This document shows, piece by piece, positions 1 through 64,000 of a stretch of 64,000 nt of DNA; positions within the stretch are counted from its first letter, which is position 1; every line of letters starts with the position of its first letter. Source of the DNA: Roseiflexus sp. (GTDB lineage Bacteria; Chloroflexota; Chloroflexia; Chloroflexales; Roseiflexaceae); the NCBI GenBank assembly GCA_025062325.1, contig JANXAL010000046.1, positions 1 through 64,000 on the forward strand, given 5' to 3'. The position numbers were made by a program, and so were the translations under genes. The notes below the pieces were generated by a model. That model made no database searches, had not been told where the DNA came from, and saw only the letters and a list, made by a program, of their open reading frames with translations.

Positions 1-696
1 GCGCGCATGCATGCGCGGCTGCAACGGCTGTGGGAAGAGGGGATCGGCGGCGCCGACTTCTTCATCGCCGCGATCGGCGCGGGCATCGAGGTCTTCGGGC
101 AGTACGAGCGGGTGATCGACCTGGAGGGGAACGTGGCGCGCGGCGACCGGCTGCTGGACGAGGTGCGCACGCTGGCGACCGATTATGCGGTGCGGCAGAT
201 TCTGCAGAACGGCTTCGCCGGCGAGGTGAGCGACCGCACCCGCTTCTATGTGCTCTGGCGCTGGAACTATGGCGAGGCGCGCGTGCCGTTCGACGAGGCG
301 CGCAAACTGGCGCAGTCGTGCGGTCTCGACCTGGCGCAGGAGTGGGCGCGGCGGGGCGGGTTGGTGCGCAAGGAGCAGGAGTTCGTGCGCGTGGTCGGGC
401 CGCATCAGCGCGACATGGACGACCTGGCGGCGGGGCGCGACCTGATCGACGTGCTGCACCATGCGCTGCGGTTGTGGGAGCGGGGCGACCGCGACGGGCT
501 GGTGGAACGCCTGGCTGCAAGCGGCTTTGGCGCGTCGGAGGCGTTCTATCGCGTGGCGCAGGCCGTCTCCGAAAGCCTGCCGCTGGAGAGCAAGGAGAAA
601 AAACTGCTCGACGGGCTGCTCACCGGGCGCGAGCGCCTGCGGCAGGACGTGGCGCAGGCAGCGGTGCAAGGGCGATTGTGGGGTGAGAGTGAATAG
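1..696 (+). CDS. DUF1156 DNA methylase, C-terminal part (5' end outside window)
   Basis: The reading frame is open from base 1, so this is the C-terminal 231 residues of a longer protein. The sequence IGGADFFIAAIGAGIEVFG followed by an LLDEVR helix and FYVLWRWNYGE is typical of the C-terminal part of DUF1156 adenine-specific DNA methylases. The methylase motifs themselves must lie upstream and cannot be seen. DUF1156 genes are commonly found beside DUF499 ATPase genes in phage-defence islands, and a DUF499 gene lies downstream here. The TAG stop (694-696) is directly followed by, and partly formed from, an ACACGGAT repeat. Function as a defence methyltransferase is family knowledge plus context. 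Confidence 0.8.
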   Translation, partial: ARMHARLQRLWEEGIGGADFFIAAIGAGIEVFGQYERVIDLEGNVARGDRLLDEVRTLATDYAVRQILQNGFAGEVSDRTRFYVLWRWNYGEARVPFDEARKLAQSCGLDLAQEWARRGGLVRKEQEFVRVVGPHQRDMDDLAAGRDLIDVLHHALRLWERGDRDGLVERLAASGFGASEAFYRVAQAVSESLPLESKEKKLLDGLLTGRERLRQDVAQAAVQGRLWGESE

Positions 697-863
697 GACA
701 CGGATACACGCGGATACGACGGATTAGGACGGATCATTTTTCCGTGCAAATCCGTCCCATCCGTGTTTATCCGTGTCCTATTCGAATAGCACACGGATTG
801 ACACGGATGCGACGGATTTGCACGGATGAATCAATAAAAGCACCCGTGCCAATCCGTGTCCTA
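694..863. repeat. ACACGGAT hairpin repeats, two units (family 1)
   Basis: Two successive imperfect inverted repeats, about 694-781 and 786-863. Each left arm has four GGAT-ended decamers (GGACACGGAT, ACACGCGGAT, ACGACGGAT and so on), and the right arm is the reverse complement ending in ATCCGTGTCCTA. In the first unit the 39-base arms are about 80 % complementary. The upstream gene's stop codon lies at the left edge. Confidence 0.9.
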
Positions 864-885
864 TACAAAAACAAGGGAGTCAACA

Positions 886-1299
886 ATGCTGCACGAGGAG
901 ATAACCTCCGGGATCATCCAGGCGTTTTATAAGGTGTACAACACGCTTGGCTACGGGTTCCTGGAGAAGGTGTACGAGAACGCACTGGCGCACGAACTGA
1001 CCAGCCAGGGGTTCAGCGTCCAGCAACAGGCGCCGATCAAGGTATACTACGATGGTCGGCTGGTTGGCGAATATTTTGCCGATCTGATTGTGGCAGGGTG
1101 CGTGATTGTCGAACTGAAGGCGGTTGAGTCATTGCATCCCGAACACGATGCGCAATTGCTCAACTACCTGAAAGCGACTGAGATGGAAGTCGGACTGCTG
1201 CTCAACTTCGGACCACAGCCGGTGTTCGTGCGCAAAATCTTCACAAACGACCGCAAGCGGAGAAAACAGATCCGTGAAGACTCGTCTCCTTTCGAATAG
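886..1299 (+). CDS. GxxExxY family protein (PD-(D/E)XK nuclease-like)
   Basis: A 137-residue protein. The diagnostic motif is GYGFLEKVYENAL near residue 22 (G-x-x-E-x-x-Y). DLIVAGCVIVELKAVE then supplies the D...ExK core typical of the PDDEXK_3 / GxxExxY family, and HDAQLLNYLKATEMEVGLLLNFG is the usual C-terminal signature. The ATG at 886 is chosen because AAGGGAG lies 6 bases upstream; a GTG at 856 would start inside the repeat. The family is nuclease-like by fold, but its role is unknown. The gene sits between the DUF1156 and DUF499 genes with hairpin repeats on both sides, so it may be a passenger inserted together with the repeats. Its TAG stop again coincides with the start of a repeat. 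Confidence 0.88.
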   Translation: MLHEEITSGIIQAFYKVYNTLGYGFLEKVYENALAHELTSQGFSVQQQAPIKVYYDGRLVGEYFADLIVAGCVIVELKAVESLHPEHDAQLLNYLKATEMEVGLLLNFGPQPVFVRKIFTNDRKRRKQIREDSSPFE

Positions 1300-1446
1300 G
1301 ACACGGATACACACGGATACGACGGATCGGTACGGATAAATCAAAAATAATCCGTGTGAATCCGTCGTATCCGCGTCAATCCGAGTCCTATTCCCAATAG
1401 CACACGGATACACACGGATACGACGGATCGGCACGGATTAATCAAT
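1297..1446. repeat. ACACGGAT hairpin repeat plus a half unit (family 1)
   Basis: One complete inverted-repeat unit (about 1297-1391) is followed by a left arm only (about 1398-1446). The half unit ends where the DUF499 ribosome binding site begins (AAGGA at 1447-1451), so the downstream gene's translation signal adjoins the repeat. Confidence 0.88.
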
Positions 1447-1457
1447 AAGGATCTCCC

Positions 1458-4031
1458 ATGACCAGAGCCTTTCACACCATCGCCATTCCGCATGACGACA
1501 TCCTCGAAGGCCGGTTGACGCTCGACGTCTTCGCCGCCGATCTGTGGGAGGTCTACCACGGTCGGGGACCGGAGGAGTACCGCGACCCGAACCTGTTCTT
1601 CCAGAAGACATACCTCACCGACGGGCTGCGCCACCTGTTCGAGGTGGTGGAGCAACGGCTGCGCGGGCAGGGCGGCGATCCGGTCATTCAGATGCAAACG
1701 CCGTTTGGCGGCGGCAAGACCCATGCCCTGATCGCGCTCTACCACAAAGCGCGCGAGTGGGGCGCGCGCACGGTGGTCATCTCCGGCACGCCGCTGGCGG
1801 GCGACGCGACGCTCTGGGGGCTGATGGCAGAGCAGTTGACCGGCTTCCGCTCCGGGTTTGCCGGGCAGACCGCGCCGGGCCGTGATGCGCTGCGCGCGCT
1901 GCTCGAACCGCATCAACCGGTGCTGATCCTGATCGACGAGGCGCTGGAGTACATGGTCAAAGCAGCGGGCGTCTCCGTGGGCGCCACGACGCTGGCAGCG
2001 CAGACCCTGGCGTTTATGCAGGAACTGACCGAAGCCGCAAGCGCGCTGGAACGGACGGTCCTGGTGATTACGCTGCCATCCAGCACGCTGGAGCATTACG
2101 ACGAGCATGCCACCCGACTCTTCGAGCAGTTGAAGAAGATCAGCGGGCGCGTCGAGAAAATCTTCACCCCGGTGCAGGACGACGAAGTGGGCGCGGTGAT
2201 TCGCCGTCGCCTGTTTGCCAGCGTCAAGGAGCAGGAAGCGACGCAGATTATCAACGCCTTTGTGGATCGCGCCGTCCAGGAGTCGGTCATCGCCTTCGGC
2301 GAGGAGAGCGCCGCCTACCGCGAGCGTTTCCGGCAGACCTACCCGTTCCTGCCCGAAGTGGTGGACGTGCTCTACCACCGCTGGGGCAGCTTCCCGACGT
2401 TTCAGCGCACGCGCGGCACGCTGCGCCTGCTGGCGCTGGTGGTGCATGCCTTGAAGCAGCAGAGCCTGCCGTATATCTCGTTGGGATACTTCGACCTGGG
2501 CAACCAGGAGATTCGCCGCGAGTTGCTGAAGCACATCGGCAACGAGTACGACAGCGTTGTGGCCGCCGACATCACCGGCGCCGAGGCGGGCGCGGCGAAA
2601 GTCAACCGCGAGATCGGCAAATCGTACCAGGGATTGCGGCTGGGCGAGCGCGTGGCCACGACGATCTTCCTGTACTCGCATGTGGGCGGGGGCGGCGAGT
2701 CTGGCGCGACGCTGAACGAGATCAAGCGCCAGAACCTGGCAGGCGACGCGCCAGCCAGCGTGGTGGCGGAAGTGGTGCAGAAACTGAGCAGCCGTCTGCT
2801 CTTCTACCTGCACGAACAGGGCGGGCGGTACGCTTTTTCCACCACCCCGAACCTCAACCGCGCCATCACCGTGCGCATGGAGAACCTGACGCCGGAGCAA
2901 CTGGAGCGGGCTGAACGGGAGGCGCTGCAGCAACAGGCGGGCGGGCGGAGGATGAAGACCTTCCTCTGGCCCTCCAACCCTGCTGACATTCCCGACGACG
3001 AGTCGCCGAAACTGCTGATCGTCCGGGAAGCCGACCAGCAACGGATGCTGGAGTTCGTCCGCACCAAAGGTCAGACGCCGCGCGTGCACCGGAACACGCT
3101 CTTCTTCCTCGCGCCGCTGCCTGCCGAGCGCATCGCGTTTGAACGCCTGCTGCGCCGCCACCTGGCGATCACGGAGCTGAGGAACCAGAAGACGCTGGCG
3201 CTAACCCCCGAACAGCGCCAGACGCTGGAGCGTGATGCGAAACAGACCGGGCGCGAGGTGCAGGAGCAGATCGGGCATCTCTACCGCCAGCTCTACCTGC
3301 CGACCGCCGACGGGTTGACGAACATCGATCTGGGCATCCCTACCTACGGCGCGGCGCAGGAGCTCGATGCGCGCGTGTACGAACGGCTGCGCAGCGAAAA
3401 CCGGCTGATCGAACGGCTGGCGCCGCTGGTCATCAAAGAACGCTACCTCGCCAACCGTGCGTTCGTCGAGACGCAGCAACTGGCGGAGAGCGGCTCGCGC
3501 ACGCCGGGCGAGGCGCTGGCCATCAACCGGCGCGTATGGGAAACCAGCATTGCCGAAGGGGTGCGGCAAGGATTGTTCGGTCTGGGAGAACTGGACGAGC
3601 ACGGACAACCGCGCTGTCTCTTCTTCAAGGAGGAGCCATCGGTCAGCCTGACGGGCCGGGAGGCGCTCATCCGCGCCGACATCTGCCAGGCGCAGCGCAG
3701 CGTTCCGGCGCAACCGCAGGGCTACCCGGCGCCGTCCTCGCCGTCTCGCGCCATCAACGACCGCGGCATATCGCCGGAGCGTTCTGACTCCCCTGCCCCT
3801 CAGCCGACCGGAGCGCCGCCTGTGGCGCACCCGCGGCTGCGCCTGCAGTTCACCGTGCCGAAGGGCAAGGTCTCCAGCCTGATGGGGGTGCTCAACTACC
3901 TGCAAACCAGGTATGGCCGCATCGAAATCACGCTGGAGTTGAGCGAGGGTTCAATCACCGATCAGGAGCTGGAAGACCGGGTGCGCGAAGCCTTCCGGCA
4001 GATGGGGGTTCATGTGCAGATTACTTATTAA
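1458..4031 (+). CDS. DUF499 ATPase (defence-island type)
   Basis: An 857-residue P-loop ATPase of the DUF499 family. The Walker A motif TPFGGGKTHAL has its lysine at residue 87, and the Walker B motif is VLILIDEALEY about 70 residues later. The phrase LFFQKTYLTDGL near residue 50 and the long helical middle are also typical. The C-terminal 65 residues form a conserved alpha/beta domain (FTVPKGKVSSLMGVLNYL) after a Pro-rich linker. DUF499 proteins occur with DUF1156 methylases in anti-phage gene clusters; they probably act as the nucleotide-driven effector or remodelling component, but the biochemistry is not established. The start at ATG 1458 has AAGGA 6 bases upstream. Spacing from DUF1156 is unusual because GxxExxY and repeats intervene. 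Confidence 0.9.
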   Translation: MTRAFHTIAIPHDDILEGRLTLDVFAADLWEVYHGRGPEEYRDPNLFFQKTYLTDGLRHLFEVVEQRLRGQGGDPVIQMQTPFGGGKTHALIALYHKAREWGARTVVISGTPLAGDATLWGLMAEQLTGFRSGFAGQTAPGRDALRALLEPHQPVLILIDEALEYMVKAAGVSVGATTLAAQTLAFMQELTEAASALERTVLVITLPSSTLEHYDEHATRLFEQLKKISGRVEKIFTPVQDDEVGAVIRRRLFASVKEQEATQIINAFVDRAVQESVIAFGEESAAYRERFRQTYPFLPEVVDVLYHRWGSFPTFQRTRGTLRLLALVVHALKQQSLPYISLGYFDLGNQEIRRELLKHIGNEYDSVVAADITGAEAGAAKVNREIGKSYQGLRLGERVATTIFLYSHVGGGGESGATLNEIKRQNLAGDAPASVVAEVVQKLSSRLLFYLHEQGGRYAFSTTPNLNRAITVRMENLTPEQLERAEREALQQQAGGRRMKTFLWPSNPADIPDDESPKLLIVREADQQRMLEFVRTKGQTPRVHRNTLFFLAPLPAERIAFERLLRRHLAITELRNQKTLALTPEQRQTLERDAKQTGREVQEQIGHLYRQLYLPTADGLTNIDLGIPTYGAAQELDARVYERLRSENRLIERLAPLVIKERYLANRAFVETQQLAESGSRTPGEALAINRRVWETSIAEGVRQGLFGLGELDEHGQPRCLFFKEEPSVSLTGREALIRADICQAQRSVPAQPQGYPAPSSPSRAINDRGISPERSDSPAPQPTGAPPVAHPRLRLQFTVPKGKVSSLMGVLNYLQTRYGRIEITLELSEGSITDQELEDRVREAFRQMGVHVQITY

Positions 4032-4213
4032 TAGGACACGGATTGATACGGATACGACGGATCACCACGGATTAAATATCCGTGCGAATCCGTCTCATCG
4101 CGTAAATCCGTGTCCCATTGATAGCACACGGACTGCCACGGATACGACGGATCAGCACGGATAAAAAATGATCCGTAAAAATCCGTCTCATCCGTGCCAA
4201 TCCGTGTCCCATT
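4031..4213. repeat. ACACGGAT hairpin repeats, two units (family 1)
   Basis: Two full inverted-repeat units fill the gap between the DUF499 stop (TAA, 4029-4031, then TAGGACACGG) and the convergent gene that ends at 4216. The units are about 4031-4119 and 4121-4213. No other feature fits in the gap. Confidence 0.9.
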
Positions 4214-4215
4214 CA

Positions 4216-5100
4216 CTACCGCAGCCGGGCAACCGCCGTAATGATCAACAGCGCTACCCACAACCCGATAAGCAACAGTGAAAGGAAGCTACCGCTCAGA
4301 AGAGCAATAACGCCGAAGCCAATGAGCGGCAGCGCGCCAAGCCCCAACCCAATGCCAACCGCCGCCTGCATTGCCCTGCCGCGCTTGCGGGTCAACTGCT
4401 CGACAATCCGCGTCGTCAGCGCGCCGGTGAGCGGTCCCGCCAGCATTGCCAGGAACAGCCCGAAAAACGGCACGCCGCCAAGCACAACGACCAGCACCGA
4501 CCCGATCAGCGCCGCAAAGAACCCGGTGACGCCGCCGATCAGCATGTGCGACAGGTCCGCCTGGTAGTGCGGCGGACGGCGCGCCTTGCGGCACTCCGGG
4601 CACAGTTGCCCGACCGGGGTCATTTGCGCGCACGAACCACAGATCGGGCGACTGCACTGCACGCAGCGCAACCCGGTTTCGCGGTCGGGGTGGACATAGC
4701 AGTACGCGACTTCAACGGCTGGCTTGGGCGGCTCCGGGGCGGAGAGCAACGGCGAGGCGTCGCCGCTTGCCTGCCGTTCCTGGCGCCGATGCGACGGCGC
4801 GATCTGCAATCCTTCAGCCAGCAACTTTTCGACATACGCCAGGCTGGCCATTGCCTCGGCGTTGGTCGGGTCGATTGCCAGCGCACGTCGCAGGTAATCG
4901 CGCTTCTCAGCGAGGATCGGCACGACGCTGCTCAGGCCGATCCACGCCTCGACATTCCCGCTGTCGAGTTCGGTAGCGCGGCGAAACCGCGCGCGCGCCG
5001 TGAACGTGTCGCCGGCCAGCGCCGCAGCGCGCCCTTCAGCGATCAGTTGCTGCACCTCAGCGGCAGTCGATTCGGTCATGAGTTCCCCGGTCGCCTGCAT
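4216..5100 (-). CDS. TPR / B-box-like zinc finger / membrane protein
   Basis: A 294-residue protein in three parts. The N terminus (about 10-105) has two tetratricopeptide-like repeats, including AEAMASLAYVEKLLAEG. Next comes a Cys/His cluster (C-x2-H ... C-x2-C ... C-x2-C ... C-x2-C, about 130-170) resembling a B-box or FYVE-like zinc binding site. The last third has three or four hydrophobic helices with glycine-rich stretches, suggesting an integral membrane domain. No specific function is recognised; this kind of architecture is common among uncharacterised Chloroflexota proteins. An internal ATG at 5079 is preceded by GGGGAAC and could be the true start. It lies alone between repeat clusters. 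Confidence 0.75.
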   Translation of the reverse strand: MQATGELMTESTAAEVQQLIAEGRAAALAGDTFTARARFRRATELDSGNVEAWIGLSSVVPILAEKRDYLRRALAIDPTNAEAMASLAYVEKLLAEGLQIAPSHRRQERQASGDASPLLSAPEPPKPAVEVAYCYVHPDRETGLRCVQCSRPICGSCAQMTPVGQLCPECRKARRPPHYQADLSHMLIGGVTGFFAALIGSVLVVVLGGVPFFGLFLAMLAGPLTGALTTRIVEQLTRKRGRAMQAAVGIGLGLGALPLIGFGVIALLSGSFLSLLLIGLWVALLIITAVARLR

Positions 5101-5220
5101 GGGTTTCTCTTTCTGTAAGAATTATACTCTGGAAGCCCGCGTTTTATGTATGGTACGTTCGTTTCGTCCGGCGCGATGCATCGTTGACCTGAGGATTTGG
5201 TGAGGAAACGACTTCAGAAC

Positions 5221-5334
5221 GGGACACGGATGCATTATGGGACACGGATTGGCACGGGTGCGACGGATCAGCACGGATCTTTTTCTTTACAAATCCGTGC
5301 CAATCCGTAACATCCGTGCCAATCCGTGTGCTAT
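5221..5334. repeat. ACACGGAT hairpin repeat (family 1), one unit plus a fragment
   Basis: A short left-arm fragment (5221-5231) precedes a full inverted-repeat unit (5239-5334) with a TCTTTTTCTTT loop. It sits between the start of the TPR/zinc protein gene and the end of the ferredoxin-NADP reductase gene, both on the minus strand. Confidence 0.88.
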
Positions 5335-5344
5335 TACAAGAAGC

Positions 5345-6748
5345 CTACGAGCCCTTCCCGTGGATAACCTCCAGCATTTCGGGGACGGTCGTCACCTTGA
5401 CGCGAGGGCGCCCCTGTGCGGCGCCGCGCGCGGTTTCGTAGGCATCGAGGCGCTTCCAGTCCTCGTAAGTGACAAAATCGGGCTTGCGTTCACGCAGGAG
5501 CGCCACGATGCGCTCTGGATCGCGGTTTTCATCCGGAATGCCAGGCAGCTTGGGCAGGTCTTCGATCATGGCAGCCACCGTCGCCGCCGCGTCGGGTTTA
5601 TTGGTGCCAATGACGCCGGACGGACCGCGCTTCGCCCAGCCGACCACATACTCGCCGAGGACGACTTCATCGTCGCGCGGGCGAATAACGCGCCCATTGA
5701 CGTTCGGAATGATGAAGGAACCTTCCTGGAACGGCACGCCCGGCAGCGGTATGCCGCGGTAGCCGACCGAGCGCAGCACCAGCCCGGCGTCGATAAAATC
5801 ATAGACGCCGATCCCTTTCGCGCGCAACCCGCCCTGCTTATCCAGCACCAACTCGTTGCGCTCCACCTTCACCCGCACCACACGACCATTCTCGCCAATC
5901 AGTTCGACCGGCGATGTCAGGAAGCGCATGATGATGCGCCGGGGAGCGTTGCGTTCCTTGCGCTGCGCGAAGGAGCGCAGGATCTCGACATTGCGCGCCG
6001 CCGACTTGTCTTCTTTGATGTGCTCGGCGCTCAACGGGTCGAGTTCCAGGTCGGCGGGATCGACAATCACATCAACGCCTTCCAGTTCGCCAAGTTCCTT
6101 GATTTCCGCATTCGTGAATGCCGCCTGCGCCGGACCGCGACGCCCGAGCATGACAACCTCGCGGATCTTGCTCTGGCGCAATGCTTCGAGCGCATAATCG
6201 GCAATATCGGTCTTCGCCAATTTGTCGGGGTTAGTCACCAGAATGCGCGTTACATCAACCGCCACATTGCCATTGCCGACCACCACCGCGCGTTCATGTG
6301 ACAGATCGAACGTCATATTGACGTAATCGGGGTGGCCGTTATACCAGCCGACGAATGCGGTCGCCGGGTAACTGCCAATCAGGTCTTCGCCGGGAATGTT
6401 CATGCGCCGGTCGGCTGGCGCGCCGACCGCATACACAATTTGGTCGTAGAGTTGCTTCAAATCTTCGTGGGTAATATCCACGCCGAAGGTGACATTGCCA
6501 AAGTAGCGCACTCGCGGATCGGCGGCGATCCGATCATAGATGCGCGTGACCGACTTGATCGACTGGTGATCGGGCGCGACGCCTTCGCGCACCAGCCCAT
6601 ACGGAGTCGGAAGGCGATTGAACATGTCGATCAAACAGACGAGATTGGGCTGCTTGAGCAGCGCTTCAGCAGTATAAAACCCGGCCGGGCCAGCGCCGAT
6701 AATGGCAATGCGCACAGGGCGCCCCTCTGTTCCCAATTGTGCGTCCAC
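5345..6748 (-). CDS. Ferredoxin--NADP+ reductase, adrenodoxin-reductase type (FprA-like)
   Basis: A 467-residue soluble flavoprotein. The FAD-binding motif IAIIGAGPAGFYTAEAL lies at residues 14-30, followed by PTPYGLVREGVAPDH and the NADP-binding motif AVVVGNGNVAVDVTRIL near 160. GWAKRGPSGVIGTN near the C terminus is the family hallmark. Such enzymes move electrons between NADPH and ferredoxin. In a phototroph or B12-dependent organism this could feed reductive biosynthesis, but the physiological partner is not indicated by neighbours. The start is GTG at 6748, supported by AGGGGAGAA about 8 bases upstream. Length is normal for the FprA family. It appears to be a single-gene unit. Confidence 0.92.
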   Translation of the reverse strand: MDAQLGTEGRPVRIAIIGAGPAGFYTAEALLKQPNLVCLIDMFNRLPTPYGLVREGVAPDHQSIKSVTRIYDRIAADPRVRYFGNVTFGVDITHEDLKQLYDQIVYAVGAPADRRMNIPGEDLIGSYPATAFVGWYNGHPDYVNMTFDLSHERAVVVGNGNVAVDVTRILVTNPDKLAKTDIADYALEALRQSKIREVVMLGRRGPAQAAFTNAEIKELGELEGVDVIVDPADLELDPLSAEHIKEDKSAARNVEILRSFAQRKERNAPRRIIMRFLTSPVELIGENGRVVRVKVERNELVLDKQGGLRAKGIGVYDFIDAGLVLRSVGYRGIPLPGVPFQEGSFIIPNVNGRVIRPRDDEVVLGEYVVGWAKRGPSGVIGTNKPDAAATVAAMIEDLPKLPGIPDENRDPERIVALLRERKPDFVTYEDWKRLDAYETARGAAQGRPRVKVTTVPEMLEVIHGKGS

Positions 6749-6934
6749 GCTACGTTCTCCCCTTTCTTCCAGAATTCAGCGATACAGGCACAGGCGCGGC
6801 TCAACACCCACCGGCGGCCGCGTCGTCGACGGTCGCGCGTCGTGATTGTGAGGGAAGGAACAGGTAGAGATGATTATACCACGGATGCGGGGGACGCTTG
6901 ATCGTTCCTTCGGAGGGGAACGGAGCGACCTCTC

Positions 6935-7666
6935 CTAGACGGGAGGCCAGGGAATGCTGCGCGCAGCGCCGGGATCGGGGTAGCAGCCGGTTTCGATCAG
7001 GCGGTCGAGGCGGCGGCGGAAGGCGCGCACCTCCTCGGGAGCGAGCAACCCTTCGAGCGCGCGAATAAAGTGCCCGCCATTGCGAATATCTTCGCGCAAC
7101 GCGCGCAGATCCGCCATGATCTCTTCGCAGATCGGCTCACCTGCAAAGTCCCACAGCACTGTCCGCAGTTTTGGCTCGGCATGGAAACAGATGCCATGGT
7201 CGATCGCCCAGAGTCGGCCGTCTTTGCCCTTCAGACAGTGGCCACTCTTGCGGTCGGCATTATTCGAGAGAATATCGAAGGCGGCCAGGCGCGCGAGTTG
7301 ATCCTCATAGCCGCCTTCTTTCTGCATGGTGAACAGATGCGCATCCTGGTCGCAATCAATGTACAACTGCACCGAGCCGTATCCGTAAGGACCGTCGCGC
7401 AGGACGGTCGGCGGAACAAGCGACCAGCCGAGCGCCTCGCTGAGCAGAAACGCGGCAAACTCGCGCTGGCACAGCGTCCCGCGCGGAAAATCCCACAGCG
7501 GTCGTTCGCCGCGCCGCGGCTTATACACGGCGAGTCCTTCCAGGTCGCCGTCGCGCACGGTGACCAGCAGGGTGTAGTTCGTGCTCCAGGGCATCATCCC
7601 CTGGACCTCCATCTCACCCTTCGCAAGCAGCGCCAGCACTTCACCGACACTCAACTCTTTGCTCAT
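6935..7666 (-). CDS. SCO1664 family protein (PI3/4-kinase-like fold)
   Basis: A 243-residue protein matching the SCO1664 family: ELSVGEVLALLAKGEMEVQG at the N terminus, AVYKPRRGERPLWDFP, then ILSNNADRKSGHCL and LWAIDHGICFH. The last three resemble the ATP-binding lysine, the catalytic D/N loop and the metal motif of PI3/4-kinase-like enzymes. Substrate and role are unknown. Its ATG (7664-7666) starts one base after the TGA of the upstream DUF3090 gene, so the two are probably translationally coupled. The trio SCO1664-DUF3090-phosphatase is well conserved in Actinobacteria and is complete here. Confidence 0.9.
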   Translation of the reverse strand: MSKELSVGEVLALLAKGEMEVQGMMPWSTNYTLLVTVRDGDLEGLAVYKPRRGERPLWDFPRGTLCQREFAAFLLSEALGWSLVPPTVLRDGPYGYGSVQLYIDCDQDAHLFTMQKEGGYEDQLARLAAFDILSNNADRKSGHCLKGKDGRLWAIDHGICFHAEPKLRTVLWDFAGEPICEEIMADLRALREDIRNGGHFIRALEGLLAPEEVRAFRRRLDRLIETGCYPDPGAARSIPWPPV

Positions 7667-7667
7667 A

Positions 7668-8180
7668 TCAGTTCATCTGGGGGCAGAAATGACCGCCAGG
7701 ATCAATGGGACGACCGCAGTTGCCGCAGATCTTGCGCCCACGTGCAACCACCTTCGCCGCATGCTCGCTTAGCGCACGCATCTGCTGGCGGGAAGCGCTG
7801 AAACGCGCGGTTGGCGGCTCCTCATCACTCTCATCATTCCGATACCCCTGCACCACCAGGACAACCTTGTCACGCTCAGCATCGTACCCTATCCCCATCT
7901 GAGCGATACGAAACTGCGGCTCGATTGGTTCTTCGAGCTCCATATCGCTCGCCAGCAACAGATCGTCGGATGTGGAGAGCAACGGATTTTTCTCGGCCAG
8001 TTCTTCGAGCAGGCGGTCAATTGCTTGCGCAAGCGCACGAACCTGTTCTTTTTCCGCAATCAGCGACACCAACTCGCGTCCGCGGCGCGCCTGAATATAG
8101 AAGACGCGCTGTCCCGGCGGACCGACTGCGCTCGCCGTAATGCGCGTCACCGGGTCAAGATCGTAGGTAAACTTTGCCAT
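7668..8180 (-). CDS. DUF3090 domain protein with C-terminal zinc knuckle
   Basis: A 170-residue protein of the DUF3090 family, starting MAKFTYDLDPVTRITASAVG and containing FYIQARRGRELVSLIAEKEQV. The C terminus has CGNCGRPIDPGGHFCPQMN, a treble-clef-like zinc site with C-x2-C and a later H-x-C. The biochemical role is unknown. It is the middle gene of the trio with the SCO1664 protein and a histidine phosphatase, and is the usual partner of both in Actinobacteria. The gap to the upstream phosphatase gene is 27 bases and to the downstream gene one base, consistent with one transcript. Confidence 0.9.
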   Translation of the reverse strand: MAKFTYDLDPVTRITASAVGPPGQRVFYIQARRGRELVSLIAEKEQVRALAQAIDRLLEELAEKNPLLSTSDDLLLASDMELEEPIEPQFRIAQMGIGYDAERDKVVLVVQGYRNDESDEEPPTARFSASRQQMRALSEHAAKVVARGRKICGNCGRPIDPGGHFCPQMN

Positions 8181-8207
8181 AGCGGTCCACCAACTAACGT
8201 TGCGACG

Positions 8208-8945
8208 TTACGCTGGTGATGTCGTACCGGTCGCCTCTGCTGATGGCGCAACGACGCCGTTACCGGACGCAGTTTCCAGCGCTTGATTAGACGCAGGCGC
8301 AACTTCAGAAGCTGCGGGTTGAACATCTTCCGGTTTCGGCTTCAGATGCTCCAGCGAACCAGTATCGTTGTATGCCAGCAACCGCGGTCCCATCCGAGTG
8401 AACCTGATTGCTGTCACTGAGCATGTGGCGATTTCCAGGCGCTGAAACAAGTCAATGTGAATGCCGATGTAATACGCTGTCGCAAGACGGATCACATCAG
8501 CGTGCGAAACAACGGCGATCATCCCTTTCGGGTGACGCGCGCGCAGCGCATCAAGCGCAGCGACGATGCGCATTTGAGTTTCTCCCAGCGTTTCGCCGTT
8601 CGGAAAACGGGTGCCGCTGGGATAGTATTGGACGCCGGGCCACAACTCGTGTTTGTAGAGTTCCTTGAGTTCAGCGCCTTGCCATTCGCCGTAGTCAACC
8701 TCTTGCAGCGCCTCGACCAGGCGAATCGGCAGACCATGCGGCGCAGCGATGGCTTCCGCCGTTTCGACCGTCCGATCCAGCGGGCTGGAGTACACTGCCT
8801 CGATCGGCAGGTCCGCCAGGCGCGCCGCCAGGTTAGCCGCCTGACGCCGCCCCTCCTCATTCAACCGCACCCCAGGGAGACGACCGGCGAGCCGACCATG
8901 CACCATGTCGTTCGCGCCGTGACGAATCAGCAGCAGTACTGTCAC
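8208..8945 (-). CDS. Histidine phosphatase family protein (MSMEG_4193 type)
   Basis: A 245-residue member of the phosphoglycerate-mutase-like superfamily. The catalytic LIRHGANDM motif is at residues 5-13 (H9 phospho-acceptor), the conserved SSPLDRTVETAEAI follows at about 54, and a second histidine is in VVSHADVIRLA near 147. The C-terminal 40 residues are Ala/Pro-rich and probably disordered. It is the first gene of the trio with DUF3090 and SCO1664 and corresponds to the MSMEG_4193 subgroup by context. The true substrate is not known; the fold supports a phosphatase rather than a mutase assignment. Confidence 0.9.
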   Translation of the reverse strand: MTVLLLIRHGANDMVHGRLAGRLPGVRLNEEGRRQAANLAARLADLPIEAVYSSPLDRTVETAEAIAAPHGLPIRLVEALQEVDYGEWQGAELKELYKHELWPGVQYYPSGTRFPNGETLGETQMRIVAALDALRARHPKGMIAVVSHADVIRLATAYYIGIHIDLFQRLEIATCSVTAIRFTRMGPRLLAYNDTGSLEHLKPKPEDVQPAASEVAPASNQALETASGNGVVAPSAEATGTTSPA

Positions 8946-9186
8946 GCTCTTGTTCCTTCAAATATTTTCTTTAGTACTATACCATAATTCAACGCCGCTT
9001 CAAAGAGCATCGCTGCGGAACCTGTTTTCAACATCGCTGACGCTTCAGCATTGGACATCGACGTTGAAGACGCGCGCCCTTTTTCCCGCACGCTATGGTA
9101 CCATGACCGGCAGATCAAAGCGATTGAGCAAAGAGGTGAACAGCTCACGCTGCTGCTGATCGAAACACATGCTCTACATGTCCCCA

Positions 9187-9540
9187 TGCGCATTCTGATT
9201 GTAGAAGATGAAATTGATCTTGCGCGCGCTGGCGCGGGGATTGCGCCAGCAGGGTTATGCCGTAGACATCGCCGCAGATGGCGAAGCAGGATGGGAAGCG
9301 GGAGAGGTTCACGAGTACGATCTGGTGATCCTGGACCTCAACCTGCCGGCAATGGATGGACTGGAGGTGTGTCGCCGCCTGCGCGCCTGTAAGCCGGAGC
9401 TACTCATTTTGATCCTGACGGCTCGCGGTCGGCTCGAAGACAGGGTGACCGGATTGGATCTTGGCGCGGATGATTATCTGGTCAAGCCGTTTCATTGGTA
9501 TATTGAGACAATCGCCGGGGTCGGATACCGATCGATCCCG
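9187..9540 (+). pseudogene. Broken OmpR-type response regulator
   Basis: The start MRILIVEDEIDLAR at 9187 is in a different frame from the continuation LARGLRQQGYAVDIAADGE. A missing GC dinucleotide in the GCGCGCGC run near 9224-9230 explains the shift. The receiver domain then reads normally through the phospho-acceptor VILDLNLPAMDG and the LTARG and GADDYLVKPF motifs. Immediately after KPF the text jumps to ETIAGVGYRS, the last strand of a winged-helix domain, so about 90-100 residues of linker and DNA-binding domain are deleted. Both lesions support a dead gene. Confidence 0.85.
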
Positions 9541-9550
9541 AACGAGAGCA

Positions 9551-9775
9551 ATGAAACAGCGCATTCCGCACGATGTGCAGGCGACTCCCCTTCAATCTCT
9601 TCCCTTGCGCTGGCGATTAACACTGTGGGTGGCCAGACTGGTTCTGGTTTTGGGAGTCGGACTGGCGATTTTCATCTTCGTGCGGGTGAAGAGGCTTCCA
9701 GAGCGTCTGAGCCTCTCTGCTCGACAGGCGAGATCCGTGCAATCAATGGCGTCGCGCTCGAATCCAGCTACCTGA
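9551..9775 (+). pseudogene. N-terminal fragment of a sensor histidine kinase
   Basis: A frame starting at ATG 9551 gives a hydrophilic leader followed by one strong membrane segment (WVARLVLVLGVGLAIFIFVR), as at the start of a sensor kinase. It follows the response regulator remnant in the usual order. After about 45 residues the similarity stops and the frame ends at 9775 with no sensor, HisKA or ATPase domain. Assignment rests on position and the membrane segment only. Confidence 0.5.
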
Positions 9776-10047
9776 TCGCCAAATTCTATGATGATACGAA
9801 CTATAGAACGCTCCTGGTCGAGTACTATGGCGCTTCTGCCTGCTCATCTACGGTCAGTTATGGTGTGACGTCTCTTCCCGCGAACCTCGACAATCGATTT
9901 GCATCCGGTGAGACCTTCTCTAACTGTAACCTTCTTTCGGTCTATGACTTCGCCAACTACGGAGGCCCCTCGTATTCCTGCGGGCCGCGCTGCTCAACCT
10001 TCTACGCCTTGAATGAGCATGTAAGTTCATGGCGCACCAGCCAGTAG
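9722..10047 (+). pseudogene. Fragment of a Cys-rich secreted protein, crystallin/I36-like
   Basis: About 107 residues, fused in frame to the response regulator remnant. It has YDDTNYRTLLVEYYG and DFANYGGPSYSCG with NEHVSSW at the end, resembling the repeated Y...GG...SSW pattern of beta/gamma-crystallin or I36 peptidase-inhibitor domains. No signal peptide or start of its own is visible, so it is probably the C-terminal end of a secreted protein cut by a deletion. A strong terminator hairpin follows at 10078. Confidence 0.45.
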
Positions 10048-10077
10048 GATGTCTCAGGGCAAAACGGAACGTTCAGC

Positions 10078-10107
10078 GCCCGACCCGCAGTCGCGGGTTG
10101 GGCATTT
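10078..10107 (+). terminator. Probable rho-independent terminator
   Basis: An 11-base stem, GCCCGACCCGC (10078-10088) with GCGGGTTGGGC (10093-10103), has one G-T pair, a 4-base loop and ATTTAT after it. It lies just past the end of the fused remnant frame. Confidence 0.65.
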
Positions 10108-10135
10108 ATCCATACCTGTAGCAGCACATCCGTGT

Positions 10136-10167
10136 AAATCCGTCGCATCCGCGTGTATCCGTGTCCC
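10136..10167. repeat. Family 1 repeat, right arm only
   Basis: A solitary right arm (ATCCGTGTAAATCCGTC... ending ATCCGTGTCCC) lies upstream of the photolyase gene. No matching left arm is present on the left side, so this is a decayed or half unit. Confidence 0.8.
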
Positions 10168-10231
10168 ACATCCATCCTCCTGACACTGACGTACCCCTTT
10201 CAGACGGCAGCATTCACCCTGCACGACGCAG

Positions 10232-11770
10232 ATGAACGACTCACCGATTACCGTCTGGATTTTGGGCGATCAGTTGCTCCGCGCGCACCCGGCTATCGAG
10301 GCGGTCGAGGCGCGGGTGGGGCGGCAGGGTATGCGCATTGTGCTGGTGGAGAGTGATGCGCGGATCGCGCAGATGCCCTACCAGCGCAAGAAGATCGTCC
10401 TGATTCTCAGCGCCATGCGCCACTATGCGGCGGCGCTGCGCGAGCAGGGGTATCTGGTTGACGAGGTGCGCGCGCCGTCGTTCGTCGAGGGGTTGCAGCG
10501 CCACGTCGCGCAGCACCGGTCGCAGCGCCTGGTGACCATGGCCGCCGCCGAGTATGAGACGCGCCGTTTCCAGCACGATCAGCTCAGCCAGGCGCTCGGC
10601 ATTCCGGTTGAGGTGCTGCCCAATACCCAGTTTCTCACCGGTCGGCGCAATCCATTCCCCGATGTCGAACCGTCGCAGCGCGTGATCATGGAGCGCTTCT
10701 ACCGCGCGATGCGCCGCCATTTTGACGTGCTGCTCGCACCGGATGGCTCACCAATTGGCGGCGAGTGGAACTTCGACCGGCTGAACCGCCGTCCGCTGCC
10801 GCGCTCGGTGGCGCCGCCTCCGCCGCTGCGTTTCGAGCCGGATGCAATCACACGCCAGGTGATGTCCGAAGTCGAGGCGCGCGGCGGCGGTGTCGGCACG
10901 ACTGCCGGGTTTGCGCTCGCCGTCACCCACGCGCAGGCGGAAGCGGCGCTCGCCGATTTTATCACCCATCGCCTGGCAGCGTTCGGACCCTACGAAGACG
11001 CGATGAGCGCCGAGCATGATGTGCTGTTTCACTCGATGCTCTCTCCGTACATCAACATCGGTCTGCTCGAACCGTTGCAGATGGTGCGCGCCGCTGAGGA
11101 AGCGTACCGCGCCGGCGCCGCTCCGATCCAGTCGGTTGAAGGCTTCGTGCGCCAGATCATTGGCTGGCGCGAGTACATCTACTGGCAATACTGGCGATTA
11201 ATGCCCGGCTTGCGCGACGCCAACGCCTGGAACGCCACGCGCCCGCTGCCGCGCTTCTTCTGGGACGGCGAAACTGACATGCGCTGCCTGCGCCACGTCA
11301 TCAAACGCGCGATTGCAACTGGCTACACCCACCACATCGAACGCCTGATGGTCGTCTGCAACTTCTGCCTGCTGGCAGGAATCCGTCCTTCAGAGGTGAA
11401 CGATTGGTTTCTGGCGCACTACATCGACGCCTATGACTGGGTGATGCCGCCAAATGTGATTGGCATGGGGCTGAACGCCGACGGCGGGTTGACAGCGACC
11501 AAACCGTATATCGCCTCGGCTGCGTACATCAACAAGATGAGCGATTACTGCAGCACGTGTCGGTACAACCCGAAGCAGCGCGTTGGACCGGACGCCTGCC
11601 CATTCAATACGCTGTACTGGAATTTTCTGATTCATCACGAAGCGACGCTACGCGCCCACCCACGGCTTGGTCCGGCAGTGCTGGGGCTAGCGCGGCTCAG
11701 CGAATCCGAGCGTGCGGCAGTAACACGGCAGGCTGAGGCGCTGTTAGAGGGGTTAGGGATTGGGGGTTAG
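10232..11770 (+). CDS. FeS-type photolyase (prokaryotic (6-4) photolyase, PhrB/CryPro family)
   Basis: A 512-residue member of the deoxyribodipyrimidine photolyase-related family. It begins with the antenna domain (VWILGDQLLRAHPAIE) and continues into the FAD-binding helical domain with ATGYTHHIERLM. Four cysteines fall at residues 352 (DMRCL), 440 and 443 (CSTC), and 456 (DACPF). The spacing is the same as the [4Fe-4S] ligands C350, C438, C441, C454 described for Agrobacterium PhrB, so it should bind the same cluster. It repairs (6-4) photoproducts by light in that family. It is followed one base later by a short photolyase gene, suggesting one transcript. The start is ATG 10232. Confidence 0.93.
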   Translation: MNDSPITVWILGDQLLRAHPAIEAVEARVGRQGMRIVLVESDARIAQMPYQRKKIVLILSAMRHYAAALREQGYLVDEVRAPSFVEGLQRHVAQHRSQRLVTMAAAEYETRRFQHDQLSQALGIPVEVLPNTQFLTGRRNPFPDVEPSQRVIMERFYRAMRRHFDVLLAPDGSPIGGEWNFDRLNRRPLPRSVAPPPPLRFEPDAITRQVMSEVEARGGGVGTTAGFALAVTHAQAEAALADFITHRLAAFGPYEDAMSAEHDVLFHSMLSPYINIGLLEPLQMVRAAEEAYRAGAAPIQSVEGFVRQIIGWREYIYWQYWRLMPGLRDANAWNATRPLPRFFWDGETDMRCLRHVIKRAIATGYTHHIERLMVVCNFCLLAGIRPSEVNDWFLAHYIDAYDWVMPPNVIGMGLNADGGLTATKPYIASAAYINKMSDYCSTCRYNPKQRVGPDACPFNTLYWNFLIHHEATLRAHPRLGPAVLGLARLSESERAAVTRQAEALLEGLGIGG

Positions 11771-11771
11771 C

Positions 11772-12584
11772 ATGTCTTCAAACATGCGCCGTGATTTCGC
11801 CAGCCGCGATGAGTTAATCGACTATCTGCGCCGTGAGTTTCCGCAGGCAGCAGCGCGCAGCGGTGAGGTGAGCGCGACTCGCGGCGGGCGACGGGAAGCG
11901 GAGGCGCGTCTCCAGCGCATCGATCCGCAGCGTTACGCCGCTACACGGAATTACCTGGACGGAGCAGTCACGCATCTGTCACCCTACATCCGCCACGGCG
12001 TCCTCAGCCTGGCGGAGGTGCGCGACGCGGCGCTCAGCCGGGTGCGTCGCCCTGCCGACGCCGCCAAACTGGTGAGCGAACTCGGCTGGCGCGACTACTG
12101 GCAGCGTCTCTACGAACGTCTTGGCGATGAAATCTGGCGCGACCAGGAGCCGTATAAGACCGGTTACCGCGCCAGTGACTACGCCTCTGAGCTGCCAGAC
12201 GACATCATTGAAGGGCGCACCGGGCTGGCATGCATTGACGCATTCAGCCGCGACCTGCGCGCTACCGGCTACCTGCACAACCACGCGCGCATGTGGCTGG
12301 CAGCCTATGTGGTACACTGGCGTCGCGTGGCGTGGCAGGCAGGCGCGCGCTGGTTTCTCGAACACCTGCTCGACGGCGACCCGGCGAGCAACAATCTGTC
12401 GTGGCAGTGGGTGGCGAGCACGTTCAGCCACAAGCCATACATCTTCAACCGCGAAAATCTGGAGCGTTTCACCAACGGCATCTACTGCCGCACGTGCCCG
12501 CTCTACGGGCGCTGCGATTTTGAAGGGACCTACGAAGAGTTGCACCGGCGACTCTTTCCGAACGCAACCGGCAATGCCGGGTAA
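11772..12584 (+). CDS. Antenna-less short photolyase/cryptochrome-like FAD-binding protein
   Basis: A 270-residue protein that contains only the C-terminal FAD-binding helical domain of photolyases: YLDGAVTHLSPYIRHGVLS, ELGWRDYW, DAFSRDLRATGYLHNHARM and DPASNNLSWQW. The alpha/beta antenna domain is absent. The protein has exactly four cysteines, at 154, 239, 242 and 248. Cys154 (GLACIDAF...ATGY) aligns with Cys352 of the preceding FeS photolyase, and C239/C242/C248 mirror its C-terminal trio, so a [4Fe-4S] cluster is plausible. ATG 11772 is one base after the upstream stop. Repair or photoreceptor activity is inferred, not shown. Confidence 0.88.
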   Translation: MSSNMRRDFASRDELIDYLRREFPQAAARSGEVSATRGGRREAEARLQRIDPQRYAATRNYLDGAVTHLSPYIRHGVLSLAEVRDAALSRVRRPADAAKLVSELGWRDYWQRLYERLGDEIWRDQEPYKTGYRASDYASELPDDIIEGRTGLACIDAFSRDLRATGYLHNHARMWLAAYVVHWRRVAWQAGARWFLEHLLDGDPASNNLSWQWVASTFSHKPYIFNRENLERFTNGIYCRTCPLYGRCDFEGTYEELHRRLFPNATGNAG

Positions 12585-12588
12585 GACG

Positions 12589-13575
12589 ATGGGTTTTTAT
12601 ACCTTGCGCACGGAGCGTAACGCCGAACAGCTTGATGCTGTGACCCGCCTGAATGTTGCGGACCTGATCGCCGCGCTTAAGCTCGATCACATTCGGCGCG
12701 GTCGTCGTCTGCTGGAACTGATCTGCTGGCTCCCGGCGCGCCGCTTTGCCCACCAGGTCCTGGCCTACGAACAGATGGTCGGCTCGTGCGGTCTACACGT
12801 CGGTGCTTCGTGGATCGTGCACACCTTCGCCCGTCGACTTGAAATCTATCGAGCGGAATACGTGCCGCGGCGCGGTTCGCTCCTGGTGCTCTCGAACCAT
12901 CCGGGGATGTCGGATGCGATGGCGTTATTCGTTGCGCTCTCGCGTCCCGATCTGAAAGTGATCGCCGCTGAACGCAAACTGCTGCGCCTGCTGCCGAATA
13001 TCAGCAGCCACCTGGTGTTCATCCCGGAAGGCGAGGGCGAAAGCCGCGGGCGGATGAGCGGCATGCGCACCATTGCAGCGCATCTGCGGCGCGGCGGCGC
13101 GGCGCTGATCTATCCCGCTGGCAGGATCGAACCCGACCCGCTGGTCATGCCCGACGCCATCGACGCACTGGCGCACTGGTCGGAAAGTGTGGCCCTCTTT
13201 GCACGGTTGGCGCCGGAGGCGCTGATATTGCCGGTGGCAGTCGGCGGCACGATCTCGGCTGCCGCGCTGCGCAACCCGATACTCCGTCTGTACCGTCAAC
13301 GCCGCGACCGCGAATGGGCAGCAGCGACGTTACAGGTGCTGATCCCTGCCTATCGACCGCCGGTCGTGCGCGTCGTGTTCGCCGAGCCATTCCGGGCTGC
13401 CAGCCTTGCAGAACTGGGCGATCCTCCCAATATTATGCGCGCCATCACCAGGCGCGTCGCCGACGCGATGCGGTTCATGCAGGCGCCGGATCGGACGACT
13501 GTCACCCGGAAAGGAGCAGCAGCCATCAATGGCGCCATTGGCGCCTCCGAGAGTAGCACGCTCGCCAGTCGCTGA
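12589..13575 (+). CDS. PlsC-like lysophospholipid acyltransferase
   Basis: A 328-residue protein of the LPLAT superfamily. The catalytic H-x4-D motif is NHPGMSD, followed after about 40 residues by FIPEGEGE and then IYPAGRIEPDP. The typical product would be an acylated glycerolipid, but the substrate is not indicated. An alternative ATG at 12574 overlaps the end of the short photolyase gene; neither site has a strong Shine-Dalgarno sequence. It is co-directional with the photolyases, though a link to light repair is only positional. The last 30 residues are Ser/Thr/Ala-rich. Confidence 0.82.
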   Translation: MGFYTLRTERNAEQLDAVTRLNVADLIAALKLDHIRRGRRLLELICWLPARRFAHQVLAYEQMVGSCGLHVGASWIVHTFARRLEIYRAEYVPRRGSLLVLSNHPGMSDAMALFVALSRPDLKVIAAERKLLRLLPNISSHLVFIPEGEGESRGRMSGMRTIAAHLRRGGAALIYPAGRIEPDPLVMPDAIDALAHWSESVALFARLAPEALILPVAVGGTISAAALRNPILRLYRQRRDREWAAATLQVLIPAYRPPVVRVVFAEPFRAASLAELGDPPNIMRAITRRVADAMRFMQAPDRTTVTRKGAAAINGAIGASESSTLASR

Positions 13576-13618
13576 CCGGGAGCAAACGTCATCTCCAAGA
13601 CACTGCACCCGTGAAGGC

Positions 13619-13714
13619 ACACGGATTTTCGCGGATCGAGACAGATTGACACGGATTGATCGCTTTCCAAACCGAATCCGTGGAAATCCGTCGCATCTGT
13701 GTGAATCCACGTCC
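13619..13714. repeat. Family 1 hairpin repeat, diverged unit
   Basis: Left arm ACACGGATTTTCGCGGAT and a right arm ending TGAATCCACGTCCC enclose a short spacer. It is more diverged than the units near the DUF499 locus. A CTTTGTGCCTTTGCACC stretch (family 4) follows at about 13739. Confidence 0.8.
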
Positions 13715-13808
13715 CTTTCAGGCGTGAAAACACGAAATCTTTGTGCCTTTGCACCTTTGTGTGCGCTTATTTGAACAATATCGGCTGCGAGCATCATTTG
13801 GAGAAACC

Positions 13809-14264
13809 ATGACACCCAACCAATTCACCCGCCCCATTGTCTGGATACACGGCGATTGCCTGAATCCCTACGGACCGGCGCTTCAGGCGTATCCTGGCGC
13901 GCCGGCAATCTGGGTCTGGGACGATGCCTTGCTCGAAGAATGGCGGATCTCGCTCAAGCGGATCGTCTTTATGTACGAATGTCTACTGGAACTGCCGGTC
14001 GTCATCCGGCGCGGCGATGTAGCAACCGAAGTGCTGGCGTTCGCCCGCGAGCACGCTGCCGACGGGATCGCTACAGCGTCCAGCCCCAGTCCGCGCTTCC
14101 GCGCAATCTGCGACCGTCTGCGCAATGAGCTGCCTGTCGCCGTGTTGCCCGTTGAACCATTCCTGGCATACACCGGACGCCTGGACCTTCGTCGTTTTTC
14201 GCGCTACTGGGCGACGGCGGAGAAGTACGCCTTCGGGCAGAAGCCGCTCTTCGACGACCAGTGA
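13809..14264 (+). CDS. Photolyase antenna-domain-like protein (alpha/beta domain only)
   Basis: A 151-residue protein resembling only the N-terminal Rossmann-like domain of photolyases: IVWIHGDCLNPYGPAL, then AIWVWDDALLEEWRISLKR, LPVVIRRGDVATEVLAFA, and a strand pair ending LPVAVLPVEPFL. There is no FAD-binding domain. ATG 13809 is chosen because GGAGA lies 6 bases upstream. It lies 1.2 kb after the antenna-less photolyase with an acyltransferase between them, so the two may form one enzyme split into two chains. This is inference. It may instead have its own ligand. A family 1 repeat separates it from the acyltransferase. Confidence 0.72.
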   Translation: MTPNQFTRPIVWIHGDCLNPYGPALQAYPGAPAIWVWDDALLEEWRISLKRIVFMYECLLELPVVIRRGDVATEVLAFAREHAADGIATASSPSPRFRAICDRLRNELPVAVLPVEPFLAYTGRLDLRRFSRYWATAEKYAFGQKPLFDDQ

Positions 14265-14269
14265 AAGAC

Positions 14270-14650
14270 GCCCCGACCTCCCTTCTCCCACTTCTCAAGT
14301 GGAGGCTTTTTGGGGTGCGAAATGAGTTTGCCGCATCCCGACGCCCTTTTGCCCCTCATCCCCCCTGCCCCCTTCTCCCACCAGGGGAGAAGGGGGAGTC
14401 GGGGCGTCCCGACGCGCCCAATGGATGAGGCAACGGAAGGGCTGGCTGAAAAACCTACACGTGTGAGTATTCCCCCGGTCCTCTTCTCTCACCTCACAAG
14501 TGTAGAGTCTTTGGGGCGCGAATCAGGCCCGCCGCATCGTGACGCCCGACCTCCCCATTTTCCCCGCGGTGTGGGAGAAGGATGAAAAAGGCGTCAGGAC
14601 GCGGAACAACCCGCATCGCATCTCGCAAAACCCACATCTGTGAGCACCAG
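14270..14650. repeat. Family 2 repeat array (CTCCCCCTTCTCCC palindromes)
   Basis: About 380 bases of degenerate units with CCCTTCTCCCACC next to AGGGGAGAAGGGGGAG, GTGGAGGCTTTTTGGGG and 'CGTCCCGACGC' elements. This fills the space after the antenna-like gene. It has no credible gene; the short frames running through it contain mostly repeat sequence. Confidence 0.85.
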
Positions 14651-14771
14651 CGCATCCCGCGCGCCTGTATCGCACACGTCTCCGCCTGTTCCCCCTTTAC
14701 GGTGTCACCGTTTACGAGTTCCGCGGTTTCAGCGTCTTCGCTTTCCTCAGCATCTTCGCTAGAATCCCCCT

Positions 14772-14969
14772 TTATGGCGTCACCGTCTGCCAGTCCCGCG
14801 CGCTGTTCACCAGCCAGACCAGCACGCCAATCAGCGCGATTGCGCCAGCCGCGCTAACGAAGGCGGTAAACAGATTGACCAGCGCTTGCAACAGCGCTTC
14901 AAGCAGCCAGCGCGCCGCACTCAACAGAACGATCGCCAGAACGATAGTCAGGATCAGGTCGAGCATCAT
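14772..14969 (-). CDS. Small membrane protein, unknown
   Basis: A 65-residue protein starting MMLDLILTIVLAIVLL. It has two hydrophobic segments separated by LEALLQALVNLFTAF and ends in a short polar tail. The start at 14969 is supported by an AAGGAGGGG ribosome binding site 7 bases upstream; a longer frame upstream would begin in a basic, low-complexity stretch. No family is recognised. It lies in a repeat-rich 1.6-kb region and has no clear operon partner. Confidence 0.65.
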   Translation of the reverse strand: MMLDLILTIVLAIVLLSAARWLLEALLQALVNLFTAFVSAAGAIALIGVLVWLVNSARDWQTVTP

Positions 14970-15365
14970 GGTTCCCCTCCTTCTCCTTTCGCGTCTTCTC
15001 CTACCGTTCAACGCCAGAATACCCAAACCGTGGTCCTGGAACCTTCGAGATGGCTGTGCGGTCTCTCGCGCACTGGCGCTGTGCGCCTCGCATGAACCTT
15101 GCGCCTGCCTCTTCGCAGGCTCTCCCGAACCGCCGCCGGGAGCGTCGCGCTGGCAGAACGTGGTGCAGCGATGGAACTGGATGTCTGGCGGGGGGTGGTT
15201 CTACACAGATCTACGCAACGCCAGCCGGTTTCGTCGCGGGATGAGCGTTGTCTCTTTTGAACGCGGAGCATGTAGACAATCGCCGGAAATGATGTATAGT
15301 AGACATATGCGCATGGGGAAGGCTGCAGACCTACCTACGAGGGAATCTTGCGCAAACAGGTTTTT

Positions 15366-15473
15366 CCGGCGTAATTCCGCGTCGTGTCGCCCGTTTCGGG
15401 CCGCGCGCGCTCGGCCAGGGCGACGACGGCGCGATGCCCGGCGTAATTCCGCGTCGTGTCGCCCGTTTCGGGC
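15366..15473. repeat. Direct repeat, two 36-base copies
   Basis: The segment CCGGCGTAATTCCGCGTCGT and its continuation through CCCGTTTCGGGC occurs at 15366-15401 and again at 15438-15473, 72 bases apart. The end of each copy, GCCCGTTTCGGGC, is itself a palindrome. Confidence 0.9.
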
Positions 15474-15593
15474 ATTAGAAATGCACATGCTCCCTTTTAC
15501 CCTCGTGAGAGCGGAGCGTAGAAGGGAGCAGGAGCAAATCAGTGCGCAGCGTGGTTTTGGTGCATAAGAAGCCGGAGTTGGCGGAGCCGAGAG

Positions 15594-15860
15594 CTTATGG
15601 TTGTTGAGCAATCAATCCGGTATTGTCCGAATCGAGCCCGCGCAGGCGGACTTCGCTTTCCGTAGCCCGCGGCTTGTGAGGGTTCAGAAATACATCTGGT
15701 AGACCTGTGCCGCCAGGCCGCACGCGCTCTGTGCTGCGGGCTCAAGCCCTCGCTCAGAACATCGAAGCCCCAAAGGGGCTTTCATAACCTCAGCCAGGGC
15801 GTCAGCCCGCCGCGCCCAGGGAGACCGGACCATTTAGCCCGCGGCGCCGAGGAAACAAAG
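15594..15860. repeat. Family 3 repeats (AGCCCGCG-type)
   Basis: Related segments contain CGAGCCCGCGCAGGCGGACT, GTAGCCCGCGGCTTGTGAG and CTCAAGCCCTCGCTCAGAAC. The same family recurs at 46835-46925, 55740-56075 and 57525-57830. It is typical intergenic filler in this genome; no coding function is seen. Confidence 0.8.
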
Positions 15861-15878
15861 GCATTCAGGGAGGATCGT

Positions 15879-17465
15879 ATGAACGCCACGAACCCGTCTG
15901 TCGCAAAAACGCCGCTTATCCTGTGCGCAGCGGACATTGCGCAACATGCTGGATCCGCAATTGAGACGAATTGTTTCTCGTCAGCGGAGACCGACTGCTT
16001 TATCTCGCCGGAGACCGACTGCGCCTGCCCGGTAGAACGCCCCACGTTCCCCTCTGACAGCGCTGTGGAGGAGTCAGTTGCGTACCATATGCCTGCACTG
16101 CATACTGACACGCTTCCTGGAGACTATGTTCTGGCGTTCAATCCGCTTGGCAGCGCAGGCGTCGTAGTGCTCGACAGAGCGGCATGGGCGTTGCTCAACC
16201 GGTTTCGTCAGCCCCGACGGCTGACGGATGCTGCGGGAGAAGATGCTGATCTGCATCGGGCGGCGCGGCGCCTCGCCGAACTGGAGTTGATCCGACGCAT
16301 TGACCGACCGGCTGGCGCGCGGCGCGCGGCGCCGCAGACCCTCACCGCCTGGCTGCACGTGACCAATGAGTGCAACCTGCGCTGCGACTACTGTTACGTC
16401 AGTAAAACGCCTGATGCAATGGACATGGCGCGCAGCAGGCAGGCGGTTGATGCAGTGGTTCGCTCCGCCCTGGCGCACGGATTCCGGCGCATCAAACTGA
16501 AGTATGCTGGCGGCGAGGCGACACTGAACGCTCCGCTTCTCTTTGCAACACACCAGTATGCGCGCGAATGCGCGGCAAAATATGGACTAGCGCTCGACGG
16601 CGTGCTGCTCAGCAACGGCGTGGCGCTCGGCAGCCGCCTGATCCGCCAGATCCGCGACAGCGGGTTGCGCCTGATGATCTCGCTCGACGGCATCGGCGAT
16701 GTGCACGATGCCCATCGTCGCTTCGTTAACGGGCAGGGCTCGTTCACCCACGTCGCGCGCACGCTCGACCGGCTGGCAGAGCACGGCGTCACCCCTTCAA
16801 TTTCGATCACGCTGTCGCGCCGGAACCTTGCCGGGTTGGCTGCGACTGTTGAGTACGTACTGGATCGCGGGTTGCCGTTCGCGCTCAACTTCTACCGCGA
16901 GAATGACTGTTCCGCTGGCGCCGCCGATCTCGCCTTCCAGGACGACCAGATCATCGCAGCGATGCGGGAAGCGTTCGCCGTTATTGCCCGGCGCCTTCCA
17001 CCCTACAGTTTGCTTGGCGCGCTCATCGACCTGGCGCGGCTCGACACCCCGCACGACCGCCCCTGCGGCGTCGGGCACTCGTACATGGTCATTGACCATC
17101 GCGGCGGGGTGGCGAAGTGCCATATGGAGATTGAGCGCACCGTTACCGATGTGGCCGCGCCCAATCCGCTGCGCCTGATCCGCGCGGATGCCATTGGCAT
17201 TCAGAACGTACCGGTCGACGAGAAGGAAGGGTGCCGGACGTGTACGTGGCGCTACTGGTGTGCGGGGGGATGCCCGGCGCTGACGTACCGCGTCACCGGA
17301 CGGTACGACGTGAAATCGCCGAACTGCCGCATCTACCAGGCGCTCTTCCCCGAAGCGCTGCGTCTGGAGGGGATGCGGGCGCTGCGCTATGGCTCTACAA
17401 ACTCCTCAAGCAACAGGGTGCGACGTTCGAGAAGCTCTCGCATCACTGATCGGTGGATTGGATAA
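15879..17465 (+). CDS. Radical SAM/SPASM maturase with N-terminal Cys octapeptide repeats
   Basis: A 528-residue protein. Residues 29-52 are three octapeptides ETNCFSSA, ETDCFISP and ETDCACPV. Residues about 78-145 resemble a PqqD/RRE-like recognition domain (YVLAFNPLGSAGVVVLDRAAW). The radical SAM cluster motif C-x3-C-x2-C is at C165, C169 and C172 (ECNLRCDYC), and a SPASM domain with CRTCTWRYWCAGGCP is near the C terminus. Such enzymes modify ribosomal peptides or proteins; no separate precursor gene is visible, so the repeats may be a substrate in cis. The start at 15879 is supported by GGGAGG 7 bases upstream. The last 25 residues overlap the opposing ATPase gene by 79 bases. Confidence 0.85.
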   Translation: MNATNPSVAKTPLILCAADIAQHAGSAIETNCFSSAETDCFISPETDCACPVERPTFPSDSAVEESVAYHMPALHTDTLPGDYVLAFNPLGSAGVVVLDRAAWALLNRFRQPRRLTDAAGEDADLHRAARRLAELELIRRIDRPAGARRAAPQTLTAWLHVTNECNLRCDYCYVSKTPDAMDMARSRQAVDAVVRSALAHGFRRIKLKYAGGEATLNAPLLFATHQYARECAAKYGLALDGVLLSNGVALGSRLIRQIRDSGLRLMISLDGIGDVHDAHRRFVNGQGSFTHVARTLDRLAEHGVTPSISITLSRRNLAGLAATVEYVLDRGLPFALNFYRENDCSAGAADLAFQDDQIIAAMREAFAVIARRLPPYSLLGALIDLARLDTPHDRPCGVGHSYMVIDHRGGVAKCHMEIERTVTDVAAPNPLRLIRADAIGIQNVPVDEKEGCRTCTWRYWCAGGCPALTYRVTGRYDVKSPNCRIYQALFPEALRLEGMRALRYGSTNSSSNRVRRSRSSRITDRWIG

Positions 17466-20400
17466 TCCCTTTCAATCCTGTTAATTGCATTCGCAATAAT
17501 CTTCAGTTTTTCCGCACTCAGGTCTTTCAGTCGAGAATAGACCCTGTTCTGCGCCCAGACGCCACGCGGATCGTTCGGCGTGTACAACCGGTCATACTCG
17601 AATGCCAGCGCGTAGTGATAGACCGCGCGATCCAGGGCATCGTCGGCCCTTTTCAGGGGAACAGGGGGCTCGTCAATAAAAAGCGCAGCGAGGCTGGCGT
17701 ATTCCTGTGATGCTGCATTTAGACATTCAGCGGATGCTGACTGCGCCAACTGCTGGAAATGCTCAAACATGCGGTTGCCGATCAGCATGTGAATGCGCGC
17801 GATTTGCGTGAAAAGCTGGCGATTGCGAATATTCGGGTTTGTCTGCGGATCTGGCAAAAGGGTGCGTTTGATAAAATAATCATCGGGAATGGCGTTGCGT
17901 GCCGCGGTCAGACCGTTTTGAATAAGATCCGCGCGCTTTACATTGACGCCAACCGACGCGATGTTCACGTATGCATCCACCAGGCGGTAGGTATTACCGG
18001 TTTCCTGCGCTATCGAAGCAGCCTGCTCCTGCTTCTGAACACTCTCCTCAACCAAGTGCTCAAGGTTATCTTCCGATGAGGGATGATCGTAGCGTAAGCC
18101 GCAGAGATCGCGCAGGGCGCATCCTTCTTCAATCAACGCCTCAATCTGACGAGGTCGATCGCCTATCTCCTTGAAAAGGAGGTAGGCGCTGTTTGCCCAT
18201 TCACGCGCTTCGTGCAACGCTCTGGCTTGTTTTTCGGGATCATCATCACGCCTGACCGAGCGGCGCAGCGCTTCGGCGAGGTTGCGCATCGCCAGCCCCA
18301 TGCCCAGGCGGTACTCGACCGCCTGAAACAGACGCAACGCGCGCTCAGCGTTCTCAATCGCCGATTGGTACTCTCCAGAAAGGGTCAGCACACGCGAAAG
18401 GGTTGAGAAACTCAGTCCGATCAGTGCGCGGGCGCCTAACTGTTGGCGGATCTCCAGCGCCTCTTTGATCAGCGCCAGTCCATCGACGCTGTTCCCTTCT
18501 TCAACTTCGACAAACCCAAGGTTGTTCAGCGTCCACGCCAGGCAGATGGGGATCTTGACCTGCCGCCAGAGTGCGGCGGCGCGGCGATACGCCTCGATTG
18601 CCGGGCGGGTCTGACCACGAGCGCGCAGGCTGAACCCGCGTGCGTGGTACATCAGCGCCAGCAGGCTTTGGGCGCGCCACCGGCGCGCCTCGGAGACATC
18701 GGGCGCCGCAGAGCGAGCGACGGGAGTCAGGATGTCTCTGGCAGCATCGAGCAACCGGTCGGTTTCGGCGCTATCCTCTTCCTTCGCTCTGCCGGTCCGC
18801 GCGAGCGCCTCCCAAACATCGAGCGCCGCTTCGGTCGTGCGCCCTGCCGTTGCCAGGATATCGGGACGTTCCTGGCGCAACCGTTGCGCTTCGCGCACGA
18901 CGCCGTCGTAGTCGTTTTCAGTATAGAGGCGAATAATCGGGCGAAGAGCGGTGACACCCAGCACTACCTCGCGCTCCAAACTGTCAATGTACGTCTGTTC
19001 TCCCAGAGGATCGCGCTCGTCGAGAAACGCCAGAATCTCCGCCTGCAACTGAATGTCGAGCATGGTATTGCCGGTAAACACGGCATAGAAGGTATCGCGG
19101 ACGTACTCACGGAACCCCTCGAGCGGATTAAGGCGCAGATGATAGGAAAGCTGGTCGATCAGCAGTTGCTGGATCTCCTGCTGAACAGTTGCGATACGAT
19201 CATAATCAATGTGTGGCGCAACACCGACAGCGCGACGAGGTTGTTCAATCGGCGCGTACAGGTCATCGAGGGATGTGTGACACTTATTGATCTGCCGAGC
19301 ATACCACTGAATAATGGCCGCGTTGACACGCTCCGCTTCGGGGGCGTCGTCTGGCGCGCTGTAGATCTGCCGCTGCAGGATGGCGTACATTTCGTCGTGG
19401 AGGAAGAAACGTTCGCCGCGCACCTTGACGAACGACAGCCGTTTGATTGCGTCGAGGCGGTCGTGCGCCTCATCGAGAGAAATGCCGAGGAGGTGCGCCA
19501 GTAATCCGGCATCCGCGCCTTTCGGCGCGCGCCCCAGGATCTGGAGGGTGTCCTTGATCGGTCCTGCCTCCATCATGCGCGCAATGAGTTGTTCTTCAAG
19601 CACTGCGCGCGCATCCGCCAGATCGGCGCCAGTCTCGAAAATCTCAGGCAACTTGCCAAACCCGGCGATGCTGATGTAATCCGCCAGCAGCGCCAGCAGG
19701 ATCGGCAACCCGCCCGAATACTCATGCACCTGATGCCTGCGCTGCGGCGTCAGTCTGCGTAGTGTGTCAGCAACTTCCCGCTCGTTGGCGACTTCGGCTG
19801 CTTTCGCCGCTGCCTCGAGATAGGCGTTTGTTTCATCCTCAGTGAACGGCGTGATCGCGACAGGCGTCAGTCGGGTCCGCCCCGCAAGCGCGGGAAAAAG
19901 ATGCCTGATCTGATTGCGTCCGGCGATCAGGAGCGTGACATTGCCCCAGGCGGGCAGCGATTCGATCAGCCACTCCCACGCTGGCGCCACCTGGAAGGGC
20001 GGACGCTGTTCGCTGGCGCCGTAGGCGACGCGTTCGAGCGTATCGAGCGCGATCACAACGCGATGCTTCTGCGAGAAGCGTTCGAGATCGGCGACGAAAG
20101 CCTGCAGCGCCTCCCTGGTGAGCGCCGCAATCTGCCTGACATCGCCGGAAGCCTGCGCTTTGCGCTGCTGATCGCGCGCTTTCTCGAAGGTGCGGAAATC
20201 TCCGTCTTTTGCGACATCGAGCGATTCGTAGATCGCAGCGGCAAGATCAAGACTGCTGTGGTAGCGAATGTCGTACAGGTCGATCAGGCGCTTTGCAGGA
20301 TAGATGGCGCCGGTATACTGCCGGGTTAGCGCATCGCTCAGAATGCGTGTCTTGCCGATGCCGCCCGGCCCATGCAGCGCCACAACCGATGGACCGGGAG

Positions 20401-20497
20401 CGTCGCGGATCGCTGCATCGATCTGTTGGAGGATCGCCTCGCGCCCGATCAGGTCGGGCGTGGCCCACGCGCCGGTGTAGCGTTCAACCGCAGGCAT
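17387..20497 (-). CDS. STAND-type ATPase with long TPR region (gene 5 of ATPase cluster)
   Basis: A 1036-residue protein. It begins with a P-loop ATPase domain: DLIGREAILQQID, Walker A HGPGGIGKT (K49), Walker B VVIALDTLERV, and LLIAGRNQIRHLF as a sensor-like segment. A winged-helix-like region follows (about 330-360). From about 600 the sequence is helical repeat, including SLLALMYHARGFSLRARGQ, TRPAIEAYRRAAALWRQ and EEGNSVDGLALIKEALEIR, consistent with TPRs. STAND proteins act as regulated oligomeric switches in signalling or defence, and the trigger here is unknown. The start lies 13 bases after the preceding cluster gene's stop, so the two are probably co-transcribed. Confidence 0.82.
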   Translation of the reverse strand: MPAVERYTGAWATPDLIGREAILQQIDAAIRDAPGPSVVALHGPGGIGKTRILSDALTRQYTGAIYPAKRLIDLYDIRYHSSLDLAAAIYESLDVAKDGDFRTFEKARDQQRKAQASGDVRQIAALTREALQAFVADLERFSQKHRVVIALDTLERVAYGASEQRPPFQVAPAWEWLIESLPAWGNVTLLIAGRNQIRHLFPALAGRTRLTPVAITPFTEDETNAYLEAAAKAAEVANEREVADTLRRLTPQRRHQVHEYSGGLPILLALLADYISIAGFGKLPEIFETGADLADARAVLEEQLIARMMEAGPIKDTLQILGRAPKGADAGLLAHLLGISLDEAHDRLDAIKRLSFVKVRGERFFLHDEMYAILQRQIYSAPDDAPEAERVNAAIIQWYARQINKCHTSLDDLYAPIEQPRRAVGVAPHIDYDRIATVQQEIQQLLIDQLSYHLRLNPLEGFREYVRDTFYAVFTGNTMLDIQLQAEILAFLDERDPLGEQTYIDSLEREVVLGVTALRPIIRLYTENDYDGVVREAQRLRQERPDILATAGRTTEAALDVWEALARTGRAKEEDSAETDRLLDAARDILTPVARSAAPDVSEARRWRAQSLLALMYHARGFSLRARGQTRPAIEAYRRAAALWRQVKIPICLAWTLNNLGFVEVEEGNSVDGLALIKEALEIRQQLGARALIGLSFSTLSRVLTLSGEYQSAIENAERALRLFQAVEYRLGMGLAMRNLAEALRRSVRRDDDPEKQARALHEAREWANSAYLLFKEIGDRPRQIEALIEEGCALRDLCGLRYDHPSSEDNLEHLVEESVQKQEQAASIAQETGNTYRLVDAYVNIASVGVNVKRADLIQNGLTAARNAIPDDYFIKRTLLPDPQTNPNIRNRQLFTQIARIHMLIGNRMFEHFQQLAQSASAECLNAASQEYASLAALFIDEPPVPLKRADDALDRAVYHYALAFEYDRLYTPNDPRGVWAQNRVYSRLKDLSAEKLKIIANAINRIERDYPIHRSVMRELLERRTLLLEEFVEP

Positions 20498-20510
20498 GGG
20501 AACCTCCCTT

Positions 20511-21911
20511 TCATTCCTTCATGTCAACGGTTTGACCGGTTTCTTTCTGCAATGTTGCAACATGAAACGCAGCCCGATCACGATAATGTGCGCTGCTGTA
20601 CTTATTTCCCCACTCCTGATACAGATCTGCTGCACTTTGGTGGAGACGTTTCCACACATCGGGGTGGGCCAGTTTCAGATACGCTTCGAGCACCGCGCGC
20701 ACCGCTTCGTCCAGTACGTAGCGCTTGCCCTGCCAGCGCACCAGGTTTGTCTCGAGCAAACGATCCCGCAGTTTGCGCATCTCGGGCAAGGCGTATTCCG
20801 ATCCTTCTGGCTTCCCATTGCGACGCGCCGCCAGGAGATAGGGCATTTCATTCTCGCGGAATCCGTCTTTGAGCACGCATAGCGCCTCGAATGCCTCGCG
20901 CAGGGTGTGGCGATCGTCCGCCGGAACGACGTCGAGCAGGCGGTCAGCAACCTGTTCAAGAATCTCAACATTGATCGGCGTCTGATCGAGGACCTCCGCC
21001 AGGCGTTCTGGATTGTTACGCTGGTCGTCCGGCAGCGTATCGAATGCCCGGCGCACGAGCGCCACGGCAAGCAGATGATTGGTCAGCGGATATCCGCCGC
21101 CCGTCTCGATCACTCGCTGCGCTAACCGTGTGAACGCGGCGTCAGCGAGCTGATTGACCGCTTCTGGAAGATCGGATGTTTCTTGAAACGCGAGGCGGAT
21201 CTGGTTGGCGACCTGTTTGACATCAAAAGGTTGAAGCAATTGTTCTTCGCGCTCGGCGCGCAGGTAGGGCGACTTCCAGAGATACGGTCGTCCGCGCCCG
21301 GTCATGACAATCAGCACGCGCGGCAGCGCCGCCAGCGCCGCCAGTATATGCCGTTCCAGAACATCGAGAAACGCATGGTTCGTTTCAAAGACTGAGTCGA
21401 GAATCAGACAGATCACGAGGTTTGGTTCTTTGTCCAGTTTTTGCCTGACATCTATTGCCAGCCAGGCGGAGAGATCGCGCACGGGGGCAAATGGGGCGCG
21501 GACAACATCCAGTTGTTCCGCCAGCCAGTTCAGCAGGCGCTGGAGAACCGGCTCGAATGCCTGCTCTTCCCTGCTAGCGATGAGCGGGGCTTCTTCGCTG
21601 GTGATATGCCACTCTCCTGCCAGCGCGGTTTCTCCAGTAACGCGGTTTACCGGCGAGGTCAGATTGATCAGAAACGAAACAATACGGTGCTGCGGCAGCA
21701 GGCGCGGCGCTTCCTCTCGCAGCACGCGCCGGTGCAGGTGGAGCGCCAGCCAGCTTTTGCCCAGACCACATTCGCCACGAAACACGATCGTTCTCGCCTG
21801 TTCGGTTTTGCCATTTGCAATTCCCTGGAGGGCATCTATTACCAGCTTAATCTCGGTTTCACGATTGACAAACAGCCCCGGACGGTATGCCAGGGGTTCA
21901 GGCAGAGTCAT
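20511..21911 (-). CDS. P-loop ATPase with winged-helix end (gene 4 of ATPase cluster)
   Basis: A 466-residue protein. FVNRETEIKLVIDAL leads into Walker A FRGECGLGKSW (K52). A possible Walker B, LVICLILDSVFE, has Ser/Val where acidic residues usually follow, so ATP hydrolysis could be weak. RVLIVMTGRGRPYLW is the sensor-like strand. The C-terminal 100 residues (LRDRLLETNLVRWQGKRY) look like a winged-helix domain as in STAND proteins. It is related in plan to gene 5 but lacks the TPR region. The start at ATG 21911 is supported by GGGAGGATTGT; the upstream in-frame extension is Arg-rich and unlikely. No specific function is known. Confidence 0.8.
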   Translation of the reverse strand: MTLPEPLAYRPGLFVNRETEIKLVIDALQGIANGKTEQARTIVFRGECGLGKSWLALHLHRRVLREEAPRLLPQHRIVSFLINLTSPVNRVTGETALAGEWHITSEEAPLIASREEQAFEPVLQRLLNWLAEQLDVVRAPFAPVRDLSAWLAIDVRQKLDKEPNLVICLILDSVFETNHAFLDVLERHILAALAALPRVLIVMTGRGRPYLWKSPYLRAEREEQLLQPFDVKQVANQIRLAFQETSDLPEAVNQLADAAFTRLAQRVIETGGGYPLTNHLLAVALVRRAFDTLPDDQRNNPERLAEVLDQTPINVEILEQVADRLLDVVPADDRHTLREAFEALCVLKDGFRENEMPYLLAARRNGKPEGSEYALPEMRKLRDRLLETNLVRWQGKRYVLDEAVRAVLEAYLKLAHPDVWKRLHQSAADLYQEWGNKYSSAHYRDRAAFHVATLQKETGQTVDMKE

Positions 21912-21999
21912 ACAATCCTCCCTTCCCTCAGTCGGATGCAGCGGTCGCCAGAAGAAACGACTGACGCTTGCTTCCGAACGGGACTGAATGCGACGACCC

Positions 22000-23199
22000 T
22001 TAAGCACGCGGCGCGGACCCTTGCAGGCGCGACGCCGCATGGAGGTGATACCAGTTGATCGCGTGGCGTATATCGTTTTCATCGAGCTGTCCCTCGCCTG
22101 TGTGCGCTGCGTAGTGTAGAAGCGCCCGCCGCGTTACCTGAAGCGCGACGCGCGGCAGCGGAGCGATCTCGTCGACAATCTGCCGCTCTACATCGGTAAG
22201 CGCTGGCGTGCTGATGGCATCGAGCGACTCGAACCGCCCGTCGGAGGCGGCAAATATGCGCTTGCGCAATAGTTCAACCAGAAGATCGGCATTCCAGACA
22301 ATACGGGCGATACGGTCAGTAATTATGTGGGTGGAAAGATAATCCGTAATATGCGGTTCTATCATATCAGGAGCGAACAATTTGATGAAAACATTCCAAT
22401 CTGCCCACGTTTTTGAATAATCAAAAAGACCGGCGACCCACTGCAACGCTAGTCGGTTTTCCGCCTGATTCTCGTAGATAGCGTCAATACCATCAATGAG
22501 AATAAGGATATGGCTGAACCCAAGCGCACCGGTGACCAGATCGACGAATCGTTTGAACAGTTCTTCCGGTTGCCCGCGCGCGGAATCAGCGTTGATCGTT
22601 GCTAAAACATCACAGAAATGGCGGAGTGCATCCTGCGGCGGCGGCGCAGTGAGCGCATAGGTTCGCTCCAGGATCGGGGTCAACCCGGCTGGCGTGCCGG
22701 TTTCGCGCAGCACGTCCAGGTAATAGTCAAGCGGACCGGGCAACCCGGCGCGCAACATGCCGACGATAGCGCGAATCTCGGCGGGAGACGCCCGCAACAA
22801 CCGCTCCGGTCGAAACGCCAGACCAGTCAGGAGCGCACAGGTTCCGGCTTCGAGCAGCAGGTGCAGATGCTGATCTGCAGTCGGCGGTTTGCCTGTCAAC
22901 GGCGCCGCGCCCAGGTTATACGGCAGCGGAAAGGGATACGTGCCGCCGATGTCGTACCAGCACGTGCGGGTGACGGCGACGCGCGTCGCTGTTTTGCCGC
23001 CTCCCGGCGGCGCAAAAATGATTGCTGGCGCGGCGTCCCAGGCAGTGCGGAAGATGTCGAGATTAACCGTATACTCAGAGAGGTGCGGATCGCCTGAGGC
23101 TTCCAGATGAACGTAGGGATCGAACCGTAGACCGAGACGCTGAAACCAGTCGGTGCGCAGGGTTAGTTCTTCGGGAAGATTGTCTGTCAGAGAAACCAT
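22000..23199 (-). CDS. P-loop ATPase of the 'WFQRLGL' type (gene 3 of ATPase cluster)
   Basis: A 399-residue protein. The segment DWFQRLGLRFDPYVHLEASG (18-37) is followed by Walker A FAPPGGGKTATR (K69) and Walker B ILILIDGIDAIYEN. WNVFIKLFAPDMIEP and WNADLLVELLRKRIF lie about 30 and 60 residues further on. The same order occurs in the neighbouring gene 2 (VMVDGFEPW, IKMFAPRSLEP, WTPDQLTLITERHI), so the two are paralogues. The C-terminal 70 residues are helical. No database family name can be given from sequence alone. ATG 23199 is preferred over a TTG at 23205; its ribosome binding site is weak. A gap of 88 bases leads to gene 4. Confidence 0.8.
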   Translation of the reverse strand: MVSLTDNLPEELTLRTDWFQRLGLRFDPYVHLEASGDPHLSEYTVNLDIFRTAWDAAPAIIFAPPGGGKTATRVAVTRTCWYDIGGTYPFPLPYNLGAAPLTGKPPTADQHLHLLLEAGTCALLTGLAFRPERLLRASPAEIRAIVGMLRAGLPGPLDYYLDVLRETGTPAGLTPILERTYALTAPPPQDALRHFCDVLATINADSARGQPEELFKRFVDLVTGALGFSHILILIDGIDAIYENQAENRLALQWVAGLFDYSKTWADWNVFIKLFAPDMIEPHITDYLSTHIITDRIARIVWNADLLVELLRKRIFAASDGRFESLDAISTPALTDVERQIVDEIAPLPRVALQVTRRALLHYAAHTGEGQLDENDIRHAINWYHLHAASRLQGSAPRA

Positions 23200-23544
23200 A
23201 ACCAATCCAAAGGTGTAAAGAATTTTTACAAATCAAAGCGGTCATGCGAGTGACCGGGGATAGACCTTATCTGATAACAATGTTTTTCTTGTTATCGCAT
23301 CAGAACGCGGCAGAACGAGCGTTCGCCGTCTGGCGTATGGCGTGTAAACCTTCCACAGTATAGCGCGCCTGTCTTGGCGCATTGCCGTCAACTGCGTCAT
23401 ACCATCCTCACCGTAACCTCACCAGGCTTACACATCAGGAACTCAGAGAAACGTAAGGGAGACGCCGGAGCGAACAAACGTTTTACAGTGAGGGCGAAAG
23501 GTTATGTCCAGCCTGTCCTGCGCATCCCGATGGAACCCTCATCT
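23200..23544. other. Intergenic gap inside ATPase cluster
   Basis: A 345-base gap between genes 2 and 3 of the cluster; it is the only long gap inside it. It contains the inverted repeat described separately and a moderately AT-rich segment near 23200-23300, so it may carry a second promoter for genes 3-5. No gene was found. Confidence 0.6.
23273..23296. promoter_or_regulatory. 8-base perfect inverted repeat, possible operator
   Basis: GATAACAA (23273-23280) and TTGTTATC (23289-23296) are perfect inverse copies with an 8-base spacer, about 75 bases upstream of the gene 3 start. No run of T follows in either direction, so an operator fits better than a terminator. The neighbouring gene 2 protein carries a DNA-binding domain and is a natural candidate ligand. 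Confidence 0.45.
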
Positions 23545-24930
23545 TCACAGCGCATTCTCCAGCTTCACGCCCCAGCCGCGGTCAGTCAGAATGTAGACCG
23601 GGTGGTGCGGATCGGGTTCGATGATCTTGCGCAGGCGCAGCAGCGCGTTATCGAGCACATTATTCCAGTCGGCAGGGTCTTCCCAGCCGCGATCGTTGTG
23701 AGCGCGCGGTTCTTCGGCAAGCCCCTGATAGGCGCGATAGTAGAGTTCGCTGCGCGGCACGCGCCGCGTGCGGTTCTCGTACAGGTAGCGGAGCAGACGG
23801 TAGGGGCGCGGTTGCAGCCCGCTGATCTCGGCATCACCGATGAAGACGCGGTCCGTAGCAAGATCGATGAACAGACGTGGAGGATGGGTGCGTTGCACCA
23901 TGCGCCAGGCATCGTGCGAAAGGGGTTGAGACGCGCCGGATGTTAGGAAAGCATCGACGAGCGGACGGATGAGTTTGAGCCAGCCGCGCGGTGTGCCGCC
24001 GCCGTAGCGCTGCAACCATGTGCGCACCTCGTCGTCTGCTACGCACAGATCACGGAGCGTCGCTTGCGGTTTGCCAATCTTTGCCGCAATGTGACGTTCG
24101 GTAATCAAGGTCAACTGATCTGGCGTCCACGAGAGGGTGTAGAGATCGACACGCCCTTTGATCGCGCCCCAGCTCCTGGCAATAACTGGTTCCAACGAGC
24201 GCGGCGCAAACATCTTAATCGCAAAGCCGTTCAGATCGAAGAGTTCGAGCGTCGAGAGGATGGCAAGCAGCAGATCGGACAGGGCAGACTCAGCGCTGCG
24301 CAGCCACGGCTCGAACCCATCGACCATCACCCACACGCCGCGCATACCCATCCGCTGGAGCGTCGTCGTCAGAAGAGCGATGATGCGTTGTTCGGCAACC
24401 CCAGCGTGCAGCACCGGCGACGCAGGATCGGTGATCAGGCGATGGGAGAGGGAGACGCCCTCTGCAGACCCGATCTCCTCCTCGATGACGGCCAGCAGAT
24501 GGCGCCGGTCTTGACTTGCAAAGGTCTGGACGAACCAGTGCGCTGCCATCTGTGCAGTCGGCGGCGCATGGTGAAACAGGTGCGGATGGCGGGCAAAGAT
24601 TGTGAGCAGCGTTGCGGCGCAGGCCTCCAGCGCCTGGCGCACGAAGAGGCGCACGGCAGGACTGCCCTTGTTCTCCTCGAGCGGTTCAGGTTGCCAGTGA
24701 ACGACCAGGCAGGTCGGCAGCGCGTGCTCCGGCATCGCATGGCGTGTTAGCGCCAACCGCAGCGCTGTCTTGCCTGAGCCTCCATCGCCGAATACCACAA
24801 ACGAGCGCATACTGGCATACGCTGCATACTGCGGCGGCTCGACGAACGCCACCGGTTGCAGGTGCGGTTCGCGCTCCGCAGACAGCGCATCGAACGCTTC
24901 CGCAGATATGCTGTGGTAACCCGGTTCCAT
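23545..24930 (-). CDS. ATPase fused to OmpR-type winged-helix domain (gene 2 of ATPase cluster)
   Basis: A 461-residue protein. Walker A is FGDGGSGKTALRL (K54) and Walker B is VWVMVDGFEPW, with the IKMFAPRSLEP and LSWTPDQLTLI elements shared with gene 3. After a linker, residues about 350-461 are a Trans_reg_C winged helix: LQPRPYRLLRYLYENRTRRV, then RKIIEPDP and YILTDRGWGVKLE, the classic end of OmpR-type effector domains. There is no receiver domain, so the ATPase probably replaces phosphorylation as the input. It is a candidate regulator of this cluster. It begins 3 bases after the stop of gene 1, and the two are very likely co-transcribed. Confidence 0.82.
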   Translation of the reverse strand: MEPGYHSISAEAFDALSAEREPHLQPVAFVEPPQYAAYASMRSFVVFGDGGSGKTALRLALTRHAMPEHALPTCLVVHWQPEPLEENKGSPAVRLFVRQALEACAATLLTIFARHPHLFHHAPPTAQMAAHWFVQTFASQDRRHLLAVIEEEIGSAEGVSLSHRLITDPASPVLHAGVAEQRIIALLTTTLQRMGMRGVWVMVDGFEPWLRSAESALSDLLLAILSTLELFDLNGFAIKMFAPRSLEPVIARSWGAIKGRVDLYTLSWTPDQLTLITERHIAAKIGKPQATLRDLCVADDEVRTWLQRYGGGTPRGWLKLIRPLVDAFLTSGASQPLSHDAWRMVQRTHPPRLFIDLATDRVFIGDAEISGLQPRPYRLLRYLYENRTRRVPRSELYYRAYQGLAEEPRAHNDRGWEDPADWNNVLDNALLRLRKIIEPDPHHPVYILTDRGWGVKLENAL

Positions 24931-24933
24931 GCC

Positions 24934-27309
24934 TCATGCACCCGTCAGGGCGGCTTTGAAATCGTGCTCGTTCAGAAAGGGATAGCCCGGATCGTTCGGA
25001 TCGGAGACGCTGTCGAGATGATGAGCAAGCGCGCGCTGACAGATCGCCAGTGCGCGTTCGAATGAACCATGCGCATGCTTCAGGGTATCGCGCAGAAACT
25101 CCTCTTCGTTCAAGGCAGGATCTTCCATTTCGACCAGATCGATCAGATTTTGCGCGGGTCCGCCTGCGCTGGCCACTGCAACAGCGACATTCAGCAAACC
25201 GAGCAATTCCTGTTCAGACCATCGCAGCGCGATGACCTGCGCTGGAGTGAACGTCTGCTCCTGCGTCGGTGAAGTAAAAATTGTCCACCTGACTCCGACC
25301 TCCCGCACTTCAGAGAGTACGTTCACAATCGGCCCGGCGCATTTGTCTCCGGTCCCATCAATGACGATCAGGCGCATGTGCTCGACTCCTGGCGGACGGA
25401 TCGCCAGCCAGTTGAGGAACATGCCGGGATGCAACGCTGATTTATCAATCCCGGTCAGCAGGTCGTCGAGGCGTCGCAGGACAATCTGCTCCTGAAAACC
25501 CCTCTGCATCCCGGCGCGCCGGAGTCGCTGCCGCAACGCCTGCGGCGAACCGCTGATCCATACCAGCCATTCTACCAGCAGCGCCTGTTCATCGTCCGGC
25601 AGCCACAGCAACACTTCTGGCTGACTGGCGATCAAACGGAGCCATGTCGTTCCTGCCGCCTGGACTACACTTTGCACTACCCTGGTGCGATCGGTCGTGT
25701 TCTGGTCGGAAAGCTCAACCATCACCGGCATTAGTCGTGCGGCTGGCTGTCGCAGTGCGTTGTAGAGCGCAACCGCAGCAACGCGGCGATCAAACTGTTG
25801 CTCGACAGTGACGAGCGGCTGCATCTGTATTATAGTCTCTCGCTGTGATCGTTGCAGCTCGATCCCTTTCAGAAACTCTTGACAGCTTAGCAACTCGCAC
25901 GTGTCGAAAGGGTGCATCTTCAACCCGTTGGCTTCCAACCAGGGGATGATCGCTCCTGTTCGGGCGACTGTCCCAGGAGCGGGCAAGATCGGCGGCCATT
26001 CAATCGCCCACGGGAAATGATCCGTCAAGCGTCCCCGTATCCGCGGGTCGTTGGTCGCCAGGGTGCTGAGTTCGGCAGCGCCGGATTCACGGCCCGGCGA
26101 ACGAATGAATTCCAGCAGGCGCTCCTTCGCGGTGTGGCGATCGGTTTGAGATGCCATCACGTCGAGCGCAGCCGCTGCAAGTTCATACGCTTCTGTCGGA
26201 AAGCAGCGGAGCAAGCCTCCACAGACGTTCAGAACGGTTTCAGCCTGCTGCCGGTCTGCCGTGCGCGCGTCCGGCAACTGGCGCGGAAGACTCCTGAGTT
26301 CGGCATAGTTCGAAGCATATGCTCGAATAACGAGGTCGAGCACGGTATTACAGCGCTGGATGTCACCGTTGCGATAGTACTCCGCCGCATCATGTAGCAG
26401 TCGTTTCACGCGCTCCTGCGTTGCCCTGTTGGTCAGTTGCTGCTCTTGCTTGTCGAGCGTCCCGCGCAATTCGTAACGCACTTGCTCCTCCCAGCCCTTC
26501 TTCGCTTCCTGTTCCAGCGCCCGGGACGCCAGCGCCCATTCCATCAGATCGCGATCAAAGAGATCGTGTAGTTCGCGAATGCGCTCGCGTTGCTGCTCTA
26601 CGCGCGTCTGTCGCCCTTCGTTGAGCAGTTGCCAGCCGATGCCGAGCACGGCTGACGCCACTGCCAGCGCCAGCCCGGCGTCGCCGAAGAAACGGCTCCT
26701 GAATACGCGCCAGTAGAACGCCGTCTGCGTTTCACGCGCAATGGTGAACCTCAAAGGCTCTTTCAGCAACACCTGCCCGGCGGTATCACGGACAATCACA
26801 TCAACGATCAGACGCTCGCTCCTGTTCGACGCCAACGGCTGAATGCGCATCAACTGCGGCGACGATCCGCCGTCGCCGCTCAGCGTGAGTTGCGGCGCAA
26901 TCGGCATTCCGGCGGCATCGACGAACAGGAGGGCGCTGCTGCTCAGTTCAACGGTGAAGGTCAACGGTATGGCGCCAGCATTCCGTTCGAGCCAGATGGT
27001 CAGCGTCAGCGGGTCGGTCTCTGGGGTGTTGAAACCAAGCGTGTGCGGGTAACGGACGAAGAGATGATGTCCGGCGATTGACGCCGAGGCGGTAGCAGAC
27101 GCCTGACGTTCGGCGATGTCCTCCTCGAACCCGGCAAGGGTGGCGTAGAACACCAGAGAAACGGAGATCTCCATAAACACTATGGGCCACAACCGATCCT
27201 TCCAGCGCTGCGCGGTTGCAGCGCCAGCGTAAGTCCGGACGTGCAGCCAGATGACGATGCTGGTGATAACGATGAGGATCGGTGGCAATACCCAGAGCGC
27301 TGGCGGCAT
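24934..27309 (-). CDS. Membrane protein with coiled coil and degenerate ATPase domain (gene 1 of ATPase cluster)
   Basis: A 791-residue protein. Two membrane segments (about 5-22 and 41-61) come first. A beta-rich domain of about 130 residues follows, probably outside the membrane, and a third membrane segment (FFGDAGLALAVASAVLGIG) precedes a charged coiled coil. The C-terminal half begins with WLEANGLKMHPFDTCELLS, matching WFQRLGLRFDPYVHLEA of gene 3, and later has MRLIVIDGTGD and VIALRWSEQELLGLLN as Walker B and downstream elements. Where the P-loop should be the text reads TVEQQFDRRVAAVALYNAL, without GxxGxGKT. So this looks like a membrane-anchored pseudo-ATPase, perhaps a sensor or scaffold for its active paralogues. 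Confidence 0.72.
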   Translation of the reverse strand: MPPALWVLPPILIVITSIVIWLHVRTYAGAATAQRWKDRLWPIVFMEISVSLVFYATLAGFEEDIAERQASATASASIAGHHLFVRYPHTLGFNTPETDPLTLTIWLERNAGAIPLTFTVELSSSALLFVDAAGMPIAPQLTLSGDGGSSPQLMRIQPLASNRSERLIVDVIVRDTAGQVLLKEPLRFTIARETQTAFYWRVFRSRFFGDAGLALAVASAVLGIGWQLLNEGRQTRVEQQRERIRELHDLFDRDLMEWALASRALEQEAKKGWEEQVRYELRGTLDKQEQQLTNRATQERVKRLLHDAAEYYRNGDIQRCNTVLDLVIRAYASNYAELRSLPRQLPDARTADRQQAETVLNVCGGLLRCFPTEAYELAAAALDVMASQTDRHTAKERLLEFIRSPGRESGAAELSTLATNDPRIRGRLTDHFPWAIEWPPILPAPGTVARTGAIIPWLEANGLKMHPFDTCELLSCQEFLKGIELQRSQRETIIQMQPLVTVEQQFDRRVAAVALYNALRQPAARLMPVMVELSDQNTTDRTRVVQSVVQAAGTTWLRLIASQPEVLLWLPDDEQALLVEWLVWISGSPQALRQRLRRAGMQRGFQEQIVLRRLDDLLTGIDKSALHPGMFLNWLAIRPPGVEHMRLIVIDGTGDKCAGPIVNVLSEVREVGVRWTIFTSPTQEQTFTPAQVIALRWSEQELLGLLNVAVAVASAGGPAQNLIDLVEMEDPALNEEEFLRDTLKHAHGSFERALAICQRALAHHLDSVSDPNDPGYPFLNEHDFKAALTGA

Positions 27310-27382
27310 GATCGTTTCCCCTTCTGCGGGTTAGATGCGCCCTCAAATATGTATGTTAGCATACTGGCAAAGAGGGGGTATG

Positions 27383-28909
27383 TTAATTCCCCAGCAGGCG
27401 CGCGCGCAGAACCTCAACGGCGCCTGGCAGCGCATACTGCGCGTAGGGGTCGCCTGGCGCGCCGACGCTGACGTAGCTGGCGTCGAGGGTGTAGCGTTCG
27501 ATCTGATCGGGGGTGAAGTCGCGGAATGCCCATGCCAGGCCGAGGAGTTGCGTTTCCGGGATGTCGGTGACAACGTAGCCGCGCAACGCGGTCATCAATG
27601 CGGCGACGCTTTCCAGTCGCCCGACGATGTTGCGCTCACGCACCTGCGCAAGCGCCGCGACGATGACCGCCTGCTGGCGCTTCATCCGTTCCCAATCGCT
27701 GTCCATGTGCCGGATGCGGGCGTACATCAATGCACGCGCGCCGTCCATGTGTTGAACGCCAGGGCGGAAATGCGCAACCGTATATCCGTAGTCCATGGTC
27801 GGATAGAGCGGATCGTAGAGTTCAACCGGCACATCGATCGTTACGCCGCCGATGGCGTCGATGGCGCCAATGAAGCCGTTGAAATCGATGGTGACGGTGT
27901 AATCGATCGGGATGGAGAGAAACTCGCTGATCATGCGCCGCGTGAGTGCGACCCCTCCGCCTAGCGCCGGGTTCAGTTCACCGTAGACCATCGCCGCATT
28001 GATCCGCGACCAACCCCATCCGGGAATTGGCGCCACCAGGTCGCGCGGCAGCGAGAGAAGCGCAACCCGGCGGCGCTCCGGTTCGATGCGCGCCACGATG
28101 ATCGCATCGGCGCGCGCCGGGAACGTTTCGCCCGGTCGTCGGTCGATGCCCAGCAGCAGCACATTGATCGCCGTACCCGGCGGCGGCGCGCGCTGAGGCG
28201 CGTTTGCGAGCGTTGGGAGCGGGACGAGCGGCGGGGTTGGCGCCCCTGGTCGGTAATCGGGACGCAGCGGGATGGGCGTGATAGTCGGCAGGACCGGCGA
28301 CGGCGCGATAGCCGTCGGCGATGGCGCCGCTGTGGCGAATGGCGCGAGCGATTCGTCCGCCGCCGTAGCAGTCGGGCGCGCTGGCTCCGTGGGTTCGGTA
28401 ATGTGCGTCGGCGTCGCAGGTTCTGGAGAAGATACCCTTGCTGTAGCATAGGCGTATGCCCACGCTGGCGGCGGCACGGTCGGCGGGATGAGGGTTGCCA
28501 GTTCTGGCGGGATCGTCGCAGGCGGCGCAACCCGCGCCTGATCGGCGTTTCCTGCGATTGCGCCGATGCTCCCCGCGATGGAGGCGAAGGCAATCGTCAG
28601 ACGTCCGATGAAGATGATCCCCAGGACAGCAGCAATGCCAGCCAGCGTCAGACTCACGTTGCGGATCACACGCGCTGTTTGCCGAGACCTCCGGGAAAGT
28701 TGCGCTGGTGAGGGCGCGGGCGCATCGAGCGGTGTTTCCAGAAGTGCAGTGAGCAATACGTCACTGCTCCGCATACGGTACGCCCGACACGCGGCGCAGC
28801 CGGCAAGATGGAATCCTAGGGCGCGACGGTCGGGACGGGTGGACCCCGGAGCGACGCCGTGATCGATCAATCGTTGCGCTTCACGGCAGTCCAGCGTCAA
28901 TTGAGCCAT
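27383..28909 (-). CDS. LytR-CpsA-Psr (LCP) protein with N-terminal zinc-finger and membrane segment
   Basis: A 508-residue protein. The N terminus (about 1-60) has GFHLAGCAACRAYR, an H-x3-C-x2-C site like anti-sigma zf-HC2 domains. One membrane segment follows (LTLAGIAAVLGIIFIG, about 90), then a Pro/Thr/Ala-rich linker of 100 residues. The LCP domain starts at INVLLLGIDRRPGE and contains LLSLPRDLVAPIPGWG, RINAAMVYGE and GARALMYARIRHMDSDWERMKRQQ, all family hallmarks. LCP enzymes attach polymers to the cell wall outside the membrane. A zinc-finger end inside the cell is unusual and suggests coupling to transcription or a partner protein. It is transcribed divergently from the glycosyltransferase gene at 29011. 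Confidence 0.9.
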   Translation of the reverse strand: MAQLTLDCREAQRLIDHGVAPGSTRPDRRALGFHLAGCAACRAYRMRSSDVLLTALLETPLDAPAPSPAQLSRRSRQTARVIRNVSLTLAGIAAVLGIIFIGRLTIAFASIAGSIGAIAGNADQARVAPPATIPPELATLIPPTVPPPAWAYAYATARVSSPEPATPTHITEPTEPARPTATAADESLAPFATAAPSPTAIAPSPVLPTITPIPLRPDYRPGAPTPPLVPLPTLANAPQRAPPPGTAINVLLLGIDRRPGETFPARADAIIVARIEPERRRVALLSLPRDLVAPIPGWGWSRINAAMVYGELNPALGGGVALTRRMISEFLSIPIDYTVTIDFNGFIGAIDAIGGVTIDVPVELYDPLYPTMDYGYTVAHFRPGVQHMDGARALMYARIRHMDSDWERMKRQQAVIVAALAQVRERNIVGRLESVAALMTALRGYVVTDIPETQLLGLAWAFRDFTPDQIERYTLDASYVSVGAPGDPYAQYALPGAVEVLRARLLGN

Positions 28910-28946
28910 ACCACCATAACATCATCGTTCAATCAGCCGACTGCGC

Positions 28947-28975
28947 TTTACAATTATGGCATGCTCGGCTAAAAT
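28947..28975 (+). promoter_or_regulatory. Probable sigma-70 type promoter for the glycosyltransferase gene
   Basis: TTTACA (28947-28952) and TAAAAT (28970-28975) are separated by 17 bases, the optimal spacing, and end about 35 bases before the glycosyltransferase start. The divergent LCP gene starts 37 bases on the other side. Confidence 0.65.
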
Positions 28976-29010
28976 CGCGCTGCACAATTGATGACACATT
29001 CGTAACACAT

Positions 29011-30075
29011 ATGAAGCTGATTGTCCAGATCCCCGTGCTCAACGAGGCTGAGTCGATCGCGCGCGTCCTCGCCGATATTCCGCGCGACATCCCCGGCATC
29101 GATAGCGTCGAAGTGCTGATCATCGACGATGGCTGCACCGATGATACTATTGCCGTCGCCCTGGCGCATGGCGCCGACCACGTGGTGCGCCATACCAGTC
29201 GCAAAGGGCTGGCGACCGCCTATCAGACCGGTATTGACGCAGCGCTGCGCCTCGGCGCCGATATTATCGTCAACACCGATGGAGACAATCAGTATCCAGG
29301 GCGTGAGATTCCGCGCCTGATCGCGCCGATCCTGGCGGGGCAGGCGGACATGGTGATCGGCGACCGCCAGATCGAGAGCAATGCGCACTTCTCGCCAATG
29401 AAGAAGGTGTTGCAGGTGGTTGGCAGCAGCGTAGTGCGCTGGGCTTCCGGCACCAATGTGCCTGATACCGTAAGCGGATTTCGTGCGCTCTCGCGCGAAG
29501 CGGCGCTGCGCACGTTTGTGACGAGCGACTTTTCGTATACGGTGGAGAACCTGATCCAGGCGGGCAAGCGTCGCCTGACGATCCAGACGGTGCCGATTTC
29601 GACCAATCCGGTGCGCCGCGCGTCACGGTTGCACAAAGGAAACTGGAATTTCATCAAACGGCAGGCGTCAACGATTGTGCGCACCTACACGGCGTATGAG
29701 CCGCTTAAGACGTTCACCTACATTGCGCTTCCTTTCCTGATTGCTGGCGTTCTGTTTCTGGGGCGCGCACTGTATGTCTACCTGATGCGCCGATTGGTTG
29801 ATAACTTCCCGCAGGATAACGCACAATCGCTCGCAGTCGGCAGCACGGCGCTCATTCTTGGCTTTATCATTTTCCTCATTGGCCTCCTGGCGGACCGGAT
29901 CGGCGGAACACGGCGCTTGATTGAGGAAGTGCTCTACCGCGTCCGCTCGCAGGAGATTGACGACCTAGCGTGGCGGCGTGAGATGCAGGCGCGCCTGGAT
30001 CGGCTTGAACAGCGCCTGGCGGAGAGCCGGGAGGTGAGGGCGGGGGAGGATGAGAGGTTAGGGGTTAAGGGTTAG
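29011..30075 (+). CDS. Family 2 glycosyltransferase with C-terminal membrane helices
   Basis: A 354-residue protein. It begins LIVQIPVLNEAESIARVLADIP, followed by VLIIDDGCTDDT, IIVNTDGDNQYPG (the DxD-like site) and MVIGDRQIE, all GT-A family features close to dolichyl-phosphate-mannose-synthase-like enzymes. Two membrane helices are near residues 236-255 and 276-298, and a short coiled coil forms the tail. It probably moves a sugar from a nucleotide donor to a lipid carrier at the inner membrane face. The neighbouring LCP protein on the other strand fits an envelope role. No Shine-Dalgarno sequence is seen before the ATG. Confidence 0.9.
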   Translation: MKLIVQIPVLNEAESIARVLADIPRDIPGIDSVEVLIIDDGCTDDTIAVALAHGADHVVRHTSRKGLATAYQTGIDAALRLGADIIVNTDGDNQYPGREIPRLIAPILAGQADMVIGDRQIESNAHFSPMKKVLQVVGSSVVRWASGTNVPDTVSGFRALSREAALRTFVTSDFSYTVENLIQAGKRRLTIQTVPISTNPVRRASRLHKGNWNFIKRQASTIVRTYTAYEPLKTFTYIALPFLIAGVLFLGRALYVYLMRRLVDNFPQDNAQSLAVGSTALILGFIIFLIGLLADRIGGTRRLIEEVLYRVRSQEIDDLAWRREMQARLDRLEQRLAESREVRAGEDERLGVKG

Positions 30076-30079
30076 CGGT

Positions 30080-30320
30080 GCAACGTCTCTACCCGAACCT
30101 GCAGCTTTTGCACCTGCAACCCCTTGCCCCTTGCCGCTTGCCTCCCGCATCTTGCCTCTCGCTTCTCGCCTCTTGCCTCGTGCCTTGCGCCCCTTGCCGC
30201 TTGCCTCGCGCCTCGCGCGGTCACGAATGGGGAAACGAATAAGCGAATGCTAGCGAGGGACCGAACGGCAGCCTCGCCGCGCGCCTCGTGCTTCCCGCCG
30301 CGCGCCTCTCATCTCACGCC
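30080..30320. repeat. Low-complexity Cys/Leu-encoding CCTC-rich stretch
   Basis: A run of CTTGCC, CTCGCC and TGCCTC words with many near repeats (for example CTTGCCTCTCGCTTCTCGCC). A similar stretch is at 60318-60375. No gene is plausible in it. Confidence 0.7.
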
Positions 30321-30322
30321 TC

Positions 30323-31837
30323 TTATCCAAAGAATATCGACCGTCGCGCAGCGGTGCGTTCATCGAGCAGCGACTGAATCCGGCGCTGTACCAGATCGTT
30401 GATCTGTGCAAGCGTTACCGGATCGTCGGCAGCCGCGGGTCCGTAGGCGGATGGATCAATAGGCGTGTCGAAGATAATCGACCATTTGCTCGGCAGCGGC
30501 GTGATGCCCAGCAGACCGAACCACGGGAAGAGCGGCGTCAGCGGAAAGTACGGCAGGTTCAGCAGTTGGGCGAGGGGGCGGACATCGATCAGCACAGGAT
30601 AAATCTCCTCTGCGCCAATGACCGCGACGGGAATGATCGGCGCGCCAGCGCGCAGCGCAACCCGAATATACTCGCGCGCATCGAACCCGGTCAACCGATA
30701 GCGGTTCCAGAAGAGTTTCCCGGCGCCCTGCACACCTTCTGGAAATGCGCAGACGAGTTGTCCGTCGCTCAGCAACCGCGCGGCATTCTCCGGCAGCGCT
30801 GGCGCCTGACCGAACGCGGCAAGGGCTGGCGCCAGACCGGGCACGCTCGTCATCCAAAGGTCGTGGAGCGAACGCACCAGTCGCTGCGATGGGTGATCTT
30901 CCAGCACGGCGGTTGCAATCATCGCGCTATCCCATGGCAACACGCCGGAATGATTGGCCAGCAGCAGCGCCGGTCCCTCAGCGGGGACGCCATCGAGTCC
31001 TTCACTCGTGACGCGCCACCAGGAACGGTAGAGGAAACTAGCGACCGGGCGCACCAGTTCGATAAGCTCGGAGTCCATGCCGTAGGCGTCAACTGCGAAC
31101 TCACCGCGCAGCCGCCGCTGGATCAGCGCCGTCAGCTCGTTGACCTGATATTGAAGCACCATAGCGATGCCGCGCCAGAAATCCGGGTCGAGATAGTCGC
31201 TGTTGAACACATTCTGGCGTAGCGCCGTCACGACGCTGTCAAGCGCTGGCGGGCGCAGGCGTTCCAGGTTCTCGCGGATCAGGCGCAGCAGGTCTGCCGC
31301 CAGGTTGCGAGTTTCCGCCGATCCTGCCGTCTGATTGCGGATCTCGACTTCCAGTTCCTGCACAGCCGTCGCAGTCTCGGTGCGCAGGGTTTCGACGGAG
31401 GGCGAGGCGCGTTCACCGGCATACGCCACGCCAATCTCCTCCTCTGGCGCTGGCGGCGCCTCTTCCGGCTGAGATTCGGCGGCTTCGGCAGGCGCAGCGG
31501 CTTCTGCCGCCGCAGGAACAGCATCGACAACCGGCGTGCGCTCTTCCGACTCGACGGCAGACGCCGTCTCCTGAATTCTCTCGACGTTCGATCCATCTAT
31601 CGCTACCGGCTGACCGGGCGTGTTCGTTTCTGGAGCGTCCGACATGTCCACCTCCTCTGGGACACGTGATGCGAGCAGTTGCGAGCGTTCATCTGTTGCA
31701 GCGCGCTTGTTGGCGGAAGCAGCGCGTTTCTCGCTCCTCAAGCGTTTCGGACCGGCAGACGACGTCGCTTTGCGCTTGCGCGCACGCGCCGCTGGTGATG
31801 CAGCGTCGTCTTCACCATTATTGTTCGAATGAGACAT
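30323..31837 (-). CDS. Acyltransferase (PlsC-like) with long low-complexity N terminus
   Basis: A 504-residue protein. Residues 1-140 are Ala/Glu/Pro/Lys-rich, probably disordered, starting MSHSNNNGEDDAASPAARA. From about 245 the acyltransferase domain appears: LLLANHSGVLPWDSAMI with the H-x4-D motif (HSGVLPWD, extended by two residues), then CAFPEGVQGAGKLFW and IIPVAVIGAEE. The substrate is unknown but would probably be a lysophospholipid or similar lipid, at the membrane. It lies 42 bases downstream of the epimerase gene and may share its transcript. Confidence 0.8.
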   Translation of the reverse strand: MSHSNNNGEDDAASPAARARKRKATSSAGPKRLRSEKRAASANKRAATDERSQLLASRVPEEVDMSDAPETNTPGQPVAIDGSNVERIQETASAVESEERTPVVDAVPAAAEAAAPAEAAESQPEEAPPAPEEEIGVAYAGERASPSVETLRTETATAVQELEVEIRNQTAGSAETRNLAADLLRLIRENLERLRPPALDSVVTALRQNVFNSDYLDPDFWRGIAMVLQYQVNELTALIQRRLRGEFAVDAYGMDSELIELVRPVASFLYRSWWRVTSEGLDGVPAEGPALLLANHSGVLPWDSAMIATAVLEDHPSQRLVRSLHDLWMTSVPGLAPALAAFGQAPALPENAARLLSDGQLVCAFPEGVQGAGKLFWNRYRLTGFDAREYIRVALRAGAPIIPVAVIGAEEIYPVLIDVRPLAQLLNLPYFPLTPLFPWFGLLGITPLPSKWSIIFDTPIDPSAYGPAAADDPVTLAQINDLVQRRIQSLLDERTAARRSIFFG

Positions 31838-31879
31838 ACGCGCACTCCAGCAGGGCGCAAAAGGCGAAGCGTCGGCGGA

Positions 31880-32818
31880 TTATGTTTGAACCGCAGCGAG
31901 TTCACGCAACGTCTCATCAGGCCGGCGCTGCGGTTCCCAGTGTAGCTCGCACGCTGCGCGGCGGATGTCGCCCACGCAGGCATACTGCAGATATTCTAGC
32001 GGGAATGGCAGCGCGCCGACCAGCGAACGACCCGGCGCCAGGAGCGATGCCGCCTGGAACACAAGCGCGGGCAGCGGTAATGGCTGCCCGCCAGAGAGCA
32101 GAATCGCCTGCGACAGGAGCAAGGGAGGATGCGCTGCGATATTGAATGCGCCATCGACCCGATCGTTCAGCGTTGCCAGCGCTAGCGCAACTGCTGCATC
32201 GTGGATGTGCAGCACCTGCACCCGCGGATCGAACCCTGCTAACACCGGCGCCGGGCGACGACTGAAAAACTGGACGACGGGCGAGCGGACGCCATTGCCA
32301 GCAACCGGCGCGCAGCGCACCATCGTGATCCGTATGTCGGGATGGCGCGCCTTGAAATCAGCCGCCAGACGCTCGATCTCGATATAATCCTGCAGCAATC
32401 CGGCAGGGGCGCTGATTGCGAGCGGCGCGGTTTCCGGGAGGAAGGCTGGTGCATCGGGACGAGCGCCGTAGACCAGAGTGCTGCTCCGTATGACAATGCG
32501 CTGCACGCCAGCGGCATGGCACGCGCCAAGCACCTCGATCGCGCGATACACATTGCCACGTCCGGGAATCTCATAAGGGAGCGCTGCTTCTTCGCCTGAA
32601 ATATCAAGGTGAACAACCGCATCCACACGCGAGGAGCGCATCATGGTCAGCAGCGCTTCGCCGCTCATATCGCATACGCGCACCTCGACATTGGCAGGCG
32701 TCTGCTCAGGAGCGACCCTCCCGACCCCGACTACGCGCATGTTCGGTTGTGTCGCCAGGATGCCAGCAACGAAACTCCCCAGCACGCTGCCAACCCCGGT
32801 GACCAGCACTGTTGTCAT
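31880..32818 (-). CDS. NAD-dependent epimerase/dehydratase (SDR)
   Basis: A 312-residue extended SDR protein. VLVTGVGSVLGSFVAGIL near the N terminus is the NAD-binding glycine motif. IVIRSSTLVYGARPDAP and LLQDYIEIERLA give S-x-x-Y-G and a Y-x3-E instead of the typical Y-x3-K, so the catalytic Lys appears to be replaced by Glu. Loss of this residue would make an oxidoreductase unlikely; a reductase-like or non-catalytic SDR is possible. ATG 32818 is supported by GAGGTGA; a longer frame lies upstream in the Doc-like gene. It lies 11 bases after that gene. Confidence 0.78.
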   Translation of the reverse strand: MTTVLVTGVGSVLGSFVAGILATQPNMRVVGVGRVAPEQTPANVEVRVCDMSGEALLTMMRSSRVDAVVHLDISGEEAALPYEIPGRGNVYRAIEVLGACHAAGVQRIVIRSSTLVYGARPDAPAFLPETAPLAISAPAGLLQDYIEIERLAADFKARHPDIRITMVRCAPVAGNGVRSPVVQFFSRRPAPVLAGFDPRVQVLHIHDAAVALALATLNDRVDGAFNIAAHPPLLLSQAILLSGGQPLPLPALVFQAASLLAPGRSLVGALPFPLEYLQYACVGDIRRAACELHWEPQRRPDETLRELAAVQT

Positions 32819-32829
32819 GCTCACCTCTA

Positions 32830-33231
32830 TCAGGCTACGCCGAATGACGCCAGGCGCTGACGCAGCCAGTGCTCGACTCCGCTGCGATCCAAGTCGGAAT
32901 TCGAAATGGAGCGCACCAGCCAGAGCAGTTCCGCCTCTGCCACGTCGTTGCACAGCGCTGCTTCATTGAGGTCGAGGAAACGCAGCATGCAGAGCAGCGC
33001 TGTTGATTCATTGGCGCTGACAAAGGGACGGCTCTTGATCATCAGAAACATCAGCGCCGCAGCCTTGCTCGGCACATCCGGGTATAACTCAGCCTCGAAA
33101 AGCACCTGACGCGGCGCCGTCACCACCGACATCAACCGGTCGTGACTGGCGATCCCCAGGCGCCCGCCGTATCGAAGGACCGCATACGTGTGCAGATCCA
33201 GTACGTCATCCGTCGTCAGATACCGAACCAT
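32830..33231 (-). CDS. Doc/Fic-like protein with degenerate active site
   Basis: A 133-residue protein with the layout of a death-on-curing toxin: YLTTDDVLDLHTYAVLRYGG at the N terminus and KAAALMFLMIKSRPFVSANESTALLCMLRFLDLN. In active Fic/Doc enzymes the core reads H-P-F-x-x-G-N-K-R-T-A. Here it is R68-P-F-V-S-A-N-E-S-T-A, losing His, Gly, Lys and Arg, so nucleotidyl or phosphotransfer is unlikely. The frame is otherwise intact. The start at 33231 lacks a clear ribosome binding site and an alternative upstream start is possible. The gene overlaps neither neighbour and lies 11 bases before the epimerase gene. Confidence 0.75.
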   Translation of the reverse strand: MVRYLTTDDVLDLHTYAVLRYGGRLGIASHDRLMSVVTAPRQVLFEAELYPDVPSKAAALMFLMIKSRPFVSANESTALLCMLRFLDLNEAALCNDVAEAELLWLVRSISNSDLDRSGVEHWLRQRLASFGVA

Positions 33232-33432
33232 GCCATAAGCAATTCGTGAAAAGATTGACCCGATGACGCCAAGGCGCAAGGTCTTGCCGTCAGCAGCGCC
33301 GCCTTTGCATCATTGCGCCTTTGCATCGCCTCTTCTGAGCAGTCCCCCAAGCTGTCTGCAAGGACCTGAGACGAGGAGGTGCAAGACCTGTCCCTCTGCC
33401 GTCTGGCGCTTGATTCTCAGTTCTTGGTTCTC

Positions 33433-33663
33433 TCAGATTCCCGCCAATTCCCGAAACATCTTATCATACCGGTCGCTCACACTACGCGCCCATTCGCGCA
33501 ACTGCGGACTCATCGGGCGACGCAGCAGCACCTCGTTTTCGGTAAAGATCAATTCGACCAGTTCCTCGTCGCCAAGCCCGACGGCGCGCAACCAGCCCTG
33601 CACCGTTTCAGGCAAGTTCTCCCGCTCGATAGTAAACGATCGTGGCAATGCTTCCTCCCCCAT
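33433..33663 (-). CDS. Small acidic protein, possible AbrB-like antitoxin
   Basis: A 76-residue protein starting MGEEALPRSFTIERENLPET with a strand-like LIFTENEVLLRRP and a charged helix at the end. The strand pattern resembles short AbrB/MazE-type antitoxins, but no residue proves it. It lies 200 bases upstream of the Doc-like gene on the same strand, which is the usual order for antitoxin and toxin, so a decayed pair is possible. The intervening 200 bases contain a family 4 CTTTGCATC-type repeat. Confidence 0.55.
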   Translation of the reverse strand: MGEEALPRSFTIERENLPETVQGWLRAVGLGDEELVELIFTENEVLLRRPMSPQLREWARSVSDRYDKMFRELAGI

Positions 33664-33715
33664 GGCATGTGACCGATGATGCTTCTCTCATCTCACCTGG
33701 TAACACACATCTTCC

Positions 33716-35185
33716 TCACTCCCGCGGTCGAAGGTGCGGGAAGAGAATGACGTCGCGAATGTTCGGCTGATCGGTAAACAACATCACTGTCCGGTCGATG
33801 CCGATGCCCAGCCCGCCGGTCGGCGGCATGCCGTACATCAGCGCATTGAGAAAATCGACATCCATCCGTTGCGCTTCATCGTCGCCAGCGTCGTAGGCGC
33901 GTCCCTGCTCGATAAAGCGCTGCTCCTGATCAAGCGGATCGTTCAACTCAGTAAAGGCGTTCCCGATCTCCATCCCCGCCACCACCGGTTCAAAGCGTTC
34001 GACCAGCAGCGGTTGATCGGGGCGCCGCTTTGCCAGGGGCGACAGCGCCACCGGATAATCGAGCACAAATGTTGGCTGGATTAGCTCCGGCTGCACATAA
34101 ACGCTGAACAGTTCATCAACCTGCTTGCCCCAGCTTGGTTTGAGATCAACCTTCAGTCCGGCAGCGCGGATTGCCTCCTGGAGCGGCTCGAGGTCAGTCA
34201 GCTTAAGAATGTCGATACCGGTGCGTGCGGCAATTGCCTCAGGGATCGACACACGCTGCCATGCCGGACCAAAATCGATCGTTCGCCCCTGAAACACGAT
34301 TGTCGTGCTCCCTACGACTTCCAGCGCGAGGGTGCGAAACAACTCTTCCACCAGGCGCATCATGTCATTGTAGTCGGCATACGCCTGGTAGCATTCCATC
34401 ATGGTAAACTCCGGGTTATGCGTCCGGTCGACCCCTTCGTTACGAAAAACCTTGCTGATTTCGTAGACGCGCTCGAAGCCGCCGACAATCAGGCGTTTCA
34501 GGTAAAGTTCAACCGCAATGCGCAGGTAGAGATCCTGCTTCAGTTGATTGTGATGGGTAATGAACGGACGGGCGGATGCACCGCCATAGATCGGCTGCAA
34601 CGTTGGCGTTTCAACCTCAAGAAAGCCGCGCTCATCGAGGAAACGCCGGATTGTGCTGACAATCTTCGCGCGGGTGCGGAATACGTCGCGCACCTCGGGA
34701 TTGACGATCAGGTCGAGATACCGCTGACGATGGCGTTCTTCGATATCGGAGAGACCGTGCCATTTTTCAGGCGGCGGATTGAGCGACTTTGCCAGCACCC
34801 CTAGGCGTGTGACGAACACCGAAGGCTCGCCGCGCTGCGTGCGACGTACTGTGCCGCTGGCTTCCACAATGTCGAACGTGTCCAGATCATCGCAAAACCG
34901 GTCGAACCACTCGTCGCCAAGGTCGCCGCGACTGAGCCAGAGCTGAATCCGCCCCGACTCATCTTCGATATGGGCAAACGCCAGTTTGCCGAGCACCCGA
35001 CGCGCACCAATAATCCGCCCAGCGACCGTGACCGTTTCGCCGCGTTCCATCAACCGGTCAAAATTGGCGAGAACAGACCCGATAGCGTGAGTGCGCTGCG
35101 TGCGCGGCGGGTAGGGGTCGATGCCAGCGGCGCGCAGCCGTTCCAGTTTCGCGAGGCGTTGTTGCTGGAGTTCGCTGAGTTCCAT
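33716..35185 (-). CDS. lysS: Lysyl-tRNA synthetase, class II
   Basis: A 489-residue protein of normal length. The OB-fold domain has [22 protein letters not shown]. Class II motif 2 is [22 protein letters not shown] and motif 3 is [32 protein letters not shown] is also typical. It joins lysine to tRNA(Lys). ATG 35185 is the only sensible start. It lies after greA on the same strand, with a hairpin terminator between them, so the two are probably separate transcripts. Confidence 0.97.
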
Positions 35186-35243
35186 ACTGCCTATGATACG
35201 CCATTATGGTTAAAACGCAAATTCGACTATGGGCTTTCATCAA

Positions 35244-35287
35244 AACGCGCGTGAACATCACCCGCTTAGGTGATATCCACGCGCGTT
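35244..35287 (-). terminator. Rho-independent terminator after greA
   Basis: AACGCGCGTG (35244-35253) pairs perfectly with CACGCGCGTT (35278-35287), and inside it ATCACC (35257-35262) pairs with GGTGAT (35269-35274). On the minus strand the stem is followed by TTTTG. It lies downstream of greA and upstream of lysS. Confidence 0.75.
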
Positions 35288-35317
35288 CTTTCCTGGAACC
35301 GCCGACTGGCAATATGC

Positions 35318-35791
35318 TTACCGAATATCGACGATGGTCAGTCTCATAGGGCCGGAAGGCGTCTCTACTGTGACCTGCTGGCGCGGTCGTTTGCCCAGCA
35401 GCGCTGCGCCCATTGGCGACTCATTCGATATTTTGCCTTCGCTCGGCTTCGCTTCCGCGCTGCCGACAATCGTCCAGGTCTCTTCCTGCTCCTCACCCTC
35501 GATACGCACGGTTACGCGCGAGCCGAGGCGAACTTCGTGGTTGTCGCCATTCTCTTCGTCAATGATCTGAGCACGGGCAAGAATGCTCTTGATCTCGCGA
35601 ATGCGACCTTCGAGATGAGCCTGTTGGTTTTTGGCATCCTCGTATTCGCCGCTTTCCGAGATGTCACCCAACTCCTTTGCAGCGTTGATGCGCTCTGCGA
35701 TCTCTTTGCGGCCTTTGGTGATAAGCTCTTCCAACTCGGCTTCGAGCCTGGCGCGCCCATCACGAGTGAGGTATGCTGGTTTGTCGCTCAT
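35318..35791 (-). CDS. greA: Transcription elongation factor GreA
   Basis: A 157-residue protein of normal GreA length. The N-terminal coiled coil has YLTRDGRARLEAELEELITKGRKEIAERI and carries the acidic tip DISESGEYEDAKNQQ. The C-terminal domain has LGSRVTVRIEGEEQEETWTIVG and ISNESPMGAALLGKRPRQQVTV. It reactivates arrested RNA polymerase by stimulating transcript cleavage. It stands upstream of lysS on the same strand. Confidence 0.97.
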   Translation of the reverse strand: MSDKPAYLTRDGRARLEAELEELITKGRKEIAERINAAKELGDISESGEYEDAKNQQAHLEGRIREIKSILARAQIIDEENGDNHEVRLGSRVTVRIEGEEQEETWTIVGSAEAKPSEGKISNESPMGAALLGKRPRQQVTVETPSGPMRLTIVDIR

Positions 35792-36013
35792 CGTTCTTGC
35801 CCTCTTCCGATATTCCTGACTCTATCCGCCTGCTTAGCGGTTATCGCCGCCTTCCTGGAGCGGCGTTCCGTTGTTGCGGGGCGTTCCCGTATGCACACTC
35901 TATACTGCGACGAAAGAATAGCTATGCTTCCTGACTCCCACATGCGTCCCATCGCACCGCAGTCCGCTTTCCCGACGGGACAACATTAGGCATCATGCGC
36001 GGAAATGAAATGA

Positions 36014-36080
36014 CTGAGAGCACGCTCTCAGCCTCTTGGTCGAGTCGCCCCGCTCAACGTTATGTATTGCATAACGTTGA
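36014..36080. promoter_or_regulatory. Two adjacent palindromes upstream of polX
   Basis: CTGAGAG (36014-36020) pairs with CTCTCAG (36025-36031), and TCAACGTTATG (36054-36064) pairs perfectly with CATAACGTTGA (36070-36080) around TATTG. Both lie 30-100 bases upstream of the predicted polX promoter. They could be operators or the ends of a transcript from greA's side. Confidence 0.5.
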
Positions 36081-36109
36081 CGATTGTCATTATATGCGAT
36101 TGCACACCA

Positions 36110-36137
36110 TTTGTAAAGCCTGTTCCCATGCTATAAT
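36110..36137 (+). promoter_or_regulatory. Candidate promoter for polX
   Basis: TATAAT at 36132-36137 is a perfect -10 box. TTTGTA (36110-36115), 16 bases upstream, is a fair -35 box. The polX ATG is 34 bases downstream. Confidence 0.6.
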
Positions 36138-36170
36138 GCGGGGCAGGATCTGGAGAGCCCGCCCTGCCCG

Positions 36171-37910
36171 ATGGCACACCTGACTAATCACGATATAGCT
36201 GAAGTCTTCAGCGCTATCGCCGATCTGATGGAGATCCTGGACGAGGATCGGTTCCGCGTGCAGGCGTACCGTCGCGCCAGCGACGCGATTCGCGATCTGC
36301 CAGCGCCGCTGGCGACCTATCGCGCCCGCGGCGAGCTGGAGCAGATCCCTGGCGTTGGCAAAGCCATCGCCGAAAAGATCGGCGAACTTCTCGACACTGG
36401 CGAGTTGCAGTACTACAACCGACTCCAGGAAAGGGTTCCGCCTAGCGTGCGCGCGTTGTTGCGCGTTCCCGGCGTCGGTCCGCGCACTGCCGGTCGGCTC
36501 TATCGCGAACTCGGGATTACTAGCCTGGCAGAGTTGAAGATTGCTGCTGAAAGCGGGCGCCTGGCGACGCTCAAGGGGTTTGGCGCCAAAACGATTGAGG
36601 GCATTCTGCAAGGCATCAGGGCAGCGGAACGGCAGGAGCGCCGCGTGCTGCTGGCGCACGCGCTCGAAATCGCTGAAGCGCTGCTCGATGCGCTGCGTGG
36701 CGCTGCGCCCGCGCTGCGCCAGGCGACGTATGCTGGCAGTCTGCGGCGGGGCCGTCCCACCGTTGGCGATCTCGACATTCTGGCGGCTGCCGACGATGCG
36801 CTTGCCGTGGTGCGCGCCTTTACAACGCTGCCGCTCGTGGCGCGGGTCGAGTCGGCGGGAGACGAAAAAGCCAGCGTTCTGCTGCACAACGGCATGCAGG
36901 CGGACTTGATCGCCGTTCCGCCGGGCATGTGGGGGTCGGCCCTGCAGCACTTTACCGGGAGCAAAGCGCACAATATTCGCTTTCGTGAACTGGCGCAGGC
37001 GCAGGGGTTGAGCTTCAGCGAGCACGGCTTTCGCCGCGCCGATGGCACATTACTCACCTGCGCGACTGAAGAAGAAGTGTACGCTACTGTCGGCCTGCCC
37101 TGGATTCCGCCGGAATTGCGCGAGGACGAGGGAGAGTTCGAGGCGGCGCGCGCTGGCGCGTTGCCGCGTCTGGTCGAACTCAGCGACATTCGCGCCGATC
37201 TCCACATGCACAGCGCCTGGAGCGACGGACACGCCGACATTCGTACCATGGCGGAAGCGGCGCGCGCCCGTGGCTATTCCCACATCGCAATTACGGACCA
37301 TAGCGCGTATGTCGGGCTGACCCACGGATTGGATGCGGAGCGGTTGCGCGCACAGCGCCAGGAAATTGCGGCGTTGAATGCAGCATACGCAGCGCGCGGC
37401 GTCCCGTTTCGCATCCTGCATGGCGTCGAGGTCGATATTACTCCAGAAGGAAACCTGGCGCTGCCCGACGACGTGCTGGCGGAACTTGATATCGTCGTCG
37501 CTTCGGCGCACATTCAGTTGCGCCAGTCGCCCGAAGCCGCGACCGACCGGTTGATCCGCGCCGTGCGCAATCCGCACGTCGATATCATTGGGCATCCCAC
37601 AGGGCGGATGCTCGGATCGCGTGAGAGCGCCCCGGTCGATATCGATGCCCTGGCACGCGCCGCTGTCGAACACAGAGTGCTGCTGGAAATCAACAGCGGA
37701 CCGCACCGCCTCGATCTGGACGGTCCGGCAGTGCGGCGCGCCCTGGAGCTCGGCGCTACCATCACAATCAACAGTGACGCTCACCATCCCGATAATCTGG
37801 CATGGATGCGGTTAGGCGTCATCACCGCGCGGCGTGGATGGGCTGCCGCTGCGCAGGTGGCGAATACATGGAGCTATGATGTGTTTCAGGAATGGCTGAG
37901 TCGGCGTTGA
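36171..37910 (+). CDS. polX: DNA polymerase/3'-5' exonuclease PolX
   Basis: A 579-residue protein. The N-terminal third carries helix-hairpin-helix repeats (LEQIPGVGKAIAEKIGELL, VPGVGPRTAGRLYREL). A Pol beta-like palm follows with SLRRGRPTVGDLDILAA, whose two aspartates are catalytic. The last 240 residues form a PHP phosphoesterase domain: DLHMHSAWSDGHAD, AITDHSAYV, HGVEVDI, ASAHIQLR, IIGHPTGR and INSDAHH, all metal ligands present. It is a repair polymerase with exonuclease and is complete. A HIT gene follows 30 bases later. Confidence 0.96.
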   Translation: MAHLTNHDIAEVFSAIADLMEILDEDRFRVQAYRRASDAIRDLPAPLATYRARGELEQIPGVGKAIAEKIGELLDTGELQYYNRLQERVPPSVRALLRVPGVGPRTAGRLYRELGITSLAELKIAAESGRLATLKGFGAKTIEGILQGIRAAERQERRVLLAHALEIAEALLDALRGAAPALRQATYAGSLRRGRPTVGDLDILAAADDALAVVRAFTTLPLVARVESAGDEKASVLLHNGMQADLIAVPPGMWGSALQHFTGSKAHNIRFRELAQAQGLSFSEHGFRRADGTLLTCATEEEVYATVGLPWIPPELREDEGEFEAARAGALPRLVELSDIRADLHMHSAWSDGHADIRTMAEAARARGYSHIAITDHSAYVGLTHGLDAERLRAQRQEIAALNAAYAARGVPFRILHGVEVDITPEGNLALPDDVLAELDIVVASAHIQLRQSPEAATDRLIRAVRNPHVDIIGHPTGRMLGSRESAPVDIDALARAAVEHRVLLEINSGPHRLDLDGPAVRRALELGATITINSDAHHPDNLAWMRLGVITARRGWAAAAQVANTWSYDVFQEWLSRR

Positions 37911-37940
37911 GTATTGTTGATCATCCTGGGAGGGAGACGC

Positions 37941-38354
37941 ATGCCATCCGTTTTTTCGCGCATCGTGAGCGGTGAATTGCCGTCCGCCAAGGTGTATGAG
38001 GATGATGAGACGCTGGCATTTATGGATATTAACCCCGCCAGCCGGGGGCACACACTGGTGATCTGCAAGGAAGAATATCCTGACATCTTCACCACCCCGC
38101 CACATCTTGTCGCTGCAGTTGCGCGGACAGCGCAGAAAGTGGCGCTGGCGCTCCGCGATGCGCTCAACATCGACGGGTTGAACATCGTTCAGAATAACGG
38201 CGCGGCAGCCGGGCAGGTGGTCTTTCATTACCATGTTCATCTGATACCGCGCTGGAAGGGCGACCATGTTCTTCGCCCGTGGACTCCCCGCCCTGCTGAA
38301 CTATCCGAACTACACGCAATTGCGGAACAGATTCGCGCGGCGCTAAGGGAATAG
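37941..38354 (+). CDS. HIT family nucleotide hydrolase
   Basis: A 137-residue HIT protein starting MPSVFSRIVSGELPSAKVYED and containing the catalytic triad HYHVHLIPR. DINPASRGHTLVICK is also conserved. Such enzymes hydrolyse purine nucleoside phosphoramidates or dinucleotides. ATG 37941 is supported by GGGAGGGAG 4-6 bases upstream. It probably shares a transcript with polX (30 bases upstream) and with the two small genes downstream. Confidence 0.95.
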   Translation: MPSVFSRIVSGELPSAKVYEDDETLAFMDINPASRGHTLVICKEEYPDIFTTPPHLVAAVARTAQKVALALRDALNIDGLNIVQNNGAAAGQVVFHYHVHLIPRWKGDHVLRPWTPRPAELSELHAIAEQIRAALRE

Positions 38355-38363
38355 GGGGTCTCT

Positions 38364-38561
38364 ATGGACAACGATACCGGCAACACGCAATCGAACCCAA
38401 CGGAAGAGTTATCTGACAACGGCATCAGCGCGCGCCGCGAGGCGTTTTCAGCGCTTATGCTGTTGGTGCTGCTGCTGTTGATCCTGCTCCTGTTCGCTGC
38501 CGCCACCGAGCGCACCGATATTATCAACCTTACGTTTGCGGTCTGGAGACTGCCTGCCTGA
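38364..38561 (+). CDS. Small single-pass membrane protein, unknown
   Basis: A 65-residue protein with a polar N-terminal half (MDNDTGNTQSNPTEELSDNG) and one strong membrane helix (ALMLLVLLLLILLLFAAA). Start ATG 38364 has GGGGG 6 bases upstream. Its TGA is directly followed by the ATG of the next gene (TGAATG), suggesting translational coupling. No family recognised. Confidence 0.6.
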   Translation: MDNDTGNTQSNPTEELSDNGISARREAFSALMLLVLLLLILLLFAAATERTDIINLTFAVWRLPA

Positions 38562-38984
38562 ATGGAAGATGACGTTCAAACACTTGCCGCCGAGCAAGGG
38601 CTCAATCTCGAAGCGCTGCGCGCTGCACTCGCCGCTCTGCGTATGCATGCGGGAGGTGATGCCTTCTATGTGTTCTGGCTGCCGCGCGGGAGTGTCGCGT
38701 CCGACGACGGAAAGAAACGCTCCCGCACCTTGCTCGCATTTCCGTCCCCCGATGCCGCGCTTGGTTTCGTTCAGCGCAATCGTCTGGTACACCCCCCCAA
38801 TGTTCCGCGGCTTCGCCTGCTCTCCCTCGTGCAGTTGTTGCGCGTCATACTGCGCGAGCCCTCGATCATTGCCCTTCACCTGGTGTTCGATGCCGAAGAG
38901 TTGCAGACCTACCCGCCAGGGCATCTGCCGCCCGGCTTGCATCTGACCCGTGAGGACGTGCTGCGTCTAGTGGGTGTGCAGTAG
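38562..38984 (+). CDS. Unknown protein, 140 residues
   Basis: A soluble protein starting MEDDVQTLAAEQGLNLEALR. It has a strand-like DAFYVFWLPRGS, a conserved-looking LLAFPSPDAALGFVQRNRLV, and a C-terminal LHLTREDVLRLVGVQ. No known motif is seen. The segment from 45 to 85 resembles small regulators of the phage-like 'DUF' type only loosely. It is coupled to the preceding membrane protein gene and ends at the start of a repeat array. Confidence 0.6.
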   Translation: MEDDVQTLAAEQGLNLEALRAALAALRMHAGGDAFYVFWLPRGSVASDDGKKRSRTLLAFPSPDAALGFVQRNRLVHPPNVPRLRLLSLVQLLRVILREPSIIALHLVFDAEELQTYPPGHLPPGLHLTREDVLRLVGVQ

Positions 38985-39326
38985 GGGCAGGCCCCCGTGC
39001 CTGCCCTCAGGATAGCCTCCGCGCCTGCCCTCAGGACAGCCCCTCACACGTGTAGATTTTTCGGCAAGCCCTTCCGTTGCATCGCCCGTTTTGGGCGTTA
39101 GGATGTCCAAACTCCCTCTTCTCCCCCCACCCTCCGCATGCGGGGGGGGCAACGGGGGGTGGGAGAAGGAGGCGGGGGGATGAGGAGAAAAAAGGCGTCA
39201 GGGAGCGCACACTCCCCCTTCTCCCACCAGGGGAGAAGGGAGCCGGGGGATGCGGGGGAAAAAGGCGTCAGAACGCGGCAAACCTCTATCGCCCACCCCA
39301 AAAGCGAACACCTCCGCTCGCCGGGT
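38985..39326. repeat. Family 2 repeat array
   Basis: Two near copies of GCCTGCCCTCAGGA-type units followed by the CTCACACGTGTAG / TTTTTCGGCAAGCCC unit and CTCCCCCTTCTCCCACC palindromes. It fills the gap between the unknown gene and the ribonucleotide reductase gene. No gene. Confidence 0.85.
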
Positions 39327-41636
39327 TCACATTCCTGCAGATGGAACCTCGACCTCACATACCCCCGCCATGCATGCCAGCTCCTGTGCGGCCGTCGTCA
39401 GGTCCTCCTCCTCGTAGCGCCAGATCTTGCTGAAGTCGATCTCCGGAAATTCCGCCGCTAGGCGTTCATACTCCTCTTTCGTAATCTCAACATACGGCAT
39501 CTGGGCATACTGCGCATCGAACGACGGCAGGAACGTCAGCCCGCCGATCACGTCGCGGTGCTCCCATACCCATTTCATCAGATCGATCACTTCATCCGGC
39601 TTGTAGGTAACCGTGCACGACGGATTGTGCTCCGTCCAGTACAGCTTATTCTGCAACCAGTACTCGCACTGCTCAATGGCGGAGCGTTGATGGCGCGTAA
39701 TGGCGCCCTCCGGCGATTTGACCGGGAAGTGGACGACCCACGTGGTGGCATTTTCGCGCGTCTGACCGTTTTCCGGGTCCATTGGCGCGCCAGCGTCGCG
39801 CAGCACCTTGAACAGCGGCGAGTGCACCGACACGCGCACATTGCGAATGTAGTACGGCGCCCAGCGCGGATGCAGACCGGAAGAGCAGTCGAGCAGTTGC
39901 GACGAGTTGCCGCTCGGTTTCACGCAGGTGATCGCCGCCGAGGGATTGATCCCCAGGCTCATCGCCGTCTGACGATTGACCTCAATTGCTATCTCCTTCA
40001 GGCGCCGTTTGACCTGCGCATCCTGCGCAACAGGACTGTCCATCTGCCCGGTAATATCGACGCCAAGCAACCGTTCTTCCTCGCAGTTCTGCTTCCACAT
40101 CGGGCGCAGACCGGGGAAGTGCGTCGCCAGCGACTGAATCGTGCCGATGATCGTCGCTACTTCGACCTTGTCGCGCAGCGTGTCGAATGTGTCGTCCACC
40201 CGCGCTACGGCGGCGCTCAGGTTGCAGAACTGCCACGGACGCAGCACGATCTCACCGCACGGATTCGTCCCGAACTCCGCTTCTTTCCGCCGTGCCGGCT
40301 TCATCAGATTGGCCGCCTCGCGGTTGAAGATCCCCGGTTCACCGCGCTGCGACTCGACCATTTCCATGAAGTGGCGAATAAACTCGAGCTGGGTCAGACC
40401 GCCGCGGGGCCAGACCGCCGAGTTGTTCGCGTTCCAGCGCTGACTGTTTTCGCGCTCGAAATCGCCCGACTTCGCCAGCCGCATTTCATCGTCGTCGTAG
40501 TCGAACAGCGAAATCATCGCCGTGCGCCGCACGCCGCCACTGATAGCAGCATTGCCGACCGCGCACATAATGTCGTGCGCGTCAATCGGTCTCAGGAAAC
40601 TTCCTTGACGCGCAAAAATGCGTTTGCGTACAAAGTCGAGCATGGCGCGGAGCGGCTCAGGACCGGACGCTCGTCCGCCTTTCGTGCGCAATGGCGCTCC
40701 TGCGGGGCGCAGGTGCGACAAATCAAAGTGCACATCGCCGCCCTCAAACCAGGTCTCGAGACCGTAGCGCAGCGCATCCGCCCACCCTTCCGCAGAGTCT
40801 TCGACGACGAACGTCGTCGGCGGCTTACCCGTCTGACGCTTGATGCGCGGGAAGTTCTCGACATATCGGCTTTCGACCGAAAAGCCGACACCACATCCGG
40901 CCATCGAAATGATCAGCGCCTCGACGAACGAGTCGATACTCTCGACCGGCTGATAGCTGCAGTTGTAGATAGTTATCGAATTGCGCCGCGCTGCAGGACC
41001 AGCCATCGCCAGCAGGCGCATCGACGGCATAGCGCGCATTTCAAGAATGCTGCGCCGGATGCGCTCATACGTCTCGCGCGGCAGGCGGTCGCCTGCGAGT
41101 TCATACAGGTAATTGACCGCGCGGTCAACGGTCTCGATCCAGGTTTCGCGCCGCCCAAGTTCATAGTTGAAGCGCGAATACTTATCGAAGAACTGAAACT
41201 GTTGCAAGGGCGTCGGGAAGTAGACGCGCGACGCCTCGAATGCGCGGCGCACGTGTTCTGGAATCGGACGGCGCTCCCGCTCACGGGCGCGCTCGGCGCG
41301 GTACAGGATGTAGCGCTTGGCCGCTTCGAACTCGCCAGCCGCCTGTAACACCATTTCAACGATGTCCTGCACTCCCTCGACAGTCGGCGGTTTGCCCTGC
41401 GACTTGGCGGCAACGATATTCACGACCCGCCGTGCCAGTTCGGGGATGGGCGTGTCGGGGGTGCGCCCAAAACTGGCGAAGCAGCGCGCCATGGCATTCT
41501 CGATCCGCGTCACGTCGAACGGAACGACCCGTCCGTCGCGCTTGATGATCGTCTTTGGAACGACAACGTCCGGATGGAGCGCATCAATTGCCTCGCTGTC
41601 CTGCGTTCCGTTCAGCGCCGTGTTTGATTGCGTCAT
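39327..41636 (-). CDS. nrdJ: Class II ribonucleotide reductase (adenosylcobalamin-dependent)
   Basis: A 769-residue protein. An ATP-cone domain begins at IKRDGRVVPFDVTRIENAM. The catalytic region holds MPSMRLLAMAGPAARRNSITIYNCS (first redox Cys), SISMAGCGVGFSVESR-like text as ISMAGCGVGFSVES, then NPCGEIVLRPWQFCNLS (radical Cys and active-site Glu). The tail CMAGVCEVEV carries the two Cys used for re-reduction. It converts nucleotides to deoxynucleotides with vitamin B12 coenzyme. ATG 41636 is preceded by a near-perfect AGGAGGT; a longer start at 41669 would ignore it. The upstream region carries a DnaA-box and partial NrdR-like match. Confidence 0.94.
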   Translation of the reverse strand: MTQSNTALNGTQDSEAIDALHPDVVVPKTIIKRDGRVVPFDVTRIENAMARCFASFGRTPDTPIPELARRVVNIVAAKSQGKPPTVEGVQDIVEMVLQAAGEFEAAKRYILYRAERARERERRPIPEHVRRAFEASRVYFPTPLQQFQFFDKYSRFNYELGRRETWIETVDRAVNYLYELAGDRLPRETYERIRRSILEMRAMPSMRLLAMAGPAARRNSITIYNCSYQPVESIDSFVEALIISMAGCGVGFSVESRYVENFPRIKRQTGKPPTTFVVEDSAEGWADALRYGLETWFEGGDVHFDLSHLRPAGAPLRTKGGRASGPEPLRAMLDFVRKRIFARQGSFLRPIDAHDIMCAVGNAAISGGVRRTAMISLFDYDDDEMRLAKSGDFERENSQRWNANNSAVWPRGGLTQLEFIRHFMEMVESQRGEPGIFNREAANLMKPARRKEAEFGTNPCGEIVLRPWQFCNLSAAVARVDDTFDTLRDKVEVATIIGTIQSLATHFPGLRPMWKQNCEEERLLGVDITGQMDSPVAQDAQVKRRLKEIAIEVNRQTAMSLGINPSAAITCVKPSGNSSQLLDCSSGLHPRWAPYYIRNVRVSVHSPLFKVLRDAGAPMDPENGQTRENATTWVVHFPVKSPEGAITRHQRSAIEQCEYWLQNKLYWTEHNPSCTVTYKPDEVIDLMKWVWEHRDVIGGLTFLPSFDAQYAQMPYVEITKEEYERLAAEFPEIDFSKIWRYEEEDLTTAAQELACMAGVCEVEVPSAGM

Positions 41637-41806
41637 ACGTTTGTGACCTCCTAAAACAAGACGAAACATACCCAGCGGTGCGCCGATCAGTCTCCCGATT
41701 CACTGCACCGTCTGTCACTATGTAAAGCAATTCAGTTATGGTAAAGCCAGGTAGAGCGCTCTCACGCTGGTGGTAAAGGGTGAGCGATGACGTTTTTGCC
41801 CGGCAG

Positions 41807-41823
41807 TTATCCACATATTGTGT
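41807..41823. promoter_or_regulatory. Perfect DnaA box overlapping an NrdR-like site, upstream of nrdJ
   Basis: TTATCCACA at 41807-41815 matches the DnaA consensus exactly. The overlapping 16 bases 41808-41823 (TATCCACATATTGTGT) match the NrdR box at about 11 of 16 positions, with a good right half. It lies about 180 bases upstream of the nrdJ start. Confidence 0.5.
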
Positions 41824-42208
41824 TGAGGAGAGTAAAGACTTCCTAGATATAGCGACGCAAGGATAGCACACCTCTGAAGATGTGTCAAGACAGAGAGGCA
41901 GGGAAAATAAAATCTTTACAATACATAATATAGTAGACTCGAGCGCAGCATACGATTTCCAAGCCTCGAGCGCAGTCGTGAGTTGACAGCGAGCGCTGCA
42001 TTCACTATTGCCTAACCCGTTATTCTGGTCCTGGACGCCAGCAGGTCTGAGCCCCGCCCTTATGCTTCGCCGTCTCGCCAGCTTTGCTCCCTACGTTCGG
42101 GTGTGAACTGCGCTAGTGGCATACCAACTGCGTTCGCAAACCGCCTGATACTGCCACGCCCGGACCTCTGAGTCTTGCCAACGAATGCGATCTATCGTAA
42201 AAAAGGTG

Positions 42209-42214
42209 TATAAT
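42209..42214 (+). promoter_or_regulatory. Candidate -10 box for the NACHT gene
   Basis: TATAAT in an AT-rich stretch following a run of A. No good -35 box was found. Transcription would start near 42221, leaving a 120-base leader that contains the 20-codon reading frame at 42268. Confidence 0.4.
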
Positions 42215-42267
42215 AGCCTGGACTCGTGCGCATCTATCCTGAGAGACGCCGGGCAATAGTCAGCCCT

Positions 42268-42330
42268 ATGCCCTTAGATTACAGCACGACATTGTTATCC
42301 GATCGTTTCCTATACGACAACGCGGGGTAA
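42268..42330 (+). other. Short upstream reading frame resembling the NACHT gene start
   Basis: A 20-codon frame (ATG 42268, TAA 42328) begins MPLDYSTTLLSDRF. The main gene begins MDYGTTLTYYRII. The DNA around 42274-42305 and 42342-42373 is also similar (TTAGATTACAGCACGAC and TTGGATTACGGCACGAC). It could be a leader peptide or a duplicated, decayed gene start. Confidence 0.5.
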
Positions 42331-42341
42331 GTCCAGTTCGC

Positions 42342-44810
42342 TTGGATTACGGCACGACGTTGACATATTATCGCATTATTGCGAGTCAGGCGCTTCGTTC
42401 AGCTCTGACCGCCGATCTTATCGCCGCTGGGATTGGTCATCTTCCGCTGACAGAGATTTACGTCGAGCGGGGCGTTGTGCCTGCGCAGAACAGCGCCAAT
42501 GCTGCGCCACTGCCACTTGCCGATCTTGCGCGTGCGCCGCGTGTGCGTCTTGCCCTCGAAGGGCGCGCCGGAAGCGGGAAGAGCACAGCGGTGCGTCGCC
42601 TGGCGCTGGCATGTGCCGCCGCCGTTACCGGAGAACCAGAAGGCGCCGCTGCGCTTCTCGCCGACTGGACCCCGCCAGCGCCTCTGCCTGTGCTGATCGA
42701 GGCGCCCACGCAGATTGACGCCGCTCTCGATCCGTGGTCATTGATCGAGGCGTACCTGACCGCTGGCGGTCTTGCCGCCTTTGCCGGATCGGTGCATCAG
42801 GCGCTGCTCAATGGCGAGGCGCTCATCATCATCGATGGTGTCACGCCGCGTTCTGCTCCGCTAGTTACGCAGATCGTCGCAGCATTCCCCACCAATCGCT
42901 ACATTTGCACCTGTCGTCCTCATACGAGCGCTGATGTTTCTCCAGCCTCCCTCCTCCAGGTGCATGGCTTTCAGTTGGTGCATTTTGCGCCGCTCGAGCG
43001 CTCTCAGGTCGATAGTATGGTCGCCCGCCTGCTGACCGCCATCAATCGGCGGCGGATCGTGCGCGATCCGTCGCCATCACGGAGCGGGACGATTGCCGAA
43101 CAGATCGCCGATCTCCAGGGTCGCCTGCTGATTGACGACGGATTGCGGACATTGACGTTTGAGCCGCTGGCGCTTGCCATCGCCGTCGTGACCGATGCCA
43201 GCGGGCACATGCTCCCGGCAGCGCGCGCTCGGGTGTACCAGCAGGTCCTTGCTACGCTATGGGACAACGATGATCCCCCGTCGACTGTGCTGGCGCCGCT
43301 GGCGCTGGCGCTGCAACGCATGATGTATGAGGACGGACGGTTAGGCGTACTGATGCATGCAGATGTTGAACGATTGATCCGGGAAAGCGTCCCTGATGCC
43401 GATGATGCCCGGATTGCGGCGGTGATTGAGCGCGCCTTCGAGGCCGGTCTGCTTGATCGAGCAAGCGAGGCGCCTCAACCAGCGTACTCCATGCCTCAGA
43501 TAGGACTGCGGGCGTTCCTGGCAGCCCACGCCCTGGCGCACGCCGACGATTTTGCTGCGATCATGGCGCGACTTGCCGATCGTCCCGCTTGGCGCGAGAC
43601 GCTGACGCTTGCGGTGTGGCAGCGTATGAATACTGTCCTGGCAGATAGCACGCAGGAAAGGGGGCCAAACTCGCCCATCCCGTGGCACGTGCTCGGATTA
43701 TCGGAACACGCCGGAAAGGCGGACGATGAGCGTCTGGCAAAGAAGAAGTCATCACAGCGTGCGGCAAAACCCGGTCCCGTTCTGCAGCGCAACGCCGACG
43801 CGCCCATAAGCCGCCCAGAGCAGGCAGTCCTGCTCGCTGCCTCCTGTCTGGAAGCAGTAGAAGCGCAGCGCTTCCCGGACGTTCTCCACGAGGTGCGGCA
43901 GCGACTGCTTGCGATCATCGCTGATCCTGCCATCGCGGTCGAGGATCGCGTGCATGCCGGGCTGATGCTTGGCCGGTTAGGCGATCCCCGATTTGCGGAT
44001 CTGTTGCCGCCGCTGGCGCAGATTGATGCTGGCGTCTTCGTCTACGGCACTAATGACGCGCCCTATAGCGAGGAAGGTCCAGCGCAGCGCATCGATCTGC
44101 CAGCCTATCACATCGGCGTCTACCCGGTCACGAATGCGGAGTATGCCCGTTTTCTTGCGGCTCGTCCTGGACATCCCAAACCTCGCTACTGGTACGATCC
44201 GCGGTTCAATAACCCCTCGCAGCCGGTCGTCGGCGTCACCTGGCACGACGCTGTGGCGTATACGACGTGGTTGACTCGCGTCCTGGCGACCGATGGACGT
44301 CTTCCCCCCGGCATGGTGGCGCGACTGCCACTTGAAACTGAATGGGAAAAAGCTGCCACGTGGGACCCCCGTGCACGCGTCAAACGTCGCTTCCCCTGGG
44401 GCGACCAGTGGGTCGTGGGAGCGGCGAATGTCGCAGAGACTCGCGCCGGACCTGATGGGCGATCGCGTTGGGCGACGACACCGGTAGGGTGCTTCCCCAG
44501 CGGAGTGAGTCCCTACGGTGTTCATGATTTGATCGGGAACATTTGGGAATGGACAGCGAGCAGCGTTGAGGCGACGCCGGGGCGCGGCGCCGCTACTGGA
44601 CGACGAACCGGACGGTTGCATCTTCAGAGCGCTCCATCAGGTGCGCTATCATCGGAGCCACGCTGTCACTATATTCTGCGCGGATCGTCATTCAACTCGA
44701 CGACTGCCCATGCACGCGCCACCTACCGTGGCAGTCACCTCCCGCCGGATTACTGGCGCTACAACATCGGCTTTCGGATCGTCATTGCGCGTCCGCTCGC
44801 GGGGGAATAA
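42342..44810 (+). CDS. NACHT-type ATPase with C-terminal formylglycine-enzyme-like domain
   Basis: An 822-residue protein. The N terminus has LPLTEIYVERG and then Walker A LALEGRAGSGKSTAVRR (K80), with Walker B EALIIIDGVTPR and ICTCRPHTS as sensor. This fits bacterial NACHT (NLR-like) proteins. A helical region follows. From about 562 comes a formylglycine-generating-enzyme/C-type-lectin domain: YPVTNAEYARFLAARPG, VVGVTWHDAVAYTTWL, LPLETEWEKAATWD and GNIWEWTAS. The C terminus RGSSFNSTTAHARATYRG ... YNIGFRIV resembles variable regions of diversity-generating retroelements. A conflict-system or sensor role is likely from the architecture. The start is probably TTG 42342; no ATG is available in this frame before the P-loop. 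Confidence 0.85.
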   Translation: MDYGTTLTYYRIIASQALRSALTADLIAAGIGHLPLTEIYVERGVVPAQNSANAAPLPLADLARAPRVRLALEGRAGSGKSTAVRRLALACAAAVTGEPEGAAALLADWTPPAPLPVLIEAPTQIDAALDPWSLIEAYLTAGGLAAFAGSVHQALLNGEALIIIDGVTPRSAPLVTQIVAAFPTNRYICTCRPHTSADVSPASLLQVHGFQLVHFAPLERSQVDSMVARLLTAINRRRIVRDPSPSRSGTIAEQIADLQGRLLIDDGLRTLTFEPLALAIAVVTDASGHMLPAARARVYQQVLATLWDNDDPPSTVLAPLALALQRMMYEDGRLGVLMHADVERLIRESVPDADDARIAAVIERAFEAGLLDRASEAPQPAYSMPQIGLRAFLAAHALAHADDFAAIMARLADRPAWRETLTLAVWQRMNTVLADSTQERGPNSPIPWHVLGLSEHAGKADDERLAKKKSSQRAAKPGPVLQRNADAPISRPEQAVLLAASCLEAVEAQRFPDVLHEVRQRLLAIIADPAIAVEDRVHAGLMLGRLGDPRFADLLPPLAQIDAGVFVYGTNDAPYSEEGPAQRIDLPAYHIGVYPVTNAEYARFLAARPGHPKPRYWYDPRFNNPSQPVVGVTWHDAVAYTTWLTRVLATDGRLPPGMVARLPLETEWEKAATWDPRARVKRRFPWGDQWVVGAANVAETRAGPDGRSRWATTPVGCFPSGVSPYGVHDLIGNIWEWTASSVEATPGRGAATGRRTGRLHLQSAPSGALSSEPRCHYILRGSSFNSTTAHARATYRGSHLPPDYWRYNIGFRIVIARPLAGE

Positions 44811-44884
44811 ATCAGAAACCGGGAGCCGAACATCAGGAGCAAGAATCGAGAAACGGGCGCCAGGGATTAGGAGCGATACCGCGT

Positions 44885-45350
44885 CCTGCGGTTTTTTGCC
44901 CTCATTCCCTGGCCCTCTCATGTGGAAGCTCTTTGGGGCGCGAAGCAGGTCTGCCGCAGCCCGACGCCCTTATGCCCCTCATCCCCCCTACCCCCTTCTC
45001 CCACCTTACAAGTGGAGAGTTTTTGGGTACGACGGAAGTTTGCCGCGTCCTGACGCCCTGTTTCCCCTCATCCCCCCTTGCCCCCCGCTCCCACGAGGGG
45101 AGAAGGGGGCGCTAGGGCGTCCCACTGCCTGAAACGGGCGATGCAACGCGAGGGTGTGCCGGAAACATCTACACTTGCGAGCCTTCTCCCACCCCCCTGC
45201 GCCCCCGCATGCGGAGGGTTGGGGGAGAAGGGGGAGATGAGGCATTCCGATGACTGAAATCAGCGATCCAAACCAAGAGGCTTGCGAACAAATCTACACC
45301 TGTGAGCCCGGCTCCCCGCTCCCGCAGCGTGGGAGAAGGGAGAGATGGAG
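44885..45350. repeat. Family 2 repeat array
   Basis: Contains four or more CTCCCCCTTCTCCC/GGGAGAAGGGGG units, GTGGAGAGTTTTTGGGT and GATGCAACGCGAGG elements, interrupted by short unrelated segments. No gene; the rest of the gap (to 45524) has nothing identifiable. Confidence 0.85.
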
Positions 45351-45524
45351 CGTCCTGACGCTCAAAACGGGCGAGGCAACCAACACGTCCTTCAATTCCT
45401 ATGCTCAACGTTCCACGCCCGCCCTCACGCTGCTTGCACCCTCGCCCTGGATGCACAGCAGCGCGATCCTTCCTGTCGCCTTTTACACCCGTACCTTACG
45501 CCCCTTGCCTTAGCGCCTTGCATC

Positions 45525-45866
45525 TTACGCCTCGCGCCCCCCGCCGCCAAAGATATTCAACAGTACCACACCTACAATGATTAGGGCGATGCCGATGACT
45601 CCGATAATGTTCAACCGTTCACGCCATACCAGCACGCCGATGATCGCAATCGCAGCCGTTCCCAGGCCCGACCAGATGGCATAAGCGATCCCAAGCGGGA
45701 TTGTGCGCAGACTGAGGGACATGAGGTAGAATGATGAGCCATAGCCAGCAATCACTAGGAGCGTCGGCAGCAGGCGCGTAAAACCGTCGGTGGCCTTGAG
45801 AGCGTTCGTTCCGATCAGTTCACAGACGATAGCGCCCAGCAGCAGCATCATGCCACGCGGATCCAT
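45525..45866 (-). CDS. SMR-family multidrug efflux transporter (EmrE-like)
   Basis: A 113-residue protein with four membrane helices. VCELIGTNALKATDGFTRLLP matches EmrE, with the essential proton/drug-coupling Glu at residue 16. GIAYAIWSGLGTAAIAIIGVLVWRERLN and VGVVLLNIF complete the family pattern. It would export cationic compounds as a homodimer. It stands divergent from cobS with a 36-base gap and may share control with it. Confidence 0.93.
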   Translation of the reverse strand: MDPRGMMLLLGAIVCELIGTNALKATDGFTRLLPTLLVIAGYGSSFYLMSLSLRTIPLGIAYAIWSGLGTAAIAIIGVLVWRERLNIIGVIGIALIIVGVVLLNIFGGGGREA

Positions 45867-45902
45867 ATGGCATCACCTCCGAATTGAGACAGGAACGCAC
45901 AC

Positions 45903-46709
45903 GTGTCCTCTGAGCATACCACGTCACAGCATACGCCGCGCAACTGGTGGGGTCCTTTGCGGCCCATCGGCGAGGCGCTGCGCTTCCTCACGGTCATTCC
46001 CGTGCCAGGGCTGCCGCCAGCGACCGCAGAGGCGATACCGCGCGCCATTCCGTACTTCCCCATCGCAGGGCTGATACTCGGCGCATTGCTCGCCATCATC
46101 GGCTGGGTCGCCGGATCGCTCTGGAACGAGACGGTCCGCGCGGTCGCGCTGGCAGTCGCCTGGGGCATATTGACGGCAGGGATGCACCTCGACGGGTTGA
46201 GCGACACGTTCGACGGCGTGATGAGCTGGCGGTCGCGGGAACGCAAGCTGGAGATTATGCGCGACAGCCGGATGGGGGTGATGGGAGCGCTAGCGCTGGC
46301 GGCGGTACTGGGATTGAAGGCGGCGTTCCTGGCTGCCGCAGGAGATGGCTGGGTTCGCGCCGTATTGCTGGCGCCGGTGCTGGGCCGCTGGGCGGCTGTC
46401 TATGGCATGATGCGCTTTCCGCCCGCACGCGAAGGAGGGTTGGGACGCACCTTTCAGTCACAATTGCGCACCGGCGACTTCCTGATCGCCAGCGGCATGA
46501 CGCTGATCCTGGTGCTAGCGGTGGGAGGCGAACGCGGGCTGATCGCGCTGGCGCTCGTCTGGCTGACCACTCACATTTTGGGGCGCTGGTGGACGCGCGA
46601 CCTTGGAGGGCTGACAGGCGATACCTATGGCGCGCTCTGCGAGATTGGCGAGGTTGTCGCCCTGGCGACGCTGACTGCGAGCATTCCGCTGCGTCTGACT
46701 TCAGCATGA
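45903..46709 (+). CDS. cobS: Adenosylcobinamide-GDP ribazoletransferase
   Basis: A 268-residue membrane protein of CobS length. IGEALRFLTVIPVPG, then AGMHLDGLSDTFDGVMS and REKMEIM-like RERKLEIMRDSRMGVMG are the family signatures, the DGLSD motif being the metal site. Several hydrophobic helices follow. It joins adenosylcobinamide-GDP with alpha-ribazole in the last step of B12 assembly. The window's own nrdJ is a user of this coenzyme. The start was taken at 45903 as GTG. Confidence 0.95.
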   Translation: MSSEHTTSQHTPRNWWGPLRPIGEALRFLTVIPVPGLPPATAEAIPRAIPYFPIAGLILGALLAIIGWVAGSLWNETVRAVALAVAWGILTAGMHLDGLSDTFDGVMSWRSRERKLEIMRDSRMGVMGALALAAVLGLKAAFLAAAGDGWVRAVLLAPVLGRWAAVYGMMRFPPAREGGLGRTFQSQLRTGDFLIASGMTLILVLAVGGERGLIALALVWLTTHILGRWWTRDLGGLTGDTYGALCEIGEVVALATLTASIPLRLTSA

Positions 46710-46834
46710 CGCCTGGACCGGAACCGGCATCGTTGTGAGCTCATACGAAGTCCCTGGGTCACAGAGGCTTTCTGTCAGCAAGGATGAGCTAGCTATGCGG
46801 AGCTGCGCCCGGCGGCTGATCGTTTTGGAATGAT

Positions 46835-46925
46835 TACCCCGCTATCCGTTCGTTCGCCTGGCGCCTAAAGTCGCAGGCTGCGGAATGTGAAGCTCGCCTG
46901 CGCAGGCCATATGCGTTGCGTGCGT
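46835..46925. repeat. Family 3 repeat
   Basis: Begins CCCGCTATCCGTTCGTTCGC and contains CCTGGCGCCTAAAGTCGC and AAGCTCGCCTGCGCAGGCC. It closely matches 57530-57650. Confidence 0.75.
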
Positions 46926-46945
46926 TTATTTGACGGGCGCCAGAT

Positions 46946-47176
46946 CTAGGGCCACAGCCCCATGACGCTGCGCATGATTGCCAGTTCGCCGATGTGGTAC
47001 GAATTGTGCGTGGCAAGGATCGCAATCTCGCGCACGATGGAACGTCGATGCTCGCCGCTGTTCGGCAATGGCGCAAAGAGATCGTCAGCAGGATCGTTGC
47101 TGATGTTCACGAGTTGCTGGCGGTCGGCGAGGAACTGCTCGATGGCGATTATGGCAGCCGGAGCAATGTCAAACCC
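46946..47176 (-). pseudogene. DinB-family remnant
   Basis: A frame of 76 residues without a start codon ends at 46946. It reads AIEQFLADRQQLVNISND, then VREIAILATHNSYHIGEL and AIMRSVMGLWP, the typical C-terminal half of DinB proteins. It begins right after the TGA of the thioredoxin-like gene and is in the same frame as it. The N-terminal half, with the first metal ligands, is missing. Confidence 0.7.
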
Positions 47177-47623
47177 TCACGCAGCAAGCGCATCGCGCCG
47201 GGGACGCAGCGCCAGATGATCGACGCTGCCAATCTGCGCTGCAAGCGTTGCAGCATCGGTGAACCCCAGATTCACGTAGCGCACCACGCCCGTCGCATCA
47301 AGCACGACCGTCGCTGGAGCGGTCAGGATGCCGAGGCGATCGATGAGTTGAGGATAATCCGGCGCTGACAGGGTACGTACCGTCACTGCGTCCCCCAGCG
47401 TCGCCGCCAGTTGCGCCAGCGCTGGCGCCTGACGGGTGCGACACTCAATGCATCCGGGGGTCGAAAAGCCTACTACCGCGGGTTTACCGGCTGGAATGAT
47501 GCCAGCAAACGGCGTTTCGCGCGCCAGGGCGCGGATCTTCCAGGCGCGCCAGAGGCGAATGCACCCCCATACCAGTGCAACGACAATGGCAAGCGCTACG
47601 ATGAGCAGCAATCGTTCAAACAT
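47177..47623 (-). CDS. Thioredoxin-fold protein with membrane anchor
   Basis: A 148-residue protein. One membrane segment (LLLIVALAIVVALVWGCI) at the N terminus is followed by a thioredoxin domain with GFSTPGCIECRTRQAP (CxxC) and cis-Pro element LTAPATVVLDATG. It probably acts on the outer face as a thiol carrier. The neighbouring DUF4395 protein, 15 bases upstream, is a frequent partner. Its TGA stop is followed in frame by the DinB remnant. Confidence 0.9.
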   Translation of the reverse strand: MFERLLLIVALAIVVALVWGCIRLWRAWKIRALARETPFAGIIPAGKPAVVGFSTPGCIECRTRQAPALAQLAATLGDAVTVRTLSAPDYPQLIDRLGILTAPATVVLDATGVVRYVNLGFTDAATLAAQIGSVDHLALRPRRDALAA

Positions 47624-47638
47624 TGTCTGCCAGTCGCC

Positions 47639-48085
47639 TCAGCGCAATTTCCGCAGGCGCTGAAGCTGGAAGAAAATGAAACAGCCGACACAGAAGCCAA
47701 AGATGAGGTTAATCGCCGCCAGCGCGATTACAAGCAGCGCCAGCGCCCATCCGATGGTCGGCGCGCCAAGAAATAGGGCAAGACTTGCCAGGATCAGCGT
47801 CGCCGCGCCTATCCCTTGCGCAAAACGGTGGGGCGCCGCATCTTCGTGATGGATGTCGGGGCGCAGTATCCCGGCCGGACGCAGTACGTCGCGGTAGAGG
47901 CGTTGAAAGACCGCCAGTTCCGGCGACAGTGCGCCAAGCGTCATGATTGCAGCAACCACGACGACCAGCCAGGGCAGATTGACGATGAATGCCACCAGCA
48001 GCAGGGCGATGATCGCCGCTTGATTGACTCGCAGCGCCGTGCGGTCGAACGCGGGAGCTAGGGTGTTCATCGGCTCAACAGACAT
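47639..48085 (-). CDS. DUF4395 membrane protein
   Basis: A 148-residue protein of the DUF4395 family: FDRTALRVNQAAIIALLLVAFIVN, RPDIHHEDAAPHRFAQGIGA, and FGFCVGCFIFFQLQRL with a CxxC near the C terminus. It has four hydrophobic helices. DUF4395 genes often accompany thioredoxin-like genes, as here, and may carry electrons or thiols across the membrane. Start ATG 48085; a second Met is five codons in. Confidence 0.9.
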   Translation of the reverse strand: MSVEPMNTLAPAFDRTALRVNQAAIIALLLVAFIVNLPWLVVVVAAIMTLGALSPELAVFQRLYRDVLRPAGILRPDIHHEDAAPHRFAQGIGAATLILASLALFLGAPTIGWALALLVIALAAINLIFGFCVGCFIFFQLQRLRKLR

Positions 48086-48347
48086 GCCTGAGTTCCTTAC
48101 GCAACTTTGATAAGATTCCTGATCATCTTAACAACTTTAGCGATTTTGTCAAGATTTGGTTCGGTATATCGCTCGTATCTCGGGTTGATATGATACAAAG
48201 CGTCCCCCTGGTATGCGCGTCTGTCTGACATAGTTGCGGCAACGGACGACGCCTATGCGATGGTGGTGCACATTGCTGCAACGACGGACGCTGAGCCATG
48301 GGCATCCGAAGGTTCTCTAGACCGACGCCGCGGGGGAGGAAATGCGT

Positions 48348-48887
48348 ATGGACGAGGATCACAGCTATCGTCGCCTTGAGATGACCGTTCTGATGACGCC
48401 GGATATGGCAAATTTCTCCGGGCGCGTGCACGGCGGCTCGATTTTGAAACTGCTCGATCAGGTGGCATACGCCTGCGCCGCCCGCTATTCAGGTTCATAT
48501 GTGGTTACAGTGTCGGTCGACCAGGTGGTCTTCCACGAGCCGTTGTATGTTGGCGAGCTGGTCACCTTTCTGGCATCGGTCAACTATACCGGCACTACTT
48601 CGATGGAAGTCGGCATCCGGGTGATGGCTGAGAATATTCAGGCGCGCAGTGAGCGCCACGTGATGACCTGCTACTTCACGATGGTGGCAGTAGACGAGCA
48701 CGGTAGACCGCACCGCGTCCCCTCGTTCACTCCCACGACTCCGGTCGAGCAGCGGCGCTGGAAGGCTGCGCAATTGCGGCGCGAATTTCGCCGTGAGATT
48801 GAACGCCGCAGCCTGGATATCCGTCTGCACCCCGACGAGCTTGCCGCAGAACAGGAGTCAGACAAACGGCACGAGTCACAGGGGTGA
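48348..48887 (+). CDS. Acyl-CoA thioesterase (hotdog fold)
   Basis: A 179-residue hotdog protein. GRVHGGSILKLLDQVAYACAARYSG holds the catalytic Asp, and VSVDQVVFHEPLYVGELVTFLASV is typical of YciA-like enzymes. The C terminus adds about 45 charged residues of unknown role. The start is ATG 48348, which places GGGGGAGGA about 7 bases upstream; ATG 48342 would be too close to it. The gene is divergent from DUF4395. Confidence 0.9.
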   Translation: MDEDHSYRRLEMTVLMTPDMANFSGRVHGGSILKLLDQVAYACAARYSGSYVVTVSVDQVVFHEPLYVGELVTFLASVNYTGTTSMEVGIRVMAENIQARSERHVMTCYFTMVAVDEHGRPHRVPSFTPTTPVEQRRWKAAQLRREFRREIERRSLDIRLHPDELAAEQESDKRHESQG

Positions 48888-48889
48888 TC

Positions 48890-49720
48890 ATCGGAAGAGG
48901 CGAGAGGTCGCGGCAGAAGGGTTGTAGGCCTTGAAGGGAGGAAGGCACGCCTTGCGGGGGGGGAGGTTGAGGGTGAGCGTATTTTTCGCTTTCCGACGCT
49001 TCGTTTTCCCTCGCCCCTTTGCCCTTCTCTCTCCCCAAAGGGAGCGTTTTTCAGGCGCAAGGGGCGTTTTCGGCCTCCCAACGCTTATTTCCACTCATCC
49101 CCTCTACCCCCTTCCTCTCAAGTGTCGGCTTTTTGGCGTGCGAAGCGGATTTGCCGCGTCCTGACGCCCTTTTTCCCCTCATCCCCCGACCCCCTTCTCT
49201 CACAAGGGGAGAAGGGGGAGTTTACGCATCCTGACGCTCAAAACGGGCGATGCAACGGAAGGGCTTGCCGGGAAAATCTATACTTGGTAACTACCCCCTT
49301 CTCCCACCCCTTGCGCCCCCGCGTGCGGGAGGTTGGGGGGGAGGCTCTCGCGTGTAGGCTTTCAGGGTGCGAAGCAGGTTTGCCGCATCCTGCCGCCCTT
49401 GGTCCCTCAGGCCCTCTGCCCCCTTCTCCCACATCTCACAAGCGCAGCGTCTTTGAGGGGCGATTGATGTTTTCGGCGTCCTGACGCCTGTTTGTCCCTT
49501 ATCCCCCTCATCCCTCTCGCCCCCTTCTCCCACAAGGGGAGAAGGGGGAGGTAGGGCAGCCTGAGGCCTGAAACAGACAGTTAGCAGGGGAGATTGCCAG
49601 AAAAATCTACACCCATGAGGAAGGGGGGCAGCCTGAGGCCTAGAGCGGGCGATGCGACGTGAGGGCGTGTCAGCAAAACTCTCCACCTGTGAGAGGGGAG
49701 GAAGGGGGGTTCGAGCGCTC
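48890..49720. repeat. Family 2 repeat array, largest in window
   Basis: About 830 bases of repeated CTCCCCCTTCTCCC/GGGAGAAGGGGG palindromes, AAGGGCTTGCCGGGAAAATC and AATCTACACC elements. At least five unit copies are visible, some with inserted segments. No gene; 49720-49840 also holds nothing identifiable. Confidence 0.85.
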
Positions 49721-49840
49721 AGGCAGTCATTGGGTTCGATTTATCTATTCGCTCCCTCCTTCGGTTGTTCGCTGGCAGCAGCGCCTGGTTCCTGAGTCCG
49801 CTCCCAATCCTCAGTTTCCAGTTTTCGCAGCCCCTACCCC

Positions 49841-50842
49841 CTAACCCATATCCTGACGCTGCTCAAACCAGACAATTCCCGCCAGCATCGCTGCGGCGAG
49901 CAACCCGGCGGCGATGTACCCATCCGGGGCGCGCGCCTGCGAGATGTACACTGCCACCATTCCCGCGCCGCATCCCATCAGGTAACAGATCAGCACCGCC
50001 TCGCGCCGCGTCAGACCAAGCGCGTGCAGCCGATGCGACACATGATCCTTGCCCGGCGTGGTCAACGGGTTCTTGCCCCGGCGGAGACGGGAGATGAAGA
50101 CCAGCGACGTGTCAAAGATCGGCACTGCCAGAACGCATACCGGCACCAGCCAGGTTACCCATGGCACATTCGAGGGGAAACGTAGTTTGATCGCCAGCGC
50201 TGCCAGGAGGAAACCCAGAAAGAGCGAACCGGCATCGCCCATAAAAATGGTCGCCGGGTTGAGATTGTAGCGCAGAAAGCCAATACACGCGCCGATCAGC
50301 GCGGCAGCCATCGCCCCTACCAGGTACTGCCCGCTCATGGCTGCCAGAAGCAGGAAATAGGCGGCGGCAACCGTCGTCACCCCCGCTGAAAGCCCGTCCA
50401 TGTTGTCGAGCAGGTTGAGTGCATTCGTGATGCCCACCACCCAGAACAGCGTAATTGCCCAGTTCAGCCATTCAACCGGGAAGAGGCGCACCTGTGTGCC
50501 GCCGAGGATGAGGATCGCGCCGGCCAACGCCTGCACGCCGAGTTTCACATAGGCGTTCAATCCCCAGCGGTCATCGGCAAGCCCAAAGAGCGATACCAGC
50601 GTGGCGCCGAGCAGGATGCCGATTAGTTCGCGCACGTATGCCCGGTCGCCAAAGAGAATGAGCGCAACGACGAACGCGGCATAGATAGCGGCGCCGCCGA
50701 GCAGCGGCACTGGCGCAAGGTGCAGTTTGCGTGCGGCAGGCGCATCGACCACGCCGGTGCGCAGCGCCACTCGCCGCACCACTGGCGTTGCCAGAACCGA
50801 AAAGGTCAGGGCAGTGATGAAGATCAGGAGGATCTGCGTCAT
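49841..50842 (-). CDS. Undecaprenyl-phosphate sugar-1-phosphate transferase (TagO/WecA type)
   Basis: A 333-residue membrane enzyme of the MraY-like superfamily. [16 protein letters not shown] carries the metal-binding DDxx[16 protein letters not shown] and [15 protein letters not shown] carry further catalytic acids, and [15 protein letters not shown] is the usual C-terminal loop. About ten membrane helices are expected. It transfers a sugar phosphate from a UDP-sugar to a lipid carrier and starts cell-surface polymer synthesis. ATG 50842 has a weak AGG. It is divergent from bioY. Confidence 0.92.
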
Positions 50843-50875
50843 TGGAAAACCTGTGGAGGCATTGAAGGAACGAAA

Positions 50876-50903
50876 TTGTAACTCTTGCAGGATACTATAT
50901 ATC
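50876..50903 (+). promoter_or_regulatory. Candidate promoter for bioY
   Basis: TTGTAA (50876-50881), a 16-base spacer and TATATC (50898-50903). It is about 80 bases before the bioY start. No BirA or BioR operator was found. Confidence 0.4.
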
Positions 50904-50980
50904 ATACCGCACGTAAGGGGAAGTCAAGATTTTGTCTGGGGAGATGCCTCAGACGCCTGAAATGTCGAAAGGGGGCGTTT

Positions 50981-51598
50981 ATGGTCGCACCATCGGTCAG
51001 CCATCCGTCGCTCGCGCAGGCCGTCTTTCCACGCGCGTCCTGGCTGCGCGATCTGCTGCTCGTCGTTGGGGGGGTAATCTTTGTTGCGCTGCTGGCGCAG
51101 ATACGGATTCCGTTACCGTTTACGCCGGTTCCCATCACCGGTCAGACGCTGGGAGTGTTGCTGATTGGCGCAGCATACGGCTGGCGATTAGGGTTCATCA
51201 CACTGGCAGCGTATGTGGCATCGGGCGTCGTGGGGCTGCCGGTCTTTGCGGGCGGCGCTTCCGGTCTGGCGCGCCTCTTCGGTCCGACAGGCGGGTACCT
51301 CGTGTCGTTCCCTTTGGCTGCGGCGTTGATCGGCTTTCTGGTGCAGCGCTTTGGCGTTGATCGCCATCCGCTGCGCATGGCGGCATCGATGGCGCTCTGC
51401 TCGGCGCTCATCCTTGGGCTGGGTTCGACATGGCTGGCGTTCGCGCTACAGACGAGCATGAGCGATGCGCTGGCGAAAGGCGCGTGGCCCTTCATCCCTG
51501 GTGATCTGGTGAAGATGGCAATTGCAGCGTTGCTCCTTCCCGGCGCGTGGCGCCTCGTGGGGCGCGCCGACCGGCGTGAGAACGGCTCTCAGGGATAG
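50981..51598 (+). CDS. bioY: Biotin transporter BioY
   Basis: A 205-residue protein with six membrane helices. IRIPLPFTPVPITGQTLGVLL and AAYVASGVVGLPVFAGGASG are BioY hallmarks, as is GPTGGYLVSFPLAA. It is the substrate-binding part of a biotin uptake system; no energising module is nearby. ATG 50981 is supported by AAAGGGGG. It ends in a polar tail. Confidence 0.95.
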   Translation: MVAPSVSHPSLAQAVFPRASWLRDLLLVVGGVIFVALLAQIRIPLPFTPVPITGQTLGVLLIGAAYGWRLGFITLAAYVASGVVGLPVFAGGASGLARLFGPTGGYLVSFPLAAALIGFLVQRFGVDRHPLRMAASMALCSALILGLGSTWLAFALQTSMSDALAKGAWPFIPGDLVKMAIAALLLPGAWRLVGRADRRENGSQG

Positions 51599-51655
51599 GT
51601 TTTCTGAAGAGGTTTCAGAGTTCCAGGCCGCCTTCACTCTCAGGTCTCTCTGAAT

Positions 51656-51725
51656 AAGACGCAACGGCGCAGAGACGCAAAGGAGCGCCGTACCAATTAC
51701 GACGCTTCGCGTCTTTGCGTCAACC
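51656..51725. repeat. Family 4 CTTTGCGTC inverted repeat
   Basis: GACGCAAAG and CTTTGCGTC form perfect 9-base arms around a spacer of about 30 bases. Related CTTTGCGCC/CTTTGCGTC words are at 13739-13770, 33300-33330, 55723-55740 and 61870-61895. It could terminate bioY and the M20 gene from both sides. Confidence 0.6.
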
Positions 51726-51750
51726 TTCTCTGAACGCTGCCGCGCTCCCG

Positions 51751-53037
51751 CTACGCGACGCCGCAGAAGCGCAGGGCGACCAGCGCCAGCGTTTGCGTTA
51801 CGGTGCGCAGGTCAGCAATGGCGACTCGTTCGTTGGGACGGTGGGCATCGCGCACATCCCCCGGCCCGAAGAGGATGGTCGGGGTTCGCCCCTCATTCAC
51901 GAGCAGGCGCATATCGGCGCCATACGGCATGCCTTCGAATACGGCTGGCGCGCCGGTGATGTCAGCAAACGCAGCGGCGGCGGTCTGCACTAGCGGATGG
52001 TCGATGGGAGTGCTAGCAGGTGCAAATTGACCGCCCCACCACTCGACGAGCGGTGGATGCTCCTGGAGCCATGGATCAGATTGCGCAGCACGCGCAACCG
52101 CTTCTTCCAGCATCCGCCGCGCGGCTTCGAGGTCTTCGCCAACCGCCACGCCGTACCGCCCTTCGGCGACGAGCGTTTCAGCAACAGTCGAAGCCCACGC
52201 TCCGGCGCGCACCACGCCGATGCACAGCGCATACGGGAGTGTATAACGGCGGTAGAGACGGCTGATCGGATCGTCTCGCAGCCGGGCTGCCGCGTTACGC
52301 GCGGCCTCCAGGTCCATTAGCGCCTGGTAGATTGGAAAGAACTTTTCGATTGCGCTGACTCCGTCCTCACGCACGCACCCATGCGCAGCCGCGCCGGGAA
52401 CGGTCAGGCGAAAGTTGAGCGCCCCCGCCTGAGCCGGTGCAATACGCAGTTCGGTTGGCTCGACGACTATTGCGCCATCGCCAGTGTAACCGCGCCGCAC
52501 AGTGGCGAGCGTGCCGCATCCCCCGTCTTCCTCGCCAATCACGCTCTGGATGAGCAGGCGCCCCTTCAGGCGCACGCCAGCGTCGCAGATGGCTTTCGCA
52601 GCGAAGATGGCACACGCCAGCCCGCCCTTCATATCGAGCGCGCCACGCCCGTACACAAAGCCGTCAGCAATCGTCGCCTGCCATGGCGGGAAACGCCACA
52701 GCGACTCGTCTCCGGCTGGCACAACATCAACGTGCCCGTTGAAGATCAGGGTCGGTCCATTCCCCAGCCCGCTGGCGCCCACGACCCCCAACCCGCGCTG
52801 GCGCTCCGCTTCCGCCGAAAACGCTGGATGGCGGCGCAGTTCATCGAAATCGATCTCCCAGACATCCATCTCGCACCCCAAGCGTTCCAGGGATGCTGCA
52901 ACGTACTCCTGCGCCGCCACTTCGCCGAGTGAACCGTCGAGACTCGGGATCGCTACCAGGTCGCTGAGGAACGCCAATAATCCTCGTATGTCAATCGCTT
53001 CGATGACTGCGCGCTCGACCGGATCAGTGACTGTCAT
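51751..53037 (-). CDS. M20 family metallopeptidase (ArgE/DapE type)
   Basis: A 428-residue zinc hydrolase. FNGHVDVVPAGDESLWRFPP carries the first metal ligands, GRGALDMKGG the second, and SVIGEEDGGCG the catalytic Glu pair, with the lid domain (LRLTVPGAAAHGCVREDGVS) in the middle. The final ligand is in RDAHRPNERV. It resembles acetylornithine or succinyl-diaminopimelate deacylases; the substrate cannot be fixed. It starts 5 bases after the stop of the dimethylargininase-like remnant. Confidence 0.92.
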   Translation of the reverse strand: MTVTDPVERAVIEAIDIRGLLAFLSDLVAIPSLDGSLGEVAAQEYVAASLERLGCEMDVWEIDFDELRRHPAFSAEAERQRGLGVVGASGLGNGPTLIFNGHVDVVPAGDESLWRFPPWQATIADGFVYGRGALDMKGGLACAIFAAKAICDAGVRLKGRLLIQSVIGEEDGGCGTLATVRRGYTGDGAIVVEPTELRIAPAQAGALNFRLTVPGAAAHGCVREDGVSAIEKFFPIYQALMDLEAARNAAARLRDDPISRLYRRYTLPYALCIGVVRAGAWASTVAETLVAEGRYGVAVGEDLEAARRMLEEAVARAAQSDPWLQEHPPLVEWWGGQFAPASTPIDHPLVQTAAAAFADITGAPAVFEGMPYGADMRLLVNEGRTPTILFGPGDVRDAHRPNERVAIADLRTVTQTLALVALRFCGVA

Positions 53038-53041
53038 CGCA

Positions 53042-53265
53042 CTATCCTCGCAAAATCGGACGTGTCGGGCAGGTAGGTCCGCCTTCCGCCTTGAGCGAAA
53101 TCTCGTCGCCGCGATAGGTCAGCACTCTGCACCCTGCTGCTTCTAGGCGTTGCTTCGTCAGCGGATTGTTCTCCAGCATCAAGCGCTGCCCCCGGCGCTA
53201 GCGCCAGCACATTCAGTCCCATTGTCGAGAACTCAGAGTCGGGGACCTCAACCACGCAAAAGCCG
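53042..53265 (-). pseudogene. Dimethylargininase-like remnant with frameshift
   Basis: One frame reads VVEVPDSEFSTMGLNVLALAPGAAL and then breaks. The next frame continues MLENNPLTKQRLEAAG and ends GGPTCPTRPILRG, the C-terminal Cys-containing motif of amidinotransferase-type dimethylarginine hydrolases. The frameshift falls near the ALMLEN junction (GCGCTTGATGCTGG). The N-terminal two thirds are absent. It is decayed. Confidence 0.75.
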
Positions 53266-53640
53266 CAGCACTATAGCCCCCTGATAGAACAGGGCGCGCT
53301 GTGTCACGCTGGCGCTGCGGGTTTGCCTCGCCGAACGCCTCGTCTGGCTGCCGCACAACCGCCCGCCGGAGCGGCGCTATCACGCTCTGCGCGCCATAGG
53401 AACGCATTCGCTGTCTCCGCTCTTTCTGAACCTCTGTCCGTCGCAAGCATACCATACCTGACGGTGGGCGCTTCGATGTGGACGGTTCTGCTTGCGGTCA
53501 GTGACGAGTGATATGTGACAAGTGACGAGGCACCGGAGCGGCGCTCTTCCCGCTGTTCCTGGGAGCCTGGGCATCTTGTCCGCGTATGTCACGCCCTGGA
53601 TCGGCTAGCACCGTGCATGAGCGCTCACGAGGATAGGTTT
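53266..53640. other. Gene-free stretch
   Basis: About 375 bases without a recognisable gene or repeat; frames are short and biased only by G+C content. Confidence 0.6.
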
Positions 53641-53975
53641 TAGCGAACCCTTATGTTGCATCGCTCGTTTTGGGCATCACGCCGCCCTAACTCCCCCTTC
53701 TCCGTTGGTGGGAAAAGGGGGACGCTCACAGGTGTAGGTTTTTCGGCAAGCTCCTGCCTCGCATCGCCTGTTTCAGGCATCACGCCGCCCTAACTCCCCC
53801 CTTCTCCGTTGGTGGGAAAAGGGGGGCGCTCACAGGTGTAGGTTTTTCGGCAAGCTCCTGCCTCGCATCGCCTGTTTCAGGCATCACGCCGCCCTAACTC
53901 CCCCCTTCTCCCCTTGTGGGAGAAGGGGGCGGGGGGATGAGGGGCAAAAGGGCGTCAGAACGCGGCAAACCCACG
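53640..53975. repeat. Family 2 repeats in tandem, three copies
   Basis: CATCACGCCGCCCTAACTCC begins at 53675, 53778 and 53882, a period of 103-104 bases. The copies carry a CTCACAGGTGTAGG / TTTTTCGGCAAGC segment and a TCTCCGTTGGTGGGAAAAGG palindrome. The second and third copies are nearly identical, suggesting recent tandem duplication. Confidence 0.9.
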
Positions 53976-54233
53976 CGCGCAGCGGCAAAGCTTTTTTGAT
54001 ACAATACGAGTTGTACGTGCATTGCCTTTGAGTTTATGAGCCGCCGTCAAGGCAAAAGGTTTTGAGGTTTCTCCGGGGATTATTGTCGATTACGGCGAAT
54101 AGGATTGAGTTATTGGCATTGAGATGCGCTCTCTTTCCCGACGCTCACCGTCGGTGGACGTGCACAGGCTGCTGTTCGAGACAGCTCCACAGGCCCGTTG
54201 AAAGCGCAAAAGCGTAAATACGGAGGCGCTCTG

Positions 54234-54434
54234 ATGAGACTCCTCAGGGTCATCGCTAGCGGCATCATCGGGCAATTCGGGCGCCTGAGCCGGTTCTTCA
54301 GGCGCCCTTCTTCTCAACGCCGCCCTCCTGAACTCGTCGAACTGGAGTCTCAGTTCTATCAGGACGCTGACCAGGATCGCGAGCAGGTCTGGAATCGCCA
54401 GTTTTCCAACTCGATCCGCTCGGGGCGAGGGTGA
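54234..54434 (+). CDS. Small basic protein, unknown
   Basis: A 66-residue protein starting MRLLRVIASGIIGQFGRLSR. It is Arg-rich with one amphipathic helix and ends VWNRQFSNSIRSGRG. GGAGG 7 bases before ATG 54234 supports this start rather than an upstream TTG. No family recognised. It is 21 bases upstream of the RMD1-like gene and likely in its operon. Confidence 0.6.
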   Translation: MRLLRVIASGIIGQFGRLSRFFRRPSSQRRPPELVELESQFYQDADQDREQVWNRQFSNSIRSGRG

Positions 54435-54455
54435 GCGTCTCGTCGAGGCTCTCTT

Positions 54456-55595
54456 ATGACCATAACAACCGACACGCACCCGGTCGCCATATCACGTCTG
54501 CCTGCGGTTGCATCCGCCGTTCTGACCATCTATCAGTTCTTCGACATTGGCGACGCCATCGATCTGGATCAGGCGCAACGCTGCCTGAGTAATCCGTCGG
54601 AACGGCGCGTTCGCCTGCGCACCCGCCAGTCCGAGAGCATCCGCATTGCGCAGCCGCCGCTGCGCGTCGAACTCGGAACTGTGCCGGTCGCCCTGGCAGA
54701 TCACCGTCACCCCGGTGCACTGCGCGCCGTCGTGTACGACCTCGGCGCTGTCGAGATGGCCATCGAAGTGCGCCTGACCGCACCGCTGTCGTGGGAGAAC
54801 ATCGCCGACCTCTTTGCCGCTGCGCAAGACTTGCCAGCTGACATCACAGAGCGCATCACTGCCGCGCTCGATGAGCTAGAAGCGCTCATTCGACCGGCGA
54901 TCTCTCGTCCGCAGCGCTCGTCGGTGGTTGAAGACTACTGCGTGCTGATCGTTGAACGCCTCGACCCGCCATACAATGCCGCCGAACTTGCGGATCACCC
55001 GGTCGTGCGCGCCGCCCTCCTCGGCGAGCGCCGCGCACTCAGCGCAGACGCATCGCGCCTGGTCACGGCGCTCAGTTACTACCCCGACGATCTGGCGCTC
55101 CTGAGCTGGAACGGCGCGTTGTTGATCGAATCGGATGCCGCCGCCGCCACGACCGCCGCCGATATTCTGGCGTTCGCAAATGTCGAACTGCTCCTTATCC
55201 GTTCATATGACGCTGCGCTCGATGCACGTCTGCCAGAGGTCTACCGTCGGATCGCACAAGCCCAGCGACGATTCGCCGTACCGCTCGTGCGCCGCTACAG
55301 TCAGTTGCTCGGCGACGTACAGCGGCTGGTTGCCGAAGTGACCGAAGTGACCGAACAGATCGATAACGCGCTCAAAGTCACCGACGATGTTTACTGGAAC
55401 CGGCTCTACAGCGCGGCGCTCAGTGTGCTGCGCGTGCGCGTCTGGCGTGAGGGGGTCGATCACAAACTAGCGCTGCTGCGCGAAACGTATGCTATGCTCC
55501 ACGCCGACGCCAACTCTGAACGCGCCGCGGCGCTTGAGTGGGCTATTGTACTCCTGATCGTTTTTGAGATTGTGATGGCGCTGTTGGGGAAATGA
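54456..55595 (+). CDS. RMD1/DUF155-like protein
   Basis: A 379-residue protein. The C terminus KLALLRETYAMLHADANSERAAALEWAIVLLIVFEIVMAL, a coiled segment followed by a membrane helix, is typical of the RMD1/DUF155 family, as is LSYYPDDLALLSWNGALLIE. In eukaryotes related proteins act in mitochondrial translation or meiotic division; the bacterial role is unknown. The N terminus is poorly conserved. Confidence 0.7.
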   Translation: MTITTDTHPVAISRLPAVASAVLTIYQFFDIGDAIDLDQAQRCLSNPSERRVRLRTRQSESIRIAQPPLRVELGTVPVALADHRHPGALRAVVYDLGAVEMAIEVRLTAPLSWENIADLFAAAQDLPADITERITAALDELEALIRPAISRPQRSSVVEDYCVLIVERLDPPYNAAELADHPVVRAALLGERRALSADASRLVTALSYYPDDLALLSWNGALLIESDAAAATTAADILAFANVELLLIRSYDAALDARLPEVYRRIAQAQRRFAVPLVRRYSQLLGDVQRLVAEVTEVTEQIDNALKVTDDVYWNRLYSAALSVLRVRVWREGVDHKLALLRETYAMLHADANSERAAALEWAIVLLIVFEIVMALLGK

Positions 55596-55739
55596 GCCTC
55601 CACAGCGTCTAAAGAACCAGAGAGCGCTCATATTCGTATTGCATAGCAAAACCAGCAATGCTGATGCGCTACACCACGCTGAATAGCCGGATTTCACCAT
55701 CTGGAGGGTTTCTCGGCAAAGCTGACGCAAAGGCGCAAG

Positions 55740-56075
55740 GGGTCCGGACGTAGACCTGCGTCGACAGGTCGCGCGCCCTCTGAGCTGCGGGCTAACGAAG
55801 ATTGAGAAATTAGCCCGGCATCGCCGGGACGCTGCGGGCTGAAGTGAAGCCCTGGCTAAGAACGTGAAAGCCCCTTTGGAGCTTCCACGTTCTGAACGAG
55901 GCTGATGGAAATTAGCGCAGGCGGGCCTCGCAGCGCTGGCCCGCAGCTTATGGAGTTCGAGAAATTAATAATTCGGTATCGCCCAGTTAAGCCCGCGAAG
56001 GCAGGCTTCGCAATCGTAGCCCGCGACTAAACAGCCCAGTATTCCTGGGCGCTTCGAGCTAAAGCCCTTGCTGTG
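55740..56075. repeat. Family 3 repeat cluster
   Basis: Contains GTAGACCTGCGTCGACAGG, TTAGCCCGGCATCGCCGGGA and AGCCCGCGAAGGCAGGCTTC with GTAGCCCGCGACT units, plus GAAAGCCCCTTTGGAGCTTC. No gene. Confidence 0.75.
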
Positions 56076-56316
56076 GAACATGTATTCAAAAACCATCGAC
56101 TCTCGCTCAGATCAGGCAAGCCCCTGCAGGGTTGTCGTACACGCAGCAGCGGTCGACAGCGCGTAGCGAGAGCGCGCGTCGCTTCGTCCGCAATTGATCC
56201 ATCAGTCCGGGCGTCGGAAGCGGCGTCTGGCTCTCTAGCAGCCCCTGCGGAGCTTGCGCGTCCTCAGAGCGCGGACTCGAGACCGTAGCGATACTCTGTT
56301 TGCTTCAAGAGAGAAC

Positions 56317-57291
56317 ATGATCATGAACCTCACCGGCTTACACCACGTCACCGCCATTACCGGCGATGCGCCAGGGAATGTGCGCTTCTACACCCAGACG
56401 CTCGGATTGCGTCTGGTGAAGAAAACCGTCAATCAGGACGATGTATCAGCCTATCACCTGTTCTACGGCGATGAGATTGGCAGCGCCGGAACGGAGGTCA
56501 CCTTCTTCGACTGGCCCCATGCCGGTCCGAATGTCCCTGGCATCGGCAGCCTGACCGACATTGCGCTGCGGGTGTCGGGGCGCGACGCTCTCGATTGGTG
56601 GGCGCAACGACTCGATGCCATGCAGGTTCGCCACAGTGGTGTCATCGAACGCAATGGGCGCGCGGCGATCGCCTTCGCCGACCCGGAAGGTCAGCGTCTG
56701 CTGCTGGTCGACGATGGAGGCGCTCCCGGCGGCATCCCCTGGCGCAACGGTCCTGTACCGCCAGAATATGCCATTCGCGGGTTGTACTCGATCACGATCA
56801 TCGCGCGGCGCCCCGAACCGCTGGCGAGCCTGCTCACCGATGCGCTCGGCATGCAGAGAGCAGGAGAGTATCAGCTTTCAGACGACTCTGCGCAGCAGGT
56901 CATCGTCTTCGCCATTGGCGCTGGCGGACCAGGTGCGGAAGTCCACGTCGCCGTGCGCCCCGATCTGCCCCCGGCGCAGGTCGGGATCGGCGGCATTCAC
57001 CACGTGGCGTTCCGCGTGCCTGATGACGAAACGCACCTGCGCTGGCAGCAGCGCCTGGCATCGCTTGGTCTGCGTCCAACGCCGGTGATCGACCGCTACT
57101 ACTTCCGTTCGGTTTACTTCCGCGTCTCGCCTGGCGTATTGTTCGAGATCGCAACCGACGGTCCCGGCTTTGCCACCGATGAGGACCCGGCGCATCTTGG
57201 CGAGCGTCTGGCGCTTCCGCCGTTTCTGGAGCCGTACCGCAGCCAGATTGAGGCAGGGCTGCGACCGCTCTCTGGCGTGTCTCGAAGTTGA
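56317..57291 (+). CDS. Ring-cleaving dioxygenase (glyoxalase superfamily)
   Basis: A 324-residue protein. The first glyoxalase-like domain has LTGLHHVTAITGDAPGNVRFY and KKTVNQDDVSAYHLFYGD. The second has GIGGIHHVAFRVPDD, and FEIATDGPGF holds the third metal ligand (Glu). This fits MhqO-type extradiol dioxygenases for hydroquinone-like compounds. The start ATG 56317 has AAGAGAG upstream. Confidence 0.88.
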   Translation: MIMNLTGLHHVTAITGDAPGNVRFYTQTLGLRLVKKTVNQDDVSAYHLFYGDEIGSAGTEVTFFDWPHAGPNVPGIGSLTDIALRVSGRDALDWWAQRLDAMQVRHSGVIERNGRAAIAFADPEGQRLLLVDDGGAPGGIPWRNGPVPPEYAIRGLYSITIIARRPEPLASLLTDALGMQRAGEYQLSDDSAQQVIVFAIGAGGPGAEVHVAVRPDLPPAQVGIGGIHHVAFRVPDDETHLRWQQRLASLGLRPTPVIDRYYFRSVYFRVSPGVLFEIATDGPGFATDEDPAHLGERLALPPFLEPYRSQIEAGLRPLSGVSRS

Positions 57292-57316
57292 TGCGAAGGC
57301 GCAAGGTCGTGCGAAT

Positions 57317-57360
57317 GGAACACGGATCTGCGCGGATCGAGACGGATTCGCACAGATCGG
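57317..57360. repeat. Family 1 repeat, left arm only
   Basis: A single left arm (GAACACGGATCTGCGCGGAT and on) without the complementary right arm. It follows the dioxygenase stop by about 25 bases. Confidence 0.8.
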
Positions 57361-57524
57361 GTGATGCACTCCTTTCGATGGACAGACGGGAAACCTTCAC
57401 CCAGTACGCCGTTGCGGAAGCAACTCGTTCTATGGTGCAATTGTGGTCGCCTTTACTGCAATTGCCCCGGAGGAGGTCCTCGCGTGATTTGTCAATGGCA
57501 TCCTGGCGCTGCGGGCTGATAGAA

Positions 57525-57830
57525 TAAATATCCCGCTATCCGCCTACCCGCCCGGCGCCTGATGGTTTTTGAAAAATTATTCTGCTATCCGCCTATCCGC
57601 CCGGCGCCTGAAGTCGCGGGCTACGGACAGCGAAGCCCGCCTGCGCGGGCTGGATCCGGCGATGCCAGATTATTTTCTCAAACTCCATAAGCCCTGGCTG
57701 AACAAAATCTCCTCTGGGGCTTCCACGTCCTGAGCGAGGGCTTATGAACATTAAGAATTAAATCCGGTAAAGCCTGCCTTCGCAGGATTCGCAACCGCAG
57801 CCCGCGACTTCAGGCGCCAGGCGGGTGGAC
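57525..57830. repeat. Family 3 repeat cluster
   Basis: Two related segments begin TCCCGCTATCCGCCTACCCG and TTCTGCTATCCGCCTATCCG, followed by GAAGCCCGCCTGCGCGGGCT and CAGCCCGCGACTTCAGGC. No gene; the remainder of the gap (57361-57524 and 57831-57914) holds nothing identifiable. Confidence 0.75.
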
Positions 57831-57914
57831 TCATTCTCATCAGCCCGCAGCGCAGAGGATGTGTGACGCGGCGACGCAGAGGCGCCGAACTTAACGTTCA
57901 TCAGCCCATGGCGA

Positions 57915-59936
57915 TCAACATGCATCGACCTCCACCGATGCGCGAACTTCTACCGACTGCGGCGCGTCTGACGCGCCATTGCCCGACGGCACACAGAGGG
58001 CGTGAACCGCCTGGCGCTGTTCCAGCGTGCCCCAGACAGCGAGCCGGTCGCCAGCCTGCAGCAGCGCTTCAGGACCGGGGTTGGCGATCATCGAGGCGCC
58101 TCGTTCGATAGCGACAATTGTGGCGCCGGTGCGCCAGCGGATGTGGTTCTCGCCGATAGTCTTGCCGTCGAGCGGCGATCCGGCTTCGACCATCATCCAA
58201 GCGAGGCTGGTCGCTGAAGCGGATTTACGCAGCGCATTGATCAGCAACTCTTCCTGGCCCGGCAGCCGCAGCGGGCGATACCCCTGCACACGCACGGTAT
58301 CGGCCAGCATATCGATTGCTTCTGGCGCCATATCGCAGCGCAATAGCGCCTGGCGCACCATCTCGATCCCTGCCTCGAACTCCGGTTGCACGATTTCATC
58401 CACCCCCAGCGGTTGCAGTTCTTCGATCTGCGCCACATTGGCGGCGCGCGCAATTAGCGGCACCGTTGCATTCAACTGACGCACCTGGCGCACCACCTGC
58501 TCCACATCAACGCCACTGGCGACCGCCACCATCACTAGGCGCGCATGCGCCAGCCCGGCCGCCTCCAGCACTACCGGACTGGCGCCGTCGCCGTAGATGA
58601 CCGGCAACCCGGCTTTCTTGGCGCGCTCAACAGCGTTATAATCGTGATCAATCACGATGCATGGCATCCGGAGTTGCTGAAGAGCCCCAGCAGTGTAACG
58701 CCCAACCCGTCCGTAGCCGACGATGATAATATGGTCGCGTAACGTTTGTTCCAGGGCAGAGTGAGCCTCGACCACTGCGCGTGTGCGACGCAACCGCGCC
58801 GCCAGCGGATCGGCGCCTCGCACCGCAAATGGGGTTAATACCATCGTCACCACTGCCGTCGCCAGCACCAGGGTGAAGGTTTCCTGACGGATAGCGTTGG
58901 CATGGAGCCCGACCTCAGCCAGCACGAAGGCAAACTCGCCAATCTGAAACATGCCGAGACCAACCAGGATCGGAATGCCATTGGTATAGCCAAACGCGCG
59001 CGAGATCGCTCCGAAAATCACCATCTTTCCAAGAGCAACGAGCACAACGACCAGCAGCACGATGCCTAAATGATCGAGTAGGAACGCTGGATCGATAAGC
59101 ATGCCAATAGATACAAAGAACAACAAACCAAACAGATCACGGAGAGGACCGATATTGCTCAGCGCGTGATGGCTATGCTCCGACTCGCTCAACACCATGC
59201 CGGCAACAAATGCGCCGAATGCAAACGACAACCCTGCCAGATAGGTTGCATACCCTACGCCAAGCCCAATCGCAACAACTGCGATCAGATAGAGTTCACG
59301 CGATTTCCAGGCAGCAATCTGCCGCAGGATGACGGGCATCAGGCGTGTGCCGCCATACACCATCAGAGCAAGAAAGATCGCAGCGCGAATGATCGCCCAG
59401 CCAAGCGCCGACAATCCCGCGCTGGGGTTCTGTAATGTCGGCAGAATAATGAGCATCGGCACAACCGCCAGGTCCTGCACGATCAGCATGCTCATCATAA
59501 TACGCCCCGCCAGCGAACCGAGCCGTCCCTGCTCGAGCAATGTCTTGAGGATGACCATTGTGCTCGACAGCGCCACAATTGCGCCAAACCAGAGCGACTC
59601 GTATTCGGGCCAGCCAAGCATACGACCAATGCCGAACCCGAACGCCATCGTCACCAGAATTTGAATAGTTGTGCCTGCCAGCGCAATGGCGCGCACCTTT
59701 CCCAGGCGACCCAAATTAAACTCAAGCCCAAGCGCAAAGAGGAGCAGCGCCACACCGATTTCGGCAAGCAGTTCGATGTCGTGAATATTACTGATCGTAA
59801 TTCCGCCAGTGTGAGGACCAACGAGTACGCCGGCAAGAATATACCCCAGAATGAGCGGTTGACCGAACCTTTGTGCGATGAACCCGCCAATGAGCGCCGC
59901 AACGACAATGATGGCAATATCGGCTGCAATCCCCAT
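57915..59936 (-). CDS. Kef/CPA2-type cation:proton antiporter with TrkA domains
   Basis: A 673-residue membrane protein. About 12 helices (1-385) include [19 protein letters not shown] and [13 protein letters not shown], typical for CPA2 antiporters. A TrkA-N nucleotide-binding domain follows ([18 protein letters not shown]), and a TrkA-C domain is near the end. It probably exchanges K+ or Na+ for protons, gated by a nucleotide ligand. ATG 59936 has a near-perfect GAGGAGG 4-6 bases upstream; the extra residues of a longer start lack that support. Confidence 0.92.
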
Positions 59937-60492
59937 ATGCGCCTCCTCATGCGGGTATGTGTTTGACCGGGCGAAAGCAGACGCCTGCATCGAAAGGACG
60001 TGTGGCGCAGACTCTCGGAAAAGAGCGGGTTACCTCATGCAAACCTGACTGCTATGACACAACGCCGATGTCTCCGGCGCAGGCGTCTCCGGGGAGGAGT
60101 AACTGTCGTCTATGTGGATGAGCGGACGAAACGCCGCTCTGAGCTACATAGGTCATTATAACGGCATTATCGTTGTTCTGCATGCTAGGGGTTAGATCGC
60201 TTGCCGTAACCTTCCATCTTCCCACCTGCAACCTACGACCTGTCACGTGCACCCGACGCGGGCGCGCCACCCCACGCGGGCGCGCTGGCGGCGTTGGGCA
60301 CGCCAGCGGCGTGCCCCTACTACCTTTCGCCTCTCGCCTCTTACCTCTCGCCTCTTACCTCTTGCCTCTCACCTGATTGCCCATTCCTAACGCATTGCAA
60401 CCTTTTCATCCCCAATCTCGTCATGTACAATTGAAGCGATGGTATGCGCCGGTTTGCTACGTACCATATCGGCGCTGTAAGGGAGCAGAACA
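59937..60492. other. Intergenic region upstream of sigma factor gene
   Basis: About 555 bases without a gene. It contains GGGCACGCCAGCGGCGTGCC (60296-60315), a palindrome of which a variant GGGCGCGCTAGCAGCGCGCC is at 63379-63398, and a low-complexity CCTC-rich run at 60318-60375. Confidence 0.6.
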
Positions 60493-61167
60493 GTGGCTGA
60501 GCCATCTGCGGAACTCATCCGGCGCGCGCAGGCTGGTGACCCTGAGGCGCTGACGCAACTCGTTCTCAGCCAGCAGCAGTACGTGTACAGCATTGCTATG
60601 AGCGTGCTGAAAAATCCCGACGATGCTGCTGACCTGACGCAGGAAGCCTTCATTCGTCTCTTCCGCGCTTTGCCGCAGTATAATGGCGAGAGCCGGTTCA
60701 CGACCTGGCTCTATCGCCTGGTGGTCAATCTAGGGCGCGATGAACTGCGTCGCCGGGGACGACAGGTGCCGCTGGCATCTCCGGCGGACAGCAACGAGGA
60801 ACTCGATACTATCGATGTCGTCGCTGACGATGATCGCTGGGCGGACCCGGAGGAGGCGCTTGACTCGCGCGAGTTGCGCGATGAAGTGCGTCGCGCGCTG
60901 GCCCAACTGGAGGAGCACTATCGCCTGGTGCTGACCCTGTACTACTTCGAGGACATGAAATACACCGATATTGCTGAGATCCTCGATCTGCCGCTCAACA
61001 CCGTCAAAAGCCACATTCGGCGCGGGAAAGAACGATTGGCCGCCATTCTCCAGGAGCAGGAACAACCGCCAGCCGCACGCACATCGCCAGCGCCGAAACC
61101 GGTGGAGACCGGCAGCAGACTTTTCAGTCCGTTTATGCGGCTCCCTGCGCCTGTCGGGGGGAGGTAA
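60493..61167 (+). CDS. ECF-type RNA polymerase sigma factor
   Basis: A 224-residue sigma factor. Region 2 is DDAADLTQEAFIRLFRAL and ESRFTTWLYRLVVNLGRDELRRR; region 4 is YRLVLTLYYFEDMKYTDIAEILDLPLNTVKSHIRRGKERL. The last 40 residues are Pro-rich. The start is GTG 60493 with an AAGGGAG upstream. An anti-sigma-like gene follows after 5 bases, so the pair forms a typical stress-response switch. Confidence 0.95.
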   Translation: MAEPSAELIRRAQAGDPEALTQLVLSQQQYVYSIAMSVLKNPDDAADLTQEAFIRLFRALPQYNGESRFTTWLYRLVVNLGRDELRRRGRQVPLASPADSNEELDTIDVVADDDRWADPEEALDSRELRDEVRRALAQLEEHYRLVLTLYYFEDMKYTDIAEILDLPLNTVKSHIRRGKERLAAILQEQEQPPAARTSPAPKPVETGSRLFSPFMRLPAPVGGR

Positions 61168-61172
61168 GCGCT

Positions 61173-61715
61173 ATGATGAACTGCGACGAAGCTCGCGCAC
61201 TACTGGCGCTGCATACGGAGTCGGAGATTAGCGATGCTGCCTTGCGCGATCATCTTGCCAGTTGCCCTGCGTGCGCCATCTACCATCGGCGCAACCGGAT
61301 CATCGATGCCACACTCCGCGAAGAACTCCGCTGGGAAGTGCCTCCGGTGTTGACCGCGCAATTAATGGCAATTGCACTGCAGGCGTCTCACCTCGCCCCC
61401 GTGTCGCGCCCGCGCCGCTGGTATATTCTGACAGTCTATCTGCTGACCGCCATGGTTATGGCGGTATCGCTGGCAGTTGCATGGACCTACAGTGGCCCCC
61501 TGCTGATGCAGATTGGGCTTGGTGATGCGCTGGAGTGGATGTTCGACATACCAGCGCAGTGGCTGGCGCAGGTGACGCAAACACAGCCCGACTCACAGCG
61601 GATCATTGAGGCTGCGCTGTGGGTGCGCGACCAATTGCTCTGGCTGCTCCTGGCGACCATTCTATGGGCGCTGCTCGACCGCTCGCCGCAGTCTCTGGTC
61701 GCCAAAAGCGAGTAA
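61173..61715 (+). CDS. Anti-sigma factor with zinc finger and membrane segment
   Basis: A 180-residue protein. HLASCPACAIY is the H-x3-C-x2-C site of zf-HC2 anti-sigma proteins. A membrane segment follows at about 90-112 (LTVYLLTAMVMAVSLAVAW), and a second near the C terminus. It probably holds the preceding sigma factor at the membrane until a signal arrives. It begins 5 bases after the sigma gene. Confidence 0.9.
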   Translation: MMNCDEARALLALHTESEISDAALRDHLASCPACAIYHRRNRIIDATLREELRWEVPPVLTAQLMAIALQASHLAPVSRPRRWYILTVYLLTAMVMAVSLAVAWTYSGPLLMQIGLGDALEWMFDIPAQWLAQVTQTQPDSQRIIEAALWVRDQLLWLLLATILWALLDRSPQSLVAKSE

Positions 61716-61764
61716 CACTCCACCGGCAGATTAGCGTCCAGTCTGGCGGAGACCCTTGAGAAAG

Positions 61765-61803
61765 GGCAGGGCGCAAGAGCGCATCAGCTTACAACGCCCT
61801 GCC
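61765..61803. terminator. Possible bidirectional terminator
   Basis: GGCAGGGCG (61765-61773) pairs perfectly with CGCCCTGCC (61795-61803). It lies between the convergent anti-sigma and enolase genes. There is no T-run, so support is moderate. Confidence 0.4.
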
Positions 61804-61899
61804 TGATCATTGTTCGAAAAGGTCGACGAGAAGACGTAAAGCCTTGCAATCACCACTTTCCAACTCTGCGCGTTCGCGCCTTTGCGTCAGTTTTCTGGA

Positions 61900-63483
<1,584 letters not shown>

Positions 63484-64000
63484 TCATCGCCGCACCAGCC
63501 CCAGCTCGTCGTACAGGCGGTCAAAATCAAACAATTCGTCAAGCATCTGAGTGAAACGGGCAATCTTCGATGCCTGCTTGAAGCGAATATGCCCAAAGAC
63601 GCGTTCGCTCCGCTCAACAGTGGTCAGGGTGTCGTCCGAGACGATAATTACTGGCACCTGCTGTTCTTCCGCTTTGTCGAGCACCGTCGCCGGCGGGCGA
63701 ATGTTGCCGGTCAGCACCAGCACCGAGGTCGAGGTTTCCAGCGCTGCCAGCTGCAGGTCGGCGCGGTCGCCGCCGGTGATCACGGCTTTGTTGGCGCGGC
63801 GGCGGAAGTGGGAGAGAGCAGCGGCGCTGCCCATCGCCCCGATCACCAGGTGTTCCACCTGACGCTCGCACCACTCCGGTCGTCCGATCAACTGCCCTCC
63901 CAGGAACTCGAACAGGTCGGCGACAGTGACGCTAGCGAGTTGCGGGTCTTGCGGCAGAATGGCGAACACTGGCACGCCGCGCTTCTCCAGGAATGGCGCA
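63484..64000 (-). CDS. DRTGG-domain protein, C-terminal part (BioD-like AAA family; 5' end outside window)
   Basis: The frame runs off the right edge (APFLEKRGVPVFAILPQD before the first in-window start candidate), so it is incomplete. VTVADLFEFLGGQLIG and VEHLVIGAMGSAAAL are typical of the DRTGG domain found after a dethiobiotin-synthetase-like or phosphotransacetylase N terminus. AVITGGDRADLQLAAL is the DRTGG-like loop. The family occurs in phosphotransacetylase-like proteins with regulatory roles; the specific role is unknown. Confidence 0.82.
   Translation of the reverse strand, partial: APFLEKRGVPVFAILPQDPQLASVTVADLFEFLGGQLIGRPEWCERQVEHLVIGAMGSAAALSHFRRRANKAVITGGDRADLQLAALETSTSVLVLTGNIRPPATVLDKAEEQQVPVIIVSDDTLTTVERSERVFGHIRFKQASKIARFTQMLDELFDFDRLYDELGLVRR

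Follow-up and report, generated by a model that had tools for sequence, protein, structure and literature searches.

What kind of enzyme is encoded by a short photolyase gene that begins 1 nt after the end of an iron-sulphur photolyase gene, and whose product carries four cysteines and no antenna domain? This question is raised by a locus in a stretch of 64,000 nucleotides from Roseiflexus sp., referred to as a whole as the window. According to the best explanation found, the short protein (SPL) would be the catalytic, FAD-bearing subunit of a split CPD photolyase of the SPL/Phr4 kind, probably holding a [4Fe-4S] cluster and served by the Phr5 protein in trans. A probability of about 0.6 is given to this reading.

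The gene cluster

As listed below, four genes form a tight cluster on the forward strand.

10232 to 11770, forward strand: FeS-BCP, a prokaryotic (6-4) photolyase of the PhrB family, 512 aa, with ligands C352, C440, C443 and C456
11772 to 12584, forward strand: SPL/Phr4 (P0001), FAD domain only, 270 aa, with PF03441, a photolyase fold in the AF2 model and 80 orthologous loci
12574 to 13575, forward strand: open reading frame of a PlsC-type acyltransferase (PF01553, 5.1e-8)
13809 to 14264, forward strand: Phr5, predicted photolyase antenna-type alpha/beta domain, 151 aa (PF00875 in the family, fold from AF2)

The first ATG of the acyltransferase (12574) overlaps the SPL stop codon, and 233 bases separate the acyltransferase from phr5. 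The open frame of phr5 reaches upstream to 13728, and the ATG at 13809 is preceded by a GGAG sequence resembling a ribosome-binding site. The upstream enzyme, recognised as an FeS photolyase in an earlier note made from the letters alone, is by its sequence a genuine FeS-BCP, with PF04244 at 4e-56 in Pfam and matches to 8ijy (8.9e-138) and to 4dja, PhrB (2.6e-121). For the SPL, PF03441 was the sole Pfam match (3e-26, residues 101-223), and the PF04244 (DPRP) N-terminal domain of its neighbour was absent in this search.

The AF2 model of the SPL has a pLDDT of 90.8 and a pTM of 0.87, with values above 90 in the cysteine region. Photolyases were matched throughout by Foldseek and VIA-align, and the alignment to 4dja extends to residue 479, beyond the Fe-S ligands of 4dja. 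A Z of about 18 is reached by FeS-BCPs and class I photolyases alike, and the fold search was therefore discarded as proof of kinship between the SPL and FeS-BCPs. The predicted model and its structural matches establish the fold and not the cluster.

The order SPL, acyltransferase, phr5 is common to genomes of the same genus and to one locus from another genus of the same family (L120). The three rows with this order form one clade in a quick SPL tree with long branches and weak deep support. No acyltransferase was found at the 80 orthologous SPL loci. In another genus (L127-L132, about positions 590-1910), a related acyltransferase of 37-39% identity stands just before phr5, and the SPL gene lies further away. 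The acyltransferase is read as a lineage-specific insertion without known link to repair, and it is probably outside the repair system.

Two other features of the surroundings were observed. A short intergenic repeat around AAATCCGTCGCATC is present in 5 copies in the window, against 0 expected from shuffles; its sites include 707-819, 10136-10155 and 13684-13703, and copies stand directly upstream of the FeS-BCP gene and of phr5. At 9208-9775, a response-regulator receiver domain passes into an unrelated reading beyond the phosphorylation-site region and then into a short sensor-like fragment, resembling a two-component pair with an internal deletion.

The four cysteines of the SPL

The SPL contains four cysteines in total, which the earlier note had matched to the four ligands of the upstream enzyme, regarding the metal site as seemingly kept. 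Their codons, and the frequency of cysteine in each column among 81 SPL sequences, are as follows.

12231 to 12233, forward strand: C154 codon, predicted Fe-S ligand 1, pairing with C352; Cys in 78/81
12486 to 12488, forward strand: C239 codon, predicted Fe-S ligand 2, pairing with C440; Cys in 77/81
12495 to 12497, forward strand: C242 codon, predicted Fe-S ligand 3, pairing with C443; Cys in 77/81
12513 to 12515, forward strand: C248 codon, predicted Fe-S ligand 4, pairing with C456; Cys in 76/81

When the profile of the 81 SPL sequences was aligned with that of 7 FeS-BCP sequences (HMM-HMM), a probability of 97.7 and an E-value of 1.6e-12 were obtained, and the four cysteines paired one to one. 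All four columns remained paired after the cysteines had been replaced by alanine; after masking as X, C154 and C248 remained paired and the CxxC slipped by a few residues. Given these controls and the conservation of 76-78 of 81 per column, a chance alignment of cysteines is unlikely. The match suggested earlier is thus upheld at the level of profiles, and so is the expectation that orthologues conserve these residues.

A wider comparison assembled 101 sequences with all four cysteines, and even distant Chloroflexota SPLs of about 50% identity have kept the set. The spacing of 84, 2 and 5 residues is found in 76 of the 101, with a loop of 3-7 residues between the third and fourth cysteines, one truncated row aside. 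This last spacing is 5 in the SPL compared to 12 in the neighbouring FeS-BCP and 12-15 in published FeS-BCPs (PMC3204975). The SPL chain ends 22 residues past C248.

The exceptions are also informative about the site. Three relatives (L051, L065, L079) have lost all four cysteines and one (L077) retains C154 only, so that the C-terminal three were lost together in four relatives. A shared metal site would be expected to disappear as a whole in this way, and the claim of a retained site gains from it as well as from the homology. All four relatives retain the phr5 neighbour and most of the FAD and lesion residues. Since SPLs devoid of the cysteines also have phr5, there is no functional tie between the cluster and the antenna. 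From the sequence comparisons, the four cysteines of the SPL most likely bind a [4Fe-4S] cluster where FeS-BCPs have theirs. In PhrB, mutants of the Fe-S cysteines were insoluble.

That they might instead bind zinc or another metal, or be structural, is considered very improbable. Four conserved cysteines with a CxxC can bind zinc, and the shorter loop between the third and fourth of them would fit such a role; however, they are homologous one to one with known [4Fe-4S] ligands in the same fold, and SPLs are described as having an FeS cluster in PMC9649867.

The separately encoded antenna-type protein

The antenna had been thought gone in the earlier note. This holds for the SPL chain, in which no antenna domain is present, but not for the genome, as an antenna-type gene stands at 13809-14264 and its relatives accompany SPL genes almost everywhere. 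In the window, phr5 is not immediately adjacent to the SPL gene; it lies 1.2 kb downstream, behind the acyltransferase gene. When the open reading frame 13743-14264 was compared with the SPL loci by tblastn, matches were obtained at 64 of 80, nearly all of them no more than a few hundred bases beyond the SPL gene on its downstream side and one at a distance of 4.4 kb. At seven loci, phr5 is in frame with SPL in a single open reading frame. For loci without a nearby phr5, a genome-wide check detected the gene elsewhere in 14 of 15 cases; the sole checked locus without it (L039) is from a MAG in which the SPL gene is at a contig end. Altogether, for 78 of the 79 SPL loci checked, phr5 was next to the SPL gene, joined to it in frame or located elsewhere in the genome; this count leaves out locus L008.

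A survey of 301 Chloroflexota genomes gave a similar result. With a cut-off of at least 200 bits for the SPL match, phr5 was present in 18 of the 18 genomes with SPL. Only phr5 was found in one genome (G070), and a short SPL match without phr5 in another (G260). The co-occurrence in the 301 genomes has a Fisher p of 5e-28, a value inflated by related genomes; counted by genus, both genes exist in eight and phr5 only in one. The arrangement of the two genes varies among lineages: in-frame SPL-Phr5 fusions occur in several of them, on Deinococcus plasmids the two are either fused or encoded as overlapping pairs, and the two genes are unlinked in many filamentous cyanobacteria. Separately, certain SPL genes of Chloroflexota fall into two frames (L101, G118) or have one TGA inside the part that was matched (L098, L100); phr5 stays adjacent in these cases.

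The window Phr5 alone gave no significant Pfam match. In its family, PF00875 was matched by 35 of 48 members, at best with 1.4e-5, and the family profile also matches full-length photolyases in their N-terminal part, one of them at G000:C3. In the AF2 model (pLDDT 89.4) the protein forms an alpha/beta domain; N-terminal domains of photolyases rank first among its structural matches, with Z up to 12.7, and universal stress proteins follow with about 10. The model thus predicts a photolyase antenna fold for Phr5. As to a chromophore, 8-HDF was considered and set aside: cofH, the one gene searched for in this respect, was not matched anywhere in the genome at E 1e-3, which makes 8-HDF in Phr5 unlikely.

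Substrate, rival readings and published relatives

In a phmmer alignment with the A. nidulans photolyase, E103, W106, N170, M174 and W213 of the SPL correspond to E283, W286, N349, M353 and W392, the residues that touch the CPD in the co-crystal of that enzyme. The five residues are kept in 94-101 of the 101 four-cysteine SPLs, and the asparagine at position 170 in all 101. The neighbouring FeS-BCP has His368 and Leu372 in the columns of N170 and M174, equivalent to H366 and L370 of PhrB; the SPL has Asn170 in place of the histidine. In PhrB, the change H366N to the CPD-type asparagine abolishes 6-4 repair (PMC4619345). Repair of CPDs is therefore predicted for the SPL, and these dimers are its most likely substrate as judged from the residues. 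Over its whole length, the SPL sequence resembles class I CPD enzymes more than it does FeS-BCPs. In its electron chain, W211 and W188 are kept, and Tyr137 is at the place of the third class I tryptophan.

The preferred reading can be put as a sequence of steps. The FAD domain would be stabilised at its C-terminal end by the predicted [4Fe-4S] cluster. Reduction of FAD would proceed by way of W211 and W188, Tyr137 holding the third position, and FAD would then hand an electron on to the lesion. CPDs would be taken by the SPL, and 6-4 photoproducts would be covered by the FeS-BCP encoded upstream. The antenna half would not have been lost: Phr5 would supply it as a protein of its own and most likely docks in trans on the SPL.

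Another reading regards SPL/Phr4 as a 6-4 photolyase with [4Fe-4S], as was proposed for Synechococcus Phr4 from its FeS cysteines. The ligand positions common to SPLs and FeS-BCPs speak for it. Additionally, loss of phr4 in Synechococcus RS9916 hurt UV-C survival and not UV-B survival, from which 6-4 repair was inferred by the authors, and phr4/phr5 gave E. coli protection against UV-C (PMC9426592). Against it, every or almost every SPL has asparagine and methionine where FeS-BCPs have histidine and leucine, the exchange of that histidine in PhrB is incompatible with 6-4 repair, the overall sequence lies on the class I side, and the genome already encodes an FeS-BCP next door. This reading is held to be quite unlikely, and the SPL residues speak against the published 6-4 guess for Synechococcus Phr4.

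The SPL might also work alone as an antenna-less CPD photolyase, in keeping with published descriptions of the class, and Phr5 would then be an independent protein with a mere tendency to co-occur. In known photolyases FAD is sufficient to drive repair, and phr5 is not beside the SPL gene in the window or in many cyanobacteria. The near-universal co-occurrence, the in-frame fusions of several lineages and the antenna-domain fold predicted for Phr5 make independence unlikely, and a catalytic SPL with Phr5 in trans is preferred.

A photolyase that lacks the antenna but has these cysteines, with the antenna half encoded separately, has already been published, and the suggestion of the earlier note that such an enzyme was undescribed must be withdrawn. 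The SPL class was published by Xu et al. in 2021, as cited in PMC9649867, PMC9178010 and PMC9498864, and through these citing papers the class is described as being without an antenna domain and as a possible ancestor of photolyases. The Phr4 of Synechococcus has the same set, C169, C254, C257 and C263, and in marine Synechococcus and Cyanobium the antenna is split off in Phr4/Phr5 and fused in Phr6 (PMC9426592). The window SPL resembles this Phr4 as an FAD-domain protein with the same four cysteines and spacing, the Phr4 numbers being those of the SPL plus 15, and in having the antenna-type frame separate and downstream. It differs in its Chloroflexota host, in the displacement of phr5 by the acyltransferase gene, and in residues pointing to CPDs and not to the 6-4 substrate guessed for Phr4. 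Xu et al. reportedly worked with a Rhodococcus fascians protein that has FAD and FeS and repairs CPDs. Like the SPL class, the window protein has an FAD-binding domain, and its chain contains no N-terminal alpha/beta domain; unlike the class as described, it is accompanied by a separate antenna-type gene. With FeS-BCPs and PhrB it shares the four ligand positions and the FAD-domain fold, and it is set apart from them by the missing PF04244, the short spacing between the third and fourth cysteines and Asn170 for the essential histidine.

The window SPL itself is therefore one more example of a published kind. What the survey adds is that the genome nearly always encodes the "missing" antenna at another place and that the lesion-contact residues point to CPDs; both results bear on a published hypothesis of photolyase origin and on a published functional assignment. 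On a broader reading, given about even odds, four-cysteine SPLs would not be primitive photolyases that lack an antenna; they would be the catalytic subunits of a CPD photolyase that is widespread and made of two proteins, with the antenna in trans and the halves fused, linked or dispersed according to lineage. If true, the argument for an antenna-less SPL as the ancestor of all photolyases would be weakened, and cyanobacterial Phr4/Phr5 would need another assignment than 6-4. No literature report was found of the near-universal accompaniment by phr5 in Cyanobacteria, Chloroflexota, Acidobacteriota and Deinococcota, nor of the displaced phr5, the concerted cysteine loss or the CPD residue argument; these are weak negatives, as subscription literature lay mostly outside the search.

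Among more distant relatives, the NewPHL proteins are comparable as FAD-domain relatives. They are single-strand CPD photolyases whose chain also carries a Z-domain at its C-terminal end; they lack the four-cysteine set, and the window SPL has no Z-domain. Inverted topology has been noted for NewPHL/SPL (PMC13274461), and the inverted order of domains is a feature of the wider group of SPL-like proteins. Compared by hhalign, the Z-domain and Phr5 gave a colinear but weak match with a probability of 20%. The Z-domain, comprising the C-terminal 150 aa or so of L159, L160 and L162-L164, may be a degenerate fused antenna domain. Finally, a Persicobacter plasmid (L161, near position 3000) encodes an SPL-like FAD domain without CxxC, and its C-terminal extension ends in an antenna-like FFAFWKK.
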